Positions 1 to 48,396 of a DNA stretch of 48,396 bases are shown one piece after another. Source of the stretch: Prevotella sp. (lineage in GTDB: Bacteria; Bacteroidota; Bacteroidia; Bacteroidales; Bacteroidaceae); assembly GCA_017847725.1 (NCBI GenBank), contig JAGAXW010000012.1, positions 1 to 48,396 of the forward strand, given 5' to 3'. Every line of letters begins with the position of its first letter. Position 1 is the stretch's first letter. The notes beneath the pieces are model-generated. The model saw nothing but the letters and a program-made list of their open reading frames with translations. It did no database searches and was not told the origin of the DNA. The position numbers and the translations under genes are program-made.

Positions 1-534
1 GTGAGTATGCAGATAAGCATCCCAAGCCTGATTCAGAACGATATAGAAATCCGAGCCATCTTTATACAAAGCATAAAGACTTCCATTCTCCAATGTCTGG
101 GAACGTCTGACCATCTCCTTGTCATCAGAGGTGTCAATCCACGGACGCAAAAAGCGATAGGGAACATTCAACGTTAGCGTTGTTAGTAATCGCTTTATCT
201 GCTTGTCTTCCAGTCTGCTTGTTAAGCCTTCAATGATTGTTTGAGAATTAGCATCAATAGGAATCTGAGTAATGTGCTGCAATTCCATCACAATATCAAA
301 CAGCGAATCACTCTTACCAAAGGACAAACGGAAATAGTGAATAGGATACCAGGCATTAGCCACCATTCTGATGACAATATCCCACACGCTGATTCTCGGG
401 TTGTCCGATTTCGCATGTATTTGCATAATCGATACAAACCAAAAGAATTTGTACGTCGCTACCGTATTTGAGAAAATTTTCCCAAGCCGGTTCGTGGTCA
501 GTATGTCGGATTGCGGTATCTGCATAAATAACAT
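1..534 (-). CDS. Probable HNH endonuclease-family protein, 3' part outside window
   Basis: An open frame of 178 codons runs on the minus strand from an ATG at 534 to the window edge with no stop. A second in-frame ATG lies at 525. The translation reads like a real protein (early part LTTNRLGKIFSNTVATYKFF, later WDIVIRMVANAWYPIHYFRL). This resembles the N-terminal region of Bacteroidota HNH endonuclease-domain proteins that open with a 'TYKFFW' segment; that family call is from memory and the HNH motif itself would lie beyond the edge. It begins 11 bases after the fic stop codon, so it is probably the third gene of the xre-fic operon. What is seen is the open frame and its spacing; the nuclease role is inferred. 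It could instead be a restriction or defence-related protein of another family. Confidence 0.6.
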   Translation of the reverse strand, partial: MLFMQIPQSDILTTNRLGKIFSNTVATYKFFWFVSIMQIHAKSDNPRISVWDIVIRMVANAWYPIHYFRLSFGKSDSLFDIVMELQHITQIPIDANSQTIIEGLTSRLEDKQIKRLLTTLTLNVPYRFLRPWIDTSDDKEMVRRSQTLENGSLYALYKDGSDFYIVLNQAWDAYLHTH

Positions 535-545
535 AAATAAAAGGT

Positions 546-1583
546 TCACAAGTGTCTATTGTTCATAACTTCCCAATGTCCAGTCTTATTGCTGCCAACT
601 CGAATAATGAATCCATCTTTTTTCAACTCTCCAAGGCGACGCTTTACAGTTGCTTCTGATGCGCCTATGATAGCTGCATATTCGGCATAGTTGAGAGCAC
701 CATCTTTTAGGACAGCTTGATAAAGCCTCTCTTTTATCGGGTCAGAAAAAGATTTTATCGGGTCAGAAACGGCTTTTATCAGGTCATTCTCTTGTGATTT
801 CTTGTATTCTTTTATCTCCTTGCTAATGTTTCGGATGTGTTCTTCCAGCATAAACTCACAGAAAGGCTCGAGTGATTCCTTCTCCCGGGAATTTATCAAG
901 GCTTGGATATATTCAGCCTTATCCTCTTTGACGATTTTCACAGGTACCAATCCGAACTCATATTGCAGGTGGTTCATTACCAAGCGAGACATACGCCCAT
1001 TACCATCTACCCAAGGATGAATTGTCACCAATTGATAGTGAGCATCAAAACTGAATAGATATTTAGCAATAATGTCATCAAGGTTTGATAATTCACTCCT
1101 TCGTTGGTTTAGTTGCTTACAGAATTCTTCCAACTTGGCTGGCACTTTCTGAAAGTTCATGTATGAACGTCCACCAATGCCAGCTGTAACACCTACCAAG
1201 CGAAGGTCACCTTTTGAAGCATCGAAAGAACCTTGTGCCGTGTTATATGTGGCACCAGTATTCTTCATGACAATCGCAGAAAGACTTTTGAGCATTTCCA
1301 CCGAGAACTCTTCGTGCTGATCTGCCATTCGCATAGAATGTTCGTATGCCACTTTCAAGTCGAGGTTCATCATTTGCTCTTGTAGGCTACGCCCCTTTGC
1401 GGTGATACCTTCATCAAAAAGTAGCTGGTTTTCTATCTCTGTAACTGTGCTACCCTCAATGGCTGTAGAATGGGTAATCAGAGAATACAGATAGAACTTT
1501 TTATAGTCTATCTGATCAGCGATTCCCAACGACTCGTATTCTTTGAGTGCATCGAGCAATTTCTTTATCAGCACATCTTTCAT
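546..1583 (-). CDS. Fic family protein (AMP transferase) with internal inhibitory motif
   Basis: This 345-residue protein carries the Fic core motif HPWVDGNGR at residues 189-197. His189 is the expected catalytic base, and the Asp and Gly-Asn-Gly residues bind Mg-ATP phosphates. Fic proteins usually move AMP from ATP onto a target hydroxyl side chain. Residues 39-44 (STAIEG) match the inhibitory (S/T)xxxE(G/N) motif, placing the Glu N-terminal to the Fic fold as in class II Fic proteins, which hold themselves in check. Residues about 290-335 look like a winged helix (IGASEATVKRRLGELKKDGF), so it may bind DNA. A short repeated segment (SDPIKSFSDPIK) links the two domains. It lies 9 bases after the Xre gene and 11 before an HNH-like gene, forming one operon in a mobile island. 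A regulatory or toxin-like role is inferred; the target is unknown. Confidence 0.92.
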   Translation of the reverse strand: MKDVLIKKLLDALKEYESLGIADQIDYKKFYLYSLITHSTAIEGSTVTEIENQLLFDEGITAKGRSLQEQMMNLDLKVAYEHSMRMADQHEEFSVEMLKSLSAIVMKNTGATYNTAQGSFDASKGDLRLVGVTAGIGGRSYMNFQKVPAKLEEFCKQLNQRRSELSNLDDIIAKYLFSFDAHYQLVTIHPWVDGNGRMSRLVMNHLQYEFGLVPVKIVKEDKAEYIQALINSREKESLEPFCEFMLEEHIRNISKEIKEYKKSQENDLIKAVSDPIKSFSDPIKERLYQAVLKDGALNYAEYAAIIGASEATVKRRLGELKKDGFIIRVGSNKTGHWEVMNNRHL

Positions 1584-1592
1584 TCCTTACTC

Positions 1593-1808
1593 TCAAATTG
1601 TATCGCCAAACTTGCTATTCACTAATTCGCTCAATTCTACCTCCAACAACTTCGCTATTCGTAGATACGTCTCCATCGGAGGCTGACAAGCGTTGGTACA
1701 CCACTTTGAAACAGTAGTCGGCGCACAACCAAGTTGTTCTGCCAACCATTTGTTGGTTCTCTTCTTCTCTGCGAGTACCACTTTGATGCGATTGATGTCT
1801 TTGTCCAT
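1593..1808 (-). CDS. Xre/Cro-CI type helix-turn-helix regulator
   Basis: The protein (71 residues from this start) is one compact HTH domain: IKVVLAEKKRTNKWLAEQLG is followed by the recognition-helix region CAPTTVSKWCTN and then PPMETYLRIAKLLEVELSEL. The frame stays open upstream to 1847, but a consensus -7 box (TATCTTTG, minus strand 1835-1842) lies inside that extension, so transcription should begin near 1830 and the ATG at 1808 is the likely start. It directly precedes fic with 9 bases between, so it is probably an autoregulator of the xre-fic-HNH operon. An antitoxin-like role for the Fic protein is possible, but that protein already has its own inhibitory helix. Confidence 0.9.
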   Translation of the reverse strand: MDKDINRIKVVLAEKKRTNKWLAEQLGCAPTTVSKWCTNACQPPMETYLRIAKLLEVELSELVNSKFGDTI

Positions 1809-1834
1809 ACTTGGATAATGAAATGTTGTGGGTA

Positions 1835-1868
1835 CAAAGATAGTCATTTTTGTCGAAACAGAAGCAAA
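1835..1868 (-). promoter_or_regulatory. Promoter of the xre-fic-HNH operon
   Basis: On the minus strand TATCTTTG (1835-1842) matches the Bacteroidota -7 consensus TAnnTTTG. A TTTG (1865-1868) lies 22 bases upstream, slightly more than the usual 19-21. The predicted start site gives a leader of about 25 bases before the ATG at 1808. Confidence 0.6.
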
Positions 1869-3077
1869 ATATCACGATTATTAACTTTAACACTCACTAA
1901 ATTGCCTTTTTTCTCATTTATCGTTTCACAATTCACATCAGGCTACGACGATTGTTGTCTTCAAGAACAATTGTCTTTGCAAAAGCAGACAAAAGGGCAT
2001 ACCTTATAATATATGTAGTGCTTAACCAACGAGAATAAGCCCGTAGGTTTGCTTCGAAAAATTCCACACTTTCGGGTACATGTTTTCTACGCATTCGGGA
2101 AACAGGGTGTCTTGCTTATAAGCAATATTTTTATTGCAGATTTTTTACCCATATAAAGAGTGGAAAATCGTGTGCAATGAAGATGTGGAACTATTCAATA
2201 GAGGTGTACCACTAATCCCGCATTAGTTTCCTCACTATAAAGGCTTACATGTTCATTGTACATTCTCGGCATTCTTCTCCTTGCATTCGATAGATCAAAT
2301 TTCCGCATTGAAATCAAACGATAATGGTTGGTCACCAAAGGGTTGTGTTCCATGATAACATGTAAATCTAAAGAGGGGGTATCTGATATGCTATTTTGTT
2401 CTATCGTTTGCGCAATCGGGAAGTCTTCAGCCAGACATGTCAGAACCTCAATATAAAACAACCAACACCAACAGAAAAGACCTTGATGGGATACGATATC
2501 ATCATGGACTTAACGAGGGGATTATCTACGACAACCAAACAACTTCGAAATCATTTCTTGCCTATGATAAAACGTTGATCAAGCAATTTCATTTCTATTC
2601 AGGCCCGTCATCAATGCTAAGATTCTCGTCATATATTGCTATGCAATTCATCAACCTGAATGCAGACCTTTGGGAAAAGTCATTCTTCGTCATTTTTCTT
2701 GTGCGCTTAGAACTTCGCCGGATAAACGTTTTGGTGCGGGGTCTCGGGGTGTCCCAGAGCTTATTCAGCCAATGAGCTTGCTCAACCTTGGTTTGTGGCG
2801 GCTGCTTGCGGTTTTTTTCCCCAAGGCAGGTATTAGGCTACCCCTATTGCGGAATTTTCGCAATACGCGCAAGCGCCTTTAGGGATTTTTCGACACTCTG
2901 CGAGGGTTGTTGAGAAAGCTGTATGACGATTCCGAAAATGCATGTGTGAAAAGAGTGCTGTTACACACCACCCGATTTAAGACGGTGTAACAGCACTAAG
3001 AATGTCTGGGATATAGGGATACCACAAACAGCAGTCTTCTGCTTCAGAGGGCATCTACGGTGCCTTAGAATGGATTA
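1869..3077. other. Gene-poor stretch of the island, no convincing gene
   Basis: About 1.2 kb holds no gene I can defend. The best open frames are 88 codons on the minus strand (2195-2461) and 112 codons on the plus strand (2437-2775). They overlap each other, match nothing I recognise, and neither has a clear promoter. Between about 2,700 and 2,900 the base composition changes to GC-rich with small dyads, including attgcg-gaatttt-cgcaat (2848-2866). On the minus strand of 2,600-2,830 an unterminated basic reading frame (including WLNKLWDTPRPRTKTF) suggests a decayed gene. I read this as degenerate mobile-element DNA, possibly with an old transfer origin. Confidence 0.4.
2954..2997 (-). terminator. 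Hairpin downstream of the winged-helix gene
   Basis: A perfect 13-base inverted repeat (agtgctgttacac at 2954-2966, gtgtaacagcact at 2985-2997) encloses an 18-base loop. On the minus strand it follows the stop of the 119-residue protein gene by about 80 bases and is trailed by a short CTTTTC. A terminator is the simplest reading; a protein-binding dyad is possible. Confidence 0.5.
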
Positions 3078-3437
3078 TTAGCCGATAGTACAGTTCAGCT
3101 TTAACACTGCACGTTTTCCTATGTCGTAACGACTCACCGCCCCAAACTTTTCCAGATCCGTAATAAAGGTACTCGTGGTATCTCTATCCCAGTGCCAGGC
3201 TCTTGACAGGCTGCTTATACTCCCAAAGATGCATTCGTTCTCTTGCTGTAGTGCAGCATACTGCCGCTCTATAAGATCGTGGAACGCCTCTACGCGTGTA
3301 AGTTTTTCTGATGAGTTTTTCTGCCCGCGAAACAGGTAGCGCCATAATTCTCTGCTCGTTGAAATGGTCATTGAAAATTCCGCATACTGATTTTGTCGAT
3401 TTACTTGTTTCATACTAATACGATTTTTGTTTGACAT
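3078..3437 (-). CDS. Small winged-helix protein of a mobile element
   Basis: The protein has 119 residues, or 111 if the second Met is used. The C-terminal half (SISSLSRAWHWDRDTTSTFI to KFGAVSRYDIGKRAVLKLN) has the spacing of a winged helix-turn-helix: a recognition helix followed by a short beta wing. The N-terminal half contains ISTSRELWRYLFRGQKNS, a pattern I associate with accessory DNA-binding proteins next to Bacteroidota integrases, but I cannot name a family firmly. The gene follows the integrase in the same direction, has its own TATATTTG -7 box at 3528-3535, and has two tandem 12-base repeats in its leader. A role in regulation, excision or replication initiation is inferred. Confidence 0.7.
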   Translation of the reverse strand: MSNKNRISMKQVNRQNQYAEFSMTISTSRELWRYLFRGQKNSSEKLTRVEAFHDLIERQYAALQQENECIFGSISSLSRAWHWDRDTTSTFITDLEKFGAVSRYDIGKRAVLKLNCTIG

Positions 3438-3452
3438 AAATAATTTTATCCA

Positions 3453-3476
3453 GCATTGTATTCCGCATTGTATTCC
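3453..3476. repeat. Two tandem 12-base repeats in the leader of the winged-helix gene
   Basis: The sequence gcattgtattcc occurs twice with no gap (3453-3464 and 3465-3476). It lies between the -7 box and the start codon of the 119-residue protein gene, about 70 bases beyond the integrase stop. A related element, TGTATTACC, occurs twice on the minus strand upstream of the integrase (4744-4765). Either an operator or integrase/excisionase arm sites would fit. Confidence 0.55.
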
Positions 3477-3527
3477 TCAAATATCTCTGCGGATTGATAT
3501 GTGGAATCATCTGCAGGATTTCAGGTA

Positions 3528-3535
3528 CAAATATA
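3528..3535 (-). promoter_or_regulatory. -7 box of the winged-helix gene
   Basis: TATATTTG on the minus strand matches TAnnTTTG and lies just after the integrase stop codon. It implies a leader of about 85 bases that contains the tandem 12-base repeats. No good -33 box is evident. Confidence 0.5.
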
Positions 3536-3545
3536 TGCGGAGTTT

Positions 3546-4700
3546 TTATTTCAGTGTTTTCTCGTATGCAGCCATCTTGTCAACTACAGTATCATCGAGC
3601 ATGTTAGCATAGACTTGCTCTGTAATTTTAAAGGATGAGTGACCGCAAATCTTAGCTACCGTCTTCAAATCCATACCTCCTTCATTGAGCAACAATGTTG
3701 CGCCAGTATGTCTTGCCCAATGGCTCGATACGGGTTTATCTATGCCAGCCGCCTGTGCCACAACCTTCAGGTACTCGTTATACTTAACGTTACTGATGAC
3801 AGGTAAATTATTCTGATACTTTTTCAGCACAGCCAAAGCTGGTGATAGTAGTGGGATTGTGAACGTCTGTTTCGTTTTGGCTCGTTTGCCAACATACACT
3901 TTCATACCCTTCACCTCCTGAATCATTCTGGCATCAAAGTCATACAAGTCAGTATAAGATAGGCATGTGTAGGTTTGAAACACGAACACATCACGAACTC
4001 TCTGAAGACATTCAGAAGGTAATGCGACATCGCGAACCTTCGCAAATTCTAATGGAGAAAGATACTTGCCAATGCCACCTTTCGATTTCTCCTTGTCAAT
4101 ACGAATCCATTTGTAAGGATTACGTTTCAAGAATCCTTCGTCAATAGCATCCAAGATAAAGGAATTGAGAAATCGGTGGTAGTTGTTCCACTTAGAATAA
4201 GGTTTCAGCCCCTTCTTCACCAAATGTTCATCCAATGCCAAGATGTTTGCATCGGTGACATCCTCGAAATAGCGGATCTTGCCCCATGCCGAGAAGAAAC
4301 GCATGAAACGGTTGTAACGCTCTTTACTGTCATCAGCCTTGCCATACTGACGGATCTTTGTCCGTTGCTCGCAGAACTCTAAGAACGAGATGGCACTTGC
4401 TCGTTTACGCTTCAACCTCTCCTGAATAGAAAAGATGTCCATTACGCTCTCGCCCATCATGTCAAGAATGACCTGGCGAACCTCAGCCATGAGTTTCTCC
4501 AGCGTCTCGTTCAATTCACGGGCATCAATTCGATTTACTACAGCACCCCTGTGCCAATGCTTTGGCAGGAGCCTGATGCCTGTTGTCATGTACTTCTGTT
4601 TACGCTCAAAAGTGATTCTGAGTTCAACAGCTGCCTCCCTGTTCGTTGCCGCAGTCTTTTTGCGGTTGTAAACGAACTCTAATAACGGTGTCTTGTTCAT
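3546..4700 (-). CDS. Tyrosine recombinase / integrase, IntDOT-like
   Basis: This 384-residue phage-type integrase has an N-terminal arm-binding-like region (1-95), a SAM-like core-binding domain (about 100-200) and a catalytic domain (about 210-375). Visible catalytic residues are His327 and Arg330 (HWARH), His354 (CGHSS) and the Tyr364 nucleophile (VYANML). At the position of the first catalytic Arg the sequence reads TCLSYTDL, with Ser248 where most recombinases have Arg. The conjugative-transposon integrase IntDOT is known for the same change, with a nearby upstream Arg proposed to compensate; here Arg234 and Arg236 precede it. The gene reads away from tRNA-Ser, whose 3' end is about 220 bases behind its start, so site-specific insertion at or near that tRNA is likely. 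All catalytic-domain motifs are intact apart from the noted Ser. Confidence 0.95.
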   Translation of the reverse strand: MNKTPLLEFVYNRKKTAATNREAAVELRITFERKQKYMTTGIRLLPKHWHRGAVVNRIDARELNETLEKLMAEVRQVILDMMGESVMDIFSIQERLKRKRASAISFLEFCEQRTKIRQYGKADDSKERYNRFMRFFSAWGKIRYFEDVTDANILALDEHLVKKGLKPYSKWNNYHRFLNSFILDAIDEGFLKRNPYKWIRIDKEKSKGGIGKYLSPLEFAKVRDVALPSECLQRVRDVFVFQTYTCLSYTDLYDFDARMIQEVKGMKVYVGKRAKTKQTFTIPLLSPALAVLKKYQNNLPVISNVKYNEYLKVVAQAAGIDKPVSSHWARHTGATLLLNEGGMDLKTVAKICGHSSFKITEQVYANMLDDTVVDKMAAYEKTLK

Positions 4701-4743
4701 TTTTAACTAAAAGTATTACTTTAAACTATTGACAGCGGGGGGC

Positions 4744-4765
4744 GGTAATACATCTGGTAATACAT
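4744..4765. repeat. Paired 10-base repeats upstream of the integrase
   Basis: The sequence ggtaatacat occurs at 4744-4753 and 4756-4765, upstream of the integrase start. Read on the minus strand this is TGTATTACC, close to the TGTATTCC found twice beyond the integrase stop. Such short directly repeated sites on both sides of an integrase gene are typical of arm-type binding sites, but this is inference. Confidence 0.45.
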
Positions 4766-4885
4766 TCCGTGCTTATAATCGCGGAAGATGTCCAATGACT
4801 GCTTATGTCATTTTGGGGACGTTCCTCCCTCTATATAGCAGATTTTCAATGGGTTAAAAATGCAAGTAGTTGATTTTCAGGCACG

Positions 4886-4915
4886 AAAAAAGGGAATCCG
4901 TAAGGTTCCCTTTTC
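4886..4915 (-). terminator. Rho-independent terminator of tRNA-Ser
   Basis: On the minus strand a stem of AAGGGAA with TTCCCTT and a short loop is followed by a run of T, seven bases after the tRNA 3' end. The position and T-run make this a clear intrinsic terminator. Confidence 0.85.
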
Positions 4916-4921
4916 ATTAAA

Positions 4922-5009
4922 TGGCGGAGAGAGAGGGATTCGAACCCCCGGTACCTCTCGGTACGGTAGTTTTCAAGACTACTGTAATCGACCACTCTAC
5001 CATCTCTCC
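4922..5009 (-). tRNA. tRNA-Ser (anticodon UGA)
   Basis: The minus strand folds as a tRNA with acceptor arm GGAGAGA / TCTCTCC, discriminator G and an encoded CCA. The anticodon stem GTAGT/ACTAC presents TGA. The long variable arm (around TACCGAGAGGTA) is diagnostic of tRNA-Ser. The promoter is the TACCTTTG box at 5037-5044. The gene is intact although a mobile island abuts its 3' side. Confidence 0.97.
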
Positions 5010-5036
5010 AGTGCCCGAATAGCTCGAAAGCGGGTG

Positions 5037-5044
5037 CAAAGGTA
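5037..5044 (-). promoter_or_regulatory. -7 box of tRNA-Ser
   Basis: TACCTTTG followed by CACC on the minus strand, 27 bases before the mature tRNA 5' end. It matches the -7 consensus exactly; a matching -33 box is not obvious. Confidence 0.7.
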
Positions 5045-5163
5045 CAACTTTTAATCCGAAAAAAAGGAATCAAGAATTAAGAATCATATAGTAATTAATT
5101 TTTTTTAACGTCTTCGGGTGCTTAAATCTCATCACACTACATGCAAAACTCTCAACTTATTTG

Positions 5164-5171
5164 TACCTTTG
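5164..5171 (+). promoter_or_regulatory. -7 box of mutS2
   Basis: TACCTTTG ends only four bases before the ATG at 5176. If transcription starts at the usual distance, the mRNA begins at or within a base or two of the start codon. Confidence 0.7.
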
Positions 5172-5175
5172 CACC

Positions 5176-7734
5176 ATGATTTATCCCAAGAATTTTGAAT
5201 CGAAAATAGGATTCGACGAGATAGGACAGATATTGAAGGGGCTCTGTCTTAGTACACTCGGCAAGGAGAATGTTGACAAAATAGCCTTTTCCGCTGATTG
5301 TGATTATATCAACGAGCAGATGGAGCAAATCCGCGAGTTCCGCAGACTGCAACAAGCTGCCGAGCAGATGCCCATGAACTACTTCTTTGACGTCCGTCAG
5401 TCTATCGTTCGTATTCGACTGGAGAACACACACTTGGAGGAAGACGAACTTTTCGACCTTCGCCGTTCGCTGGAGACTATCGGAGGGATTGTCACCTTCT
5501 TGAACAAGAACAACGGCGACGAGGAAAAGCCCGAGTATGCCTATCCTGCACTGCACCGACTGACAGCTGACGTGCAGACCTTTCCAGCCATCATCAGACG
5601 CATAGACTCCATCCTCGACAAATACGGGAAAATCAAGGATTCAGCCACGATGACCCTGGCGGGCATCCGTCATGAGATGGAACAGACGTCGGGCAGCATC
5701 TCGCGCACGCTATACACCATTCTGCACTCGGCACAGCGCGACGGGCTGGTGGCGCAAGACGTGGCGCCGACCATGCGTGACGGCCGACTGGTCATCCCCG
5801 TTGCCCCTGGACTAAAGCGCCGGATAAAAGGCATCGTCCACGACGAGAGTGCTACGGGAAAGACCGTGTTCATCGAACCTACCGAGGTGGTGGAGGCCAA
5901 CAACAAGATACGTGAGCTGGAAGCTGCCGAACGGAGGGAAATCATTCGTATCCTGACCGTGTTCAGCGACGAGCTGCGCCCCCATGTCCAGGAGTTGCTG
6001 AACAGCTACCACTTCCTGGGTGAGATAGACCTCATCTATGCAAAGGCACAGATGGCAGAGCAGATGCAGGCCTTCGAGCCAACGGTAACGGACCAGCCGC
6101 ACATCGACTGGATTCGCGCCATCCACCCACTGCTGCAGCGGTCGCTCTCGAAGCAGGACAAGAAGGTGGTACCGCTCGACATCATCCTCACCAAGGAGAA
6201 GAGACTGCTCATCATCAGCGGACCCAATGCGGGCGGCAAGTCAGTATGCCTAAAGACCGTCGGACTGCTGCAATACATGCTGCAATGCGGCCTTTCCATC
6301 CCCATTGGCGACCGCTCGACGACCGGAATCTTCGAGGACATCATGATCGACATAGGCGACGAGCAGTCGATAGCCGACGACCTTTCTACCTACTCCAGCC
6401 ACCTGCTGAACATGAAGCACATGATGAAGCAGGCCCATGCAAAGACGCTGCTGCTCATCGACGAGTTTGGCGGCGGCACCGAGCCGACCATTGGCGGAGC
6501 CATTGCCGAAGCTGTGCTCAAGCAATTCTGGAAGAAACAGACCTTTGGCGTCATTACCACCCACTATCAGAACCTGAAGCACTTCGACGAGAGCCATCCG
6601 GGCGTCGTCAACGGAGCGATGCTCTACGACCGCCACCAGATGCAAGCCCTCTTCCAACTCAGCATCGGACAGCCGGGCTCTTCGTTTGCCATCGAGATAG
6701 CACGCAAGACGGGAATTCCCGAAGAAGTCATCAGCGACGCCTCTGAGATAGTAGGTCAGGACTACATACAGAGCGACAAGTACCTGCAGGACATCGTGCG
6801 CGACAAGCGCTATTGGGAAGGCAAGCGCCAGACCATCCACCAGCAGGAGAAGTCGCTCGAAGGCAGGATACAGCGCTATGACACCAACATCGAAGAGATA
6901 GAGCGCGAACGCAAGGCCATCCTAAAGCGTGCGCAGCAGCAGGCCGAGGAACTGCTGAGCGAAGCCAACCGGCGTATCGAGAATGCCATCCGCGAAATCA
7001 AGGAGGCACAGGCAGAGAAAGAGCACACCCGAATCATTCGTGAGGAGCTACAGGAGTTCCGTCAGCAGGTGACCAGCGACGACACACGCGGTCTGATGAG
7101 CGAGGAGGACTTTGCCCGCAAGCTGCAGCAGCTGGAAGAGCGCAAGGCACGCAAGGCGCAGCGCAAGAACGAGAAAAGCGCCCAGCAGAAGGCAACCAGC
7201 GAGAAGCTGGCGGAGCGAGCCAAGGCCGTACTGAACGACAAGAACCGCCCCCTGCAGCTTGGCGATAGCGTGCGCATCAAGGGCACCAACAGCGTAGGCG
7301 AGATAGAAGTCATTCAAGGCAAGCAGGTCACCGTCATCTTCGGCGGGCTACGCAGTAAGGTCAAGATGGAACAATTAGAGAGGGCTGAAAAGCAGAAGAC
7401 GAACAGCGACGACGGTGCCAGCAAGCACTCGCACCTGGCCATCCAGACGTCGCACATGACACGTGCCACGATGGAGGATCGCCGACAGAACTTCCATCAA
7501 GACCTCGACGTTCGAGGCATGCGAGGCGACGAGGCCGTCGACACGGTGATGCACTTCATCGACGATGCCATCCTGGTCGGACTGAGCCGAGTACGCATTC
7601 TGCACGGCACGGGCAGCGGCATCCTGCGGCAGCTTATCCGCCAGTACCTGCACACCGTGCCCAACGTCAAGTCTGCCAAGGACGAGCACGTACAATTCGG
7701 CGGAGCAGGCATCACGGTAGTCGATCTGGACTGA
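5176..7734 (+). CDS. mutS2: Endonuclease MutS2
   Basis: This 852-residue protein has the MutS2 layout: a clamp/lever region (1-320), an ABC-type ATPase domain with Walker A GPNAGGKS near residue 349 and Walker B LLLIDEFGGGTEP near 425-437, a long charged coiled coil (about 520-690), a KOW-like stretch, and a C-terminal Smr nuclease domain from about 775 (DLDVRGMRGDEAV, then RILHGTGSGILR). MutS2 acts on branched DNA to restrain recombination and, in some bacteria, rescues collided ribosomes; it does not do mismatch repair. The open frame extends back to a TTG at 5161, but the -7 box lies in that extension, so I start at ATG 5176 (MIYPKNF). The gene stands alone and ends at a hairpin shared with tRNA-Thr. 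Confidence 0.97.
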   Translation: MIYPKNFESKIGFDEIGQILKGLCLSTLGKENVDKIAFSADCDYINEQMEQIREFRRLQQAAEQMPMNYFFDVRQSIVRIRLENTHLEEDELFDLRRSLETIGGIVTFLNKNNGDEEKPEYAYPALHRLTADVQTFPAIIRRIDSILDKYGKIKDSATMTLAGIRHEMEQTSGSISRTLYTILHSAQRDGLVAQDVAPTMRDGRLVIPVAPGLKRRIKGIVHDESATGKTVFIEPTEVVEANNKIRELEAAERREIIRILTVFSDELRPHVQELLNSYHFLGEIDLIYAKAQMAEQMQAFEPTVTDQPHIDWIRAIHPLLQRSLSKQDKKVVPLDIILTKEKRLLIISGPNAGGKSVCLKTVGLLQYMLQCGLSIPIGDRSTTGIFEDIMIDIGDEQSIADDLSTYSSHLLNMKHMMKQAHAKTLLLIDEFGGGTEPTIGGAIAEAVLKQFWKKQTFGVITTHYQNLKHFDESHPGVVNGAMLYDRHQMQALFQLSIGQPGSSFAIEIARKTGIPEEVISDASEIVGQDYIQSDKYLQDIVRDKRYWEGKRQTIHQQEKSLEGRIQRYDTNIEEIERERKAILKRAQQQAEELLSEANRRIENAIREIKEAQAEKEHTRIIREELQEFRQQVTSDDTRGLMSEEDFARKLQQLEERKARKAQRKNEKSAQQKATSEKLAERAKAVLNDKNRPLQLGDSVRIKGTNSVGEIEVIQGKQVTVIFGGLRSKVKMEQLERAEKQKTNSDDGASKHSHLAIQTSHMTRATMEDRRQNFHQDLDVRGMRGDEAVDTVMHFIDDAILVGLSRVRILHGTGSGILRQLIRQYLHTVPNVKSAKDEHVQFGGAGITVVDLD

Positions 7735-7753
7735 CGGATGCACACAAAAAAGT

Positions 7754-7787
7754 AGAAAGAGCAACGTTTCAACACGTTGCTCTTTCT
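7754..7787. terminator. Bidirectional terminator between mutS2 and tRNA-Thr
   Basis: A perfect 13-base inverted repeat (agaaagagcaacg / cgttgctctttct) with an eight-base loop lies 20 bases after the mutS2 stop and 10 bases after the tRNA-Thr 3' end. The A-rich 5' and T-rich 3' flanks fit termination from both sides. Confidence 0.85.
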
Positions 7788-7796
7788 ATCTTCTCG

Positions 7797-7870
7797 AGCC
7801 TCTTGTCGGATTCGAACCAACGACCCCGAGATTACAAATCACGTGCTCTGGCCAACTGAGCTAAAGAGGC
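7797..7870 (-). tRNA. tRNA-Thr (anticodon UGU)
   Basis: The minus strand gives acceptor arm GCCTCTT / AAGAGGC, D arm GCTC..GAGC, a T arm with TTCGAAT and the anticodon loop TTTGTAA (TGT). CCA is not encoded. The anticodon stem reads CGTGA opposite TCTCG, leaving a T-T mismatch in the middle pair. There is no promoter between it and the SRP RNA four bases upstream, so both are cut from one transcript. Confidence 0.95.
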
Positions 7871-7874
7871 GGGT

Positions 7875-7970
7875 GGGCAAGCTGGCTGTATCGCGCCGCT
7901 ACAACCAAGTACCCTTGCTATGTTCCCATCCTGGGGGATTCCGAGGGAGCTGGCCGTACAGGACTTGCCC
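7875..7970 (-). ncRNA. ffs: Signal recognition particle RNA, small bacterial type (4.5S)
   Basis: The minus strand gives a roughly 96-base RNA closed by GGGCAAG at the 5' end and CTTGCCC at the 3' end, with an inner CTGTA/TACAG pairing. The tip carries the SRP helix-8 signature: ATG-GGAA-CAT (a GGAA tetraloop) flanked by CAGG on the 5' side and AGCA on the 3' side, followed by AGGGTA. This RNA binds Ffh and FtsY to target nascent membrane proteins. The promoter is the box at 7984-8015, and transcription continues into tRNA-Thr four bases downstream. Exact ends are approximate. Confidence 0.92.
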
Positions 7971-7983
7971 ATTTTTGCGGGTG

Positions 7984-8015
7984 CAAAGGTACGAATAAAT
8001 TTGAGAAACTGCAAA
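7984..8015 (-). promoter_or_regulatory. Promoter of ffs-tRNA-Thr
   Basis: On the minus strand TTTG (8012-8015), a 20-base spacer and TACCTTTG (7984-7991) make a textbook Bacteroidota promoter. Transcription would start a few bases before the SRP RNA. Confidence 0.85.
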
Positions 8016-8053
8016 TGAATGCAGATATTTTTTTTCATTTACAAATTTATTCG

Positions 8054-8061
8054 TACCTTTG
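8054..8061 (+). promoter_or_regulatory. -7 box of the DUF4199 operon
   Basis: TACCTTTG ends eight bases before the ATG at 8070, so the leader is only a few bases long. The -33 region is a T-run without a clean TTTG. Confidence 0.65.
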
Positions 8062-8069
8062 CAGCGGAA

Positions 8070-8612
8070 ATGACACCAGAAGAATACATACAATTGAAAG
8101 CATTTGCACGGCAGGACGGTGCCCTGCTGTCATTGTTGCTGATTGGCAGCTTCGCCTGCTATATCCAGGGGATGACCAATCCGCTGATGGCCATGACCGC
8201 CGTACTGCTCATCACGATTTCCCCATTCTACGCCGCCAACAGGCTTCGCCATTTCCGCGACCAGGCTCGCGAGGGCATCATCAGTTTTCTGCGCGGCTAT
8301 GCCTATACCGCCCTGCTCTTCTTCTATGCTGGCGTGTTATTGGCTGCCGCCGTCTTCGTCTATTTCAACTTTATAGACGACGGCTTTCTGCTCAGCCACC
8401 TGACAAGCGTCGTCCACTCAGAAGAGGGGCACCGACTGGTAGAGGCCTACGGTATGGAGCAGCAAATGAACGAAAGTATCAAGATGATGGCAGAAATGCG
8501 CCCCATCGACTATGCAGTCAACATGCTGACTCTCACCATCACGGGCGGTCTGCTGCTGGGAGTTCCCATTGCCGCCTCCACACGCCGCAATAAGTTAAAC
8601 GTCAAGAATTAA
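8070..8612 (+). CDS. DUF4199 family inner-membrane protein
   Basis: This 180-residue protein has four predicted membrane segments (about 14-34, 36-56, 70-100 with FYAGVLLAAAVFVYF, and 150-170) and a soluble stretch between the third and fourth. Layout and length fit the DUF4199 family, which is common in Bacteroidota directly before a family 2 glycosyltransferase, as here. Function is unknown; a role with the neighbouring transferase is inferred from this pairing. The frame extends upstream to 8019, but the -7 box lies within that extension, so the ATG at 8070 is chosen. It heads an operon that appears to run to the Crp/Fnr gene. Confidence 0.85.
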   Translation: MTPEEYIQLKAFARQDGALLSLLLIGSFACYIQGMTNPLMAMTAVLLITISPFYAANRLRHFRDQAREGIISFLRGYAYTALLFFYAGVLLAAAVFVYFNFIDDGFLLSHLTSVVHSEEGHRLVEAYGMEQQMNESIKMMAEMRPIDYAVNMLTLTITGGLLLGVPIAASTRRNKLNVKN

Positions 8613-8625
8613 AAAGTCAAGATCT

Positions 8626-9594
8626 ATGGATATATCTGTTGTAGTACCCCTATACAATGAAGACGAGTCGATACCAGAGCTATACAGCTGGATAGAGCGT
8701 GTCATGAAAGCCAACGACTTCTCGTTTGAGGTCATTTTCGTCAACGACGGCTCCACAGACCACTCGTGGGACGTCATCACCGAGCTGTCTGCGAAGTCAG
8801 AGCACGTCAAGGGTATCAAGTTCCGTCGCAACTACGGCAAGTCGCCCGCCCTCTACTGCGGTTTCAAGGAAGCCAAGGGCGACGTCGTCATCACGATGGA
8901 TGCCGACCTGCAAGACTCGCCCGACGAGATTCCGGCATTGTACCACATGATTGTCGACGAAAAATACGACCTCGTCAGCGGATACAAACAGAAGCGCCAC
9001 GACCCCCTGTCGAAAACCATCCCCACCAAGCTGTTCAACGCCACCGCCCGCAAGGTGAGCGGCATCAAGAACCTGCACGACTTCAACTGTGGGCTGAAAG
9101 CCTATCGCCGCGATGTAGTAAAGAACATCGAGGTATTTGGCGAGATGCACCGCTTCATACCCTATCTGGCCAAGAATGCCGGCTTCGACAATATTGGCGA
9201 GAAGGTGGTGCACCACCAGAAGCGCCAGTACGGCAAGTCGAAGTTCATGGGGTGGAACCGTTTTGTCAACGGCTATCTCGACCTGATGACGCTGTGGTTC
9301 CTCGGCACCTTTGGCAAGAAGCCCATGCACGTGTTCGGCTTCCTCGGCACCATCGTGTTCATCATCGGCTTCTTCGCAGCCTTCTTCCTGGGTGTTGAGA
9401 AGATGTGGGCGCTCTACAACGGCATTCCCATGCGGCTCGTCACCAACTCGCCCTACTTCTACATCGCACTGACCATGATGATGATTGGTACGCAACTGTT
9501 CCTCGCAGGATTCCTCGGCGACCTCATCAGTCGCAACAGTGCAGGACGCAACGACTACCAGATAGAAGAGACACTTAGAATCAAGAAACAATAA
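8626..9594 (+). CDS. Family 2 glycosyltransferase (GtrB/DPM1-like)
   Basis: The 322-residue protein starts with the GT-A fold signature VVPLYNEDESIP, then VIFVNDGSTD and the metal-binding ITMDADLQDSPDE. Two C-terminal membrane helices follow (about 245-268 and 280-302). This is the architecture of polyprenyl-phosphate glycosyltransferases, which load a sugar from a nucleotide donor onto undecaprenyl phosphate for later transfer outside the membrane. The sugar cannot be told from sequence. It begins 13 bases after the DUF4199 gene and ends 12 before the DUF6452 gene, so it is in one operon with both. Confidence 0.93.
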   Translation: MDISVVVPLYNEDESIPELYSWIERVMKANDFSFEVIFVNDGSTDHSWDVITELSAKSEHVKGIKFRRNYGKSPALYCGFKEAKGDVVITMDADLQDSPDEIPALYHMIVDEKYDLVSGYKQKRHDPLSKTIPTKLFNATARKVSGIKNLHDFNCGLKAYRRDVVKNIEVFGEMHRFIPYLAKNAGFDNIGEKVVHHQKRQYGKSKFMGWNRFVNGYLDLMTLWFLGTFGKKPMHVFGFLGTIVFIIGFFAAFFLGVEKMWALYNGIPMRLVTNSPYFYIALTMMMIGTQLFLAGFLGDLISRNSAGRNDYQIEETLRIKKQ

Positions 9595-9606
9595 AGAAGA
9601 TACCCT

Positions 9607-10140
9607 ATGAAAGAAAGACGAAAGAACAGAGGGCCGGTGACAGCATGGGTAGTGCTGAGCCTTTTTATGAGCGTCTATCTTTTTCTGAGTGCCTGCTCGT
9701 CGATTGACTGTCCTGTCCAGAACACCGTGATGACCAAGTACAATCTGAAGAAAGCCGACGGCACGACAGATACGCTCGGCGTTGACACCATGTGGGTGTG
9801 GACGCCCAGAATCGACGGCAGCGACACGCTGCTCATCAACAGGCTCTGCGGCTCTACAGCCACCGATTTCAAGATACCTGTCAGCCATACCCAGCTTGAG
9901 GACATCATCTGCACAATGGTGGTAGACACCATCGGCTCCATCTGGCTCGACACCATCCGCATCCAGAAAGAGGACTATCCGCATTTTGAGTCAGTCGACT
10001 GCCATCCGACCTACTTCCACAAGATTACCAACATCAGCAGTACGCATGATATCATCGACACTGTAGTCATCAACAAAACCGACGTAAACTATGAGTCAGA
10101 GACCGAACATTTCCATCTTTATCTCAAGGCTCGCCGTTAG
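9607..10140 (+). CDS. DUF6452 family lipoprotein
   Basis: This 177-residue protein has a basic N-terminus, a hydrophobic segment and a lipobox LSAC with Cys30, followed by SIDCPVQNTVMTKY. The remainder is beta-rich with regularly spaced TDTL/DTI segments. It matches the DUF6452 family as I remember it, which usually travels with DUF6048. Function is unknown. Its last 50 bases overlap the start of the DUF6048 gene in another frame, implying coupled translation. Confidence 0.8.
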   Translation: MKERRKNRGPVTAWVVLSLFMSVYLFLSACSSIDCPVQNTVMTKYNLKKADGTTDTLGVDTMWVWTPRIDGSDTLLINRLCGSTATDFKIPVSHTQLEDIICTMVVDTIGSIWLDTIRIQKEDYPHFESVDCHPTYFHKITNISSTHDIIDTVVINKTDVNYESETEHFHLYLKARR

Positions 10141-10783
10141 CCTGGTGCTGCTGGCGGCAGTATCGGTTGCCCATGCACAGCAGAAGCAAATACGCCCAGA
10201 GAAAGACTCCATTCCGTTTTTCCGCGGCTTCACCGTGTCGTTCGACCTGGTGGGCCCCGCAAAACAGATGTTCGGCGACTACGGTGAATACGAGGGTGCA
10301 CTGCACGTCAACCTACACGACCAGTGGTTTCCCGTATTCGAACTGGGACTGGGGCGCGCCAATCACAAGAAAGACGAAGTGACAGGACTGACCTACAAGA
10401 CCTCAGCGCCCTACTTTCGGATAGGCATGGACTGGAACATCATGAAGAAGAAACATGGTCCCTACCGCATCCTGGCAGGCTTTCGCTATGCCTTCACCTC
10501 CTACAAGTGCGACATCATCCGCGACGAACTGGAGGACCCCATATGGCGAAGCACATCAAACTTCGGCGTCGAGGGCATGAAATGTTCACAACACTGGCTC
10601 GAGGGTGTCATCGGCATCGACGCCACGATATACGGTCCGTTCCACCTTGGCTGGAACGTCCATTACAAGCGCCGCATCGCCCATAAGGAGGGCGACATCG
10701 GCACCAGTTGGTATGTGCCAGGATTCGGCATCAACGACAGCGACAACCTGACGGCCAACTTTAACATCATCTTCGACATCTGA
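10091..10783 (+). CDS. DUF6048 family outer-membrane beta-barrel-like protein
   Basis: The 230-residue protein has a signal peptide ending near AHAQQ (about 30) and then alternating beta strands typical of a small outer-membrane barrel, ending in the aromatic-poor but hydrophobic ANFNIIFDI. It fits DUF6048 and follows the DUF6452 lipoprotein with a 50-base overlap. The two may form an envelope pair (inference). No catalytic motif is seen. The ATG at 10091 is taken because the signal peptide starts immediately after it. Confidence 0.8.
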   Translation: MSQRPNISIFISRLAVSLVLLAAVSVAHAQQKQIRPEKDSIPFFRGFTVSFDLVGPAKQMFGDYGEYEGALHVNLHDQWFPVFELGLGRANHKKDEVTGLTYKTSAPYFRIGMDWNIMKKKHGPYRILAGFRYAFTSYKCDIIRDELEDPIWRSTSNFGVEGMKCSQHWLEGVIGIDATIYGPFHLGWNVHYKRRIAHKEGDIGTSWYVPGFGINDSDNLTANFNIIFDI

Positions 10784-10816
10784 CGACACGACAAACATAA
10801 CTAAACACCTATACTC

Positions 10817-11839
10817 ATGGACAACAAGCGCAAAAAGCGGCTACTCTGGCAGTTACCCTTCCTCACCCTACTCATCATCGGCACCATCTACGTCATCCGG
10901 CAGCAGCATGCCACCCCCTATCAGAAATGCTCCGGCCTGATATTCGGCACCACCTATAACATCACCTACCAGTATGGCAGCGACCTGCAACAGGAACTCG
11001 TAGCCAAGATGCAAGAGGTAGACGCCGCTCTCTCTATGTTCAACGAGAAGAGCATCATCTCACGGGTCAACCGCAACCAGCCCGTCGAGCTGAACGACAT
11101 GTTTCTTGACGTCTTCAAGCAGGCCGGCCAAATCAGCCAAGACACCCAGGGCGCCTTCGACATCACCGTAGCCCCACTGGTGAACGTATGGGGATTCGGC
11201 TTCAAGCACGGCCAGCTACCCGACAAGGAGACCATCGACTCACTCATGACCGTCATCGGCTACCAGAAAATCAGCTGTCAGGGGCGCCGCATCGTCAAAC
11301 AAGACCCTCGCATCATGCTTGACTGCTCGGCCATTGCCAAAGGATACGGAGCCGATGCCGTAGCGCGTCTGCTCGATGAGCGCGGCATCAAAAACTACCT
11401 CGTAGAGATTGGAGGCGAGGTGGTGACGCGTGGCGTCAGCGAGAAGCGTGTCCCCTGGCGAATCGGTGTCACTAAGCCCACCGACGATAACACCCAGAAC
11501 GGCAACGAGCTGCAGACCGTGCTCAACATCACAGACAAGGCGATGGCCACCAGCGGCAACTACCGCAACTTCTACTACAAGGACGGTCGAAAATATGCAC
11601 ATACCATCGACCCCAAGACAGGCCACCCCGTACAGCACAACATCCTGTCAGCCACCGTGTTGACCAACAAGTGCGCACGTGCCGACGCATACGCCACCGC
11701 CTTCATGGTGATGGGGCTCGACAAGGCCAAAGAAGTATTGCGCCGCAACCCAGACCTCATGGCGTATATCATCTACGACGACCACGGACAGAACAAGGTG
11801 TGGTACTCCTCGTCACTGAAAAGCAAGATTCTGGAATGA
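10817..11839 (+). CDS. apbE: FAD:protein FMN transferase (ApbE)
   Basis: This 340-residue protein starts with a membrane anchor or signal (LLWQLPFLTLLIIGTIYVI) and then the ApbE fold: GTTYNITY near 50, DITVAPLVNVWGFG, LDCSAIAKGYGADAV, NYLVEIGGEVVTRG and HTIDPKTGHPVQ. ApbE attaches FMN covalently through a phosphoester to Thr/Ser of flavoproteins such as the Na+-pumping NQR and the RNF complex, using FAD and Mg2+. It works on the outer face of the inner membrane, consistent with the anchor. Its stop codon overlaps the next start (ATGA), so it is translationally coupled to the Crp/Fnr regulator. Confidence 0.96.
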   Translation: MDNKRKKRLLWQLPFLTLLIIGTIYVIRQQHATPYQKCSGLIFGTTYNITYQYGSDLQQELVAKMQEVDAALSMFNEKSIISRVNRNQPVELNDMFLDVFKQAGQISQDTQGAFDITVAPLVNVWGFGFKHGQLPDKETIDSLMTVIGYQKISCQGRRIVKQDPRIMLDCSAIAKGYGADAVARLLDERGIKNYLVEIGGEVVTRGVSEKRVPWRIGVTKPTDDNTQNGNELQTVLNITDKAMATSGNYRNFYYKDGRKYAHTIDPKTGHPVQHNILSATVLTNKCARADAYATAFMVMGLDKAKEVLRRNPDLMAYIIYDDHGQNKVWYSSSLKSKILE

Positions 11840-12498
11840 CCATCTACGACCAACTGCTACAGTTTCCCCTCTTTCAAGGCATGAGTCACGCCGACCTGAT
11901 GGAGGTGGTGACGCATACCAAGTTCGACTTCACCAAAACCGCTGCCGGAAAACGGCTTGTCAAGGAGGGCGACGAGTGCACGCAACTGATGTTCCTCACG
12001 CATGGCAGCCTACAGTGCGAGACCGTCAGCGACGATCGCTTATGCAGCGTGGTGGAAGAGGTCAATGCCCCCTACACGCTTCAGCCTGACCGCGTCTTCG
12101 GTATTTCCCAGCGCTACAGCACCTCCTTCAAGGCGCTGACCCCCTGCAACCTCATCACCATCGACAAGCAAGAGGTCTTGCTGCTCATGGAAACGCAGTT
12201 GGTGTTCCGTCTCAACCTTGTCAACCTGATGGCTACCGAGACCCAACGGCTCACCCATCGTGCATGGCGCTCGGCCCCCAAGAGCCTGCGCGAACGCCTC
12301 ATCCGCTTTTTCTTCTCACGCAGCCTCTACCCTGCTGGTCCCAAGACCTTCTATATTCTGATGCAGCAGATAGCCAACGAGTTGAACGACAGTCGGCTGG
12401 ATATCAGTCGGGCGCTCAATGCCATGCAGGCCGACGGACTGCTTACCCTACACCGTGGGCGCATTGAGATACCGATGCTCGAACGACTCCTCATGTAA
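11836..12498 (+). CDS. Crp/Fnr family transcriptional regulator
   Basis: The 220-residue protein has a cyclic-nucleotide-binding-type beta roll (about 15-125: GKRLVKEGDECTQLMFLTHG) and a C-terminal helix-turn-helix region (LMQQIANELNDSRLDISRAL). The classic cAMP-binding arginine cassette is not visible, so the effector is unknown. The frame is open further upstream inside apbE, but the ATG at 11836 forms a four-base ATGA overlap with the apbE stop and gives the conserved N-terminus. It ends the operon that starts at 8070; no clear hairpin follows. Confidence 0.9.
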   Translation: MTIYDQLLQFPLFQGMSHADLMEVVTHTKFDFTKTAAGKRLVKEGDECTQLMFLTHGSLQCETVSDDRLCSVVEEVNAPYTLQPDRVFGISQRYSTSFKALTPCNLITIDKQEVLLLMETQLVFRLNLVNLMATETQRLTHRAWRSAPKSLRERLIRFFFSRSLYPAGPKTFYILMQQIANELNDSRLDISRALNAMQADGLLTLHRGRIEIPMLERLLM

Positions 12499-12550
12499 GT
12501 AAAAACCGTTAATTCTTTTTAATCGTGCACTACTTTCAAGGATTTTTGGC

Positions 12551-12558
12551 TACCTTTG
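12551..12558 (+). promoter_or_regulatory. -7 box of the M3 peptidase gene
   Basis: TACCTTTG lies 24 bases before the ATG at 12583 and inside an upstream extension of the open frame, which settles the start choice. No matching -33 box is evident. Confidence 0.65.
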
Positions 12559-12582
12559 CAGGTTAAACAGAGAATAATTAGT

Positions 12583-14667
<2,085 letters not shown>

Positions 14668-14690
14668 GAACGACATCAATCACAAAGCGT

Positions 14691-15137
14691 ATGGACAAGA
14701 CAAAGCAAGACAAATTAGACTGGCGCTATCTGCGTATGGCGCGCATCTGGGCCGAGAACTCCTACTGCCAGCGCCGTCAGGTTGGCGCCTTGGTTGTCAA
14801 GGACAGCATGATTATCAGCGACGGGTACAACGGTACGCCCAGCGGTTTTGAGAATGTCTGTGAGGACGACAACAACGTCACCAAGCCCTACGTGCTGCAT
14901 GCCGAAGCCAATGCCATCACCAAGCTGGCCCGCTCGTCGAACAACAGCGACGGTGCCACCATCTATATCACGGCCTCGCCCTGCATCGAGTGCTCCAAGC
15001 TCATCATCCAATCGGGCATCCGCCGTGTCGTCTATGGCGAGAAATACCGTCTCACCGATGGTGTTGAACTGCTCGAGCGTGCAGGAATTGAAGTCATCTA
15101 CCTAAATCCCGACGATTATGAATCAGAGAAAAAATAG
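14691..15137 (+). CDS. Deoxycytidylate (dCMP) deaminase
   Basis: The 148-residue protein has the zinc-dependent deaminase motif: HAEAN (His70, Glu72) and PCIEC (Cys98, Cys101). Family members convert dCMP to dUMP, feeding thymidylate synthesis. Features such as QRRQVGALVVKD, DGYNGTPSGFENVCED and YITASPC are typical of dCMP deaminases rather than tRNA adenosine deaminases. It follows the M3 peptidase by 23 bases, and its 3' end overlaps the S41 protease gene by 20 bases in another frame. Confidence 0.94.
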   Translation: MDKTKQDKLDWRYLRMARIWAENSYCQRRQVGALVVKDSMIISDGYNGTPSGFENVCEDDNNVTKPYVLHAEANAITKLARSSNNSDGATIYITASPCIECSKLIIQSGIRRVVYGEKYRLTDGVELLERAGIEVIYLNPDDYESEKK

Positions 15138-16773
15138 CCGCTACATGCCCATCATCATGGCCGTCTGCGTCGTGCTGGGCATCTTCATCGGCACCTTCTA
15201 TGCCAACCACTTTTCAGGCAACCGCCTCAGCATCATCAATTCCAGCAGCAACAAGCTGAACAACCTGCTGCACCTGATTGACGACCGCTATGTAGACACC
15301 GTCAACGTCAACGACCTCGTAGAGAAGGCGATGCCGCAGATACTCTCCGAGCTCGACCCCCACTCTGTCTACATCTCCGCCAAGGATGTGCAGACAGCCA
15401 ACGACGACCTGCGCGGCTCTTTCTCAGGCGTGGGCATCGAGTTTACCATCCGTCAGGACACGCTACACGTGCAGCAAGTCATCGGCAACGGTCCTGCCGA
15501 GCGCGCCGGTGTGATTGCCGGCGACAAGATTGTCACCGTCGACGGCAAGCCCTTCACGGGCAAGAAGCTGACCAACGAGGAAGCCATGCACCGGCTGAAA
15601 GGTCCCAAGGACACGAAGGTCAAGTTGGGCATTCTGCGCTACGGCGAGCGTAAGGTTCGCACCATCGTCGTCACACGCGGCGAGATACCCACCAAGAGCA
15701 TCACCGCCACCTATATGCTCGACGAAGACACGGGCTATATCCGTATCAAGAACTTTGGCGAAAACACCTACCCCGAACTGCTCATCGCCCTGGCCAAGCT
15801 GTCGCAGGAAGGATTCCAGAATCTGACCATCGACCTGCGCGGCAACACAGGCGGCTATCTGCAGTCGGCCGTACAGATTGTCAATGAGTTCCTGCCCAAG
15901 AACCGCCTCATCGTCTACACCCAGGGCCGCAAGTCGCCCCGTCAGGAGTATCGCAGCGACGGTCGCGGTTCCTACCAGCAGATACCGCTCGTCATCCTTA
16001 TCGACGAGGCATCGGCTTCCGCCTCTGAGATTCTCGCCGGTGCCATTCAGGACAACGACCGTGGTACCATCATCGGCCGTCGCTCGTTTGGCAAGGGTCT
16101 CGTCCAGGAGCCCATCGCCTTCAACGACCAGTCGATGATACGCCTCACCATTGCCCGCTACTATTCGCCCTCCGGCCGCTGCATCCAGAAGCCCTACACC
16201 TCCGGCGACAACAAGGACTACGAAGAAGACCTCCTCACGCGCTATGAGCACGGCGAATTCTTCTCAGAGGACAGCATCAAGCACAACGGTCCTGCCTATC
16301 ACACCACCAATGGCCGTACGGTATACGGCGGCGGCGGCATCACGCCCGACTACTTCATAGCCGAGGACACCACCGACGTCACCTCCTACTACAAGCAGGC
16401 CTCCATGAGCGGCCTCATCATCCAGTATGCCTACACCTATACTGACGACAATCGCCAGAAGCTGAGCCAGTATCGCACCACCAAGGAGTTGGCAGCCTAC
16501 CTGTCCAAGCAGAACATGGTCGACAAGTTTGCCACCTATGCCGAGAAGAACGGGCTGAAGCGCCGCAACCTCATGATACAGCGCTCCCACAAACTGCTGG
16601 ACCGCTACATCACCAGCCGCATCATCTACAACATGATGAGCGAAGAAGCCCTGTTGCAGTATCTCAACAGCGACGACCCTGCCATCACGAAGACCTTGAA
16701 AGTATTCAAAGAGAAGAAGGCTTTTCCTAAAAACGAACGTCCGTTATCACCTGCTCGCCCACATAGTCGTTGA
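15118..16773 (+). CDS. S41 family C-terminal processing peptidase
   Basis: This 551-residue serine protease has an N-terminal membrane anchor (about 10-28), a PDZ domain (about 95-185: SGVGIEF, GPAERAGVIAGDKIVTVDG) and the S41 catalytic domain with the Ser-containing IDEASASASEILAGAIQD (295-312) and the Lys dyad partner in RSFGKGLVQ (Lys326). Such Ctp/Prc proteases act in the periplasm on proteins with accessible C-termini. The C-terminal about 170 residues are helical. It starts inside the end of the dCMP deaminase gene and its last 47 bases overlap the convergent DUF721 gene. Confidence 0.95.
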   Translation: MNQRKNSRYMPIIMAVCVVLGIFIGTFYANHFSGNRLSIINSSSNKLNNLLHLIDDRYVDTVNVNDLVEKAMPQILSELDPHSVYISAKDVQTANDDLRGSFSGVGIEFTIRQDTLHVQQVIGNGPAERAGVIAGDKIVTVDGKPFTGKKLTNEEAMHRLKGPKDTKVKLGILRYGERKVRTIVVTRGEIPTKSITATYMLDEDTGYIRIKNFGENTYPELLIALAKLSQEGFQNLTIDLRGNTGGYLQSAVQIVNEFLPKNRLIVYTQGRKSPRQEYRSDGRGSYQQIPLVILIDEASASASEILAGAIQDNDRGTIIGRRSFGKGLVQEPIAFNDQSMIRLTIARYYSPSGRCIQKPYTSGDNKDYEEDLLTRYEHGEFFSEDSIKHNGPAYHTTNGRTVYGGGGITPDYFIAEDTTDVTSYYKQASMSGLIIQYAYTYTDDNRQKLSQYRTTKELAAYLSKQNMVDKFATYAEKNGLKRRNLMIQRSHKLLDRYITSRIIYNMMSEEALLQYLNSDDPAITKTLKVFKEKKAFPKNERPLSPARPHSR

Positions 16774-17014
16774 GCTTCTGCGTCAGTTCGGCGCGGCGCA
16801 TCGAGAGGTCGGCACGCAGGGCGGGGCTCGACAGTCGCACGTAGAGTGTCTGGTTGTAGATGTAGGTATTCAGCGTATAGCGGGCCACCATCGGGCCAGC
16901 CACCTCGGGCCACGCCTCTACCAGCCGTTTCTGCTGTAGCGGTGTGTCCAGTCCCTGTTCGCGCAAGGCGCGCATGATCAGGTCCTTCACCTGTTGTACA
17001 TCTCTCCTAAACAC
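16727..17014 (-). CDS. DUF721 / DciA-like protein
   Basis: The 95-residue protein has the DUF721 pattern: a helical start, then VEAWPEVAGPMVARYT, YNQTLYVRLSSPALRADLSM and a C-terminal helix. DciA proteins in this family load the replicative helicase DnaB; this short form lacks extra domains, so the role is inferred. It follows recF in the same direction with an eight-base overlap, a placement seen often in Bacteroidota. Its 3' end lies within the end of the convergent S41 gene. Confidence 0.88.
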   Translation of the reverse strand: MFRRDVQQVKDLIMRALREQGLDTPLQQKRLVEAWPEVAGPMVARYTLNTYIYNQTLYVRLSSPALRADLSMRRAELTQKLNDYVGEQVITDVRF

Positions 17015-18116
17015 TGACTTCTCCGTTTTCTACATGGAATATCCGATAGTCCAGTGCACTATTGCTCAGTATCTGGTCCAAGTGGTCGCGGTTGGTATCG
17101 GTAATAAAAATCTGTCCGAAGTTGTCGTCCGACACCAGTCTTACAATCTGCTCCACCCGATGGGCGTCGAGCTTATCGAAGATGTCGTCGAGCAGCAACA
17201 GGGGTGTCGTCTTCGACGCCGTCCGCTTCAGAAAGTCAAACTGCGCCAGTTTCAGACTCGTCACGTACGTCTTGTTCTGCCCTTGCGAGCCCTCCCGCTT
17301 CATGGGATGTCCGCCCAGCGTAAACTCCAGGTCGTCGCGGTGGATGCCGTGCAGTGAGTATCCCATCACACGGTCTTTCGCCCTGTCGCGCTGTATCACA
17401 TCCAGCAGGGGACCCCGCTGGCAGTGCGACACATAGCTCAGCCCCACCTCTTCGTGACCGCCCGATATCTGCTCGTAGTATTGCTGGAACACAGGCACCA
17501 GTTCCTCCACGAAGGCGTCGCGACGATGATAGACCTGCTCGCCGGCCTCCGCCATCTGTTCCTCCCACAACTGCATGAGCAGCGGGTCGGGCTCCTGGTC
17601 TTCCATCTTCAGCAGGATGTTACGCTGCTGGTGGGCATTGTTATAGCGGGCCAGGGCGTCAATATAGGTGTGGTCGTACTGTGAGATAACCATATCCATC
17701 AGCCGACGCCTTTCCTCACTCTGTCCCTCAATGAGTTGCGTATCGGCCGGCGACACGACGACCAGTGGTATCAGTCCGATGTGCTCAGACAGCCGTTTAT
17801 ACTCCTTCTTGTTACGTTTGAAGTGCTTCTTTTGTCCACGCTTCATGCCGCAGGAGACGACCTCCACCTGCTCCTCCTCACCGGCGTGCTCAACATACAC
17901 TCCCTCTATCATGCAGAACGGTTCGTCGTGGCGTATCACCTGCGAGTCGACGGGCGTAGCAGCCGAGCGGCAGAACGACAGGTAGTACACAGCGTCGAGC
18001 ACGTTGGTCTTTCCCATACCGTTGCGCCCGATGAAGCAATTCATCTTCGGCGAGAGTTCCAGTGTGGCCTCGGCAATATTCTTATAGTTGAGTATAGACA
18101 GCTTCCTAAGTATCAT
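17007..18116 (-). CDS. recF: DNA replication and repair protein RecF
   Basis: This 369-residue ATPase has Walker A GRNGMGKT (30-37), a signature region EGQSEERRRLMDMVIS and Walker B LLLLDDIFDKLDAHRVEQI near 305-323. RecF with RecO and RecR loads RecA at single-strand gaps. The YKNIAEATLELSPKMNCFIG start is typical. The -7 box on the minus strand (18124-18131) ends seven bases before the ATG, so the message has almost no leader. It is cotranscribed with the DUF721 gene. Confidence 0.97.
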   Translation of the reverse strand: MILRKLSILNYKNIAEATLELSPKMNCFIGRNGMGKTNVLDAVYYLSFCRSAATPVDSQVIRHDEPFCMIEGVYVEHAGEEEQVEVVSCGMKRGQKKHFKRNKKEYKRLSEHIGLIPLVVVSPADTQLIEGQSEERRRLMDMVISQYDHTYIDALARYNNAHQQRNILLKMEDQEPDPLLMQLWEEQMAEAGEQVYHRRDAFVEELVPVFQQYYEQISGGHEEVGLSYVSHCQRGPLLDVIQRDRAKDRVMGYSLHGIHRDDLEFTLGGHPMKREGSQGQNKTYVTSLKLAQFDFLKRTASKTTPLLLLDDIFDKLDAHRVEQIVRLVSDDNFGQIFITDTNRDHLDQILSNSALDYRIFHVENGEVSV

Positions 18117-18123
18117 TTGACTG

Positions 18124-18131
18124 CAAAGGTA
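18124..18131 (-). promoter_or_regulatory. -7 box of recF
   Basis: TACCTTTG on the minus strand, seven bases from the recF ATG. It is divergent from the TPR gene promoter 43 bases away. Confidence 0.7.
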
Positions 18132-18174
18132 CGATTTTTTTTCGGCAATTATTCTTTTATTCTTTTATTTTTCG

Positions 18175-18182
18175 TAACTTTG
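18175..18182 (+). promoter_or_regulatory. -7 box of the TPR-ribH-xth operon
   Basis: TAACTTTG followed by CACCC, 39 bases before the ATG at 18222. It matches TAnnTTTG; the -33 area is T-rich without a clear TTTG. Confidence 0.65.
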
Positions 18183-18221
18183 CACCCGATTTATGTCCGA
18201 ACAATAAAAAACAACAAAATA

Positions 18222-18872
18222 ATGGCAAACAACAAACCTCAGACTGCTCCTGTAGAAGAGCAGCAAATCAACAAGACAGAAGTCTTCTTCGAGAAGAACA
18301 AGAAAATCATCATCAGCTGCGTCTGTGCAGTCATCATCGTCATCGTCGGCATCATCCTTGCCAACACCTACTATTTCGAGCCCCGTTCCGAGAAGGCCAG
18401 CACCGAGCTTGCCAAGAGTCAGGAACTCTTCGAGCAGCAGCAGTACGACAAGGCCCTCGCCGGTTTCCAGAAGGTTGCTGGTGACTACAGTTCCACCGAT
18501 GCCGGCAACCTCGCCCAGCTCTATATTGGCATCTGCCAGGCCAAGCTCGGCAAGTGGCAGGAGGCTGTCGACGCCCTCGAGTCGTTCAGCGGCAAGGGCG
18601 ACCAAATGATTAGCCCTGCTGCCGAAGGAGCACTGGGCAACGCCTATGCCAACCTGAAGCAGTTCGACAAGGCCGTCGAGCACCTGAAGAAGGCTGCCAA
18701 GATGGCCGACAACAACTCGCTGTCGCCCACGTTCCTCATCCAGGCCGGTGAGATTCTCGAGAGCCAGAACAAGAAGGACGAGGCCCTCAAGCTCTATGAA
18801 GAGGTCAAGGAGAAGTACGTCAACTCCATGCAGTACCAGTCTATCGACAAGTACATCCAGCGCGTGAAGTAA
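18222..18872 (+). CDS. Membrane-anchored tetratricopeptide repeat protein
   Basis: The 216-residue protein has a cytoplasmic N-terminus, one membrane helix (about 29-49: IIISCVCAVIIVIVGIILA) and a C-terminal domain of TPR-like helices (QQQYDKALAGFQKVAGDY, LGKWQEAVDALESF, LKQFDKAVEHLKKAAKMADN, KDEALKLYEEVKEKY). The anchor plus periplasmic TPRs resemble YfgM-like and CcmG-associated scaffolds; a specific partner cannot be named. The frame is open far upstream across the recF promoter; the ATG at 18222 follows the -7 box. It is first in an operon with ribH, exonuclease III and a lipoprotein. Confidence 0.88.
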   Translation: MANNKPQTAPVEEQQINKTEVFFEKNKKIIISCVCAVIIVIVGIILANTYYFEPRSEKASTELAKSQELFEQQQYDKALAGFQKVAGDYSSTDAGNLAQLYIGICQAKLGKWQEAVDALESFSGKGDQMISPAAEGALGNAYANLKQFDKAVEHLKKAAKMADNNSLSPTFLIQAGEILESQNKKDEALKLYEEVKEKYVNSMQYQSIDKYIQRVK

Positions 18873-18890
18873 TCCGAAAGCTGACGACTT

Positions 18891-19361
18891 ATGGCGACTA
18901 AGAACCTCTCAGAATACAACAGTGCAAAGGTGCCCGATGCCTCGAACATGATTTTCGGCATCGTCGTCTCCGAGTGGAATCCCGATATCACGGGAGCCAT
19001 GCTCGAGGGTTGCGTGTCGACGCTCGAGAAGCACGGGGCACTACCCGAGAACATCCACGTAAAGACCGTCCCCGGTTCTTTTGAACTTATCTACGGAGCC
19101 CGCCAGATGACGCTCAACGACGGCTACGACGCCGTCATCATCCTGGGTTGTGTCATTCGTGGCGAGACGCCCCACTTCGACTACATCTGTCAGGGAGTCA
19201 CCGCAGGCATCGCCCGTCTCAACGCCACCAACAACATCCCCGTGGTCTATGGTCTGCTCACCACCGAGAATATGCAGCAGGCCCTCGACCGTGCCGGCGG
19301 ACGCCTGGGCAACAAGGGCGACGAGTGCGCCGTGGTAGCCATCAAAATGGCCAAATTCTAA
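18891..19361 (+). CDS. ribH: 6,7-dimethyl-8-ribityllumazine synthase
   Basis: This 156-residue protein is a full-length lumazine synthase. Recognisable segments are [15 protein letters not shown] (substrate ring), [28 protein letters not shown] with the catalytic His, and [21 protein letters not shown]. It condenses 5-amino-6-ribitylaminouracil with dihydroxybutanone phosphate, the second-last step of riboflavin synthesis. No FMN riboswitch is seen: the gene sits 18 bases after the TPR gene inside an operon. Confidence 0.97.
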
Positions 19362-19377
19362 CCAAACATCCCCCTCT

Positions 19378-20130
19378 ATGAAACTCATCTCATGGAACGT
19401 CAACGGGCTGCGTGCCTGTATGGGTAAAGGATTCAGCGACATCTTCAAGGAGATGGACGCTGATTTCTTTTGTCTGCAAGAAACCAAGATGCAGGAGGGC
19501 CAGCTCGACCTGCAGTTCGACGGCTACCAGTCGTACTGGAACTATGCCGAGAAGAAGGGCTACTCAGGCACCGCCGTCTTCACCCGCCACCAGCCGCTCA
19601 GCGTCAGCTACGGCATCGGCATCGACGAGCACGACCACGAGGGGCGCGTCATCACACTGGAGATGGGCGACTTCTACCTTGTCACCTGCTACACCCCCAA
19701 CTCGCAGGACGGTCTGCGCCGCCTCGACTACCGCATGCAGTGGGAAGACGATTTCCGCAGCTACCTCCTGTCCCTTGACGCCAGAAAGCCCGTCATCCTG
19801 TGCGGCGATCTCAACGTGGCTCACGAAGAGATAGACCTGAAGAACCCCAAGACCAATCGGCAGAACGCCGGATTCACCGACCAGGAGCGCCAGAAGTTCA
19901 CCTTATTATTAAATAGCGGCTTCATTGACACGTTCCGTACCCTTTATCCAGAGCAGGTCACTTACTCATGGTGGTCGTACCGCTTCCAGGCCCGTCAGAA
20001 GAATGCCGGCTGGCGCATCGACTACTTCGTCGCCTCCGAGCGACTGCGCCCGCGCATCGCCGACGCGAAGATACACACCGACGTCTACGGCAGCGACCAC
20101 TGTCCCGTAGCGTTAGAGATAAAAGACTGA
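19378..20130 (+). CDS. xth: Exodeoxyribonuclease III (AP endonuclease)
   Basis: The 250-residue protein has the ExoIII/AP endonuclease set: [10 protein letters not shown] at the start, [10 protein letters not shown] with the metal-binding Glu, [34 protein letters not shown] with the catalytic Asp and Asn, and the final GSDHCPV with the catalytic His. It repairs abasic sites and trims 3' ends. It follows ribH by 16 bases and precedes a lipoprotein gene by 28. Confidence 0.97.
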
Positions 20131-20158
20131 AACACTCATTTTTTTAAAATAAAAAACT

Positions 20159-20776
20159 ATGAAAAAGATTTTCTTAGCACTGATGGCTGTTGCTGCCATC
20201 ACATTCACAACATCGTGTGGAAACAAAACCCAGCAGGGCGAGGCCGCTGCTGACAGCACAGAGGTAGCCGCCAACGCAGGGGACGAGGCCAGTAGCATCA
20301 TCGCTACCCTCAGCGAGCAACTCAACGCTGGCGATGCCACCAAGCTGCAGGCTACCCTCGAGACCGTCAAGGCCAAGGTTGCCGAGCTCATCAAGAACAA
20401 CCCCGAGGCTGCCAAGCAGTATGTCGAGCAGGTACAGAACTTTCTGAAGGAGAATGCAGACAAGGTGAAGGCCGTCGTAGGAGACAATGCCGCTGCTAAC
20501 GCAGCCGTCACGGCCCTGACCTCTGTAGAGCCCGAGACCATCGTCAATACCATCGTACAGCAGACTGGCGATGCCGCCGAGGCTGCCAAGGATGCTGCCG
20601 TTGACGCTGCAGCCCAGCAGGTAGACGCTGCCAAGGATGCCGCTCAACAGAAGGTTGAAGATGCCAAGGCCGCAGCCAAGCAGAAGGCTGAAGAGACCAA
20701 GGCTGCTGCCAAGCAGAAGGCCAGTGAGGCTGTCGACAACGCTGCCAAGGACATCAAGAAAGGACTCGGCCTGTAA
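20159..20776 (+). CDS. LEA-like Ala/Lys-rich lipoprotein
   Basis: This 205-residue protein has a signal peptide with lipobox TTSC (Cys20) and then low-complexity helical sequence. The C-terminal third is a run of roughly 11-residue amphipathic repeats of the type AAKDAAQQKVEDAKAAAKQK, similar to late embryogenesis abundant proteins and apolipoprotein-like helices. It is presumably anchored in the inner or outer membrane facing the periplasm. LEA-type proteins protect other proteins or membranes during desiccation or stress; that role is inference. It ends the TPR-ribH-xth cluster and is followed by a hairpin overlapping the next operon's control region. Confidence 0.75.
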   Translation: MKKIFLALMAVAAITFTTSCGNKTQQGEAAADSTEVAANAGDEASSIIATLSEQLNAGDATKLQATLETVKAKVAELIKNNPEAAKQYVEQVQNFLKENADKVKAVVGDNAAANAAVTALTSVEPETIVNTIVQQTGDAAEAAKDAAVDAAAQQVDAAKDAAQQKVEDAKAAAKQKAEETKAAAKQKASEAVDNAAKDIKKGLGL

Positions 20777-20787
20777 GCCACACGCCC

Positions 20788-20821
20788 GTTTCACTGAATA
20801 AAAGAGCCGTTTCGCTGAATG
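20788..20821 (+). promoter_or_regulatory. Candidate LytTR-type operator, site A
   Basis: Two 13-base direct repeats, gtttcactgaata (20788-20800) and gtttcgctgaatg (20809-20821), have a 21-base period, two turns of the helix. The second copy ends three bases before the -33 TTTG. The same arrangement precedes the VTC operon at 25972-26005. Paired direct repeats with this period next to a promoter are typical of LytTR-domain regulators, and one is encoded at 30809. Binding is inferred. Confidence 0.7.
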
Positions 20822-20846
20822 TTTTTTGCGAGACGGCTCTTTTTGT
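20801..20846 (+). terminator. Terminator of the LEA-like lipoprotein gene, overlapping operator A
   Basis: A 10-base stem (aaagagccgt 20801-20810 with acggctcttt 20833-20842) is followed by more T residues. It lies 25 bases after the lipoprotein stop. The left arm overlaps the second operator repeat and the loop contains the -33 box of the next operon. Confidence 0.75.
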
Positions 20847-20855
20847 CTACTTTTG
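20825..20855 (+). promoter_or_regulatory. Promoter of beta-helix operon A
   Basis: TTTG at 20825-20828, a 19-base spacer and TACTTTTG at 20848-20855 match the Bacteroidota -33/-7 pattern. The leader to the ATG at 20898 is about 38 bases. Confidence 0.7.
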
Positions 20856-20897
20856 TGTATCGAAACAAAGTGTCCCACTATTTAAATACGAACGACT

Positions 20898-22676
20898 ATG
20901 AAGAAGATGTTTTTCTTAGCACTGATTTCAGTGTTCACGGCAGTCCAGTATGCCTGCAGTAACAGCGATGCACAAGACGCGACCAACGAAGATACGGGAA
21001 GCGACCAGACAGGAGGCGGCACCTCGTCCAGCAGCCTGGGCACAGGCGACCTGTTCACCTTCACCGTTGCAGTCGACAAGACGACGGCCGAGCCCTCCTC
21101 GTCGGCCGATGCCTTCTATCCAGAGGCAGAAGACAACCTCGACGACAGCAGCAACAGCAGCGACTTCAGCACCGAGGTGGCTATCGACGTGTCGGGTATC
21201 AGCGACGGCGAATACAACGGCGTCACCGTCACCCACGATGGCAACAACATCGTCTGCAACCACGGCTCCAACAAGGTGTGCTACGTGCTCAGCGGCACCA
21301 CCACCAACAGTTCGGTGACCATCATTGGCGAGAAGAAGTGTAAAGTAGTGCTCAACAACGTCACCATCAACAGCACCGACAGTGCCGCTCTCAACATTCT
21401 CTGCAAGAAGCGTGCTTTCATCTACCTGCCCGAGGGAACCACCAACACCCTCACAGACACCAAGTGTAGCGACGACAACGAGCACAAGGGAGCACTCTAT
21501 GCCAAAGGTAAACTGCTGTTCCACGGCACAGGCACGCTGTCGGTCAACGGCAAGCATAACAACGGCATCCACTCTGCCGACTACATCATATTCAACAAGG
21601 GCAACAACATCTACGCCAGTTCTACTGCCAACCACGGTGTCAAGTCCAACGACGGCATTTTCATCAACGGCGGCATCCTCAATGTCGAGGTATCGGCAGC
21701 AGCAGCCAAGGGCATCAACTGTGAAGACAGCATTGTGGTACGCGGAGGTCGCACCACCGTCATCACCACTGGCACAGGAGCCTTCGACACCACCGAACAA
21801 GACGCCAAGGGCAGTGCCGGCATCAAGTCGGACACCAACTTTGCCCAGTACGGCGGTGAGGTCAGGCTCAAGAGCACCGGTTCGGGCGGCAAGGGTCTGA
21901 AGGTCGACGGCAAGGCCGACTTCTACGGTGGCACTATGTACGTCATCACCGAGGGTAGCGAGTACACCTACAACCGCAGCTACACAGCCTCTCCCAAGGG
22001 CATCAAGGTGGATGGCAACCTGACGCTCAACGACGGCGCCATCATGGTGAGAACCTCCAACCACGAGGCAGTAGAGTCGAAAGCCGCACTGACCATTAAC
22101 GGAGGCAGCATGTCGGCCTACTCCAAGAGCGACGACGCCATCAACTCTGCAGGCCACCTCACCGTCAACGGCGGCTACGTGCTGGCCTACTCGGCAGGCA
22201 ACGACGGCATGGATGCCAACGGCAACTGCTACATCAAGGGAGGTATCACGTATGCCATCGGCAGTTCGTCGCCCGAAGTGGCCATCGACGCCAACAGCGA
22301 GGGCGGCTACCAGCTCTACCTCACGGGAGGAACGCTCATCGCAGTGGGCGGACTGGAGAACGGCGCAAGCCTCAGTCAAACCTGCTACCAGGCCTCATGG
22401 AGCCGCAACACGTGGTACGCCCTGACCACCAGCGACAACACCCTGGCGTTCCAGACACCGGCCTCTGGAGGCACCAGCCTCGTGGTGTCGGCCCCCTCTA
22501 CCCCATCCCTCACATCTGGCGTAACAGTCAGCGACGGCACCACATGCCTGGGCGGAATGGGCTATACAGCCAGCACCGTCAGCGGTGGCTCCACCGTCTC
22601 GCTCTCCACCTATTCGGGCGGCAACGGCATGGGTGGCGGAGGAATGCCCGGTGGTGGAATGCCTGGCGGAAGATAA
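20898..22676 (+). CDS. DUF4353 (Cthe_2159-like) beta-helix surface lipoprotein
   Basis: This 592-residue protein has a signal peptide with Cys20 (QYAC) and an acidic Ser/Thr-rich linker (20-95). From about 100 to 510 it has regular repeats of the form G-I-x-S/C-D, V/I-x-I-x-GG-x, a right-handed parallel beta-helix as in the DUF4353 family. The founding member Cthe_2159 binds cellulose and polygalacturonate and contains calcium. The C-terminal module (NHEAVESKAALTINGG, GNDGMDANGNCYIKGG, SPEVAIDANSEGGYQLY) is shared with the protein at 24058. The tail is a Gly/Met/Pro segment (GGGGMPGGGMPGGR). It is first in operon A, under promoter 20825-20855. Carbohydrate or metal binding at the cell surface is inferred. 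Confidence 0.85.
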   Translation: MKKMFFLALISVFTAVQYACSNSDAQDATNEDTGSDQTGGGTSSSSLGTGDLFTFTVAVDKTTAEPSSSADAFYPEAEDNLDDSSNSSDFSTEVAIDVSGISDGEYNGVTVTHDGNNIVCNHGSNKVCYVLSGTTTNSSVTIIGEKKCKVVLNNVTINSTDSAALNILCKKRAFIYLPEGTTNTLTDTKCSDDNEHKGALYAKGKLLFHGTGTLSVNGKHNNGIHSADYIIFNKGNNIYASSTANHGVKSNDGIFINGGILNVEVSAAAAKGINCEDSIVVRGGRTTVITTGTGAFDTTEQDAKGSAGIKSDTNFAQYGGEVRLKSTGSGGKGLKVDGKADFYGGTMYVITEGSEYTYNRSYTASPKGIKVDGNLTLNDGAIMVRTSNHEAVESKAALTINGGSMSAYSKSDDAINSAGHLTVNGGYVLAYSAGNDGMDANGNCYIKGGITYAIGSSSPEVAIDANSEGGYQLYLTGGTLIAVGGLENGASLSQTCYQASWSRNTWYALTTSDNTLAFQTPASGGTSLVVSAPSTPSLTSGVTVSDGTTCLGGMGYTASTVSGGSTVSLSTYSGGNGMGGGGMPGGGMPGGR

Positions 22677-22697
22677 ACCCACACAATCCTGAAAGAT

Positions 22698-23087
22698 ATG
22701 AAAAGAACCATCATCATAGCTCTTGCATGCCTGCTCACAGTAGGCATGCAAGCCTCGGACTACCTTTATCTGGTATTCACCCAGAGCAACGGCACGACGA
22801 CAGCCGTCACAGCCTCTGACCTCACCATCAGTTTCAACGACGGCTACCTGGTGGCCACCAGCGGTTCGACAACGCTGGCCAACCTGGAGCTGACCTCGCT
22901 GACAAAGATGGAATTCTCAAACGACGACACGTCGGGTATCGAGCAGATTACCGTCGACACGCTGATCAGCGACGAAGACACCGTAATCTACGACCTCAAC
23001 GGCCGCAAGATGCCCCAAGGCGCACTGCCCAAGGGCGTGTATATCGTGAAGAACAGTAAAAGAACCTTTAAAATGCAGATTAAATGA
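22698..23087 (+). CDS. Small secreted protein with type IX-like C-terminal tail
   Basis: The 129-residue protein has a signal peptide (cleavage near MQASD), a short beta domain (YLYLVFTQSNGTTTAVTASD to LTSLTKMEFS) and a C-terminal segment VIYDLNGRKMPQGALPKGVY. That last segment resembles the tails of type IX secretion cargo and of many secreted Prevotella proteins. The beta domain alone resembles the leader region often fused to larger surface proteins, so this may be a stand-alone partner of the beta-helix proteins. It follows the first beta-helix gene by 21 bases and overlaps the next by ATGA. Function unknown. Confidence 0.72.
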   Translation: MKRTIIIALACLLTVGMQASDYLYLVFTQSNGTTTAVTASDLTISFNDGYLVATSGSTTLANLELTSLTKMEFSNDDTSGIEQITVDTLISDEDTVIYDLNGRKMPQGALPKGVYIVKNSKRTFKMQIK

Positions 23088-24061
23088 AGCAGTTCCTTTT
23101 CCTCGCAGCCCTGCTGGCCATGGGCACCCCCCGGATGCTGGCCGCCGACGCCAACACCGTAGAGATAGCCTATAGCGGCACGACAGCTACCGTCACCATT
23201 GCCGACAACATTGCCTCGTATGTGACGGCCTCGGCCAACGGTGCCCACGTCACCATCACGCAGACCAACACGGCCGATGTGGACGGCGCAGAAATCACCT
23301 ACATCCTGTCGGGCACGTCGACCAACGGCGAGTTCTATCTCAACGGTTCGTACAAGTGTACCGTCTCCCTGAACGGACTGACGCTCACCAACCCCTCCGG
23401 AGCCGCCATCAGCATCATCAACGGCAAGCGTATCAAGGTGAAGGCCGAGACCAACACCGAGAACACCCTCGTCGACGGCAGTGGCTCGCAGAAAGGCTGC
23501 CTCTACGTAAAGGGACACCTGGAACTTCGCGGCTACGGCACGCTGAATGTCACGGGCAACTTCGCCCACGGCATCAAGAGTGGCGAGTACATGTCGGTGA
23601 AGAACCTGACCGTCAACGTCAAGTCCGCCGTGAAGGACGGCATGAACTGCAATGAATACTTCCTGATGGAGAGCGGCACGGTGAACATCACCAATGCCGC
23701 CGGCGACGGCATCCAGTGCGACATCGACAATACGGCAGGCACCTCCATTGCAGCCTCGGACGACCAGCACACCGACGAGGACACGGGCAACGTCTATATG
23801 ACCGGCGGTACGCTGAACATCGCACTGGCCAGCACGTCGACCGGCAAGCTCATCAAGGCGGCAGGCGAAATCAGCATGACAGGCGGCACCTACAATGGTG
23901 TGACAGGCATCGAGACAGTGCCGGTCAGCACTACAGCTACCAGTGCTCCGTCGGCCATCTACGACCTGAGCGGACGACAGTATGCCGACGGCAGCGCCCT
24001 GCCCCACGGAGTCTATATCATTCACAACAATGGAAAAACATACAAAGTGAACGTGAAATGA
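23084..24061 (+). CDS. Secreted DUF4353 beta-helix protein with type IX-like tail
   Basis: This 325-residue protein has a signal peptide (cleavage near MLAAD, about 20) and a DUF4353 beta-helix domain (about 25-285), including VTITQTNTADVDGAEITYIL, GSYKCTVSLNGLTLTNPSGA and GSGSQKGCLYVKGHLELRG. The tail AIYDLSGRQYADGSALPHGV resembles a type IX sorting signal. It is closely related along its length to the N-terminal half of the next gene's product, so the two arose by tandem duplication. Start and stop overlap both neighbours by four bases (ATGA), so translation is coupled. A ligand-binding role at the surface is inferred from Cthe_2159. Confidence 0.83.
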   Translation: MKQFLFLAALLAMGTPRMLAADANTVEIAYSGTTATVTIADNIASYVTASANGAHVTITQTNTADVDGAEITYILSGTSTNGEFYLNGSYKCTVSLNGLTLTNPSGAAISIINGKRIKVKAETNTENTLVDGSGSQKGCLYVKGHLELRGYGTLNVTGNFAHGIKSGEYMSVKNLTVNVKSAVKDGMNCNEYFLMESGTVNITNAAGDGIQCDIDNTAGTSIAASDDQHTDEDTGNVYMTGGTLNIALASTSTGKLIKAAGEISMTGGTYNGVTGIETVPVSTTATSAPSAIYDLSGRQYADGSALPHGVYIIHNNGKTYKVNVK

Positions 24062-25965
24062 AACAAATACTATTAGCCATAACGGCGCTCCTGTCCGCCG
24101 CATCCGTACAGGCACAGACGCTGAACGTGACAACGGGCAGCAACGTCACCGACCAGTATCCAGCCACACAGGCCGGCGAGATGACCTATACCTCCGGCAC
24201 ACAGCTGACGATACTGAACAAGACCTACAACCTCAGCGAGATAACCTCCATGACCACGGACGAGACGAGCGTCACCGACAATCAGGTCAACATCGTCTAC
24301 AACGGCAGCGAGGCGCTCGTCTACGTAGCCGGCAACGTGGCCCAGTATGTCAACGTCACCGTCAGCGGTGCCAAGGTGTACGTCAACCAGACCAATACCG
24401 ATGCCGTGGACGGCGACGAGATTACCTACGTGCTGAGCGGTACGTCGACCGACGGCCAGTTTGCGCTCGACGGCTCGTACAAATGCACCGTCTCGCTGAA
24501 CAACGTGACGCTGACCAACCAGAGCGGTGCCGCCATCAGCATCGGCAATAAGAAGCGCATCCAGATCAGTGCCAAGAGCGGTACGACGAACACGCTGGCC
24601 GACTGCGCCAATGGTTCGCAGAAGGGCTGCATCTACTCGAAGGGACAAATCCAGCTGCAGGGCAACGGCACGCTGAACGTCTACGGCTATACCAAGCACG
24701 CCATCAAGTGTGGCGACTACGTCAGCATCAAGAACCTGACCCTGAACATTCTGAATGCCGTAGGCGACGGCATCAACGCCAACAAGTATTTCCTGATGAA
24801 GAGCGGCACGGTGACCATCAGCGGCGTGGGCGACGACGGTATCCAAAGCGACTATGAGAGCGACGACGCCACCACCGGCGAGACCACCGACCACGAGGAC
24901 GAGAACTCGGCCAACACCTACATCGAGGGTGGCACGCTCGACGTCACCGTGACGGCCGCTGCCACCAAGAGCATCAAGGCCTCCGGCGACCTGAACATCA
25001 GCGGCGGCACCATCACCGTCAAGGCCAGCGGCGCCTATGCCTACGACTCGACGGACAGTGAGTACAAGAGTGCCTCGTGCCTGAACAGTGACGGCAACAT
25101 GACCATCAGCGGCGGCACCATCACCTGCACCGCCTCGGGCTATGCCGGCAAGGGCATCAAGTGCGACGGCGTGCTGACCGTCACCGACGGCACCATCTCG
25201 GCAACGGCATCGGGCAGCAGCAGCGACACCTACGGCTCGGCCAAGGCCATCAAGGCCGGCACGAAGACGGAAGTATCCTCGTCCCGTCTCGCAGGCCCTG
25301 GCGGCGGTGGATGGGGCCCCGGCGGTGGCGGTGGCGGTGGCGGCAACAGCGGCAACTACACCTACAGCGGCGGCATGGTCGTCAGTGGCGGCACCATCTA
25401 TGCCAAGGCCAGCAGCCACGAGGCCATCGAGTCGAAGAACACCCTCGACATCTCGGGCGGCACCATCTATGCCGAGTCCAGCGACGATGCCATCAACGCA
25501 GCCTCTACGCTGACCATCACGGGCGGCAACGTCTACGCCTACTCTACCGGCAACGACGGCATGGACGCCAACGGCAACTTCTACATCAAGGGCGGCAACC
25601 TGGTAGCCATCAGCGCAGGCAGTCCTGAGGTGGCCTTCGACGCCAACACCGAGGGGGGCTACAAGCTCTACATCACGGGCGGCAACGTCGTAGCCGTGGG
25701 CGGTCTGGAGAGCGGCAGCAGCCTGAGCGGCGTGACCAGCCGGTCGACATCGTACAACAAGAACACCTGGTATACGTTCAAGAACGGCTCGACGTCGGCC
25801 TTCTCGTTCAAGATACCCAGCACGGCGTCCAGCGGCGGCGGATGGGGTCCAGGTGGCGGCTCGTCGTCCTCGTCGATGACCATCGTCGCCACCAGCACAC
25901 CAAGCATCTCGACGGGCTCCATCAGCGGCACCACCATCTGGAATGGCTACGGCATTGTCAACTAA
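24058..25965 (+). CDS. Large secreted DUF4353 beta-helix protein
   Basis: The 635-residue protein has a signal peptide (LLSAASVQAQ, about 20) and no lipobox. Residues about 70-330 match the preceding gene's product. Residues about 450-600 match the C-terminal module of the protein at 20898 (SSHEAIESKNTLDISGG, GNDGMDANGNFYIKGG, SPEVAFDANTEGGYKLY). It therefore looks like a fusion of the two types. Two Gly-rich loops are conspicuous: GPGGGGWGPGGGGGGGG near 420 and SGGGWGPGGGSSSSS near the end. The ATG at 24058 overlaps the previous stop (ATGA). It closes operon A; no strong terminator lies between it and the VTC operon, so some read-through is possible. Confidence 0.83.
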   Translation: MKQILLAITALLSAASVQAQTLNVTTGSNVTDQYPATQAGEMTYTSGTQLTILNKTYNLSEITSMTTDETSVTDNQVNIVYNGSEALVYVAGNVAQYVNVTVSGAKVYVNQTNTDAVDGDEITYVLSGTSTDGQFALDGSYKCTVSLNNVTLTNQSGAAISIGNKKRIQISAKSGTTNTLADCANGSQKGCIYSKGQIQLQGNGTLNVYGYTKHAIKCGDYVSIKNLTLNILNAVGDGINANKYFLMKSGTVTISGVGDDGIQSDYESDDATTGETTDHEDENSANTYIEGGTLDVTVTAAATKSIKASGDLNISGGTITVKASGAYAYDSTDSEYKSASCLNSDGNMTISGGTITCTASGYAGKGIKCDGVLTVTDGTISATASGSSSDTYGSAKAIKAGTKTEVSSSRLAGPGGGGWGPGGGGGGGGNSGNYTYSGGMVVSGGTIYAKASSHEAIESKNTLDISGGTIYAESSDDAINAASTLTITGGNVYAYSTGNDGMDANGNFYIKGGNLVAISAGSPEVAFDANTEGGYKLYITGGNVVAVGGLESGSSLSGVTSRSTSYNKNTWYTFKNGSTSAFSFKIPSTASSGGGWGPGGGSSSSSMTIVATSTPSISTGSISGTTIWNGYGIVN

Positions 25966-25971
25966 GACCGT

Positions 25972-26005
25972 GGTTCGCTGAACGAAACAGCGCGTTCGTT
26001 GAACG
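25972..26005 (+). promoter_or_regulatory. Candidate LytTR-type operator, site B
   Basis: Two 13-base direct repeats, ggttcgctgaacg (25972-25984) and cgttcgttgaacg (25993-26005), have a 21-base period and end two bases before the -33 TTTG. They share the core TTC(A/G)(C/T)TGAA with site A, and the distance to the -7 box differs by only one base (27 here, 28 at site A). The local LytTR regulator is the obvious candidate binder. Confidence 0.72.
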
Positions 26006-26007
26006 GA

Positions 26008-26039
26008 TTTGCAAGATGTGGGAGTAAAGGCTAACTTTG
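26008..26039 (+). promoter_or_regulatory. Promoter of the VTC operon
   Basis: TTTG (26008-26011), a 20-base spacer and TAACTTTG (26032-26039) form a consensus promoter. The leader to the ATG at 26067 is about 23 bases. Confidence 0.8.
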
Positions 26040-26066
26040 CAGTAGGAAACCTAATAGCACACTATT

Positions 26067-26810
26067 ATGACGGAACTGTTAAAAGCCTTTGCTCCCATAT
26101 CGTTGGAGCAGATGTCGGGAGTGAAACTGATGAACCGCACCGACACCAAGTTTGTGACCACCACAGAGAAGCTGAGGCAACTGCTGCAGATGGCACGTCA
26201 GGACTACTACGTGCAGGAGATAGACGGCCAGCGCAACCTGGAGTACGACACCACCTACTTCGACACCCTGCAGTACGACATGTACCGGCAGCACCAGTAC
26301 GGACACGCCAACCGCCAGAAGATACGCTTCCGCACCTACTGCATCTCGGGCCTGCAGTTCATGGAGGTAAAGACCAAGAACAACCACGGCCGCACGAAGA
26401 AGAAGCGCATCGAGGTGAAGGACATGGACGTGCACGAGCAGCAGAAGAGCGACTTTCTCGGCCAGTACCTGCACTACAGCATAGACACGCTGCAGCCCGT
26501 GCTGAACAACCACTTCAGCCGCATCACACTGGTCAACAAGGCCAAGACGGAGCGCCTGACCATCGACTCGGCCCTGACGTTCAGCAACCTCGTCAGCGGT
26601 GAGGAGAAAGACATGGGCAACTTGGTCATCGTCGAGCTGAAGCGCGACGGCATGGTCTACTCGCCAGTCCTGGAGATGCTCCGCCAGCTGCACATCCATC
26701 CCCACGGCTTCTCGAAATACTGCATGGGGTCGGCCCTCACCAACCCCGAGCTGCCCGTCAACCGCTTCAAGCGCAAGCTCATCGAGATCAAGAAAATCGT
26801 CGGCAATTAG
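26067..26810 (+). CDS. VTC-domain protein, polyphosphate polymerase homologue
   Basis: This 247-residue protein is a stand-alone VTC domain, related to the catalytic tunnel domain of yeast Vtc4 and the CYTH/triphosphate tunnel fold. Basic and acidic tunnel residues are in place: RTDTKF (24-29), YFDT (64-67), KIRFR (85-89), EVK (100-102), a Lys/Arg run (109-118), ELKR (190-193) and FSKYC (215-219). Yeast Vtc4 makes inorganic polyphosphate from ATP. Bacterial members usually sit beside a DUF4956 membrane protein, as here with 24 bases between, which may serve as the membrane part. It lacks the SPX domain of the yeast protein. The chemistry is inferred by homology. Confidence 0.88.
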   Translation: MTELLKAFAPISLEQMSGVKLMNRTDTKFVTTTEKLRQLLQMARQDYYVQEIDGQRNLEYDTTYFDTLQYDMYRQHQYGHANRQKIRFRTYCISGLQFMEVKTKNNHGRTKKKRIEVKDMDVHEQQKSDFLGQYLHYSIDTLQPVLNNHFSRITLVNKAKTERLTIDSALTFSNLVSGEEKDMGNLVIVELKRDGMVYSPVLEMLRQLHIHPHGFSKYCMGSALTNPELPVNRFKRKLIEIKKIVGN

Positions 26811-26834
26811 CAATAACCCAAAACAACATACACT

Positions 26835-27515
26835 ATGAGTAACTTATTTTCTGCCGGATTCGGCGACACCCTACTGAGATTCGTCATCTGCATCCTGGTG
26901 AACTGGTTCATCGTACACTTCCTGTACTTCAAGAAAGGCAAGCGCCGCGACTTCTACTTCACCTTCATCATCATATCGCTGGCCATCTACTTCCTCGTCT
27001 ACCTCATGATGGGCATGGAACGCGGCAAGGCCACGATGGGTGTCGGCCTGGGACTGTTCGGCATCTTCAGCATCATGCGCTACCGCACCGACAGCATGCC
27101 TGTGCGCGAGATGACCTACCTCTTCGTCGTCGTATGCCTGTCGGTGGTACACGCCATGGCCTCCTCCATGGGTGTCGATGCCTACGGCACCATGACCGGC
27201 ACGCCGCTGCCCGAGCTCATCGTCATCGACGCCATCACCATCTGCGTCATCTTTATCTTTGAGAAGTTCCTGAAGACCAACGCCTCGAAACTCATCCAGT
27301 ATGACCGTGTAGAGCTCATCCGCCCCGAGCGCCGCACCGAGCTGGTCGAAGACCTCACCAAGCGTACCGGGCTGAAGGTGCTCAACGTGGAGGTCGGCTC
27401 CATCGACTTCCTGCGCGACATGGTGATGCTGCGCGTCTATTACGAGTCGGGCGCTGGCAAGAAGGACGTCGACAATATGCTGAAAATCAAGAACTCAGAG
27501 TTAGGAAATTTCTAA
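26835..27515 (+). CDS. DUF4956 inner-membrane protein
   Basis: The 226-residue protein has about five membrane segments in its first 145 residues (FVICILVNWFIVHFLYF, FTFIIISLAIYFLVYLMMG, a glycine-rich GVGLGLFGIFSIMRYRTDS, TYLFVVVCLSVVHAM, VIDAITICVIFIFEKF) and a cytoplasmic C-terminal domain of about 80 residues. This is DUF4956, which is commonly paired with VTC-domain proteins. A role in anchoring the polymerase or moving its product across the membrane is plausible but inferred. The MRYRTDSMPVREM motif after the third helix is the family's most conserved part as I recall it. Confidence 0.88.
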   Translation: MSNLFSAGFGDTLLRFVICILVNWFIVHFLYFKKGKRRDFYFTFIIISLAIYFLVYLMMGMERGKATMGVGLGLFGIFSIMRYRTDSMPVREMTYLFVVVCLSVVHAMASSMGVDAYGTMTGTPLPELIVIDAITICVIFIFEKFLKTNASKLIQYDRVELIRPERRTELVEDLTKRTGLKVLNVEVGSIDFLRDMVMLRVYYESGAGKKDVDNMLKIKNSELGNF

Positions 27516-27520
27516 ATAAC

Positions 27521-28312
27521 ATGACACCTATGAAAACGAATAATTGGCCGAAAGGCATGCGCTACGCCATAGTCCTGCTGTTCACGCTCTACGCTGCCGT
27601 CCCCACTGCCAGCGCCCAGAGCGAGGGCGGCCTGCTGCTGGAGGCCGGAGCAGAGAAGAAACTGAGCCGCCAGTGGAGCCTGTCGCTGGATGCCGACTTC
27701 CGCACGCGCAACAACTTCAAGACCGTTGACCGCTGGAGCATCGGACTGAGCGCCGAGTACAAGCCGCTCAAGTGGCTGAAGGCATCGGCAGGCTACATCC
27801 TGCTCGACAACCACTTCCGCGAGGACATCAGCTACCAGACGCTCTACGGCATCAAGTCCTACAACAACTGGCGCCCCAGCTACTGGGGCATCCGCCACCG
27901 CCTGCACGCATCGCTGACAGGAAGCCACAAGTTTGCAAACAACATCCGCATTTCGCTGCGCGAGAGGTGGCAGTACACCTACCGCCCGGAGAAGACCGTA
28001 GAGCGCTGGGACTTCGACAACAGCCAGTGGGAGGACAAGGTGCGCAGCGGCAAGGGCAAGAACCAGCTGCGCTCCCGCCTGCAGGTGGAGTACGACAAGA
28101 AGCGCTCCCTCTTCACCCCCTTCGTCAGCACAGAGTTCTATCATGCCTGGGCCATTGAGAAGGTGCGCTTCAACGTCGGCACGGACATCCGCCTCAACAA
28201 GGCGCACTCGCTCACCGTGTTCTACCGATTCCAGAAGATGCACAACGTCGACGAAGACGAATACGACCCTGACATGCACTATCTGGGTCTGGGCTACAAA
28301 TTTAAATTCTAA
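27521..28312 (+). CDS. DUF2490 outer-membrane beta-barrel protein
   Basis: The 263-residue protein has a signal peptide (cleavage near ASAQS) and beta strands alternating with short turns, ending in YLGLGYKFKF, a typical barrel-closing C-terminus. WSLSLDADFRTRNNFKTVDR and RHRLHASLTG fit the DUF2490 family. An outer-membrane pore in this operon could pass or bind material linked to the VTC/DUF4956 pair (inference). The start may be the ATG at 27521 or the one at 27530. It is five bases from the next gene and five from the previous one, clearly one operon. Confidence 0.83.
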   Translation: MTPMKTNNWPKGMRYAIVLLFTLYAAVPTASAQSEGGLLLEAGAEKKLSRQWSLSLDADFRTRNNFKTVDRWSIGLSAEYKPLKWLKASAGYILLDNHFREDISYQTLYGIKSYNNWRPSYWGIRHRLHASLTGSHKFANNIRISLRERWQYTYRPEKTVERWDFDNSQWEDKVRSGKGKNQLRSRLQVEYDKKRSLFTPFVSTEFYHAWAIEKVRFNVGTDIRLNKAHSLTVFYRFQKMHNVDEDEYDPDMHYLGLGYKFKF

Positions 28313-28317
28313 CCATT

Positions 28318-29508
28318 ATGAGCAAACATTCATTATCATATCTCCTCGCCGCCGGCCTTCTGCTGTGTGGCTGCAAGAACGACGACACCGACTTCAGCGC
28401 CTACACCTCCGGCAGCGGCGACGGCACAGTGACCACCATCTACATCGACTATAGCGGCACCAGCGCCACCGTCAGCGGCGACTCGCAGGGCGTCGTGTCG
28501 GTCAGCGGGGCCCACGTGAGGGTCGTCTCGCAGGCGGCCGACTCGCTGCTGCTCGTGCTCAGCGGCTCTACCACCGACGGCTCACTCCTCGTCAGCCGCA
28601 ACAACAGCTACGGCATCCTGCTCAACGCGGTGAGCATCACCAATCCCTCAGGGGCAGCCATCAACAACCAGGGCAAGAAGTCGCTATACGTCGCGTGTGC
28701 CGACGGCACCACCAACACGCTCGTGGACGGCACGACATACACCACGCAGGACTTCGACCAGAAGGCCACGCTCTTCAGCGAGGGCGACCTCTACCTCTGC
28801 GGCGCTGGTACGCTGAACGTCACGGCCAACCACCAGAACGCCATAGCCAGCGACGACAAGCTGGTGATAGCAGACGACGTCGTCGTCAACACCACGACAG
28901 CCGCCACAGGCTCCAACGGACTGAAGGCCAACGACGGTGTCTACATCAACGGCGGCACGACGACCATCGACGTGCTGTCGGACGCCGGCCGCGGCATCAA
29001 GTGCGACTCGACGATGTTCATCAACGGCGGCACGACGACCATCACCACCTCTGGGGCCTGCACCTTTACGACCACCGACGGCACCGTCATCACTGAGAGC
29101 CAGCGCCCGGAGTATACGGACGAGCAGGTGGCCGACACCACGTCGGCAGCGTGCATCAAGAGCGACGGCAAGCTGACCATGACGGGCGGCTCGCTGACGT
29201 GCACCAGCAGCGGCAGCGGCGGCAAGGGCATCAACTGTAGCGCCGACGTCGTCGTCAGCGGCGGCACGCTGAACGTGACCACCACGGGCGACAACACCTA
29301 CAGCAAGCCCAAGGGCGTCAAGAGCGACACGGCCATCATCGTCAGCGGCGGCTCCTTCAAGGTCAGCGTCAGCAAGAGCTGGGCGTGCGACAACGGCTAC
29401 GAGGACGACACCCTGTCGAACGCAGAGCTGGCACTGCGACGCATCACCGTCGAGGGCACGCCGTCGACATCGTCCATCGCCAAGAAATATGTATACATCG
29501 TCTATTAG
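28318..29508 (+). CDS. DUF4353 (Cthe_2159-like) beta-helix lipoprotein
   Basis: This 396-residue lipoprotein has a lipobox ending LLCGC (Cys19). Its beta-helix domain (about 35-360) shares GTTNTLVDG, NAIASDDKLVI, GSNGLKANDGVYINGG, GRGIKCDSTMFINGG and GGKGINCSADVVVSGG with the operon A proteins. The family call rests on these repeats. It lacks the Gly-rich tail and the GNDGMDANG module, and ends in a short extension (ITVEGTPSTSSIAKKYVYIV). Its presence in the VTC operon rather than operon A ties the two operons together functionally. Confidence 0.84.
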   Translation: MSKHSLSYLLAAGLLLCGCKNDDTDFSAYTSGSGDGTVTTIYIDYSGTSATVSGDSQGVVSVSGAHVRVVSQAADSLLLVLSGSTTDGSLLVSRNNSYGILLNAVSITNPSGAAINNQGKKSLYVACADGTTNTLVDGTTYTTQDFDQKATLFSEGDLYLCGAGTLNVTANHQNAIASDDKLVIADDVVVNTTTAATGSNGLKANDGVYINGGTTTIDVLSDAGRGIKCDSTMFINGGTTTITTSGACTFTTTDGTVITESQRPEYTDEQVADTTSAACIKSDGKLTMTGGSLTCTSSGSGGKGINCSADVVVSGGTLNVTTTGDNTYSKPKGVKSDTAIIVSGGSFKVSVSKSWACDNGYEDDTLSNAELALRRITVEGTPSTSSIAKKYVYIVY

Positions 29509-29524
29509 TATAAGGTATAAAGGA

Positions 29525-29554
29525 ATGAAGAAGATAGTATTAATCGGCAAGTAG
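29525..29554 (+). CDS. Possible nine-residue leader peptide
   Basis: An ATG preceded by AAGGA opens a frame for MKKIVLIGK, then TAG. It lies in the 75-base gap between the beta-helix lipoprotein and the histidine kinase. It could be a translated leader or chance; the purine-rich site before it is the only support. Confidence 0.2.
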   Translation: MKKIVLIGK

Positions 29555-29583
29555 CACACAATATTCTAACACCACTATCCGTT

Positions 29584-30798
29584 ATGTATTCAATAAGAAC
29601 GGCCTATTGGATGAAAAACCAGTCACGCTTGGAGAACATCATGTACTTGGCACTGTGGGGCATGCTCTTTGCCGCCCCCGTGCTGAGCCTGTATGTCCAT
29701 ACCCTCATGGAGCCGACAGAGACGTTCAGCTGGCAGGAGGTGCTGATGGTGTGGAGCCGCTTTGCCGTCTTCCTGGGCCTGTTTCTGGTGCACAACTTCT
29801 TCATCGCCCCCCTGCTGATCCACGAGCACAAGCCCGTCGTCTACGGAGCCATCGCGGCGAGCATCGTGGTGATATTCACGCTCTACGAGTGCAGCACCGG
29901 ACCGACACCCAGCGCCAGAGGGCAGCGCCCCATGCAGGAGATGATGGCCGGCGAGCGTCCGCCCCTGCCCACCGACGAGATGGGCGAAGGCCCGCACGGT
30001 GAGATGAGAGGGCCGCACGAAGGTCCAGTGCCGCACGACAAGGCCGACCACAGACCCCCCGTGTTCATCGGCGAGCACGACATCATAGCCGTGCTGATAC
30101 TCCTCATGATGTTCGGCATCAACCTGGCCATCAAGGGATTCTTCCGCCACCGCAACGACGAGAAGAAATACATCGAGATGCAGAAGGAGAACCTGGAGCA
30201 GCAGCTGGAGTACCTGAAATACCAGCTCAACCCGCACTTCCTGATGAACACGCTGAACAACATCCATGCCCTGGTCGACATCGATGCCGAGCAGTCGAAG
30301 GAGGCCATCATCCACCTCTCCAAGATACTGCGCTACGTGCTCTACGAGAGCAACAAGGAGCGCGTGCCCGTATCCCAGGAACAGGAGTTCATGTCCAACT
30401 ACGTCACGCTGATGCGCATGCGCTACACCGACAAGCTGCGCTTCACGGTCGACTCGCCCGACGACGGCCGCGGCGTCTACATCGCCCCGCTGGTGTTCAT
30501 CTCCTTCGTCGAGAACGCCTTCAAACACGGCGTGAGCTACCAGCAGGAGAGCTTCATCGAGATTGCGGGCAAGCGCTACCGCGACAAGCTTGGCGGCGAA
30601 CGCCTGCTCTGGACCTGCCGCAACAGCAAGCACAACCGGCCGCAAGGGTCGGCCACGCCCGCACAGGGCGGCGTGGGGCTGCAGAACGTGCGGCGGCGAC
30701 TGGACCTGATCTACGGCAACAACTACTCCCTGGGGGTCAACGAGACGGATACCACCTACGAGGTCATCCTCGACATCCCGATGGATACACACAGATAA
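29584..30798 (+). CDS. LytS/YehU-type sensor histidine kinase
   Basis: This 404-residue kinase has four predicted membrane segments (about 18-40, 54-80, 84-104 and 165-187). Between the third and fourth is an unusual periplasmic or loop region of about 60 residues rich in Pro, Gly, His and acidic residues (GEGPHGEMRGPHEGPVPHD). The cytoplasmic part carries the His_kinase motif LKYQLNPHFLMNTLNN with the phospho-accepting His218, and an ATPase region with FVENAFKHG and GVGLQNVRRRLDLIYG. It pairs with the LytTR regulator 10 bases downstream. The His/acid-rich loop suggests a metal or polyanion as the signal (inference). Confidence 0.93.
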   Translation: MYSIRTAYWMKNQSRLENIMYLALWGMLFAAPVLSLYVHTLMEPTETFSWQEVLMVWSRFAVFLGLFLVHNFFIAPLLIHEHKPVVYGAIAASIVVIFTLYECSTGPTPSARGQRPMQEMMAGERPPLPTDEMGEGPHGEMRGPHEGPVPHDKADHRPPVFIGEHDIIAVLILLMMFGINLAIKGFFRHRNDEKKYIEMQKENLEQQLEYLKYQLNPHFLMNTLNNIHALVDIDAEQSKEAIIHLSKILRYVLYESNKERVPVSQEQEFMSNYVTLMRMRYTDKLRFTVDSPDDGRGVYIAPLVFISFVENAFKHGVSYQQESFIEIAGKRYRDKLGGERLLWTCRNSKHNRPQGSATPAQGGVGLQNVRRRLDLIYGNNYSLGVNETDTTYEVILDIPMDTHR

Positions 30799-30808
30799 CG
30801 AATACCGC

Positions 30809-31531
30809 ATGATAAGAGTATTAGCCATTGACGACGAGCCGCTGGCGCTCAGACAGCTGGCCGCCTACATCGGCAAGGTGCCCTACCTCGAGCTGGCGGC
30901 ACAGTGCCAGAGCGCCATCGAGGCGCGCGACTTCCTGGAGCACGACACCGTCGACGCCATCTTCTGCGACATCAACATGCCCGACCTCAACGGCATGGAC
31001 TTTGTCAAGTCGCTCACCTTTGCACCGCTGATAGTCTTCACCACCGCCTATGCCGAGTACGCCGTCGAGGGCTTCAAGGTGGCCGCCGTCGACTACCTGC
31101 TCAAGCCCTTCGGGCTGCAGGACTTCCAGCGTGCCGCCCAGCGCCTGCGCGAACGCATCGAGGGTCCGCAGGTCGAGCGTGCGCCTGCCGCCACGCCCCC
31201 GCCCTCCACGCTCTTCCTCAAGACCGAGTACCGCATCGTCAAGGTGAACATCGACGACATCCGCTACGTCGAGGCCATGAGCGAGTACCTGAAGGTGCAC
31301 CTCGAGGGCGAGCCGAGGCCCATCGTCACGCTGCTCTCCATGAAGAAGATGGAGGAGCGCCTGCCCGACTACTTCATGCGCATCCACCGCTCCTACATCA
31401 TCAACCTCACCAAGATTCAGGAGGTCAACAAGAACCGCATCATCATGGATGCCGACACCTACCTGCCCATCGGCGACATCTACAAAGAGGCCTTCCAGCG
31501 CTATCTCGACAGCAATTTTCTTGGCAAATAA
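30809..31531 (+). CDS. LytTR family response regulator
   Basis: The 240-residue regulator has an N-terminal receiver domain with the acidic pair Asp8-Asp9, phospho-acceptor Asp54 (CDINMPDLNG), TTAYAEYA and LKPFG. A Pro-rich linker (about 123-135) leads to a C-terminal LytTR DNA-binding domain (KTEYRIVKVNIDDIRYVEAM, then FMRIHRSYIINL). It is encoded with its LytS kinase. LytTR proteins bind pairs of short direct repeats one or two helical turns apart; exactly such pairs precede both operons of this cluster (20788-20821 and 25972-26005). I infer that it controls both. Confidence 0.94.
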   Translation: MIRVLAIDDEPLALRQLAAYIGKVPYLELAAQCQSAIEARDFLEHDTVDAIFCDINMPDLNGMDFVKSLTFAPLIVFTTAYAEYAVEGFKVAAVDYLLKPFGLQDFQRAAQRLRERIEGPQVERAPAATPPPSTLFLKTEYRIVKVNIDDIRYVEAMSEYLKVHLEGEPRPIVTLLSMKKMEERLPDYFMRIHRSYIINLTKIQEVNKNRIIMDADTYLPIGDIYKEAFQRYLDSNFLGK

Positions 31532-31551
31532 CAAATTTCTTCGTAAATTTG
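31521..31551 (+). promoter_or_regulatory. Promoter of dsbD
   Basis: TTG at 31521-31523, a 20-base spacer and TAAATTTG at 31544-31551 fit the consensus. The -7 box ends six bases before the ATG, predicting a leaderless or near-leaderless mRNA. The promoter overlaps the end of the LytTR gene. Confidence 0.65.
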
Positions 31552-31557
31552 CAGCCG

Positions 31558-33576
31558 ATGAACAGACTATGCTTCTTTCTTTCGGCCCTGCTGCTGGCGG
31601 TCACCGCCTCGGCCCAGATGGCCGACCCCGTACACTTCGCGTCGCAGCTCACGGAGCTTAGCGACGGCGAGGCCGAGATTGTCTTCACCGCCCGCATCGA
31701 CGACGGATGGCACGTCTACTCCACCCGCCTGGGCGACGGCGGCCCCATCAGTGCCACGTTCAACGCCGTCACGATGGACGGTGTCGAGACCGTCGGCGAG
31801 CTGAAGCCGCGCGGCCAGGAGCAGCAGTCGTTCGACCGCCTGTTCGGCATGCAGGTGCGCTACTTCGAGCATGCCGCCACCTTCGTGCAGCGCATCCGCA
31901 TCACGAAGCCCCGCTACGTCATCGACTGCTATCTGGAGTATGGCGCCTGCAACGACCAGATGTGCCTGCCGCCACAGACGGCAGCCTTCAAGACCACCCA
32001 CGAGCCTGCCGCCGCCCCTGAGCCTGCCGCGGCAAAGGCCGACACCGCCGCAGCAGCTGCCGCAGCCGACACGGCTGCCGCCCAGCCGGTCGAGGCAGAT
32101 ACGGCCGCTACGGACACGCCAGTCATCGCCGCCCCCGCAGCCCTCCCCGCCGAGGGTGCTGCCGACGCCGGCGGCTCCTCGCTCCTGTTCATCTTCGGAG
32201 CCGGACTGCTGGCGGGACTGCTGGCCCTGCTCACGCCCTGCGTGTGGCCCATCATCCCCATGACCGTCTCGTTCTTCCTGAAGCGCAACAAGGAGCATGC
32301 CACCGCCATACGCGAGGCCGTGGTCTACGGCCTCTCCATCATCGTCATCTACGTGCTGCTGGGACTGCTCGTGACCCTGCTCTTCGGGGCCAACGCCCTC
32401 AACGCCCTGTCCACCAACGCCTGGTTCAACATCTTCTTCGCCCTGCTGCTCGTCGTCTTCGCCGCCTCCTTCATGGGCGCCTTCGAGCTCACGCTGCCCG
32501 CCTCGTGGTCTGACGCCATCGACCGCAAGGCCGACCAGCTGGGCAGCAAGGGCCGCGGCGGCGTAGCCTCCTACCTGTCCATCTTCCTCATGGCCTTCAC
32601 GCTGGCCCTCGTGTCCTTCTCGTGCACGGGCCCCATCGTCGGCGTACTGCTCGTAGCCGTCTCCACGCAGGGCGAACTGCTGGGGCCCACCGTCGGCATG
32701 CTGGGCTTCGCCATCGGACTGGCCGTGCCCTTCGCCTTCTTCGCCATGTTCCCCTCGCTGCTCAGCTCCATGCCCAAGTCGGGCGGCTGGATGAACACCG
32801 TCAAGGTGACGCTGGGCTTCGTCGAGCTGGCCTTCGCCCTCAAGTTCCTGTCCGTGGCCGACCTGGCCTACGGGTGGCACCTGCTCGACCGCGACGTGTT
32901 CATCGCACTGTGGATAGTCATCTTCGGCCTTCTGGGCGCCTATCTCCTCGGCTGGCTGCACCTCGGCCACAAGGGAAGACAGCCCGTAGGCCTCCTGCGC
33001 CGACTGGGCGGCATCGCCGTGCTGCTCTTCACCCTCTATATGGTGCCCGGACTGCTCGGCGCACCCCTCAAGGCCATCAGCGCCTTCACCCCTCCCATGT
33101 ACACCCAGCACCTGCACGTGCTGTCGGGCGTCAGCGTCGAGGCCCGCTTCCGCGACTACGACGAGGGCATGCGCTACGCACGCGAGCACGGACAGCCCGT
33201 GGTGCTCGACTTCACAGGCTTCGGCTGCGTCAACTGCCGCAAGATGGAGGGGGCCGTATGGACCGACGACGAGGTGGCCAGCCGCCTGACCGACGACTTC
33301 GTGCTCATCTCCCTCTACGTCGACGACAAGACGCCCCTGCCCCAGCCCGTCGAGGTGAGCGTGGGCGGACAGCAGCGCACGCTGCGCACCGTGGGCGACC
33401 GCTGGAGCCACCTGCAGGCCGCCAAGTTCGGAGCCAACACGCAGCCCTACTACGTGGTGCTCACGCCCGACGAGCGCCCACTGGGCCCCGTACGCTCCTA
33501 CGACGAAGACGTCGACGCCTACCTGCGCTGGCTCGACGATGCCCTCAGACAATGGAAACAACTGAACTCAAAATAG
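31558..33576 (+). CDS. dsbD: Thiol:disulfide interchange protein DsbD with thioredoxin domain
   Basis: This 672-residue protein has a signal peptide (1-19), an N-terminal DsbD-alpha-like domain with the Cys pair ACNDQMC (about 130), an Ala/Pro/Thr-rich linker (about 145-200), an eight-helix membrane core with Cys228 (TPCVWPIIP) and Cys356 (FSCTGP), and a C-terminal thioredoxin-like domain with CVNC (Cys557, Cys560). It passes electrons from cytoplasmic thioredoxin to periplasmic disulfide isomerases and cytochrome maturation proteins. All six Cys residues for relay are present. An open frame extends far upstream within the regulator gene; the ATG at 31558 follows the signal-peptide logic and promoter. 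The PorT-like gene follows after 16 bases. Confidence 0.94.
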   Translation: MNRLCFFLSALLLAVTASAQMADPVHFASQLTELSDGEAEIVFTARIDDGWHVYSTRLGDGGPISATFNAVTMDGVETVGELKPRGQEQQSFDRLFGMQVRYFEHAATFVQRIRITKPRYVIDCYLEYGACNDQMCLPPQTAAFKTTHEPAAAPEPAAAKADTAAAAAAADTAAAQPVEADTAATDTPVIAAPAALPAEGAADAGGSSLLFIFGAGLLAGLLALLTPCVWPIIPMTVSFFLKRNKEHATAIREAVVYGLSIIVIYVLLGLLVTLLFGANALNALSTNAWFNIFFALLLVVFAASFMGAFELTLPASWSDAIDRKADQLGSKGRGGVASYLSIFLMAFTLALVSFSCTGPIVGVLLVAVSTQGELLGPTVGMLGFAIGLAVPFAFFAMFPSLLSSMPKSGGWMNTVKVTLGFVELAFALKFLSVADLAYGWHLLDRDVFIALWIVIFGLLGAYLLGWLHLGHKGRQPVGLLRRLGGIAVLLFTLYMVPGLLGAPLKAISAFTPPMYTQHLHVLSGVSVEARFRDYDEGMRYAREHGQPVVLDFTGFGCVNCRKMEGAVWTDDEVASRLTDDFVLISLYVDDKTPLPQPVEVSVGGQQRTLRTVGDRWSHLQAAKFGANTQPYYVVLTPDERPLGPVRSYDEDVDAYLRWLDDALRQWKQLNSK

Positions 33577-33592
33577 AACATACAACAATCCA

Positions 33593-34234
33593 ATGAACGT
33601 AAAGAGAACCATCCTCCTGCTGCTCACGGCAGTCAGCGTGCTGCCAGCACTTGCACAGTACGGCAGCGCCCGCGAGCGCAGCCGCTACGACCACCACAAC
33701 ACAGAACGCTACTACGGACTGCGCCTCGGCCTCAACATAGCGTCGCTGGCCAGCGACATCGTAGACCTCGACATGGATGCCCGCACGGGCTTTGCCGTGG
33801 GCGGCGTCTACGGCATGCAGCTCGTCAACAGCACCCCCCTCTGGTTTGAGACGGGCCTCTTCTACTCCGAGAAGGGCGGCCGTACCGACCACCCCTCCAA
33901 CGAAGTAAAGTGCCGCCTCAGCTACCTGCAGGTGCCCGTCGTCGTCAAGTACAGCTTCGACGTGCTCGACGACCTCTACATCCAGCCCTTCCTGGGCGGC
34001 TACCTGGCACTGGGCATAGGCGGCAAGACCAAGAACTACGCCACGCGCGAGTCGACGGCCAGTTTCGACCGCGTCAACCGCTTCGACGGCGGTCTGCGCT
34101 TCGGCTGCGGCGTCGAGTACAAGATGCTGTATGGCGAACTGGGCCTCGACCTGGGTCTGACCAACATCAGCAAGGGCGACTTCGAGTCCGTCCGCACACG
34201 CAACATCTACTTCAACATCGGTGTGAATTTCTGA
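33593..34234 (+). CDS. PorT-family outer-membrane beta-barrel protein
   Basis: The 213-residue protein has a signal peptide (cleavage near ALAQY), then barrel strands: YYGLRLGLNIASLAS, FAVGGVYGMQLVNS, WFETGLFYSEKGG, LSYLQVPVVVKYSF, and the closing NIYFNIGVNF. This is the outer-membrane beta-barrel family that includes PorT-like proteins. Whether it is a true PorT for type IX secretion cannot be told; many paralogues have unknown roles. It follows dsbD by 16 bases. Downstream lies a GC-rich hairpin shared with convergent glmM. Confidence 0.85.
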   Translation: MNVKRTILLLLTAVSVLPALAQYGSARERSRYDHHNTERYYGLRLGLNIASLASDIVDLDMDARTGFAVGGVYGMQLVNSTPLWFETGLFYSEKGGRTDHPSNEVKCRLSYLQVPVVVKYSFDVLDDLYIQPFLGGYLALGIGGKTKNYATRESTASFDRVNRFDGGLRFGCGVEYKMLYGELGLDLGLTNISKGDFESVRTRNIYFNIGVNF

Positions 34235-34306
34235 CGTGAAGGGCTGAAAACGGTGAGCGCTTTCCGTCGATGTGCCGTCTGTTTTCCTTGCGCGCAAGCA
34301 CTTTCC

Positions 34307-34340
34307 GGCGGGTCGTTTTCGCCCCAAAAAGCGACCCGCC
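34307..34340. terminator. GC-rich hairpin between convergent genes
   Basis: A nine-base stem ggcgggtcg / cgacccgcc (34307-34315, 34332-34340) extended by T/A pairs lies between the PorT-like gene and convergent glmM. No long T-run follows. A bidirectional terminator is likely. A separate perfect palindrome, cttgcgcgcaag, sits at 34287-34298. Confidence 0.6.
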
Positions 34341-34419
34341 CCACGCGAAACACCTTTAAATAAAGGGTATCCGGCAGGGCGGGTGAAAGTGAAGGAAAAA
34401 ATGATTTCTTACTCGTGGG

Positions 34420-35820
34420 CTACTGCTGCATGTCCTTGACCACCTTCATGAGGCGCTGGCCGATGGCGTCGGCGCGCTCGGCAGTGGCGGCCTCGCTATA
34501 GACGCGGATGATGGGCTCGGTGTTCGACTTGCGCAGGTGTACCCAGCAGTCGGGGAAGTCTATCTTCACGCCGTCGATGTCGTTGACCTGGGCCGTGGGG
34601 TCCTGGGCGAAGAGCTCCTTGACCTTGGCGAGGATGGCGTCGACGTCGGTGTCGGGGGTGAGGTCGATGCGCTGCTTGCCCATCTGATAGTCGGGCAGCG
34701 TCTGGCGCAGTTCGCTGACGCGGCAGCCCTTCTTGGCCAGCGAGGTCAGGAAGAGGGCTATGCCTACCAGGGCGTCGCGGCCGTAGTGGCTCTCGGGATA
34801 GATGACGCCGCCGTTGCCCTCGCCGCCGATGACGGCTCCTACCTCCTTCATCTTGGTGGTGACGTTGACCTCGCCGACTGCAGCAGCGGCATAGGTGCCG
34901 CCGTGACTCGTCGTGACGTCGCGCAGGGCACGCGTGGAGGAGAGGTTGGAGACGGTGGTGAGCTGGCTGCGGCCGGCGGCCTGCTCGCAGGAGAGCACGT
35001 AGTCGGCCACGCTGACGAGGGTGTACTCCTCGCCGAACATGGTGCCGTCTTCGCTGATGAAGGCCAGGCGGTCGACGTCGGGGTCGACGACGATGCCGAG
35101 GTGGTACTGTCCGGTGCGCATCTCGTCCATGATGCCCTGGAGGTTCTTCTCGAGGGGCTCGGGGTTGTGGGCAAACTGGCCCGTCACGTCGGCGTTGAGC
35201 AGATGGTAGCTGACGCCGAGGCGGTCGAGCAGTTTGGGCAGGATGAGGGCTCCCACGCTGTTGATGCAGTCGACGCAGACGCGGAAGCCGGCACGGCGCA
35301 CGGCATCGGCATCGACGAGGCGCAGGCCGACGACGGCCTCGACATGGCGGTCGTCATAGCTGTGGTCGACGGTGACGGTGCCCAGATGGTCGACGTCGGC
35401 ATACTGGAAATCTTCGGCTGCTGCGATGGCCAGCACGCGCTGCCCGTCGGCAGCGGTGAGGAACTCGCCCTCGCTGTTGAGCAGCTTCAGGGCGTTCCAC
35501 TGGCGGGGATTGTGCGAGGCAGTGATGATGATGCCGCCGTCGGCTTCGCTCATGCGCACGGCCAGCTCAGTGGTGGGCGTGGTGGCGTAGCCGATGTCGA
35601 GCACGTCGAAGCCCATGCCGACGAGGGTTCCGCAGACGACGTCGCGCACCATGGGGCCTGAGATGCGACCGTCGCGGCCTACGACGATGCGCCCCGTGCG
35701 ACGGGGTATGAAGGTGGCGTAGGCGGTGGTAAACTTAACAATGTCGAGGGGGTTGAGCGTGTCGCCGGTGGGGCCGCCGACGGTGCCGCGGATGCCCGAA
35801 ATAGACTTAATGAGTGTCAT
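34420..35820 (-). CDS. glmM: Phosphoglucosamine mutase
   Basis: This 466-residue alpha-D-phosphohexomutase has the phosphoserine loop TASHNP (Ser102), the metal loop DPDVDRLAF (about 247-255), a sugar-binding GEGNGGV region and the phosphate-binding RKSNTEPIIRVYSEA near the C-terminus. It converts glucosamine-6-phosphate to glucosamine-1-phosphate for cell-wall UDP-GlcNAc. The start ISGIRGTVGG is typical of GlmM-like enzymes in Bacteroidota, but phosphomannomutase activity cannot be excluded. It follows the DUF4827 gene by 22 bases with no promoter between them. Confidence 0.92.
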   Translation of the reverse strand: MTLIKSISGIRGTVGGPTGDTLNPLDIVKFTTAYATFIPRRTGRIVVGRDGRISGPMVRDVVCGTLVGMGFDVLDIGYATTPTTELAVRMSEADGGIIITASHNPRQWNALKLLNSEGEFLTAADGQRVLAIAAAEDFQYADVDHLGTVTVDHSYDDRHVEAVVGLRLVDADAVRRAGFRVCVDCINSVGALILPKLLDRLGVSYHLLNADVTGQFAHNPEPLEKNLQGIMDEMRTGQYHLGIVVDPDVDRLAFISEDGTMFGEEYTLVSVADYVLSCEQAAGRSQLTTVSNLSSTRALRDVTTSHGGTYAAAAVGEVNVTTKMKEVGAVIGGEGNGGVIYPESHYGRDALVGIALFLTSLAKKGCRVSELRQTLPDYQMGKQRIDLTPDTDVDAILAKVKELFAQDPTAQVNDIDGVKIDFPDCWVHLRKSNTEPIIRVYSEAATAERADAIGQRLMKVVKDMQQ

Positions 35821-35842
35821 AGATTTATGTTTAGCGTTTTTC

Positions 35843-36514
35843 CTATCGTTCGCGGACGTAGGTGATTTCGTAGTAGCAGGGGACCACGCTCGACGAGGCG
35901 TCGGGGGTGCCCTGCGAGTGGGGCACGATGAGGCGCACCTTGGCTATCTCGTCGTCGTTTGCCGTGGCAGCGTCGGGGCGGCCGATGCGAATGTAGTTGA
36001 GGGGTACGAGCCAGCCGGCAGGCACGGAGGCCGAGGCGTGATACTGGTACATCATGCCCTTGACGAACGAGGCTGTGATGGTGGTGCCGTTGCGCGTCAC
36101 GCTCATCACGTCGAGATACTGCGAGACGTCGTAGAGGCCGGTGGTGGAATTGCTCATGTACGACAGCTGGTCGTTGCGCACGAGGACGGAGTCGGTCTGG
36201 ATGTTCTTCTCCATAAAGCGGCAGAGCACGTTGACGCTCTTCTTCTCCTCGAGCTTGTCGCCGCAGCCGGGGCGTACGATCTGCATGTAGACACCGTTGC
36301 GCGAGAAGCGCACAAACTGGTTGCTGGCGACATCGGTGGTCTGGCCCTGGGCCTCGAAGGTGGCATCGTCGATGACCTCTATGCCCTCGGCGGCGATGAA
36401 GCGGTCGATGGCGTCGCGCTCGGCAGCCTTCTTGTCGGCATAGGTCTCATCGCTTTTGCAACTGGTGAGCAGCACGAGGCTGAGCAGCAGGACGGTCTGG
36501 AATATTCTCTTCAT
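35843..36514 (-). CDS. DUF4827 family lipoprotein
   Basis: The 223-residue protein has a lipobox LTSC (Cys19) and a conserved start KSDETYADKKAAERDAIDRF. The later part (SVPAGWLVPLNYIRIGR, ITYVRER) resembles FKBP-type folds, and DUF4827 proteins are often described that way in Bacteroidota. I see no complete peptidyl-prolyl isomerase active site. Anchored in the periplasm or outer membrane, function unknown. Its -7 box (TAATTTTG) is at 36551-36558 on the minus strand. Confidence 0.82.
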   Translation of the reverse strand: MKRIFQTVLLLSLVLLTSCKSDETYADKKAAERDAIDRFIAAEGIEVIDDATFEAQGQTTDVASNQFVRFSRNGVYMQIVRPGCGDKLEEKKSVNVLCRFMEKNIQTDSVLVRNDQLSYMSNSTTGLYDVSQYLDVMSVTRNGTTITASFVKGMMYQYHASASVPAGWLVPLNYIRIGRPDAATANDDEIAKVRLIVPHSQGTPDASSSVVPCYYEITYVRER

Positions 36515-36550
36515 GATTTTATTTTACGTCGTTGAATGATTTTTCGGCCA

Positions 36551-36558
36551 CAAAATTA
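36551..36558 (-). promoter_or_regulatory. -7 box of the DUF4827-glmM operon
   Basis: TAATTTTG on the minus strand fits TAnnTTTG and lies 36 bases before the ATG at 36514. No clear -33 box. Confidence 0.5.
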
Positions 36559-36612
36559 CAAAATAATTCTTAACTACCATCGAACTACGGCCATCTATCG
36601 AACAAAATTAGG

Positions 36613-37653
36613 CTACTTTAACTTGTCTTCGAAGGCGGCCAGGGCCTTGCGGACGGTGGCGACGGCCTCGTCGACTGTGCCCTCGAGGCGGCCGCCGGAG
36701 GCGTTGAGATGGCCCCCGCCATTGAAGAAGCGGGCGGCAACCTCGTTGCAGGGGAAGTCGTCGACGGAGCGCAGACTGACCCATACCATGTCGCGCTCGG
36801 TGTCCTGGCGCAGCGAGATGCTGAGCTTGAGTCCCTTGATCTGCAGCGGCATGTTGACGAGGCCCTCGGCGTCGCCCTTGACGAAGCGGAAGCGCTTCAG
36901 GTCGTCGCGCGTCAGGGTGAAATAGGCGGCGTGGCGCTCGGCGTCGACCACCAGGCGGTTGCACAGCACGTGGCCCACGAGGCGCAGGCGGTGCTCGGAG
37001 TAGTTGTGGAAGACGTTGCGGTAGATTTTGTCCTTGTCGATGTGCTTGGTGAGCAGCTGCGAGATGATATAGAAGATGTCGGGGTCGGACGAGTTGTAGG
37101 TGAAGCCGCCGGTATCGGTCATCATGCCACAGTAGACGGGCACGGCGAAGTGGCGCCCCAGCGAGGGAAAGAGGCCGAGCTGCCAGACGATGCGGAACAG
37201 CACCTCGCAGGTGGACGACATCTCGGGGTGCGACACGCTCAGCTCGGCCTCGATGGCGGGCTCGGGATGGTGGTCGATGAGCACCTTGCGGGCGGGCGAG
37301 GCGGCCAAGGCGTCGGCCATGTCGGCTGTGCGCGCGAAGCTGTTGAAGTCGAGGCATATCACGAGGTCGGCTATGCGCAGCACGGTGTCGACGTAGTCGC
37401 GGCGCTTGTCGTAGCGTACTATCTTCTCGGAGTTGGGCAGCCACTGCAGGTAGTCGGGATACTGGTCGGGCACCACCACCAGGGGCTCCTTGCCCATCTG
37501 GCGCAGCACGTCGGCCATGCCCAGCATGGAGCCCAGCGCGTCGCCGTCGGGATTCTGGTGACAGCAGAGCACGACGGTCTCGGTGGTTTGCATCAGCTGG
37601 AGGAGGCGCTGGGCCTCCTCCGCGGATAACAGTTCTCTCAGCATAGCGTCCAT
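36613..37653 (-). CDS. nrnA: DHH-family phosphoesterase NrnA (oligoribonuclease / pAp phosphatase)
   Basis: This 346-residue protein has the DHH domain motifs HQNPDGDALGS (near 32-42), DFNSF (near 100) and DHHP (near 125), and a DHHA1 domain with the RNA-binding GGGHLNASGG near 315. NrnA degrades short RNA oligomers and removes the 3' phosphate of pAp, using Mn2+. It begins three bases after the nucleotidyltransferase stop, so the two are cotranscribed. A role in cyclic dinucleotide turnover through pApA/pGpG breakdown is possible. Confidence 0.93.
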   Translation of the reverse strand: MDAMLRELLSAEEAQRLLQLMQTTETVVLCCHQNPDGDALGSMLGMADVLRQMGKEPLVVVPDQYPDYLQWLPNSEKIVRYDKRRDYVDTVLRIADLVICLDFNSFARTADMADALAASPARKVLIDHHPEPAIEAELSVSHPEMSSTCEVLFRIVWQLGLFPSLGRHFAVPVYCGMMTDTGGFTYNSSDPDIFYIISQLLTKHIDKDKIYRNVFHNYSEHRLRLVGHVLCNRLVVDAERHAAYFTLTRDDLKRFRFVKGDAEGLVNMPLQIKGLKLSISLRQDTERDMVWVSLRSVDDFPCNEVAARFFNGGGHLNASGGRLEGTVDEAVATVRKALAAFEDKLK

Positions 37654-37656
37654 GCC

Positions 37657-38568
37657 TTAGAAGAGCTTGTTGGGGTACACACCTTCGTCGACGAGCTGCT
37701 GGATGCGGTCGACGGTCGACTGGCGGTCGGCGGCATAGGTGACGCCAAACCACTTGCTGGTGGTGTCGAGCACCTCACAGGTGGCGGTGCCGTCGTTGAT
37801 GAGCTTGTTGACCATCAGGGGTATGAAGAATTCGGCCTTCAGGTTCTCCATGTTCTTGGGGTCGGAGAGGAACTCCTTGAAATACTCCTCGCTGTACTGG
37901 AAGTAGTCGGGAGTGAAGCCCCAGACATTCATCGACACAGGGGTGTTGTCCTCCAGCGGCTGCCACTGGCCCTCTTCGTCCTTGTACTTGATGACGCCGT
38001 CGATGCGCATAATCTCGGTGCGCTCTACGACATCGGTCAGGTGGCGCTTGTCGTTGTACGAGCAGACGCCACGGGCCACGGAGCCGTTCTCCGACAGGGT
38101 GTTGCAGACGCGGAAGCCTACCATGGCATACTGGTTCTTGGCGCCCTCGGGCAGAGCGCTCAGGAACTTGCCCATCTGCATGAAGGCGTCGCGACCGTAA
38201 AAGTCGTCGCAGTTGATGACGCAGAAGGGCTCGCGGATGACGTCCTTGCCCATCAGCACGGCATGGTTGGTGCCCCAGGGCTTCTGACGGCCCTCGGGAA
38301 CGCTGAAGCCTGCAGGCAGGGCGTCGAGCGCCTGGAAGCAGAGCTCGCACTGCACCTTGCCCTCGTACTTGGCGAGTATCTGGCTGCGGAACTGCTCCTC
38401 GAAGTCTTTGCGGATGACCCACACAATCTTGCCGAAGCCTGCCTGGATGGCGTCATAGATACTGTAGTCCATAATGGTCTCGCCGTTGGGGCCCAGACCG
38501 TCGAGCTGCTTCAGACCGCCGTAACGGCTGCCCATGCCAGCTGCCAAAAGAAACAATGTTGGTTTCAT
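37657..38568 (-). CDS. Sugar nucleotidyltransferase-like protein
   Basis: The 303-residue protein has an N-terminal nucleotide-binding loop LFLLAAGMGSRYGGLKQLD, the classic NTP_transferase signature, and VINCDDFYGRDAF for metal binding. Compared with UTP-glucose-1-phosphate uridylyltransferases the lysine pattern differs, and the C-terminal part (GFTPDYFQYSEEYFKEFL) is that of a Bacteroidota-specific group. The sugar substrate is unknown. It sits directly before nrnA and 52 bases after tamL in the same direction. Confidence 0.88.
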   Translation of the reverse strand: MKPTLFLLAAGMGSRYGGLKQLDGLGPNGETIMDYSIYDAIQAGFGKIVWVIRKDFEEQFRSQILAKYEGKVQCELCFQALDALPAGFSVPEGRQKPWGTNHAVLMGKDVIREPFCVINCDDFYGRDAFMQMGKFLSALPEGAKNQYAMVGFRVCNTLSENGSVARGVCSYNDKRHLTDVVERTEIMRIDGVIKYKDEEGQWQPLEDNTPVSMNVWGFTPDYFQYSEEYFKEFLSDPKNMENLKAEFFIPLMVNKLINDGTATCEVLDTTSKWFGVTYAADRQSTVDRIQQLVDEGVYPNKLF

Positions 38569-38620
38569 AATAGTGTGATGTATTACTGTTAGTTATATAT
38601 TGTGAAAAAAATGTTCTTCA

Positions 38621-40999
38621 TCAGAAGGGATAGCCGATGGCGAAATGGAGCGTCTGGGCCTTGGAGAAGCGCTCGACGTTGAAGTAGCCGGAGCGGCCCG
38701 TGTCGTAAGGCACGTGGAGGGCAAAGCCCCAGTCGAGGCGCACCACGAGGAAGTCGAGGTCGTAGCGCAGGCCGACGCCCGTGCCCACGGCCACGTCGCG
38801 CAGGAGGCGGCTCATGCGGAAGGTGGTGTTGTCGAAGATGCCGGCCGACTCGGAGCTGCTGAACTGCTCGCGCGTGTTCCACACATTGCCGGCGTCGAGG
38901 AAGACGGCACCGTGCAGGCGGCCGAAGAGCTGGCGACGGTACTCGAGATTGCCCACGAGCTTGACGTTACCGTTCTGCAAGAGGTAGGAGAAGGCCTTGT
39001 CGGGCACGCCGGGGAAGCGGCCAGGGCCTATGCCGCGCACGGCGAAGGCACGGATGCTGTTGGCACCGCCCGCATAGAACAGCTCGGTGGTGGGCAGCCA
39101 GTCGCTATTGCCAAAGGCAATGCCCAGGCCGGCGCTGACGTGGCCCACCAGCTTGGAGTGGGCGTCGAGGGTCCACGTCTTGGTGAAGTCGGTCTCTATC
39201 TTGAGAAACTGCGAATAGGGGTTCTTGAAGAGTTTCTTGTCCTTCTCGCTGAGCGACTTGCCCGTGGCGAGCATGGCGAGCGACGTGACGTTGCCCGACT
39301 CGGAGAGGGTGGTCTCCCAGCGGACGGGGTGCAGCAGGCCCGACGGACTGGTGTAGGTGTAGGTGTAGCGCATCTCGGGGATGCAGTAGTCTTGCATGGT
39401 GACCAGCAGATAGGGATTGGCTATGGTGAGCTTGTCGAACTCGGTGGTGTGGCTGTTCATGAACTGATACTTCACCGTGAGGGGCGAGAACTCGTGGTGG
39501 CTGCTCTCGGAGGTCTGCCAGCGATAGGTCCACTCACCGCTGACGACGTGCATCTTGTAGTAGCTGGGGCGGTGGATGATGTTGGTAGAGGCCTTGGCTA
39601 TCGTGGTGGGGGTGGTGTAGAAGCGGCGCGGCGGCAGCGGACGGCCGTTGGCGTCGCGGCGCAGGCGCCGACGGCTGCGCACAAAGGGGGCGATGATGCG
39701 CGGAAACTCGACAGAGGCGTCGGCACCATACTCGTAGTTGTTCATCGACGAGCCACTGCCGGTAGACCACTCGTAGGAGCCGTGCAGGTTGACGTTGATC
39801 TTCTCACCGCCGCGGAAGGCATTGCGACGGGTGACGCCGACACGGAGCTCAGGACCGATGCGCCCGATGGTGCGGGCGTTGCAGTTGGTCTCGATGTAGA
39901 CGTCCCACGGCTTCTCGAACGTGCAGTTGAGGGTCAGGTCGAGGGTGTCGCAGGCGGCCGTGGTGTCGCGCGGCGTAAAGGTGAACTCGGTCGCCGAGAA
40001 GAGCCCCATGGCATTGATCTTGCTGGCCGACTCGAGATAGTCGGAATAGCTGTACTCCTGACGGGGGCGCAGCTTCATGTCGGCCAGCAGCACGCGCGGG
40101 CGGATGGGGGGCTTCTTGCCGGCATAGCGGATGGTGAGGTAGCGGCCTCGGAACGAGTCGGTGGGCTGCTCCATGAAGGTCTTGCGCATGTTGACGTTGA
40201 TGCGGCCGATGTACCACTTGTGGGTGGCGGCGACGGGAATGTCGCGGGCCATCTGGAAGCGCAGCTGGGCCTTGCCGTCGACGACGAAGGTGTCGGCCAG
40301 ATAGGAGGCATACTCGGGCTGGTAGTAATAGTAGCCGTTGTTGCGCAGCAGCTGGCTGATGCGCTGGCGCTCGGCCTCGAGGTTGGCCACGACGAAGGGG
40401 TCGCCACGGCGTATCTTGGCATCGGGCAGGCTCACGCGTATCATGCTGTCGGCCTCGGCGGGGAAGCCGAAATAGCCTACGGAGTCGAGCAGGCAGAGGC
40501 GCCCGGGGTGGACGGTATAGTGTATCTTGGCGGTCTTGGGATTCTTCTGCGGCACGGACTCATAGCCGACGCTGCCGCTGAAGTAGCCGTGGTTGTGGAG
40601 CACGTTCTGGGCCACGGTGGCGCGCAGCTCGGGATTGACCCACGACATGAGCACGGGCTGCTTGCCGAGGGCCTTGGTCATCCACTTGGCAAAGCCGCCC
40701 GACTTGCCGCTGTACTTGTTCCACACGGCAACGCCCAGCGAGAAGGGCACCCGATGGTAGCTGCTGCCGAAGAGCGAACCGTTGGGGGCGGCGGCCAGGG
40801 CGGCCTCCACTTCGGTCTGCGTCTCAATGAGGTTGGCTTCCTGCAGGCGCCCTGCGGGGGTGTCGTCGGTGGGCACGACGTCTTCGTAGGTAATCTTCGT
40901 AAGACCCGTGAAGAGCTGGTCGCCCTCGGGGATGTTCTTCGTCATCGAACACGAGGCGAGCAGCAGGATAGTGAGCAACAGAAGGCTATTTTGTTTCAT
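38621..40999 (-). CDS. tamL: TamL: BamA/TamA-family outer-membrane lipoprotein
   Basis: This 792-residue protein has a lipobox LASC (Cys17), POTRA-like periplasmic domains (about 60-380) and a C-terminal Omp85 beta-barrel (about 400-792: RVGVTRRNAFRGGEKINVN, ELFYAGGANSIRAFAVRGIG, GVGLRYDLDFLVVRLDWGFA, final LHFAIGYPF). The GGANSIRAFAVRG segment is the Omp85 lid-lock (VRGF-like) motif. The lipidated TamA variant next to tamB is a Bacteroidota feature (TamL). It works with TamB in envelope assembly or lipid transport. It overlaps the tamB 3' end by 14 bases. Confidence 0.92.
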   Translation of the reverse strand: MKQNSLLLLTILLLASCSMTKNIPEGDQLFTGLTKITYEDVVPTDDTPAGRLQEANLIETQTEVEAALAAAPNGSLFGSSYHRVPFSLGVAVWNKYSGKSGGFAKWMTKALGKQPVLMSWVNPELRATVAQNVLHNHGYFSGSVGYESVPQKNPKTAKIHYTVHPGRLCLLDSVGYFGFPAEADSMIRVSLPDAKIRRGDPFVVANLEAERQRISQLLRNNGYYYYQPEYASYLADTFVVDGKAQLRFQMARDIPVAATHKWYIGRINVNMRKTFMEQPTDSFRGRYLTIRYAGKKPPIRPRVLLADMKLRPRQEYSYSDYLESASKINAMGLFSATEFTFTPRDTTAACDTLDLTLNCTFEKPWDVYIETNCNARTIGRIGPELRVGVTRRNAFRGGEKINVNLHGSYEWSTGSGSSMNNYEYGADASVEFPRIIAPFVRSRRRLRRDANGRPLPPRRFYTTPTTIAKASTNIIHRPSYYKMHVVSGEWTYRWQTSESSHHEFSPLTVKYQFMNSHTTEFDKLTIANPYLLVTMQDYCIPEMRYTYTYTSPSGLLHPVRWETTLSESGNVTSLAMLATGKSLSEKDKKLFKNPYSQFLKIETDFTKTWTLDAHSKLVGHVSAGLGIAFGNSDWLPTTELFYAGGANSIRAFAVRGIGPGRFPGVPDKAFSYLLQNGNVKLVGNLEYRRQLFGRLHGAVFLDAGNVWNTREQFSSSESAGIFDNTTFRMSRLLRDVAVGTGVGLRYDLDFLVVRLDWGFALHVPYDTGRSGYFNVERFSKAQTLHFAIGYPF

Positions 41000-43900
41000 T
41001 ATTTTCTGTTTTTAAGGTGTCGGCCGGTACTGGCTGCGGCTGCGGACGACGGTTGAAGGGGCGCTGCGGCTGGGGCTCCTTGAAGCGGAAGATGTCGGTG
41101 AAGCGCTGCAGCGTGCGACGCCACGTGAAACCGCCACCGTACTTCTGGGTGTAGCCGTCGAGCCAGTCGTAGCTGTTGTTCTGGAAGTAGAGGTTGAGAT
41201 ACTTGTTGGCGGTGTTGTCGAGGCGGTACTCGAGCGAGACGTTGTCGAAGAACGACTTGTTGCGGTTGGAGACCTCGGAGCCGCTGGTGACCATGCCGCC
41301 AATGGCTATCCTCAGACGGTTGTGGAGGAAGCGCTTGGCGAACTTGAACGAATAGTCGGTGTGGTCGCGCCCCGTGGCATCGGTGTGGTTGTCCATGCCG
41401 AACGAGAGGTCGAGGGTGCGCAGGGCATTGCCCGTCAGACTGTTGATCTCGGAACTGAGGAACGAGCTGAGGGCTGAGTTCATGGAGAACGGACGGGTGT
41501 TGCCGTCGGCCAGATACATGCCCGTGGTGAGCATGGTGACAGCCAGCTTGCCGCGCTGGGCAGGGCCCATCGACATCAGCTCGCCGTGGAGGTCCATATC
41601 CTCGGGAGCGTCGAGGGTGAACTCAAGGCCCATGTCCTTGAGGGTCTTGCTGATGACGACACCGCAGTCGAAGGCTACGCTGCGCCCCACCCCGTCGGCA
41701 TTCGTCACACTGGCCTTGACATGCTCCGTGGCCGTGATGTTGAGCGTGGGATTCATGGGGTCGCCCGTGAACTCGATATAGGAGCCGTCCTGGATGGTGA
41801 AGGTCTTGAGCGGGATGATGGGCAGCGAATACTTCATCTCGCCGTTCGACAGGGTGTAGCGTCCCGTCAGCTGCAGGTTGTCGGCAGGGTTGTAACGCAT
41901 GCGCAGCGTGCCGCCGCCCAGCAGGTCGATGTAGTTGGAGTGGTCGGGATTGAGGTAGGCCATGATGTGGGCGCCCTTCGACACGTTGACGGTCATGTCC
42001 ATGCGGAGTCCGGTGAGCGACGGGCGCTGCACGACGACCTGCGCCGTATCGCTGAAGTCGGTAAACTTCACCAGGTTGTCAAGTTCGTTGCCAGTCGTAA
42101 TGGGCGAGTCGCGCAGGATGTAGCCCATGTCGGTGGTGCTCAGCACGTCGAGGCGGCCGCGCAGGTCCAGATCGTCGAGCGTACCCTTCATCATGGCAAA
42201 GACATTGACGAACGCCTTGCCGTAGGCCACGCTCTTGGGCTGCTCCTTGCTACCGATAATCTGGAAGTCGCGGGCGCGCATACGTACATTGACGAGGATG
42301 TTGTCGAGGTCGCCGAAGTCGACATTGCCCTGCACGTTGAGGGGATTCTCGTTATGGGCGTAGACGGTGAAGTTCTCGAAGAGCAGGTTGGAGTCGACGA
42401 TGCGCACGGGGTCGTTGTCGAAGCGCAGCGTCACGCCATAGGGGATGCTCTCGACATAGGAGGAGTCGAGGTATATCTCGCCGTCGACATGGGGCTTCGA
42501 CAGCTGGCCCTTGACGGTGAGCTCGCCGTCGCCATAGCCCTGCAGGCCAAACAGGTGGTCGGAGATGAAGCCGTTGACGATGTTGAGGGGCAGGTGCTCC
42601 AGCTTCAGGCGGGCGTCGAGCGTGCCCTCGCCGGCATTATAGTAGGTGCCTGTGAGGACGCCTATCTCGGCCTGGTCCCTGAAGAGGCGGCCCTCCACGG
42701 CATGGGTGTTGTCCTCCTTCTGCAGATAGACGAACTCGGTGCTGACATTGCCGATAGGACTGCGCTCGTAGGTCATCTGCTGCACACTCATGTCGCTGAC
42801 CACAGAGAAGTGGCCCGCGGCGTCCTGCACCACATGGTAGTCGCCATCCAGGGTGCCCGTCATGCGTGGCGCATAGGGGATGACGGAGGTTATCTCGTCG
42901 AGGTTGATGCGGTGGAGGGTGAGGGTGATGTCCTGCAGGGCCGTGGGGTCGGTATGCTCGGAGTAGACCTTCAGACCCATACCGTCGTCGGCCTGCAACT
43001 GGATGTCGGCATGTATTTTCTTGTTGAACCCGAAGAGGAGGTAGTTGTCCTTGTTGAGGGCATACTCCTTGTACCCCAGCATAGGACGGTCGGGGACAAG
43101 GCGGATGTGCAAGCCGCTGTCGACCATCTCGGCCTGGGCACCGATGCGGGCGCCCAGCTTGTCGGCGGCATCGTAATAGCGCACACCAAACGTGGCGCCG
43201 CGCTCCTGCAGGATGCCGTCGAAGAGTGCGTTGAAGACGAACTGCGGATTCTTCTTGTTGTTGCATACCCGTCCACCGAAGGATAGGCGCTCGCGGCGCT
43301 GCGTCAGTCGGAAATTGATGGTATCGAGGCGTACGTCGCTGACATTCAGCGAGTGGATATGACCGCTGCCGTTGACACCGCCTTCCGACGAGGTGGTGAG
43401 GTCGAAGAGCAGGTCTTTGAAGTCAATCTGCTGGGTGCTCTTGAGAATGGTGGCGACGGGATTCTCGCGCTGGCTCTCGAGGTGGAACTTCATCGTGGGC
43501 AGCAAGGCGCGCAGGGCGGGCTGGTCGATGCGGTGCTGCTCCATCTGGGCCATCGCAGAGTCGCCCAGGACGGTCAGGCGCTTCAGCAGCCGCTCGTAGT
43601 CGCCGCTGGCATCGGCCTTCACGATGAAGTCGCCGCTCTGGGCACGCAGATAGGTGGTGTCGGGGGTGGTCTTGACCAGCAGGCCGATGTCGCTGGGACG
43701 GTAGACATGGCCGGAGTCGCTGACAGTGAGGTCGTTAATGAGGCCGCTGACGTAATGGGACAGGTGGAGGTCGGAGCGCACGTCGAAATGGCCGCAAAGG
43801 CCGATGACGAGGGGCTTGTCGACCAGGCGCATCTTATAGAGGTCGAACTCTCGGAAATCGGTGGAGATGGTGGCATCGATGCGCTTCTTGCTCATCAGGG

Positions 43901-45617
43901 CATCGAGGTTGACGGCACCATTGAGCAGGGAGTTGCGGCTGTACAGGTCGGCATGGGCCTGCCCATGGCGGACATCGGCATGGGCAGTGACGTCGGTGAG
44001 GTGGAGCTGCCCGTAGTGCAGCTGGTGGATGTGGGCATCGGCCTGCAGCGTGGTGCGCGGCGAGAAGAAGTCGAAGCCTTGTCCCTTGGCATTGACGTCG
44101 GCACTGACGGTATAGATGGAGTCGTGGGGCATGAAATGGTGGACGTTCAGATCGCGCACACCGACCTCGGCATCGTAGCGCATCAGGTCGCCGTTGAACA
44201 GGCCGTGGGCCTCGACCGTTCCATGGCCCTCATGGACGGTGACATCAGCGATATAGTTGGCGCCGTCGGCCTTCAAACGGCCGTCGGCACGTATGCCTGA
44301 CGGGATGCGGAGGGTGCGCTGCATGTCGCGGCTGAGCAGGCCGGTGACGAAATGGAGGTTCTGCGTCTGTGCCTTGAACCGGATGTCGGCACGCAATTTC
44401 TTGGAATCGTCGAGATTGGCGGCAAAACCGCTGGCGGTGGCATGGAAGGCGGAAGGCAGCGAAAGCTCAAGGTCGTTGAAGTCCATGTGCTGCAGATTGC
44501 CCATGAGGGCTCCCTCGACGGTGAGCGGCGCGTCGGGCCAGCGCTGGCGGAACGCCTGCGGCAGGTTGTCCATAAAGGGGAGCAGGTCGGGCTTGCCCAA
44601 CTGGGCGGCAACGTGCAGGCGCATCTTGCCGGGGTCTATCGAGTCGGTCAGCGAGAGGGGCAGGTCGAGCTGGACATCCATCTCGGAGTGGGGAGTCTTC
44701 AGACGGAACTGGGGCAGGCGGATGCTGCCGTCCTCCATCGCCACAGGGCCGGAGAGCTCGGTGACCTGCAGGCCGTTCTTCTCGCGAAGGGCAATGTTGC
44801 GCACACGCAGGCGCAGCGTGGGGTCGTGGAAGTAGATGCTGTCGAGCGAGACGGCGAGGTGGGTGAGGTCGATATGATTGTAGTCGAGACCGCTGACGCG
44901 TGGCTCGTAATTCTGGTCGTACTGAAGACCGCCGTTGAGCCAGTCGGCACTGCCCACGGTATACGTCTGCGAGGCAAGGTCGACAAGGGCCTCGCGGGCT
45001 GTCAGCGTACCGATATGGGCACGGACGCTCAGCGTGTCGCCAGGCATATGGAAGGCGACATCGGAACGGGCGATGACGGCACTGTCGACATGAATCTGCC
45101 AGTGATTCTTGGAGGTCGTGGTATCCTCGGGCACAGAGTCGTTCATGGCGATATCCAGACGGGCATCTTCCAGACGGGCACCGTTGACCTCGACGGTCTG
45201 ACGGTCCAGGTCGATACCCCTGCTCTGCACATACAGTCTGCCGAAACGGCCCTTCACCCGCACGGCATCGACGAAGCCGTTGGTGTTAAGGCGGGTGTTG
45301 GCAACCTCGAGCTCGTTGATGACAACGCGCTGGCGGAAAAGGGGCAGCAGCTGGACGTCGACAACCACTCGCTCGACATCGGCAATCGTGTCGGGCTGAT
45401 GGACGACGCTCAGGTCACTGATGGCCAGGTCGAGAGGAAACGACAGGCTGACATGGTCTACGCTGATATCCATGCCTGTCTTCTCCGAGGCGACGGCTGT
45501 CACCCTGTCTACCACCCAGTTCTGGACTGGCGGCAGATAAATCAGAATGGTGAGTATGATAAATAGCAGAACCGGGCTGAGCAAAACGCCCAGAATCCAC
45601 CATAAAGCTTTCTTCAT
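40986..45617 (-). CDS. tamB: Translocation and assembly module protein TamB
   Basis: The 1543-residue protein has an N-terminal membrane helix (about 5-28), a very long stretch of repeated beta strands forming an extended groove, and a C-terminal DUF490/TamB domain (about 1180-1480: LDLRGRLDVLSTTDMGYIL, GGGTLRMRYNPADNLQLTGR, FTIQDGSYIEFTGDPMNPTL, LMSMGPAQRGKLAVTMLTTG). AsmA-like/TamB proteins bridge the periplasm and are thought to carry lipids or help assemble outer-membrane proteins. The tail is Pro/Gln-rich (PQPQRPFNRRPQPQPVP). It is the largest gene here and is translationally coupled to tamL. Confidence 0.94.
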   Translation of the reverse strand: MKKALWWILGVLLSPVLLFIILTILIYLPPVQNWVVDRVTAVASEKTGMDISVDHVSLSFPLDLAISDLSVVHQPDTIADVERVVVDVQLLPLFRQRVVINELEVANTRLNTNGFVDAVRVKGRFGRLYVQSRGIDLDRQTVEVNGARLEDARLDIAMNDSVPEDTTTSKNHWQIHVDSAVIARSDVAFHMPGDTLSVRAHIGTLTAREALVDLASQTYTVGSADWLNGGLQYDQNYEPRVSGLDYNHIDLTHLAVSLDSIYFHDPTLRLRVRNIALREKNGLQVTELSGPVAMEDGSIRLPQFRLKTPHSEMDVQLDLPLSLTDSIDPGKMRLHVAAQLGKPDLLPFMDNLPQAFRQRWPDAPLTVEGALMGNLQHMDFNDLELSLPSAFHATASGFAANLDDSKKLRADIRFKAQTQNLHFVTGLLSRDMQRTLRIPSGIRADGRLKADGANYIADVTVHEGHGTVEAHGLFNGDLMRYDAEVGVRDLNVHHFMPHDSIYTVSADVNAKGQGFDFFSPRTTLQADAHIHQLHYGQLHLTDVTAHADVRHGQAHADLYSRNSLLNGAVNLDALMSKKRIDATISTDFREFDLYKMRLVDKPLVIGLCGHFDVRSDLHLSHYVSGLINDLTVSDSGHVYRPSDIGLLVKTTPDTTYLRAQSGDFIVKADASGDYERLLKRLTVLGDSAMAQMEQHRIDQPALRALLPTMKFHLESQRENPVATILKSTQQIDFKDLLFDLTTSSEGGVNGSGHIHSLNVSDVRLDTINFRLTQRRERLSFGGRVCNNKKNPQFVFNALFDGILQERGATFGVRYYDAADKLGARIGAQAEMVDSGLHIRLVPDRPMLGYKEYALNKDNYLLFGFNKKIHADIQLQADDGMGLKVYSEHTDPTALQDITLTLHRINLDEITSVIPYAPRMTGTLDGDYHVVQDAAGHFSVVSDMSVQQMTYERSPIGNVSTEFVYLQKEDNTHAVEGRLFRDQAEIGVLTGTYYNAGEGTLDARLKLEHLPLNIVNGFISDHLFGLQGYGDGELTVKGQLSKPHVDGEIYLDSSYVESIPYGVTLRFDNDPVRIVDSNLLFENFTVYAHNENPLNVQGNVDFGDLDNILVNVRMRARDFQIIGSKEQPKSVAYGKAFVNVFAMMKGTLDDLDLRGRLDVLSTTDMGYILRDSPITTGNELDNLVKFTDFSDTAQVVVQRPSLTGLRMDMTVNVSKGAHIMAYLNPDHSNYIDLLGGGTLRMRYNPADNLQLTGRYTLSNGEMKYSLPIIPLKTFTIQDGSYIEFTGDPMNPTLNITATEHVKASVTNADGVGRSVAFDCGVVISKTLKDMGLEFTLDAPEDMDLHGELMSMGPAQRGKLAVTMLTTGMYLADGNTRPFSMNSALSSFLSSEINSLTGNALRTLDLSFGMDNHTDATGRDHTDYSFKFAKRFLHNRLRIAIGGMVTSGSEVSNRNKSFFDNVSLEYRLDNTANKYLNLYFQNNSYDWLDGYTQKYGGGFTWRRTLQRFTDIFRFKEPQPQRPFNRRPQPQPVPADTLKTENNETK

Positions 45618-45643
45618 AAAATCGAACTTTGCAAAGTCTGATG

Positions 45644-45651
45644 CAAAAATA
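45644..45651 (-). promoter_or_regulatory. -7 box of the tamB-tamL operon
   Basis: TATTTTTG on the minus strand, 26 bases before the tamB ATG. The -33 area is not clear, so confidence is moderate. Confidence 0.5.
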
Positions 45652-45674
45652 GCGCAAAAATTGCAAATACGGAA

Positions 45675-46388
45675 TTATTTTACCGTTTTTTTTAGGCTCT
45701 GCCACAGATTATCGACTGGCAACGGGGAGTCGACGACAATCTGCTCTCTGGAAACGGGATGGACAAACTCGACACGTCGGGACAGCAGCGAGATACTGCC
45801 GTCGGGATTGCTGCGGCGGGCTCCATACTTGAGATCGCCCTTGATGGGACAGCCCATGGCGGACAACTGGCAGCGTATCTGGTGATGGCGGCCTGTGAGC
45901 AGATGGACCTCCAGCAGCCAATAACGGTCAGACTGGCCTATCAGGCGATAGCGCAACAGGGCTTTCTTGGAGCGGGGAACCTCATGATCGTAGGCATACG
46001 ACTTGTTCTGCTGCTCATTGCGCACCAGCCAGTGCTCCAGCTCATGCCATTCGCCATCCAGCTGCGGCCGGCAACCGCGCACTCCTACCCGCTCGCCCCG
46101 CATTTCTATAATGGCCCAGTAGGTCTTGTGTACCTGACCCTCACGGAACATGTCATTCAGGCGGGTGAGGGCTTTAGACGTACGGGCAAAGACAACAAGA
46201 CCGGAAACAGGACGGTCAAGGCGATGCACCACGCCAAGGAAGACGGCGCCTGGCTTCTGGTACTTTTCCTTAATATACTGTTTCACCGCATCGGAGAGCG
46301 GAGCATCGCCAGTCTTGTCGCCCTGCACGATCTCTCCGCTCTCCTTATAGACGATGATAATATGGTTGTCCTCGTAGACTACCTGCAT
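45675..46388 (-). CDS. RluA-family pseudouridine synthase
   Basis: This 237-residue protein has the RluA catalytic motif VVHRLDRPVSGLVVFARTS (Asp in HRLD), followed by LLTGRHHQIRCQLSAMGCPI. It converts uridine to pseudouridine in rRNA or tRNA. It has no S4 RNA-binding domain and is short, like the RluA/TruC-type single-domain enzymes. The target base cannot be named. It follows fabG by three bases on the minus strand. Confidence 0.94.
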   Translation of the reverse strand: MQVVYEDNHIIIVYKESGEIVQGDKTGDAPLSDAVKQYIKEKYQKPGAVFLGVVHRLDRPVSGLVVFARTSKALTRLNDMFREGQVHKTYWAIIEMRGERVGVRGCRPQLDGEWHELEHWLVRNEQQNKSYAYDHEVPRSKKALLRYRLIGQSDRYWLLEVHLLTGRHHQIRCQLSAMGCPIKGDLKYGARRSNPDGSISLLSRRVEFVHPVSREQIVVDSPLPVDNLWQSLKKTVK

Positions 46389-46391
46389 ATC

Positions 46392-47129
46392 TTACATATT
46401 CATACCGCCATCGACCTGAATCACCTGTCCGCTGACATAGCTGGACATATCACTGGCGAGGAAGGTTGCCACATTGGCAATGTCCTCGACCTGGCCGCCG
46501 CGGCGCAGAGGTATCTTCTCAACCCATGCCTTACGGACATCGGCAGGCAGAGCAGCTGTCATAGCGGTCTCAATGAAACCGGGAGCAATGGCATTGGCAC
46601 GGATACCCTTCGGACCCATCTCCTGACCAATACTCTTGGCAAGCGCTATCAGTCCGGCCTTTGATGCAGCATAGTTGGCCTGACCGGCATTGCCATGAAC
46701 ACCCACGACAGAGGCCATATTGATAATCGAGCCATTGCGCTGGCGCATCATCACGGGGACACAGGCATGGATGAAATTGAAGGCCGACTTCAGATTAACG
46801 GCAATCACAGCGTCCCACTGCTGCTCTGTCATACGCAGCATCAGACCGTCTTTCGTAATACCGGCATTGTTCACCAGTATATCAATTGAGCCAAACTCTT
46901 CCTTCACTGCCTTAACAACCTCCTCGGTCTGAGCAAAGTCTGCAGCATTAGAGGCATAGCTCTTTGCCTTAACACCAAGGGCGGCAATCTCCTTCTCCGT
47001 CTCTTCATTGACCTCAAGGTCTGTGAAAGCTATATTTGCACCCTCTGCGGCAAATTTCAATGCGATGGCTTTACCGATACCACGTGCAGCGCCCGTAATC
47101 AGCGCTGTCTTTCCTTGTAACATTCCCAT
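46392..47129 (-). CDS. fabG: 3-oxoacyl-[acyl-carrier-protein] reductase
   Basis: The 245-residue short-chain dehydrogenase has the NADPH-binding TGAARGIGKAIA (12-23), NNAGIT, the catalytic Ser in INMASVVG and the Tyr-Lys pair in NYAASKAG, then APGFIETAMT. Length and the C-terminal SYVSGQVIQVDGGMNM fit FabG of fatty acid synthesis rather than a catabolic dehydrogenase. It lies downstream of a TetR-type regulator and upstream of the pseudouridine synthase gene. A 70-base gap separates it from the regulator. Confidence 0.94.
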   Translation of the reverse strand: MGMLQGKTALITGAARGIGKAIALKFAAEGANIAFTDLEVNEETEKEIAALGVKAKSYASNAADFAQTEEVVKAVKEEFGSIDILVNNAGITKDGLMLRMTEQQWDAVIAVNLKSAFNFIHACVPVMMRQRNGSIINMASVVGVHGNAGQANYAASKAGLIALAKSIGQEMGPKGIRANAIAPGFIETAMTAALPADVRKAWVEKIPLRRGGQVEDIANVATFLASDMSSYVSGQVIQVDGGMNM

Positions 47130-47199
47130 AATTTATATAATATTTAATGTTTCGCTCGACCTAAGGCAAAGGTTTACCTTTTGGTCTAAATTTTCATTT

Positions 47200-47790
47200 T
47201 TACAACTTTCTCTTGCCTAAGGCACTGTATACGATCTTTGCGACCTGTGGCTTGGTGGCCTCTTCTGTCATGCCGTGGGCTATACGGCCGTAGATGTAGG
47301 GAACCTCCAGGCCCTTGATACAATAGTGAGTGATGTCAGCCACCAACTCTACATTGTCTATATCGAACTCACCGTCTTCCTTGCCCTCGCGGAACACCTT
47401 GCGAAAGAGTTCTATCTCTGCATCGTCGAAATTCTTGCGAACCTTCTCAACCATCCAGATGTTGCGGAAGAACTCGGCACGCAAGTTACCATTACGTACA
47501 ACGGTCTCACGTATCATGCTCAAGTGAAGGTATATCAACTCGATTATCTTCTCCTGGGGCGGAACACGCTTGGCGGCCACTTCGTCCAACTGGTCGGAAA
47601 GACGCTCCAGCTCAGACTCAATGACAGCATAATAAATGTCTTCCTTCGATTTGAAATAGGTATAAAGCGTACGGCGACCTTTCCCAGAGGCCTGAGCTAT
47701 ATCGTTCATGGTTGTGCTCTCTAAGCCATTCTTAGCAAAAAGCTGGCGAGCAACATCCACAAGTTTCTGGCGTGTCTTAGATATGGACAT
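47200..47790 (-). CDS. TetR/AcrR family transcriptional regulator
   Basis: This 196-residue regulator has an N-terminal TetR helix-turn-helix (LVDVARQLFAKNGLESTTMN, then IAQASGKGRRTLYTYFKSKE) and a helical ligand-binding domain. Directly downstream fabG in the same direction suggests control of fatty acid synthesis (inference); FadR/FabT-like TetR regulators of lipid genes exist in other phyla. Its own promoter is a consensus pair at 47838-47869. Confidence 0.93.
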   Translation of the reverse strand: MSISKTRQKLVDVARQLFAKNGLESTTMNDIAQASGKGRRTLYTYFKSKEDIYYAVIESELERLSDQLDEVAAKRVPPQEKIIELIYLHLSMIRETVVRNGNLRAEFFRNIWMVEKVRKNFDDAEIELFRKVFREGKEDGEFDIDNVELVADITHYCIKGLEVPYIYGRIAHGMTEEATKPQVAKIVYSALGKRKL

Positions 47791-47837
47791 AATTCAGTTC
47801 TCTCAAATTTACTTTTGCATATCGCAATTACAGTGTG

Positions 47838-47869
47838 CAAAATTATAGAATACTTCTGAAATAGCCAAA
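47838..47869 (-). promoter_or_regulatory. Promoter of the tetR-fabG-rluA cluster
   Basis: On the minus strand TTTG (47866-47869), a 20-base spacer and TAATTTTG (47838-47845) match the consensus. The leader before the ATG at 47790 is about 42 bases. Confidence 0.75.
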
Positions 47870-47925
47870 CATTTATTTTACAAAAGTGAGAAAATACTTA
47901 TTTTTAGCGATTTCTTCACAAAAAA

Positions 47926-47957
47926 TTTGCACAATTAAAAAAAAAGTCATACCTTTG
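47926..47957 (+). promoter_or_regulatory. Promoter of tRNA-fMet
   Basis: TTTG (47926-47929), a 20-base spacer and TACCTTTG (47950-47957) make a perfect consensus promoter 19 bases before the tRNA. Confidence 0.85.
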
Positions 47958-47976
47958 CACCCGCTTACGATAACAT

Positions 47977-48049
47977 CGCGGAGTGGAGCAGTTGGTAGCT
48001 CGCCAGGCTCATAACCTGGAGGTCGCATGTTCGAATCCTGCCTCCGCAA
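47977..48049 (+). tRNA. Initiator tRNA-Met (anticodon CAU)
   Basis: The RNA starts CGCGGAG and ends CTCCGCA-A, so the first pair is an unpaired C1-A72, the hallmark of initiator tRNA. GTGGAGCAG and GGTAGCTCG also match initiator tRNAs. The anticodon loop CTCATAA gives CAT. The anticodon stem is CCAGG/CCTGG, with two G-C pairs next to the loop and an A-T pair where E. coli has the third. CCA is not encoded. Confidence 0.94.
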
Positions 48050-48054
48050 CTTTC

Positions 48055-48092
48055 AGAAGCCCGAGTCGAAAGACTTCGGGCTTCTTTCGTTT
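48055..48092 (+). terminator. Terminator of tRNA-fMet
   Basis: agaagcccgagtc, a GAAA loop and gacttcgggcttct pair with one bulged base, followed by ttcgtttt. It starts seven bases after the tRNA 3' end. Confidence 0.8.
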
Positions 48093-48164
48093 TGCTACGG
48101 CAAGACTCTTCAATGCTCCCGGCCGCAGTTCTTCGCAAAGCGAAGCGTCCCTTCGGGCCGAGCG

Positions 48165-48191
48165 CGAATCCTGACTCCGCAACTTTCAGAA
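48165..48191 (+). repeat. Second copy of the tRNA-fMet 3' end
   Basis: These 27 bases match 48032-48058, which cover the end of the T arm, the acceptor 3' strand and nine following bases, with a single mismatch (a for c at 48174). The copies lie 133 bases apart in direct orientation. It is either an attachment-site scar at the tRNA or the remnant of a second tandem tRNA gene. Confidence 0.8.
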
Positions 48192-48210
48192 ACGAGCATG
48201 AAAACAGCGA

Positions 48211-48248
48211 AAAAAAGTAGCCCTGTCATCACTGTGAAGACAGGGCTA
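48211..48248 (-). terminator. rRNA operon terminator after 5S
   Basis: A perfect 10-base stem (tagccctgtc / gacagggcta) with an 11-base loop is followed on the minus strand by CTTTTTT. It lies just beyond the 5S 3' end. Confidence 0.88.
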
Positions 48249-48259
48249 ACTCGAGAAAA

Positions 48260-48371
<112 letters not shown>

Positions 48372-48396
48372 ATATAAGGCTATTGACAAATTCCAC

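Follow-up and report, generated by a model that had tools for sequence, protein, structure and literature searches.

The ten genes at 20898-31531 are best explained overall as one signal-controlled envelope regulon, in which a histidine kinase and its LytTR regulator would activate two promoters (probability about 0.6). There is good support for a single envelope regulon under LytTR control. The VTC-domain protein is likely to make polyphosphate, whereas export of the polymer to the surface is unproven.

A ten-gene locus with two promoter-led groups

Gene calls and Pfam searches of the 48,396-nt stretch of DNA analysed here (the window), from a Prevotella-type gut bacterium, showed that the ten-gene run is real and lies where the original prediction had placed it, with all genes on the + strand and nine of them assigned by Pfam. 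The families that had been proposed (VTC, DUF4956, DUF2490, four copies of DUF4353/PF14262, and LytTR) were each matched by Pfam; PF14262, the Cthe_2159 family, is the former DUF4353. The genes are as follows:

20898-22676, + strand: beta-helix protein 1, PF14262 (1.6e-45), 592 aa, lipoprotein-like start YACSNSD
22698-23087, + strand: small exported protein, 129 aa, YDLNGRK...GVYIVK tail
23084-24061, + strand: beta-helix protein 2, PF14262 (1.5e-38), 325 aa, tail of the same type as in the small exported protein
24058-25965, + strand: beta-helix protein 3, PF14262 (6.1e-55), 635 aa
26067-26810, + strand: VTC-domain protein, PF09359 (Pfam 3.3e-30), 247 aa, likely polyphosphate polymerase
26835-27515, + strand: DUF4956 membrane protein (Pfam 2.4e-48), 226 aa
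27521-28312, + strand: DUF2490 protein (Pfam 9.3e-24), 263 aa, pI 9.7, probable outer-membrane barrel
28318-29508, + strand: beta-helix lipoprotein 4, PF14262 (6.9e-43), 396 aa, start ...LLLCGCKNDD
29584-30798, + strand: histidine kinase, PF06580 (Pfam 6.2e-24), 404 aa
30809-31531, + strand: response regulator, Response_reg and LytTR (Pfam), 240 aa

These form two promoter-led groups, the first with beta-helix genes 1-3 and the small exported protein, and the second with VTC-DUF4956-DUF2490-beta-helix lipoprotein followed by the kinase and the LytTR regulator. Adjacent genes share 4 bp or are separated by no more than ~25 bp; only the gaps before the VTC gene (~100 bp) and before the kinase gene (75 bp) are wider. 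A gene-neighbourhood survey, proposed as a check along with the original prediction, found the VTC-DUF4956-DUF2490 order to recur in 80 named related loci, some of which are copies of genomes also present in another sample of the survey. DUF4956 comes after VTC in 68 of the 74 loci with room for it, DUF2490 does so in 68/70, and a Cthe_2159 gene comes directly 3' of DUF2490 in 33/67. The MAG L070, titled Xylanibacter ruminicola, carries the complete order VTC-DUF4956-DUF2490-Cthe-kinase-regulator. Since the gene order recurs in this way, the ten-gene arrangement is more than chance.

A shared direct repeat precedes both promoters

Pattern searches of the regions upstream of the two groups gave the following features:

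20790..20819, + strand: direct repeat TTCACTGAA-N12-TTCGCTGAA, upstream of the beta-helix operon, perfect match, candidate LytTR site
20825..20855, + strand: promoter-like TTTG-N19-TACTTTTG
25974..26003, + strand: direct repeat TTCGCTGAA-N12-TTCGTTGAA, upstream of the VTC operon, perfect match, candidate LytTR site
26008..26039, + strand: promoter-like TTTG-N20-TAACTTTG

The pattern TTTG-N19/20-TAnnTTTG, which we take to be the Bacteroidetes promoter consensus, has seven matches in the whole window, where 0.15 are expected. Common to both promoters is the repeat TTCRYTGAA-N12-TTCRYTGAA, 4-5 bases before the -33 element (TTTG), and the 2.39-Mb assembly, which is incomplete, has no further perfect copy. 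LytTR sites are described as two 9-bp direct repeats that precede the promoter with a spacing of 10-13 bp (PMC11347149), and both repeats fit this geometry on sequence grounds, with 9-bp half-sites 12 bp apart before a promoter. The 21-bp period is found in 34 pairs among 104 related loci, and every other period tested in at most one. We therefore regard the repeats as predicted binding sites of the LytTR regulator, and their presence at both promoters backs the joint control of the two groups that had been proposed.

As for the regulatory pair itself, the PF06580 kinase adjoins the receiver-LytTR regulator, in agreement with the proposed dedicated two-component system. The kinase has four hydrophobic segments, and a loop rich in Pro, Met, His and acidic residues spans about residues 104-165. 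LytS proper carries a 5TM-5TMR_LYT sensor domain; at E <=0.01, His_kinase was the only domain reported here, so that by its domain content the kinase is of the LytS/YehU class rather than LytS itself. The LytS/LytTR label thus holds for the LytTR regulator paired with a PF06580 kinase and fails for the LytS sensor domain, which was not found.

At VTC promoters of related genomes, the repeat goes with the kinase

The repeat was found at the VTC promoter in 11/12 genomes carrying the kinase and in 0/13 without it; L040/G014 has the kinase and no repeat at VTC. It was also missing, at <=3 mismatches, upstream of DUF4956 (0/91), DUF2490 (0/87) and the regulator (0/19). A general promoter feature is not supported, because the repeat is missing from those upstreams and from the kinase-negative VTC promoters. 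The repeat is missing in 52/100 VTC upstreams, for only a minority of which the kinase status is settled. When these motif-less promoters were searched for a different 21-bp repeat, 4/52 had one at 9/10 identity, and three or more of the four were of low complexity. One locus with the same gene order (L177) has no repeat at <=3 mismatches; by eye, one perfect half-site can be read there, with a degenerate copy ~42 bp later, a post hoc observation that was excluded from the counts. Along the VTC tree, the repeat/kinase label switches at just three points, and the p-values given below overstate significance because the lineages are related; several of the compared genomes, including the source genome, are incomplete.

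Sites with one mismatch gave 74 matches in 60 genomes, compared to 11 for the reversed pattern, and those outside the kinase-positive genomes look like background. In the source genome, one such copy precedes a Spy-like gene elsewhere, and a Spy-like protein is the recurring extra target. The other candidate targets (TolC-like, HAD-like, OMP_b-brl_3 barrel, HEPN and pectinesterase) were each seen once, and none is claimed.

The pectinesterase candidate bears on a reading of the locus as a surface system for pectin, a plant acidic polysaccharide, in which the beta-helix lipoproteins would bind polygalacturonate and calcium, the kinase would sense the polysaccharide, and polyphosphate would be a secondary energy or stress store. 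The one-mismatch site lies 301 bp before the pectinesterase-domain protein (L223), Cthe_2159 binds acidic polysaccharide, and by their record titles the 80 named relatives belong to Prevotella, Prevotellaceae, Bacteroidaceae or unclassified bacteria, with ruminant stomachs named in many titles. However, Pfam found no SusC/SusD-type protein or known glycan enzyme among the ten genes, and the recurring extra target is Spy-like rather than a glycan enzyme, which leaves this reading quite unlikely.

The two gene groups are linked but not strictly co-conserved

Within the genus, the kinase occurs in 12/15 VTC genomes compared to 10/21 others (p 0.083). The Cthe-kinase-regulator group is present where VTC was not detected (G019, G023, G025, G028, G033 and G035), VTC is present where no kinase orthologue was detected (G001, G005 and G013), and the groups lie on separate contigs in six genomes (G006, G009, G014, G018, G032 and G034). 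Hence, the proposed link between the operons stands as regards the common repeat upstream of both, whereas strict co-conservation fails, which counts in part against the prediction under its own refuting condition. The separate contigs and separate occurrences would suit one regulator serving two functions that never come into contact, namely a VTC-DUF4956 polyphosphate store in the cell interior or periplasm and a beta-helix adhesin layer. We nevertheless consider this fairly unlikely, as VTC in the genus is almost always accompanied by an outer-membrane barrel (68/70) and the Cthe_2159 lipoprotein gene directly follows that of the barrel in 33/67 loci.

VTC, DUF4956 and the proposed polymer

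VTC-domain proteins occur in 48/296 sampled genomes of the phylum. A single-sequence search of the PDB with the VTC protein gave no match, and a profile search gave a weak match to Vtc4 (E 0.005). Fold comparison gave a clear result, a triphosphate-tunnel fold nearest to Vtc4 and VTC proteins over other tunnel enzymes. Across 23 VTC sequences, 32 positions are invariant, many of them K, R or E; the alignment to Vtc4 is partial, with weak scores, and places K28 at Vtc4 residue 200 provided that it is ungapped. No SPX domain was found by Pfam in the 247-residue protein. Polyphosphate synthesis is likely in view of the fold, the conserved residues and the failure to detect PPK1 or PPK2. PPK1 occurs in 0/15 VTC genomes of the genus and 4/21 others (p 0.12, a weak difference); with kinase-positive genomes pooled in, the counts are 0/25 and 4/11 (p 0.006, nominal only).

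DUF4956 accompanies VTC in 25/25 VTC genomes (60 genomes searched), which bears out its description as the constant partner; R82 and R84 are invariant across 64 sequences, and a sequence search found no relative among solved structures. Our literature search, with subscription journals mostly outside its scope, found no function given for the bacterial VTC-DUF4956 pair; it likewise found no paper on DUF4956 jointly with VTC, on a polyphosphate polymerase in Prevotella, or naming the Vtc4 catalytic residues.

CotH had been described as absent. This is true of the locus (none among the ten genes by Pfam) and not of the genome, in which one copy was found on another contig (C56), ruling out an organism without CotH. 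CotH occurs in 17/53 VTC loci of the phylum and in 15/15 VTC genomes of the genus compared to 11/21 others, and kinase, regulator and CotH adjoin in G031 (L240). These associations would fit a CotH-type pathway, with VTC moving phosphate onto a surface polymer or protein instead of making free polyphosphate, but the locus is without CotH and, among tunnel enzymes, the VTC fold comes nearest to that of Vtc4, a polyphosphate polymerase. We find such a pathway distinctly doubtful.

Beta-helix proteins

The four PF14262 proteins score 133-187 bits against a cut-off of 25.8, and beta-helix protein 3 matches the solved chain 4peu (E 1.4e-10). Cthe_2159 binds calcium as well as acidic polysaccharide, and the four proteins may do the same. 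The small exported protein has no Pfam match and is a conserved partner of Cthe_2159 genes in related loci. This protein and beta-helix protein 2 were considered as candidate T9SS cargo: the C-terminal domain Por_Secre_tail gave no match in either, and among five relatives of the small protein, four hit it at E 0.008-0.2, all under the cut-off. SprA is encoded in the source genome.

Discussion

In the preferred reading, that of a single signal-controlled envelope regulon, the kinase would sense an envelope or cation signal with its loop rich in His, Met and acidic residues, which probably lies outside the inner membrane, and, judging by the protein families, would phosphorylate the LytTR regulator. 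The regulator may then bind TTCRYTGAA-N12-TTCRYTGAA upstream of the -33 element and activate both promoters, the first giving acidic secreted beta-helix proteins, and the second VTC, DUF4956, DUF2490 and the beta-helix lipoprotein, probably together with the kinase and regulator themselves. The weaker site elsewhere in the genome would serve the Spy/CpxP-like periplasmic protein. VTC would convert ATP to polyphosphate on the cytoplasmic side, and at the inner membrane DUF4956 may take up the chain or pass it on. The basic DUF2490 barrel would then act at the outer membrane, and the acidic beta-helix lipoproteins might work on the cell surface, possibly with calcium as a bridge. A stronger version, a dedicated surface-polyphosphate machine in which VTC-DUF4956 makes the chain and moves it across the inner membrane, DUF2490 passes it through the outer membrane, the lipoproteins hold it at the surface via calcium, and the kinase with Spy-like feedback switches this coat on for cations or envelope damage, is in our judgement unlikely.

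In the yeast VTC complex, the Vtc4 tunnel domain works with membrane subunits; the Prevotella VTC protein has no SPX domain, and its partners are DUF4956, with no solved relative detected, and an outer-membrane barrel. Like the Gram-positive Pel clusters, which carry CotH-polyphosphate polymerase-DUF4956 accessory genes (PMC7112168), the locus has VTC and DUF4956 beside genes for a cell-surface polymer, a predicted one in Prevotella; unlike that accessory set, it lacks CotH and has DUF2490 and Cthe_2159 proteins along with a LytTR two-component system. DUF4956 also adjoins DUF2490 in BT3498-BT3499 of B. thetaiotaomicron (PMC10434189). The Prevotella kinase is PF06580 and its regulator LytTR, and the predicted regulon includes a polymer synthase and beta-helix proteins, unlike Cpx/Spy-type envelope stress systems. 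The regulon of those sensors includes a Spy/LTXXQ-type periplasmic protein, as would that of Prevotella, in which the Spy-like protein is proposed to give feedback.

What is new here is that the repeat common to both promoters appears to tie VTC-DUF4956 both to secreted proteins and to a single sensor. The pair would thereby be linked to a sensor in genomes where no other polyphosphate kinase was detected, and what was an annotation can now be tested as an envelope response for which there are a promoter, a regulator and the prediction of a polymer, possibly a phosphate-polymer coat. The promoter offers a simple reporter for finding the signal.

The gene cluster and its genome

The host genome (assembly of 2.39 Mb, 80.6% complete) carries a Bacteroidales SRP RNA, which places it in the Bacteroidales, and the named records closest to it are of Prevotella and Prevotellaceae, many of them derived from ruminants. 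The cluster is taken up by ten genes in two groups.

20159-20776, directly 5′ of the cluster: lipoprotein-like protein with long Ala/Lys/Glu repeats (apolipoprotein match sub-threshold)
20898-31531, all on one strand: beta-helix protein 1, small exported protein, beta-helix proteins 2 and 3 (first group); VTC, DUF4956, DUF2490, beta-helix lipoprotein 4, then histidine kinase and LytTR regulator (second group)
22698-23087, within the first group: small, exported and uncharacterised protein whose tail is T9SS-like
31561-33576: DsbD-like protein, 3′ of the kinase and regulator genes, as also in two relatives (loci L043 and L245)

Beta-helix proteins 1 and 4 contain ten cysteines apiece, and an outer-membrane barrel protein accompanies the DsbD-like protein downstream of the cluster. 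The small exported protein is also encoded at loci L050, L053, L055, L058, L059, L064, L065, L089, L092, L099, L114 and L115. In 13 of the 14 copies found by an automated scan, a gene of the Cthe_2159 beta-helix family overlaps the end of the small-protein gene, and the window copy, which lay outside the overlap filter of the scan, has a 4-bp overlap too. Sequences resembling Bacteroidetes-type promoters, judged against what we take to be the consensus of that group, lie 5′ of beta-helix gene 1 and of VTC. Since no promoter-like match was found on the same strand in the 75 bp 5′ of the kinase, the kinase and regulator may be transcribed from the putative VTC promoter.

Conservation of the gene neighbourhood

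Among the 80 named loci surveyed, a Cthe_2159 gene lies immediately 3′ of DUF2490 in 33 of 67 cases, and this kinase or its regulator is present at 14 (9 of the 40 with at least 9 kb of flank on each side). Their position relative to VTC varies (upstream or downstream, same or opposite strand), and hence the link to VTC is not a single inherited arrangement. The order VTC-DUF4956-DUF2490-Cthe-kinase-regulator is found, as in the window, at L177, a locus from another genus of the same family.

Within the genus, the kinase matches leave a gap between 4e-64 and 3e-41, where we placed the orthologue cut-off. By this measure 22 of the 36 genomes hold the kinase, and in 16 of these a Cthe_2159 gene or fragment (a fragment in G007) lies directly 5′ of it. 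Uncorrected for kinship, the presence of Cthe_2159 goes with that of the kinase (20/22 against 4/14, p = 2e-4) and of VTC (15/15 against 9/21, p = 3e-4), CotH goes with VTC (15/15 against 11/21, p = 0.002), and the association between VTC and the kinase is weak (p = 0.083). Across the phylum, CotH was found in 17 of 53 VTC loci, and CotH, VTC, DUF4956 and DUF2490 occur all together in, for example, L166, L167, L175 and L182. Cthe_2159 occurs in only two of the 53 (L145 and L177), which makes the beta-helix partner a trait of this lineage rather than of the phylum.

A direct repeat shared by both operons

On reading both intergenic regions of the window, we recognised an identical direct repeat, TTCRYTGAA-N12-TTCRYTGAA, before the beta-helix operon and the VTC operon. 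Allowing at most one mismatch in total, pairs of the half-site TTCRYTGAA in 104 loci (1,717,689 bases) numbered 34 at the 21-bp period, at least two of them from a single contig fetched twice (L038, L060), and no other period from 12 to 33 gave more than one. All but one of the 34 lie 29-134 bp 5′ of VTC, small-protein/Cthe or kinase genes; the remaining pair, in L055, precedes a gene for a 456-residue secreted repeat protein. At up to three mismatches, the site was present in 48 of 100 distinct VTC upstream regions; of 96 control stretches lying 1.3-1.5 kb farther upstream, one had it. In most of 51 aligned sites, TTTG directly follows the repeat pair. Because only the window and a few relatives went into the consensus, the other genomes can mostly serve as nearly independent tests of it. 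The only perfect copies in the host genome are the two inside the window, and a single one-mismatch copy lies on another contig.

The repeat is linked to the kinase and probably to the LytTR regulator

All 23 perfect copies, spread over 13 genomes, come from genomes with the kinase: within the genus, 13 of 22 kinase-positive genomes have them versus 0 of 14 others (p = 2.5e-4), and 24 further genomes from elsewhere in the order have none. Among VTC promoters that belong to known genomes, allowing up to three mismatches, 11 of 12 kinase-positive rows (counting the window) carry the site, whereas none of the 13 kinase-negative rows does (p = 2.7e-6); in the genus alone, the counts are 11 of 12 versus 0 of 3 (p = 0.009). 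The kinase-positive row that lacks the site is L040 (genome G014). On the VTC tree, the kinase label requires three changes. G013, near the window on that tree, has neither a kinase orthologue nor the site, in an assembly that is 84% complete and has a broken VTC gene. That gene (locus L027) has a TGA within the family match.

We also found the site at the first gene of the operon or at the kinase itself in 15 of 17 testable kinase loci (18 examined; the sequence of L246 is cut off). L252 has a site at four mismatches, and L254, from another family, has none. According to PMC11347149, the canonical LytTR site consists of two 9-bp direct repeats with 10-13 bp between them, and LytTR regulators are mostly activators, bound upstream of the -35 element. 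The simplest reading is that the neighbouring LytTR protein acts through these putative sites, its own operon included, and LytTR control of both gene groups is likely. L177 shares the cluster genes but has no motif within three mismatches, and hence the specificity of the regulator may have shifted there, or LytTR control, as read here, may fail outside the genus. At L240 (genome G031), a one-mismatch repeat is followed by kinase, regulator and CotH in one run, which would join CotH to the regulon.

Comparison with known systems

VTC, DUF4956 and CotH are described together as accessory genes of Pel clusters in Gram-positive bacteria (PMC7112168), C. perfringens NELoc-2 is given with VTC genes, genes named tubulin and CotH together (PMC2879425), and BT3498-BT3499 is a DUF4956-DUF2490 pair (PMC10434189). 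Our guess is that the NELoc-2 'tubulin' genes are DUF4956. A Deinococcus plasmid bears CotH-VTC-DUF4956. Our literature search found no description of the variant with DUF2490 and Cthe_2159 downstream of a LytTR-type repeat. The VTC-DUF4956 pairs of an Aminobacter plasmid (L133) and a Deinococcus plasmid (L131) adjoin a gene for a phytase-like esterase or HAD acid phosphatase. On a Pseudoalteromonas plasmid (L130), DUF4956 is flanked by a lamin-tail gene on its 5′ side and, directly 3′, by a porin gene, an outer-membrane barrel adjoining DUF4956 in another phylum.

A possible signal and the proposed working of the system

A loop of some 66 residues, which probably faces the periplasm, joins hydrophobic segments 3 and 4 of the kinase. 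Across 34 sequences its residue order is poorly conserved and its composition similar (Pro 18.5%, Arg 11.6%, Glu 9.1%, Asp 8.7%, His 8.0%, Met 6.2%), with a median His+Met content of 16% (lowest 1.5%) versus 6.3% in the kinase C-terminal to the loop. The one-mismatch repeat of the host genome (G000:C7:27599-27628, locus L219) lies 125 bp 5′ of a gene whose DUF4890/LTXXQ product weakly matches E. coli Spy (E = 0.004); the contig stops directly after this gene, and any operon beyond is out of view. DUF4890 proteins also lie 3′ of sites in genomes G007, G025, G027 and G035, and some of these have His/Pro/Met/Arg-rich stretches like the kinase loop. A Spy-like protein might damp the sensor kinase in a Cpx-like loop, with a cation or envelope damage as the signal.

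For the Cthe protein after DUF2490, a simple pattern finds a lipobox in 32 of 40 loci, followed in several by acidic residues (e.g., CKNDD), which we take to resemble the surface-export signals of this phylum. VTC likely makes polyphosphate; the polymer would then pass DUF4956 and DUF2490 in turn and may be displayed at the surface together with the beta-helix lipoproteins.
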